Below, piece after piece: positions 1-8,325 of a stretch of 8,325 nt of DNA. The notes under the pieces are model-generated. The model was given only the letters and a program-made list of their open reading frames with translations, did not search any database and was not told where the DNA came from. The translations under genes were made by a program, and so were the position numbers. The stretch is from an uncultured Macromonas sp. (GTDB lineage: Bacteria; Pseudomonadota; Gammaproteobacteria; Burkholderiales; Burkholderiaceae): positions 1-8,325 of the forward strand of contig CAMLOF010000129.1 in NCBI GenBank assembly GCA_946481585.1. The letters run 5' to 3'. The stretch's first letter is position 1; the number at the start of each line of letters is the position of its first letter.

Positions 1-146
1 GCGCGGTCGATGTGGTCCTGCGCCTTGCCGTGCGAGAAGTTCAGCCGCACCACGTTCACGCCCGCGCGGATCATGGCTTCGAGCATGGCGGGGTCGCTGG
101 ACGCAGGGCCCAGGGTGGCGACGATCTTGGTGGCGCGCAATGGCAT
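1..146 (-). CDS. pyk: Pyruvate kinase, N-terminal part (runs off the left edge)
   Basis: Glycolytic enzyme that converts phosphoenolpyruvate and ADP to pyruvate and ATP in the cytoplasm. Only the first 48 codons are present; the gene continues beyond base 1. The reverse strand reads [16 protein letters not shown] and continues to VVRLNFSHG, the hallmark N-terminus of pyruvate kinase. R34, N36 and S38 correspond to conserved active-site residues that bind nucleotide and K+. The ATG occupies 146-144 and is preceded by GGAG at 159-156, nine bases upstream, which supports this start. The gene is divergent from the flagellar operon and shares with it the intergenic region 147-653. No functional link to motility is implied. 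Which pyruvate kinase paralogue (pykA or pykF type) this is cannot be told from 48 residues. Confidence 0.93.
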
Positions 147-220
147 GGTGCTTGTCTCCGAAGCTGAATTGAGTGGATGTTTCCCACAGCAGCGGGCACC
201 ACCCTTGTAACTGAGTTTCG

Positions 221-248
221 ATTATCGCGGATTCTGGTTACGTGTCGG
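221..248 (-). promoter_or_regulatory. Candidate sigma70 promoter for pyk
   Basis: On the minus strand GATAAT (226-221) matches five of six bases of the -10 consensus. CCGACA (248-243) lies 16 bases upstream and matches four of six bases of the -35 consensus. The predicted start would leave a leader of about 70 bases before the pyk ATG. Assigned by eye only; no other evidence. Confidence 0.4.
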
Positions 249-286
249 TTACTGGTTTGTAGGGCGATTCCTATGCCTATGTAGGA
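236..286. repeat. Short direct and inverted repeats in the shared promoter region
   Basis: GGTTAC occurs at 236-241 and again at 247-252, one helical turn (11 bp) apart, with a related GGTTTG at 254-259. CCTATG is tandemly repeated at 270-281. TCCTA (269-273) and TAGGA (282-286) form a small inverted repeat around it. The first repeats overlap the candidate pyk -35 element. These could be regulator-binding sites, but short repeats also occur by chance in a region of this size. Confidence 0.25.
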
Positions 287-306
287 TTTCCGTGTTTTCG
301 TTGTTT

Positions 307-335
307 TTGACGAAAAATGTTGTGTGATGTATGGA
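307..335 (+). promoter_or_regulatory. Candidate promoter for the fliE operon
   Basis: TTGACG (307-312) is a good -35 match. TATGGA (330-335) follows after a 17-base spacer but is a poor -10. This lies inside the AT-rich stretch just upstream of the riboswitch, where a promoter must exist if the aptamer is transcribed. An alternative -10 is TACGAT (367-372), which would start transcription only a few bases before the aptamer but lacks a convincing -35. I searched for a sigma54 GG-N10-GC pattern and for a sigma28 element and saw no convincing match. Confidence 0.3.
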
Positions 336-383
336 TTTTGTCGTGGTTTATCGCGAATGTGTTTGTTACGATCCGTGACAAAA

Positions 384-478
384 GAAGGGCACACCCGTGC
401 GAAAGACGGGGTCGCAAAGCCTCCGGTCTAACGCTTGCGCACTGCGCGAGTCACGATGGCGGGGTTGCCGACTTAGCC
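384..478 (+). promoter_or_regulatory. Cyclic di-GMP-I riboswitch aptamer (GEMM-I)
   Basis: The RNA reads GGGCACACC (387-395), then a hairpin CCCGT/ACGGG capped by a C-GAAA-G tetraloop (394-410). The near-invariant core GCAAAGCCTCCGGTCTAA follows at 414-431. A variable stem CTTGCGC/GCGCGAG with loop ACT spans 434-450, and GGCGGGGTTGCCGA closes the fold at 458-471. These match, in order, the elements of the Vibrio cholerae Vc2 class I c-di-GMP aptamer: GGGCAAACC, GAAA loop, GCAAAGCCTCCGGCCTAA and GCGGGGTTACCGA. By alignment from memory the ligand-contacting bases map to G388 (Vc2 G20), A416 (A47) and one of C468/C469 (C92). P1 is probably short: AAG 385-387 with CTT 472-474, next to GGC 388-390 with GCC 467-469. 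The site lies upstream of fliE on the same strand, so it should control flagellar operon transcription. Confidence 0.93.
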
Positions 479-479
479 T

Positions 480-494
480 GACCAGAACCTGGTC
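480..494 (+). other. Perfect 6-bp hairpin between aptamer and terminator
   Basis: GACCAG (480-485) pairs perfectly with CTGGTC (489-494) around a three-base loop AAC. It sits immediately after the aptamer. It could stack between the aptamer 3' strand and the terminator 5' arm, bringing the two antiterminator segments (469-473 and 509-513) closer together. Structural reading by eye. Confidence 0.5.
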
Positions 495-507
495 TGTCTT
501 GTCGTCA

Positions 508-545
508 GAGTCGCGGCGCGCTCAAGCGCCCGACTCGGCTTTGTT
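508..545 (+). terminator. Riboswitch expression platform: putative intrinsic terminator
   Basis: GAGTCG (508-513) pairs with CGACTC (531-536), and GGCGC (515-519) with GCGCC (526-530). This gives an 11-bp stem with one bulged C (514) and a six-base loop. It is followed by GGC and then TTTGTT (540-545). The stem is very stable, but the U-tract starts three bases late and is interrupted, so termination may be partial. AGTCG (509-513) of the left arm is complementary to CGACT (469-473), part of the aptamer 3' strand and P1. The two foldings are therefore mutually exclusive. Ligand binding, by locking 469-473 into the aptamer, should free the left arm and allow the terminator, giving an OFF switch. 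The direction is inferred. Confidence 0.65.
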
Positions 546-581
546 ATCTCCACCGCTGCCGGGCGTGCCTGTTGGGTTCAC

Positions 582-624
582 GGGTACATCCGTGGGGCCA
601 CGGAAGCAACGTCCGTGCGTACCC
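582..624 (+). other. Structured fliE leader hairpin with alternative pairing
   Basis: GGGTAC (582-587) pairs perfectly with GTACCC (619-624). Inside it, TCCGTG (589-594) pairs with CACGGA (599-604) around loop GGGC. CCGTG occurs twice (590-594 and 613-617), and both copies are complementary to CACGG (599-603), so two inner folds are possible. The structure ends 16 bases before the fliE Shine-Dalgarno sequence. I do not recognise it as a known RNA family. It may stabilise the leader or affect translation. Confidence 0.45.
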
Positions 625-653
625 CTGGTGTGCCGCAGCAAGAAGGTGGTGGC

Positions 654-977
654 ATGTCGTCCCAAATGTTGGTGGAAATTCAGGCAGCGCTGGCGCAAAT
701 GCAGGCTGCAGCGGAGCCTGCCGTTGCAGCCGCCGCTGACGGCCAAGCCAGCGCAGCCGTGTCTTTTGCCGATCACATGGCGGCCATGGTGCGCCACGTC
801 GATCACCAGGGCCAGCAGGCCAATGAACGCATGGCCGCGGTGGAGCGGGGCGAAAGCGACGACCTCGTCGGCGCCATGCTCAGCAGCCAGGAAGCCGGTC
901 TTTCCTTTTCCATGATGATGCAGGTGCGCAACAAGGTGGTGGCCGCCGTTGACGACCTCATCAAGCTGCAGCTGTGA
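654..977 (+). CDS. fliE: Flagellar hook-basal body complex protein FliE
   Basis: Small export-apparatus substrate that joins the MS ring to the proximal rod in the periplasm. The protein has 107 residues, close to the usual length of about 104. The first half is Ala/Gln rich. The C-terminal half (about 38-107) carries the conserved FliE pattern of SFADHM, a helix with QANE, and a C-terminal Met-rich helix (SFSMMMQVRNKVV) ending in LIKLQL. The ATG at 654 was chosen because AGAAGG (641-646) lies seven bases upstream and the residues match the family start. An in-frame ATG at 615 has no ribosome-binding site and would place its start inside the leader hairpin. This is the first gene of the operon and lies downstream of the c-di-GMP riboswitch. 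Its stop overlaps the GTG start of fliF (GTGA, 974-977). Confidence 0.93.
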   Translation: MSSQMLVEIQAALAQMQAAAEPAVAAAADGQASAAVSFADHMAAMVRHVDHQGQQANERMAAVERGESDDLVGAMLSSQEAGLSFSMMMQVRNKVVAAVDDLIKLQL

Positions 978-2677
978 AGAGAGCGCTCACCCCCCTGCTG
1001 CGGCAGTGGCAGCCCAAGCCCGCCTGGGGCCGCTGGCTGCGCCCGCAAGCCTGGCAGCCGCTGCTGCCCGTGCTGGTGCTGGCCATCGGCCTCACGGCGC
1101 TGGTCATGATGTTCCAGTGGAACAGCCAGGCCTCGTACAAGCCGGTGTTCGGTGCCAGCGAGAAGGTGCCCACCGCAGACATGCTGGCCGTGCTCGATGC
1201 CGAAGGCATCCCCTACCGCCTGCATCCCGAGACGGGGCAGGTGCTGGTGAGCGACGGGCAGCTCGGCCGCGTGCGCATGCTGCTGGCCGCGAAGGGCGTG
1301 GTGGCCAAGCTGCCCGAAGGCCTGGAGCTTGTGGACCGCAACGACCCCCTGGGTGTGAGCCAGTTCGTGCAGGACGTGCGCTTCCGCCGAGGCCTGGAAG
1401 GCGAACTGGCCCAGAGCATCATGGCCCTGGAGCCCGTCGCTCAGGCGCGGGTGCACCTGTCCATCGCGCGGTCCTCGTCGTTCGTGGTGAACACCTCGGA
1501 CAAAAGCTCCGCATCGGTGGTGCTGGCGTTGCATCCCGGGCGCACATTGGCGCCCGAGCAGGTCGCAGCCGTCATCAATCTGGTGGCGGGCAGCGTCGCC
1601 AACCTCGATCCCCAGCGCGTCAGCGTCGTGGATCAGGCGGGCAACCTGCTGTCGGCGCACGTGGACCTGAGCGAGGGCTTCGACGTATCGAACATGGGCA
1701 ACGAGTCCGCCCGCCGCATGCAGGAAGACATCCGGCGCAGCGCCCAGGCCTTGCTCGCGCCGCTGCTGGGTGAGGGCAACTTCCAGGTCAGCGCCACCGT
1801 GGAGGTGGAAAACGACCGCGTGCAGGAAACGCAGGAACGCTACGGCGACGCGCCCAAGATCACCAACGAGGCCACGCGCGAGGAGCTGGACCGGGACCGC
1901 CTGGCCTTGGGCGTGCCGGGTTCCTTGAGCAACCGGCCCGTGCCCACGCCGGGCAACAAGGGCGCGCAAGAGGGCAATACCGCCCAGCGCAGCGCCATGA
2001 CGCGCCAGTTTGCCTACGACCGCACGGTCACCACCATCCAGCGTGCCCGTGGCCAGTTGCGCAAGCAGAACGTGGCGGTGGCGTTGAACAGCGCGGCAGT
2101 ACCGGCTGGGCAACAAGGCTGGAGCGCGGCCGACCTGAGCCGCATGGAAGCCTTGTTGCGCGGCGGGCTTGGCATCGACGAGGCGCGGGGCGACAAGCTG
2201 GTGGTTTCGGCCATGCCATTCCCAGGCAAGCCCGAGCCGGTGGCCTGGTGGGCCGAGCGCGACACCATCAGCGACGCGGTGATGTGGGCGACCTATGCCG
2301 TGGGCGCGTTGCTGGCCTACCTGTTGCTGGCGCGGCCCCTGGTGCGTGTGCTGCAGCAGGCGGTGGCACGGCCACGCGAGCAAGAAGTGGCGTCACTGAA
2401 CGCCCTGCCTTCGGCTGGTGATGACACCGTCCTGCAGCCGCGTGCCTTGCCGGAGCCGGTAGTGGCCATGGCAGCACCAGCATTGCCGGGGGGACTCGAG
2501 GCCGCCGAGCGGGGCATGCCGGTGGTGCCTTTGCTGGAGGACTACGACCTGCCTCCTCCGGGGTCCCCGGTGGATGTGATGGTGAACCACCTGCGGGTAC
2601 TGGCGGGCAAGGAGCCGGAGCGGGTGGCCGAAGTCGTGAAACAGTGGGTGCAAAAAAATGCCTCAGCAGAACACTGA
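974..2677 (+). CDS. fliF: Flagellar MS-ring protein FliF
   Basis: Inner-membrane protein that builds the MS ring, the base for rod, rotor and export gate. The protein has 567 residues, within the family range (about 520-575). Transmembrane segment 1 lies at about 30-48 (LLPVLVLAIGLTALVMMF). Ring-building domains follow: RBM1 around 50-115, the YscJ/FliF-like RBM2 around 120-225 with QFVQDVRFRRGLEGELAQSI, and the collar region with YGDAPKITNE around 230-400. Transmembrane segment 2 lies at about 436-456 (VMWATYAVGALLAYLLL). The cytoplasmic tail ends in a FliG-binding helix (VNHLRVLAGKEPERVAEVVKQW). The start is GTG, overlapping the fliE stop by 4 bp with no clear Shine-Dalgarno sequence, so translation is probably coupled. 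The C-terminus overlaps fliG by 20 bp. Confidence 0.97.
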   Translation: MKRALTPLLRQWQPKPAWGRWLRPQAWQPLLPVLVLAIGLTALVMMFQWNSQASYKPVFGASEKVPTADMLAVLDAEGIPYRLHPETGQVLVSDGQLGRVRMLLAAKGVVAKLPEGLELVDRNDPLGVSQFVQDVRFRRGLEGELAQSIMALEPVAQARVHLSIARSSSFVVNTSDKSSASVVLALHPGRTLAPEQVAAVINLVAGSVANLDPQRVSVVDQAGNLLSAHVDLSEGFDVSNMGNESARRMQEDIRRSAQALLAPLLGEGNFQVSATVEVENDRVQETQERYGDAPKITNEATREELDRDRLALGVPGSLSNRPVPTPGNKGAQEGNTAQRSAMTRQFAYDRTVTTIQRARGQLRKQNVAVALNSAAVPAGQQGWSAADLSRMEALLRGGLGIDEARGDKLVVSAMPFPGKPEPVAWWAERDTISDAVMWATYAVGALLAYLLLARPLVRVLQQAVARPREQEVASLNALPSAGDDTVLQPRALPEPVVAMAAPALPGGLEAAERGMPVVPLLEDYDLPPPGSPVDVMVNHLRVLAGKEPERVAEVVKQWVQKNASAEH

Positions 2678-3686
2678 ACAGGGCATGGCAGACGACGCGC
2701 CGCCAAACCAGCTGGAGCTGGCGGCGATCGTTTTGCTGAGCATGGGCGAGAAATCGGCCGCCGAGGTGCTGCGCTGCCTGTCGCGCGAAGAACTGCTGGC
2801 CGTTACGCAGGTGATGTCCCGCATGAGCGGCATCAAGGTTGATGAGGTGAAGAGCGCCCTGCAGCGCTTCTTCGACGACTACCGCCAGCAAAGCGGCGTG
2901 CACGGTGCGTCCCGCGCTTACCTCAAGCAGACCCTGGACCTGGCGCTGGGATCCAGCATTGCCAGCAGCGTGCTCAACAGCATCTATGGCGACGCCATCC
3001 GCCCGAAAATGGCGCGCCTGCAGTGGGCATCCCCCAAGTGGGTGGCCGACCGCATCGGTCAAGAACACGTGCACATGCAGGCGGTGTTCCTGGCCTTCTT
3101 GCCGCCCACGCTGGCCAGCGCGGTGATTGACGCCCTTCCTACCGAAGGGCGGGAGCAGGTGATCATGCAGGTGGCCCGGCTGGAACACGTCGATCACGAA
3201 CTGCTGCTGGAACTCGAAGGTCTGGTCGAAAGCTGCCTGGAAGGCCTGGACACCCAGAGCGCGCGGGTCGAAGGCATCAAGCAGGCCGCCGAAATCCTCA
3301 ACCGGCTGCCGGGCAACCGCCAGGCAGTGGTGGCACAACTGCGCGAGCGCGACCCCGAAGTGGTCTCGCAGATCGAGCGCAGCATGTACGACTTCTACAT
3401 CCTGTCGCGCCAGAACGAGACCGTCATCACGCGCATCATCGAAGAGGTGCCGCTCGACCTGTGGGCGGTGGCGCTCAAAGGGGCGGAGCCCGAGTTGCGT
3501 CGCGCCATCCTGCAGGCCATGCCGCGCCGTCAGGCGCAGGGCTTCGAGGACACCATGCGCCGCACTGGACCGGTGCCTATGAGTCGTGTCGAGCAGGCCC
3601 GCGAATCCATCATGAACGAGGTCAAGAACCTCGCCGACGCGGGCGAGATCGAGATCCAGCTCTTTGCCGAGGCGGTGGTCGAATGA
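2658..3686 (+). CDS. fliG: Flagellar motor switch (rotor) protein FliG, divergent
   Basis: Rotor protein on the cytoplasmic face of the MS ring that transmits torque from the stator. The protein has 342 residues (usual about 331). The N domain (LELAAIVLLSMGEKSAAEVL) binds FliF. The middle domain contains LQW and EHVH (136-139) where most FliG proteins have EHPQ, the FliM-binding motif. The linker motif usually read as MFxFEDL is MYDFYIL (243-249). In the C domain, ALKGAE keeps the key Lys (K274, E. coli K264). R291 and D298 match R281 and D288, but D289 and R297 become T299 and P307 by hand alignment. The ATG at 2658 overlaps fliF by 20 bp. An alternative ATG at 2685 would give 333 residues but has only a badly spaced Shine-Dalgarno sequence. 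The stop overlaps the fliH ATG (ATGA). Divergence suggests a lateral-type system. Confidence 0.96.
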   Translation: MPQQNTEQGMADDAPPNQLELAAIVLLSMGEKSAAEVLRCLSREELLAVTQVMSRMSGIKVDEVKSALQRFFDDYRQQSGVHGASRAYLKQTLDLALGSSIASSVLNSIYGDAIRPKMARLQWASPKWVADRIGQEHVHMQAVFLAFLPPTLASAVIDALPTEGREQVIMQVARLEHVDHELLLELEGLVESCLEGLDTQSARVEGIKQAAEILNRLPGNRQAVVAQLRERDPEVVSQIERSMYDFYILSRQNETVITRIIEEVPLDLWAVALKGAEPELRRAILQAMPRRQAQGFEDTMRRTGPVPMSRVEQARESIMNEVKNLADAGEIEIQLFAEAVVE

Positions 3687-4402
3687 GACACTTCCGGCCC
3701 TACCGCTTTCCCTCGCTGACCCGCCTGTCCATGGCACAGGGCGCAGGCACCGGTACGGGCGAAGGCGACCCGCAGGCCGGTTGGGCGCAAGGCTTTGCCG
3801 AGGGCGAGGCGCGCGGTTACGACGAAGGTTACGCCCAGGGCCTGCAGCAGGGGCGCACCGACGGTGTGGAGCAAGGCCACCGTGAAGGCCTGCCACAAGG
3901 CCGCGCCGAGGGCCGGCGGCAGGTGCAGGAAGAATTTGCCGGCTTGGCGCGCCCGCTGGACGCCGCCGTGGCCGAGGTGCGCAAGCTGCGCGACGACTAC
4001 CAGGCGGCCCTGCGCCGCGAATTGGTGGACCTCGTGGCAAAGGTGGCGCGCCAGGTCATCCGCTGCGAGCTGGCCTTGCAGCCGCGCCAGCTGCTCACGC
4101 TGGTGGAAGAAACGCTGGCGTCCATGCCAGCGTCCAACGATCAGGTCGAGGTGGCGTTCAACCCACTGGATCTGGAGCGGGTGCTCGACCTGGACCCGCA
4201 GCGCGCGCAGCAGTGGCAGCTCGTGGCCGACCCGCGCCTGGAGGCCGGTGAATGCCGCGTCAAGCGTGGCGGTCAAGAGGCCGACGCCGGGTGCCGCCAG
4301 CGCCTGCAGGCCTGCATCGACCAGATCGAGGCGCAGGTGTTTGACGAAGACTTGCCGCGCGGGGCCGCTGACGAGGTGACCGCCGAGGAGGTGGCGTCGT
4401 GA
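3683..4402 (+). CDS. fliH: Flagellar assembly protein FliH (negative regulator of FliI ATPase)
   Basis: Cytoplasmic protein of the type III flagellar export apparatus. It dimerises, holds the FliI ATPase inactive and links it to the export gate and C ring. The protein has 239 residues (E. coli about 228-235). The N-terminus is short, basic and aromatic (RHFRPYRFPSL). Residues 33-77 form an uninterrupted GxxxG ladder, with glycine at every fourth position and twelve glycines in all, a FliH signature. A coiled-coil region follows (about 85-130), then the C-terminal FliI-binding domain with VDLVAKVARQVIRCEL, DLERV and DPRLEAGECRV. The ATG at 3683 overlaps the fliG stop by 4 bp. Longer upstream reading in this frame is fliG out of frame and is not used. 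The end overlaps fliI (GTGA). Confidence 0.93.
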   Translation: MRHFRPYRFPSLTRLSMAQGAGTGTGEGDPQAGWAQGFAEGEARGYDEGYAQGLQQGRTDGVEQGHREGLPQGRAEGRRQVQEEFAGLARPLDAAVAEVRKLRDDYQAALRRELVDLVAKVARQVIRCELALQPRQLLTLVEETLASMPASNDQVEVAFNPLDLERVLDLDPQRAQQWQLVADPRLEAGECRVKRGGQEADAGCRQRLQACIDQIEAQVFDEDLPRGAADEVTAEEVAS

Positions 4403-5709
4403 TCACCGACCTCATCCGCAAGCTCGAACTCGACGAGGTGCCGGTGGCCACGCCCACGGGGCGCCTGGTGGGGGCCTCGGGCCTGTTGCTTGAGGTACGC
4501 GGTTGTCCTTTGCACACGGGGCAGCGTTGCCAGATCGAGACCGCGCACGGCCAGTGGGTGGATGCCGAGGTGGTGGGGTTCCGCGAGCAGGTGTCGTTTG
4601 TCATGCCCTTCAAGAAGCCCGATGGCCTGTCGGCAGGTGCACGGGTGCTGCCCGTGCCGCGCGGCGCGGGCCTGATGGTGGGGCCGTCCTGGCTGGGCCG
4701 CATCGTCAACGGCCTGGGCGAGCCGGTGGACGGCCTGGGGCGCCTGGGTGGCGAGCATGTGCTGGAAAACACACCGCCCAAGGTCAACCCGGTGCGCAAG
4801 CAGCCGGTGCACGAACCCCTTGACGTGGGCGTGCGGGCCATCAATGGCCTGCTGACGCTGGGGCGTGGCCAGCGCGTCGGCCTGATGGCGGGCAGCGGCG
4901 TGGGCAAGAGCGTGCTGCTGGGGTTGATCACGCGGCAGACGGTGGCAGACGTCGTCATCGTCGGCCTGATCGGCGAGCGTGGCCGCGAGGTGCGCGAGTT
5001 CATCGACCTGTCGCTGGGCCCGGCGGGCCTGCGGCGGGCCATCGTGGTGCTGGCGCCCGCCGACGAGTCGCCGCTGATGCGGCTGCGCGCCACCGAGTTG
5101 TGCCACAGCCTGGCTGCGCACTTCCGCGACCAGGGCCAGCACGTGCTGCTGCTGCTCGATTCCCTGACGCGTTTTGCCATGGCGCAGCGCGAGGTGGCAC
5201 TGGCCCTGGGCGAGCCGCCTGCGACGCGCGGTTACCCGCCGTCGGTGTTCAGCCTGCTGCCGCAGCTGGTGGAAAGCGCGGGCAACGGCGAGAACCCGCG
5301 CGGCAGCATGAGCGCGATCTACACCGTGCTGGCCGAAGGCGACGACCAGCAGGACCCGGTGGTGGACACGGCGCGCGCCATTCTGGACGGGCACATCGTC
5401 ATGTCCCGTGCGCTGGCCGAACGCGGCCACTACCCGGCCATTGATGTGGGCGCTTCCATCAGCCGCTGCATGGCGCTGGTGGCGCCCACTGCCCAGCAAC
5501 GTGCGGCGCGCAACCTCAAGGCTTTGCTGGCGCGCCACGAACAGGTGCGCGATCTGCTGCCGCTGGGCGCCTACGTGCAGGGCGCCGACCCGCAGACCGA
5601 CCGTGCCGTGGAACTGTTCCCGCGCATCGAGGCCTACCTGCACCAGGGCGTGCACGAGGCGGCCCCATTGGCCGATTGTGTGGAACGTTTGCAGGAGCTG
5701 TGCGGATGA
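4399..5709 (+). CDS. fliI: Flagellum-specific ATPase FliI
   Basis: ATPase of the flagellar type III export apparatus, related to F1-ATPase beta. It forms a hexamer under the export gate and powers substrate unfolding and entry. The protein has 436 residues (E. coli 457; the shortfall is mainly N-terminal). The N-terminal helix MITDLIRKLEL is the expected FliH-binding segment. Walker A is AGSGVGKS at 164-171, the GERGREV motif with catalytic Glu is at 192-198 (E193), and Walker B VLLLLD ends at D254, followed by SLTRFAMAQREV and the ATRGYPPSVF signature. All catalytic residues appear intact. The start is GTG at 4399, supported by a strong GAGGAGG (4386-4392) six bases upstream and by the GTGA overlap with fliH. 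The end overlaps fliJ (ATGA). Confidence 0.97.
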   Translation: MITDLIRKLELDEVPVATPTGRLVGASGLLLEVRGCPLHTGQRCQIETAHGQWVDAEVVGFREQVSFVMPFKKPDGLSAGARVLPVPRGAGLMVGPSWLGRIVNGLGEPVDGLGRLGGEHVLENTPPKVNPVRKQPVHEPLDVGVRAINGLLTLGRGQRVGLMAGSGVGKSVLLGLITRQTVADVVIVGLIGERGREVREFIDLSLGPAGLRRAIVVLAPADESPLMRLRATELCHSLAAHFRDQGQHVLLLLDSLTRFAMAQREVALALGEPPATRGYPPSVFSLLPQLVESAGNGENPRGSMSAIYTVLAEGDDQQDPVVDTARAILDGHIVMSRALAERGHYPAIDVGASISRCMALVAPTAQQRAARNLKALLARHEQVRDLLPLGAYVQGADPQTDRAVELFPRIEAYLHQGVHEAAPLADCVERLQELCG

Positions 5710-6140
5710 ACAAGCCACAGTCTTTGCAGACGCTGGGCCGGGTGGTCTCCCTGCGCGCTCGCGAGCAGGAGCGCATCAGCCTGGAACTGGCCCGGCAGCA
5801 GGCGCAACTGGAACGCTACCGGCGCAACGTGCAGCGGCTGGAGAACCTGTGCGAACAGAGCGGTGCCAGCGGCGCCATGCCGATTGCACTGTCGGCCAAC
5901 TGCGCCGACTACAAGCAGGCCGTGATGGACCTGGCTCATGCGCAGCGCGAAGAAGCTGGTCGGCACGAGACCGAGCTGGCCACCACGCGGCAGGCTCTAC
6001 ACGCCGCCATGCGCAGGCACGGGGCGGTCGATCAGGCCCTGCAGCGGCGCTTGCAGGGCTGGACTTCCGAGCAGGCGGTGCGTGCACAAAAAACGCAGGA
6101 TGAACTGGCTACCCAGGTCTGGTGGAGGGGGCGGACATGA
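5706..6140 (+). CDS. fliJ: Flagellar export chaperone/ATPase stalk protein FliJ
   Basis: Small coiled-coil protein that inserts into the FliI hexamer like the gamma subunit of F1 and also escorts late-export chaperones. The protein has 144 residues (E. coli 147). It is almost entirely helical, with long Gln/Arg/Glu/Leu heptad-like stretches (LARQQAQLERYRRNVQRLEN) from about 15 to 55 and again in the second half, ending in basic residues. Primary sequence is poorly conserved in this family, so the assignment rests on length, coiled coil and position directly after fliI. The ATG at 5706 overlaps the fliI stop by 4 bp. An in-frame upstream ATG at 5676 would extend into fliI and is less likely. 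It is followed by a hairpin that may end the fliE-fliJ transcript. Confidence 0.9.
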   Translation: MNKPQSLQTLGRVVSLRAREQERISLELARQQAQLERYRRNVQRLENLCEQSGASGAMPIALSANCADYKQAVMDLAHAQREEAGRHETELATTRQALHAAMRRHGAVDQALQRRLQGWTSEQAVRAQKTQDELATQVWWRGRT

Positions 6141-6244
6141 CGCATGCCTTCCATGCTGATTTAAGCCACGGCACCTTCGGGTCGCCTTTTACCGTACAGC
6201 CGGGGGTGGGTCCCCGGTTCACCGGAGGAACACACCATGGCTGA
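6137..6244 (+). CDS. Possible 35-residue leader peptide linking fliJ and fliD
   Basis: An ATG overlaps the fliJ stop in the same ATGA arrangement used elsewhere in this operon. It opens a 35-codon frame that ends at TGA 6242-6244, just inside fliD, whose ATG is at 6237. The peptide begins MTHAFHADLSHG and ends TGGTHHG. It is Gly/His/Pro rich, has no membrane segment and no domain I recognise. If translated, it would carry ribosomes through the hairpins at 6170-6217 and couple fliJ to fliD. It has no clear Shine-Dalgarno sequence and could well be chance. Confidence 0.2.
   Translation: MTHAFHADLSHGTFGSPFTVQPGVGPRFTGGTHHG
6170..6190 (+). terminator. Possible intrinsic terminator or attenuator after fliJ
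   Basis: GGCACC (6170-6175) pairs with GGT-C-GCC (6180-6186, one bulged C) around the extra-stable loop TTCG, followed directly by TTTT (6187-6190). This is the layout of a small rho-independent terminator, located 30 bases after the fliJ stop. The stem is short (6 bp) and the T-run is only four, so readthrough into fliD is likely. Confidence 0.5.
6200..6217 (+). other. GC hairpin in the fliD leader
   Basis: CCGGGG (6200-6205) pairs perfectly with CCCCGG (6212-6217) around a six-base loop GTGGGT. It sits six bases before the fliD Shine-Dalgarno sequence GGAGG (6224-6228). It could protect the 5' end of a processed fliD transcript or act with the preceding hairpin. There is no T-tract, so it is not a terminator itself. 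Confidence 0.4.
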
Positions 6245-7583
6245 CATCAATCCCACCACCTGGGCCACCCAACTGGCCACCGCGTACACGCAGGGTACGC
6301 AGACCCAGATCACGCAGCAGACGACGCTGGCCTCGAACACGTCCAAGGCGCTGTCCACGCTGAAGTCGGCCTTGTCCGCTTTCAACAGCACCCTCGGCAG
6401 CTTGTCTACCAAGAAGACCATGCAGGCCAACAGTGCCACGCTGAGCGACAGCACGCTGGGCACGGCCACTGCGTCGGCCAGCGCTCAAGCGGGTGACTAC
6501 TCTTTCTTCGTGCAGCAGCTGGCCACGGCACACCAGGTCCGGTACGCGGGCATTCCATCGGTCACGGCCAGCGGCGCCGGGTCTCTCGTCATCAACCAGG
6601 CTGGCGGGGCCAGTTTCGCCGTTGACCTGTCCACCGCTGACAGCGATGGCGACAGCAGCGTTTCGCAGACCGAATTGGCCCGGGCCATCAACTCGGCAGC
6701 CAACAGCACCGTTTCGGCGAGCGTGGTCACCGTCAGCGGAACCTCTTATCTCACCCTGACCGCGAAGGACACAGGGGCCAGTGGTGCCATTACCCTGGAC
6801 ACCAGCGGCGTGAGTGACGGCGGCTTGGCCACCGCCCTGTCCAACGGCACCCAACTCACCGCGGCGCAGGACGCCATCTTCAAGATCGGCACGGAAGCCA
6901 CTGGCATCACCGTGCAGCAGGCCAGCAACACGTACAGCGGCATCGCAGGACTCTCCGTCACGTTCACCAAGGCCATGGCCAACGGAGCTACGCCACTGTC
7001 CGTAACGGTTGCGACTGACAACAGCGCTATCACCGAGAAGATCCAGAAGTTCGTCGATGCTTACAACACCCTGCACTCCAAGCTGGAAGAGCTGACCGCC
7101 AGCAACGCCGACAGCAGCGCACGCGGCGTGTTCTCGTCCGATGCTGGCGTGCGTTTGCTCAAGAGCAATCTGAACAGCGCACTGCGCAAGACGTTTGGCG
7201 GCGCAACTCTGATGCAGTTGGGCGTTGAAGCTGATCGCTACGGGAAACTCAGTCTGGACAGCGACAAGCTGAAAGACGTACTCGCCACGGATCCTGCCGT
7301 GGTGGACGACGTGTTCGGCTACTCCACCACGGCCAGCAGCACAGGCCTGCTGGGCGCGATGGGCACCGAGTTGAATGCGTGGACCGGGAGCACCTCGGGT
7401 CAGATCACTCGGCGTCAGAGCATCGTGGAGAAGCAGCAGGCGAACCTTCAGACCCGCCAGACGCGGCTGGATGCGCAGTACGACGCCATGTACCAGCGCT
7501 ACCTGCAGCAGTTCACACAGCTTCAGTCCCTGACCAGCCAGTTGCAGAACAGCTCAGGCTTGTTCAGCCAGTTCTCCGCCTGA
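6237..7583 (+). CDS. fliD: Flagellar filament cap protein FliD, lateral-like
   Basis: Exported protein (HAP2) that caps the growing filament and folds flagellin into place. The protein has 448 residues, within family range. It is rich in Ser, Thr and Ala as usual for external flagellar proteins. The N-terminal coil (about 1-60) and the segment SAQAGDYSFFVQQLATAHQV (about 81-100) match FliD_N. The FliD_C region holds VTIATDN-like strands, EKIQKFVDAYNTLHSKLEEL and LGVEADRYGKLSLDSDKL. A C-terminal coil (about 395-448) includes YQRYLQQFTQLQSLTSQLQ. The N-terminus (MADINPTTWATQ) lacks the common GLGSGLD-type motif, resembling lateral FliD proteins. The ATG has an excellent GGAGG eight bases upstream. 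It has no signal peptide, consistent with type III export. It follows fliJ after 96 bp, an uncommon order for textbook polar systems. Confidence 0.93.
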   Translation: MADINPTTWATQLATAYTQGTQTQITQQTTLASNTSKALSTLKSALSAFNSTLGSLSTKKTMQANSATLSDSTLGTATASASAQAGDYSFFVQQLATAHQVRYAGIPSVTASGAGSLVINQAGGASFAVDLSTADSDGDSSVSQTELARAINSAANSTVSASVVTVSGTSYLTLTAKDTGASGAITLDTSGVSDGGLATALSNGTQLTAAQDAIFKIGTEATGITVQQASNTYSGIAGLSVTFTKAMANGATPLSVTVATDNSAITEKIQKFVDAYNTLHSKLEELTASNADSSARGVFSSDAGVRLLKSNLNSALRKTFGGATLMQLGVEADRYGKLSLDSDKLKDVLATDPAVVDDVFGYSTTASSTGLLGAMGTELNAWTGSTSGQITRRQSIVEKQQANLQTRQTRLDAQYDAMYQRYLQQFTQLQSLTSQLQNSSGLFSQFSA

Positions 7584-7623
7584 CGATCGTCCGACTCCAT
7601 TTCCAACCACCTCTGGCACAGCC

Positions 7624-8010
7624 GTGAACCTCGACGCATACAGCAGCTACATGAACGTGAACCTGGGCGCCCAGACGGCTCAGGCTTCGCCTGTCCAGCT
7701 CATGCTCATCCTCGTGAATGGCCTGCAGGACGAACTGGCACGGGTCAAGGCGCACATCCAGGCGGGTCGTTACGAACTCAAGGCCAGCAGCATCGACAAG
7801 TGCACCGCCATCATCAACGGCATGTCCAGCGCGCTAGACACCGAAGCCGGGGGTGACTGGGTGGTGCAACTGGCCGAACTGTACGACTACTGCGTGCGTC
7901 GTCTGCACACGGCGGGCTTTGCTCTAGACGCAGAGCCAGTGGACGAGGTGGCGCGTCTGATGGACACGCTGCGCGAAGGGTGGGAAGGGCTGCAGCGCAA
8001 CCATGGTTGA
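7624..8010 (+). CDS. fliS: Flagellin export chaperone FliS
   Basis: Small all-helical cytoplasmic chaperone that binds the C-terminus of flagellin and prevents premature polymerisation before export. The protein has 128 residues, typical for the family. The N-terminus shows the FliS pattern: DAYSSYMNVNLGAQTAQ, then SPVQLMLILVNGLQDELARV. The helix KASSIDKCTAIINGMSSAL follows, then LAELYDYCVRRLHTAGF. The GTG at 7624 is the only in-frame start before the conserved Tyr-containing helix, but it has no visible Shine-Dalgarno sequence. The ATG at 7651 would cut the conserved N-terminus. There are 40 bases between the fliD stop and this start. The end overlaps fliT by 8 bp. No flagellin gene is in the window, so its substrate must be encoded elsewhere. 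Confidence 0.92.
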   Translation: MNLDAYSSYMNVNLGAQTAQASPVQLMLILVNGLQDELARVKAHIQAGRYELKASSIDKCTAIINGMSSALDTEAGGDWVVQLAELYDYCVRRLHTAGFALDAEPVDEVARLMDTLREGWEGLQRNHG

Positions 8011-8311
8011 AGTGAACACATTGAACCGGCTCGCGCAAGGTCTCTTGGCCAGCGCGCAGGCACAGGACTGGCCATCCTTGCAACGGCTGGACGCCGAGAT
8101 GGCCGAGGTCTTGCGCCGAGCCGTGAGCGTTCAACATCCTCCGCCGGCCTGGAGCGAAGCCGTTATCCGGTTGCGCGAGGCACACGAACAAGCACTGCAG
8201 GTCAGCAGCCGTGCCCGCGAACTGGCCCGTGACGAACTGCAGCGTTTTTGCGCCCAGCGCGAAATCGTTGAGGCGTATGCCTTGACGCAAGACATGGAGA
8301 TACCGACATGA
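8003..8311 (+). CDS. fliT: FliT-like flagellar chaperone
   Basis: Predicted small helical cytoplasmic chaperone. FliT family members bind the cap protein FliD and hand it to the export apparatus, and in enterics FliT also modulates FlhDC. The protein has 102 residues (E. coli FliT 121). Sequence conservation is weak. The assignment rests on position directly after fliD and fliS, small size and helical composition (LNRLAQGLLASAQAQDWPSL, then LREAHEQALQVSSRARELA). The motif of a short helix with D-W-L/S-L near residue 22-26 is typical of FliT-like proteins. The ATG at 8003 overlaps the fliS stop region by 8 bp, implying coupled translation. The stop overlaps the next start (ATGA, 8308-8311). 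No regulatory function is claimed here. Confidence 0.75.
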   Translation: MVEVNTLNRLAQGLLASAQAQDWPSLQRLDAEMAEVLRRAVSVQHPPPAWSEAVIRLREAHEQALQVSSRARELARDELQRFCAQREIVEAYALTQDMEIPT

Positions 8312-8325
8312 ACGTGGCTTTGCCC
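8308..8325 (+). CDS. Start of a downstream flagellar gene (cut by the right edge)
   Basis: An ATG overlaps the fliT stop by 4 bp in the same style as other junctions here. Six codons are visible (MNVALP). In lateral flagellar clusters the gene after fliT is usually the hook-length control gene fliK, so fliK is the best guess, but six residues cannot confirm it. Confidence 0.5.

Follow-up and report, generated by a model that had tools for sequence, protein, structure and literature searches.

A class I c-di-GMP riboswitch aptamer ahead of a lateral-type flagellar fliE operon in the Burkholderiales

Introduction

The class I c-di-GMP aptamer has long been linked with motility genes (PMC6366702), and in Clostridioides difficile the seven functional class I switches, including that of the flgB operon, are OFF switches that work by termination (PMC6200980, PMC6366702). 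Regulation was seen for 11 of the 16 c-di-GMP riboswitches predicted in that species (PMC6200980). Elsewhere in the class, termination is not the mechanism of the V. cholerae switches, and B. thuringiensis has an ON switch, Bc2 (PMC6366702).

The Flag-2 genes of E. coli W are arranged as flhA-flhB-fliR-fliQ-fliP plus two fliM/fliN genes, after which a sigma-54 gene and then fliEFGHIJ run divergently, and the same gene order, with lafK, is given by PMC6993521. A lateral flagellar system is also reported to have been transferred from a gamma- to a betaproteobacterium (PMC8042155).

The locus presented here lies in a stretch of 8,325 nt from an uncultured Macromonas sp. of the Burkholderiaceae (contig CAMLOF010000129.1; the whole stretch is referred to as the window). 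An initial annotation, made from the sequence alone, had proposed a class I c-di-GMP riboswitch with a terminator and a competing antiterminator that turns a flagellar fliE operon OFF.

Results

A covariance-model search against Rfam matches positions 378-472 of the forward strand to the c-di-GMP-I (GEMM-I) riboswitch aptamer RF01051 over the full model (1-87), with 62.9 bits and E 7.9e-11 against a gathering score of 35, while three other Rfam matches in the window at E up to 1 each lie under their own gathering score. The feature therefore belongs to a known riboswitch class, and the aptamer named in the initial annotation, which had itself pointed to RF01051 as the model to search, is confirmed; its start had been placed at 384, and the match begins 6 nt earlier, at 378. 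The GAAA tetraloop and the model stems are present and the alignment marks no non-standard pairs. The internal loop carries two changes relative to the model (A to C and A to U) that also occur in relatives. Near the ligand pocket, at 387-415, the consensus GGCAAACC..GGGACGC reads GGCACACC..GGGUCGC, the two changes being common to the fliE-linked aptamers and to many other aptamers of the same genome family. The GGG at 387-389 places G, not A, at the position that discriminates c-di-GMP from 3',3'-cGAMP, which we take to be G20 of Vc2 and to correspond to G388 here. A G20A variant serves as a cGAMP-binding mutant (PMC6274999). Binding of c-di-GMP by the window aptamer, and a resulting change of expression, are predictions made from sequence.

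The region 365-550 folds better than 200 of 200 dinucleotide shuffles (z -3.81). A weak candidate for the 5' strand of the P1 helix at 382-388 of the forward strand (pairs 388-468, 387-469, 384-472, 383-473 and 382-474) appears only in the minimum-free-energy (MFE) structure with the aptamer imposed and the transcript ending at 500; pair 384-472 has a probability of 0-0.02 in longer transcripts, in which a hairpin at 469-472/501-504 takes the 3' strand of P1. A plasmid origin is possible but unsupported, i.e. window positions 300-1000 have no blastn match in the plasmid collection.

The aptamer is followed on the same strand by a flagellar operon, and the initial placement ahead of fliE holds, with fliEFGHIJ-fliD-fliS downstream by Pfam. 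A candidate ribosome-binding region, recognised by eye, lies at 640-653 and fliE itself at 654-977 (PF02049, 64.5 bits; TIGR00205); it begins 184 nt past the aptamer. Next come fliF (974-2677), fliG (2658-3686), fliH (3749-4402, start uncertain), fliI (4399-5709, with a Pfam match to the ATPase of that family), fliJ (5676-6140, start uncertain), fliD (6237-7583) and fliS (7624-8010), all matched by Pfam, and then a fliT candidate at 8003-8311 that is named from its position after fliS and has no Pfam match. A pyruvate kinase gene (PF00224) begins upstream of the riboswitch, on the opposite strand.

The window operon is of the lateral/Flag-2 type by sequence comparison, because FliF, FliH and FliI sort with the E. 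coli W Flag-2 proteins and not with those of E. coli K-12. The window FliF shares 37% identity and 310 bits with the Flag-2 FliF of E. coli W, and 30% and 175 bits with the K-12 FliF; 14 primary-type FliFs (13 from genomes with an aptamer at fliE and one from G012) show the reverse preference, with 355-416 bits to K-12 and 176-225 to Flag-2. In a maximum-likelihood tree of 50 FliFs, a branch with 100/100 support separates 15 primary-type sequences, including K-12, from the window, 33 others and E. coli W Flag-2. FliH exceeds the NF009925 cut-off and FliI that of NF005535, as do the E. coli W Flag-2 proteins, whereas K-12 FliH and FliI fall under both. The proposed OFF effect on flagella is accordingly narrowed: the fliE operon stands, the flagellum in general does not, and since the operon is lateral/Flag-2, an OFF effect would concern that system.

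At least two FliFs (PF08345) are present in 28 of 29 genomes examined, the exception being G112 with one, and G284 has three, the third being a low C-terminal match of 61.6 bits (G284:C1:3931710-3932117). Across the 29 genomes the lateral-type proteins score 107.8-121.6 bits with PF08345 and the primary ones 134.2-169.1, and the window FliF scores 107.7. Among the 25 genomes with an aptamer at fliE, 24 have at least two FliFs and the aptamer is on the Flag-2-like one. FlhC is present in 27 of the 29 and was not found in G005 and G066. In six genomes (G005, G006, G009, G010, G016 and G017) the only RF01051 match is the one at the lateral fliE, with 101 candidates scored per genome. Six RF01051 matches each were seen in G104, G284 and G297, and one contig of G284 has two of them separated by about 2.4 kb, at C1:434001 and C1:436357.

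A scan with FliE retained 80 loci, and the aptamer core is present within 1500 nt upstream of the match in ten of them; one-mismatch regular-expression matches at L027, L064 and L066 are not aptamer-like and were left out of the count. In the family of G005, 55 of 399 genomes match the aptamer-type pattern and none matches the reversed control; in the order of G017 the count is two of 399, G017 itself included. After removal of duplicates the same core is found in 88 loci, including the window, of which 26 (the window and 25 relatives) are followed by FliE and FliF; every one of the 25 fliE-linked relatives has an aptamer above the RF01051 cut-off. The other 62 have no FliE or FliF match in the 1.5 to 2.6 kb downstream. 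Four same-core aptamers (L141, L142, L172 and L173) stand before long frames whose starts look chemoreceptor-like by eye.

The window FliF matches 23 of the 399 family genomes at E up to 1e-60, three candidates being scored per genome; the aptamer is at fliE in 19 of them and absent there in the other four (G011-G014), which are Variovorax and Pseudorhodoferax. The 25 riboswitch-linked FliFs and that of the window belong to a single group of 27 in the FliF tree (88/92, not a starred branch); the sole aptamer-less member, Comamonas testosteroni L005, has a long branch. One gain of the aptamer and one loss would explain this tree, with moderate support; the tree includes only eight riboswitch-less lateral FliFs of betaproteobacteria. 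No other known RNA reached its gathering score in the 14 riboswitch-less fliE loci examined out of 70.

In genome G327, where the cluster can be read on both sides, fliM-like, fliN, fliP, fliQ, fliR, flhB and flhA lie on the divergent side, followed on the other by the riboswitch leader, fliE and fliF and, further on, by fliD, fliL, a sigma factor gene, motA, motB and flg genes. The aptamer therefore sits between divergent fliM and fliE, the spot that the sigma-54 gene lafK takes in E. coli Flag-2. Among 82 sequences (the 80 loci, the window and E. coli W), LafK is encoded upstream of fliE in L076, L078 and E. coli W only, none of which has the aptamer; ten have the aptamer with a divergent fliM, 60 a divergent fliM with neither aptamer nor LafK, and eight none of the three. 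The window has the aptamer only, with neither LafK nor a divergent fliM in the 653 nt upstream of fliE that it covers. There were zero matches to LafK elsewhere in the 84 loci searched.

Directly after the aptamer, the predicted folds contain a hairpin at 469-504 (H1; inner stem 480-485/489-494, outer stem 469-472/501-504) and then a terminator-like hairpin at 504-539 (H2), in which 11 bp at 508-536 with a bulged C514 are extended by 504-506/537-539. H2 is followed by UUUGUUAU, and its U-rich tail UUUGUUAUC at 540-548, called from the sequence and the terminator discriminant, is imperfect. With the discriminant d in what we take to be its correct formula, extended H2 and the following UUUGUUAUCU score +8.1, whereas the 11-bp stem 508-536 alone, for which the tail begins GGC, scores -35.3. 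The 11-bp hairpin of the initial annotation is present, but its terminator score depends on which of the two stems is taken, and H2 is absent from the listing of a consensus terminator scan; a terminator in the window is possible according to these models. H2 is the best-scoring hairpin of the 26 fliE leaders, two of which (the window and L187) are above zero, as against two of the 62 same-core aptamers elsewhere. In 24 of the 25 relatives the best hairpin in the scanned 280-nt stretch is below zero, L187 being the exception, and the leaders of the fliE-linked relatives are built differently from that of the window. The expectation that terminator and antiterminator would be kept together with the aptamer at homologous loci thus largely fails, with one relative of 25 above zero. 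Of the 88 leaders, L117 has the highest terminator score (+22.0): 83 nt downstream of the GGCAC of its same-core aptamer is a classical terminator, GCCAGUCGAUCGACUGGC followed by UUUUUU.

H2 (508-536) is found in every MFE structure from transcript end 536 on and has an ensemble probability of 0.99-1.0 once transcribed, whether or not the aptamer is imposed. CGACU at 469-473 and AGUCG at 509-513 are present as the initial annotation stated, but this 5-nt complementarity is weak evidence for an antiterminator because CGACU is also the right arm of H2 itself (531-535). The proposed pairing occurs in none of 16 MFE structures (eight transcript ends from 500 to 660, in two states), seven of the eight ends being long enough for it, and its middle pair, 471-511, reaches an ensemble probability of at most 0.01 free and 0.13 with the aptamer imposed over 21 choices of start and end. 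The competition between aptamer and antiterminator described for 469-473/509-513 is therefore in no predicted structure, and the switch model built on it needs a different antiterminator or a different output.

The free RNA folds otherwise. The aptamer core GGGGUCGCAAAGCC at 408-421 of the forward strand pairs in ligand-free MFE structures and ensembles with 537-550, a complementary segment that gives a run of eight pairs reached by one of 40 shuffles. Positions 414-421 pair with 537-544, and 416-542 has a probability of 0.74-1.0 in 18 free ensembles; the pairing of 408-412 with 546-550 is less sure (410-548, 0.12-0.49). Measured as duplex energy between core and downstream sequence, the best duplex in the window lies at another site, and 30 of 200 shuffles are equally good.

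In the 25 relatives the aptamer is 447-793 nt upstream of fliE, with fliE starts chosen by alignment, against 266 nt in the window. Sixteen leaders form a group with a common architecture: a first hairpin with invariant stem CAGAC/GUCUG and loop CUGA (13 leaders), CUGG (one) or CUGAA (two); a second that is CACGUG/CGCGUG-like; and a third whose stem varies yet remains paired. For the outer six positions of the third hairpin, whose bounds were selected for best own pairing, own arms are paired in 96 of 96 cells and arms swapped between species in 1085 of 1440. Directly after it, all 16 leaders carry an invariant GUUGUG[AG]CC; this motif is complementary to the aptamer core GGUCGCAA and occurs nowhere else on that strand in the 44,056 nt of the segments of the group.

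When the leader plus 160 nt is folded, the MFE structure pairs the core with UUGUGRCC in 12 of the 16 group members; the partner is GCGACCC in L201 and L208, UGCGGCUC in L014 and L019, and GGCUUUGUUAUCUCC in the window, so that the core is paired with the segment after the last hairpin in 17 of 26 leaders (16 of 25 relatives and the window). Such core pairing is absent in L021, L045, L195, L207 and L221, and the core is paired elsewhere downstream in L009, L012, L036 and L134. Runs of at least seven core positions paired downstream occur in 14 of 26 leaders versus 2.55 expected when the downstream part is shuffled; seven of the remaining 12 have runs of 3-6 and five have none.

A candidate short frame of 5-77 codons between aptamer and fliE was picked by eye in all 21 relatives examined; these frames start 123-169 nt after the aptamer, about where fliE itself begins in the window, and their peptides (e.g. 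MNCHILV, MVIHRHLFIP and MSKP..) are little conserved. They have ribosome-binding-like sequence ahead of them and a few hundred nt between them and fliE (L019, L030 and L212 among the examples). Most relatives also have an AT-richer stretch between aptamer and fliE.

Discussion

The reading preferred here, given about even chances, is an aptamer-gated OFF switch that acts by termination at a lateral/Flag-2 fliE operon. Transcription would begin upstream of about 378, as judged from position, and the aptamer would fold first and sample c-di-GMP. At high c-di-GMP the bound aptamer would remain folded and transcription would terminate at 504-539 and its U-rich tail, so that the basal-body and export genes of this presumed second flagellum would not be made; at low c-di-GMP the unbound core 408-421 could pair elsewhere, most strongly with 537-550 by prediction, and polymerase would read through. 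The two parts of this proposal differ in standing: precedent in C. difficile, and not the computed folds, makes OFF the probable direction, while intrinsic termination as the output is as well taken as left. The folds do not explain how unbound RNA escapes the terminator, nor how the ligand decides terminator use. No pair of mutually exclusive structures was found, as H2 forms with a probability of 0.99-1.0 with or without the aptamer imposed, and pairing of the core with the tail is a poor antiterminator because it becomes possible only once polymerase has passed the tail. In addition, fliE may have its own promoter, given the short frame and AT-richer stretch that follow the aptamer in relatives.

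The same core-tail pairing suggests a switch that works without intrinsic termination, in which the segment after the last hairpin pairs the ligand-binding core when c-di-GMP is absent, and ligand binding frees that segment to act on translation, Rho or RNase access. This is somewhat unlikely, though it draws on the pairing itself (416-542 at 0.74-1.0, and an MFE core-segment pairing in 17 of 26 leaders), on the 14 leaders with runs of at least seven against 2.55 expected, and on a GUUGUG[AG]CC that is invariant in 16 of 16 leaders after a hairpin that varies and stays paired. Against these stand the common ancestry of most of the 17 leaders, duplex energies that are no better than shuffles except in L196 and L212, and the nine of 26 leaders that lack the pairing, four of them within the 16-member group; moreover, the core is invariant, so that no compensatory change is visible, the hairpin bounds were chosen for best own pairing and so favour own arms, and access to the Shine-Dalgarno sequence and start codon changes without consistency. 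This last point also weighs on the view that fliE translation is the direct output, with c-di-GMP altering access to the ribosome-binding site. The V. cholerae class I switches, which are not termination-based (PMC6366702), and a fliE start 184 nt after the aptamer are in its favour, but predicted Shine-Dalgarno access, free versus aptamer-imposed, takes no constant direction over 12 choices of start and end, and we consider it distinctly improbable. Masking of the fliE ribosome site is likewise unsupported, the change in access being inconsistent between folds.

The direction of the switch could also be reversed, with c-di-GMP raising the second flagellum, e.g. for attachment. That c-di-GMP usually lowers flagellar output speaks against this. 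There is a class I precedent for an ON switch in Bc2 (PMC6366702), but the C. difficile class I switches are OFF (PMC6200980), and an ON switch here is very unlikely. A relic aptamer with no regulatory effect would fit a window that has no clear switching structure, as well as the C. difficile count in which only 11 of 16 regulate (PMC6200980); it is scarcely credible for a full-length match of 62.9 bits that is found in the same place in 19 of the 23 sampled family genomes with this FliF type.

That the riboswitch has replaced LafK is something we can only infer from gene order, because most betaproteobacterial loci examined have neither aptamer nor LafK. A broader proposal, namely that betaproteobacteria with lateral flagella and no LafK put a riboswitch in this place once, in one clade, and that it acts via a core-locking strand and not an ordinary terminator, is tentative and, taken whole, doubtful. 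The riboswitch class is known; what is new is its place, at a lateral-type flagellum, in the LafK spot, in one group of Burkholderiales. Among the titles and abstract openings found in the open-access literature, none concerns a c-di-GMP riboswitch at a betaproteobacterial flagellar operon that is lateral or headed by fliE, and single members may well be already in supplements or Rfam.

A single RNA switch may decide whether an extra, surface-type flagellum gets built. If the proposal is true, these Burkholderiales would control their surface-type flagellum at its first basal-body operon through an RNA that senses c-di-GMP directly, the signal being one associated with life on surfaces, and the primary flagellum would have no such riboswitch, as in the six genomes with a single RF01051 match. 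This would give a simple account of the choice between two flagella, with a regulatory RNA in the place of a protein regulator.

The putative lateral flagella of Burkholderia dolosa (PMC5773237) are likewise a second, lateral-type system in the Burkholderiales, and the main text of that paper makes no mention of a riboswitch or of c-di-GMP; the FliF encoded on a Burkholderia chromosome 3 (L056) groups with Flag-2 in the tree, and its locus lacks an aptamer core within the 1500 nt upstream. With E. coli W Flag-2 (PMC6993521) the window shares the FliF, FliH and FliI subfamily, and G327 also shares flhA-flhB-fliR-Q-P-N-M divergent from fliE-fliF. The difference lies in what separates fliM from fliE, a LafK-type sigma-54 gene in E. 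coli W and the riboswitch leader in G327; upstream of the window riboswitch, by comparison, is a pyruvate kinase gene. The initial annotation had likened the locus to the riboswitch of the C. difficile flgB operon (Cd1/Cdi-1-3), and in outline the likeness holds, i.e. both have a class I aptamer in the leader of an early flagellar operon and a terminator-like hairpin after it. In C. difficile c-di-GMP causes termination (PMC6200980, PMC6366702), while switching in the window is predicted. Cd1/Cdi-1-3 belongs to a Firmicute and a flgB-headed operon, whereas the window is from a high-GC proteobacterium, with an imperfect tail ahead of a fliE-headed operon of the lateral type.
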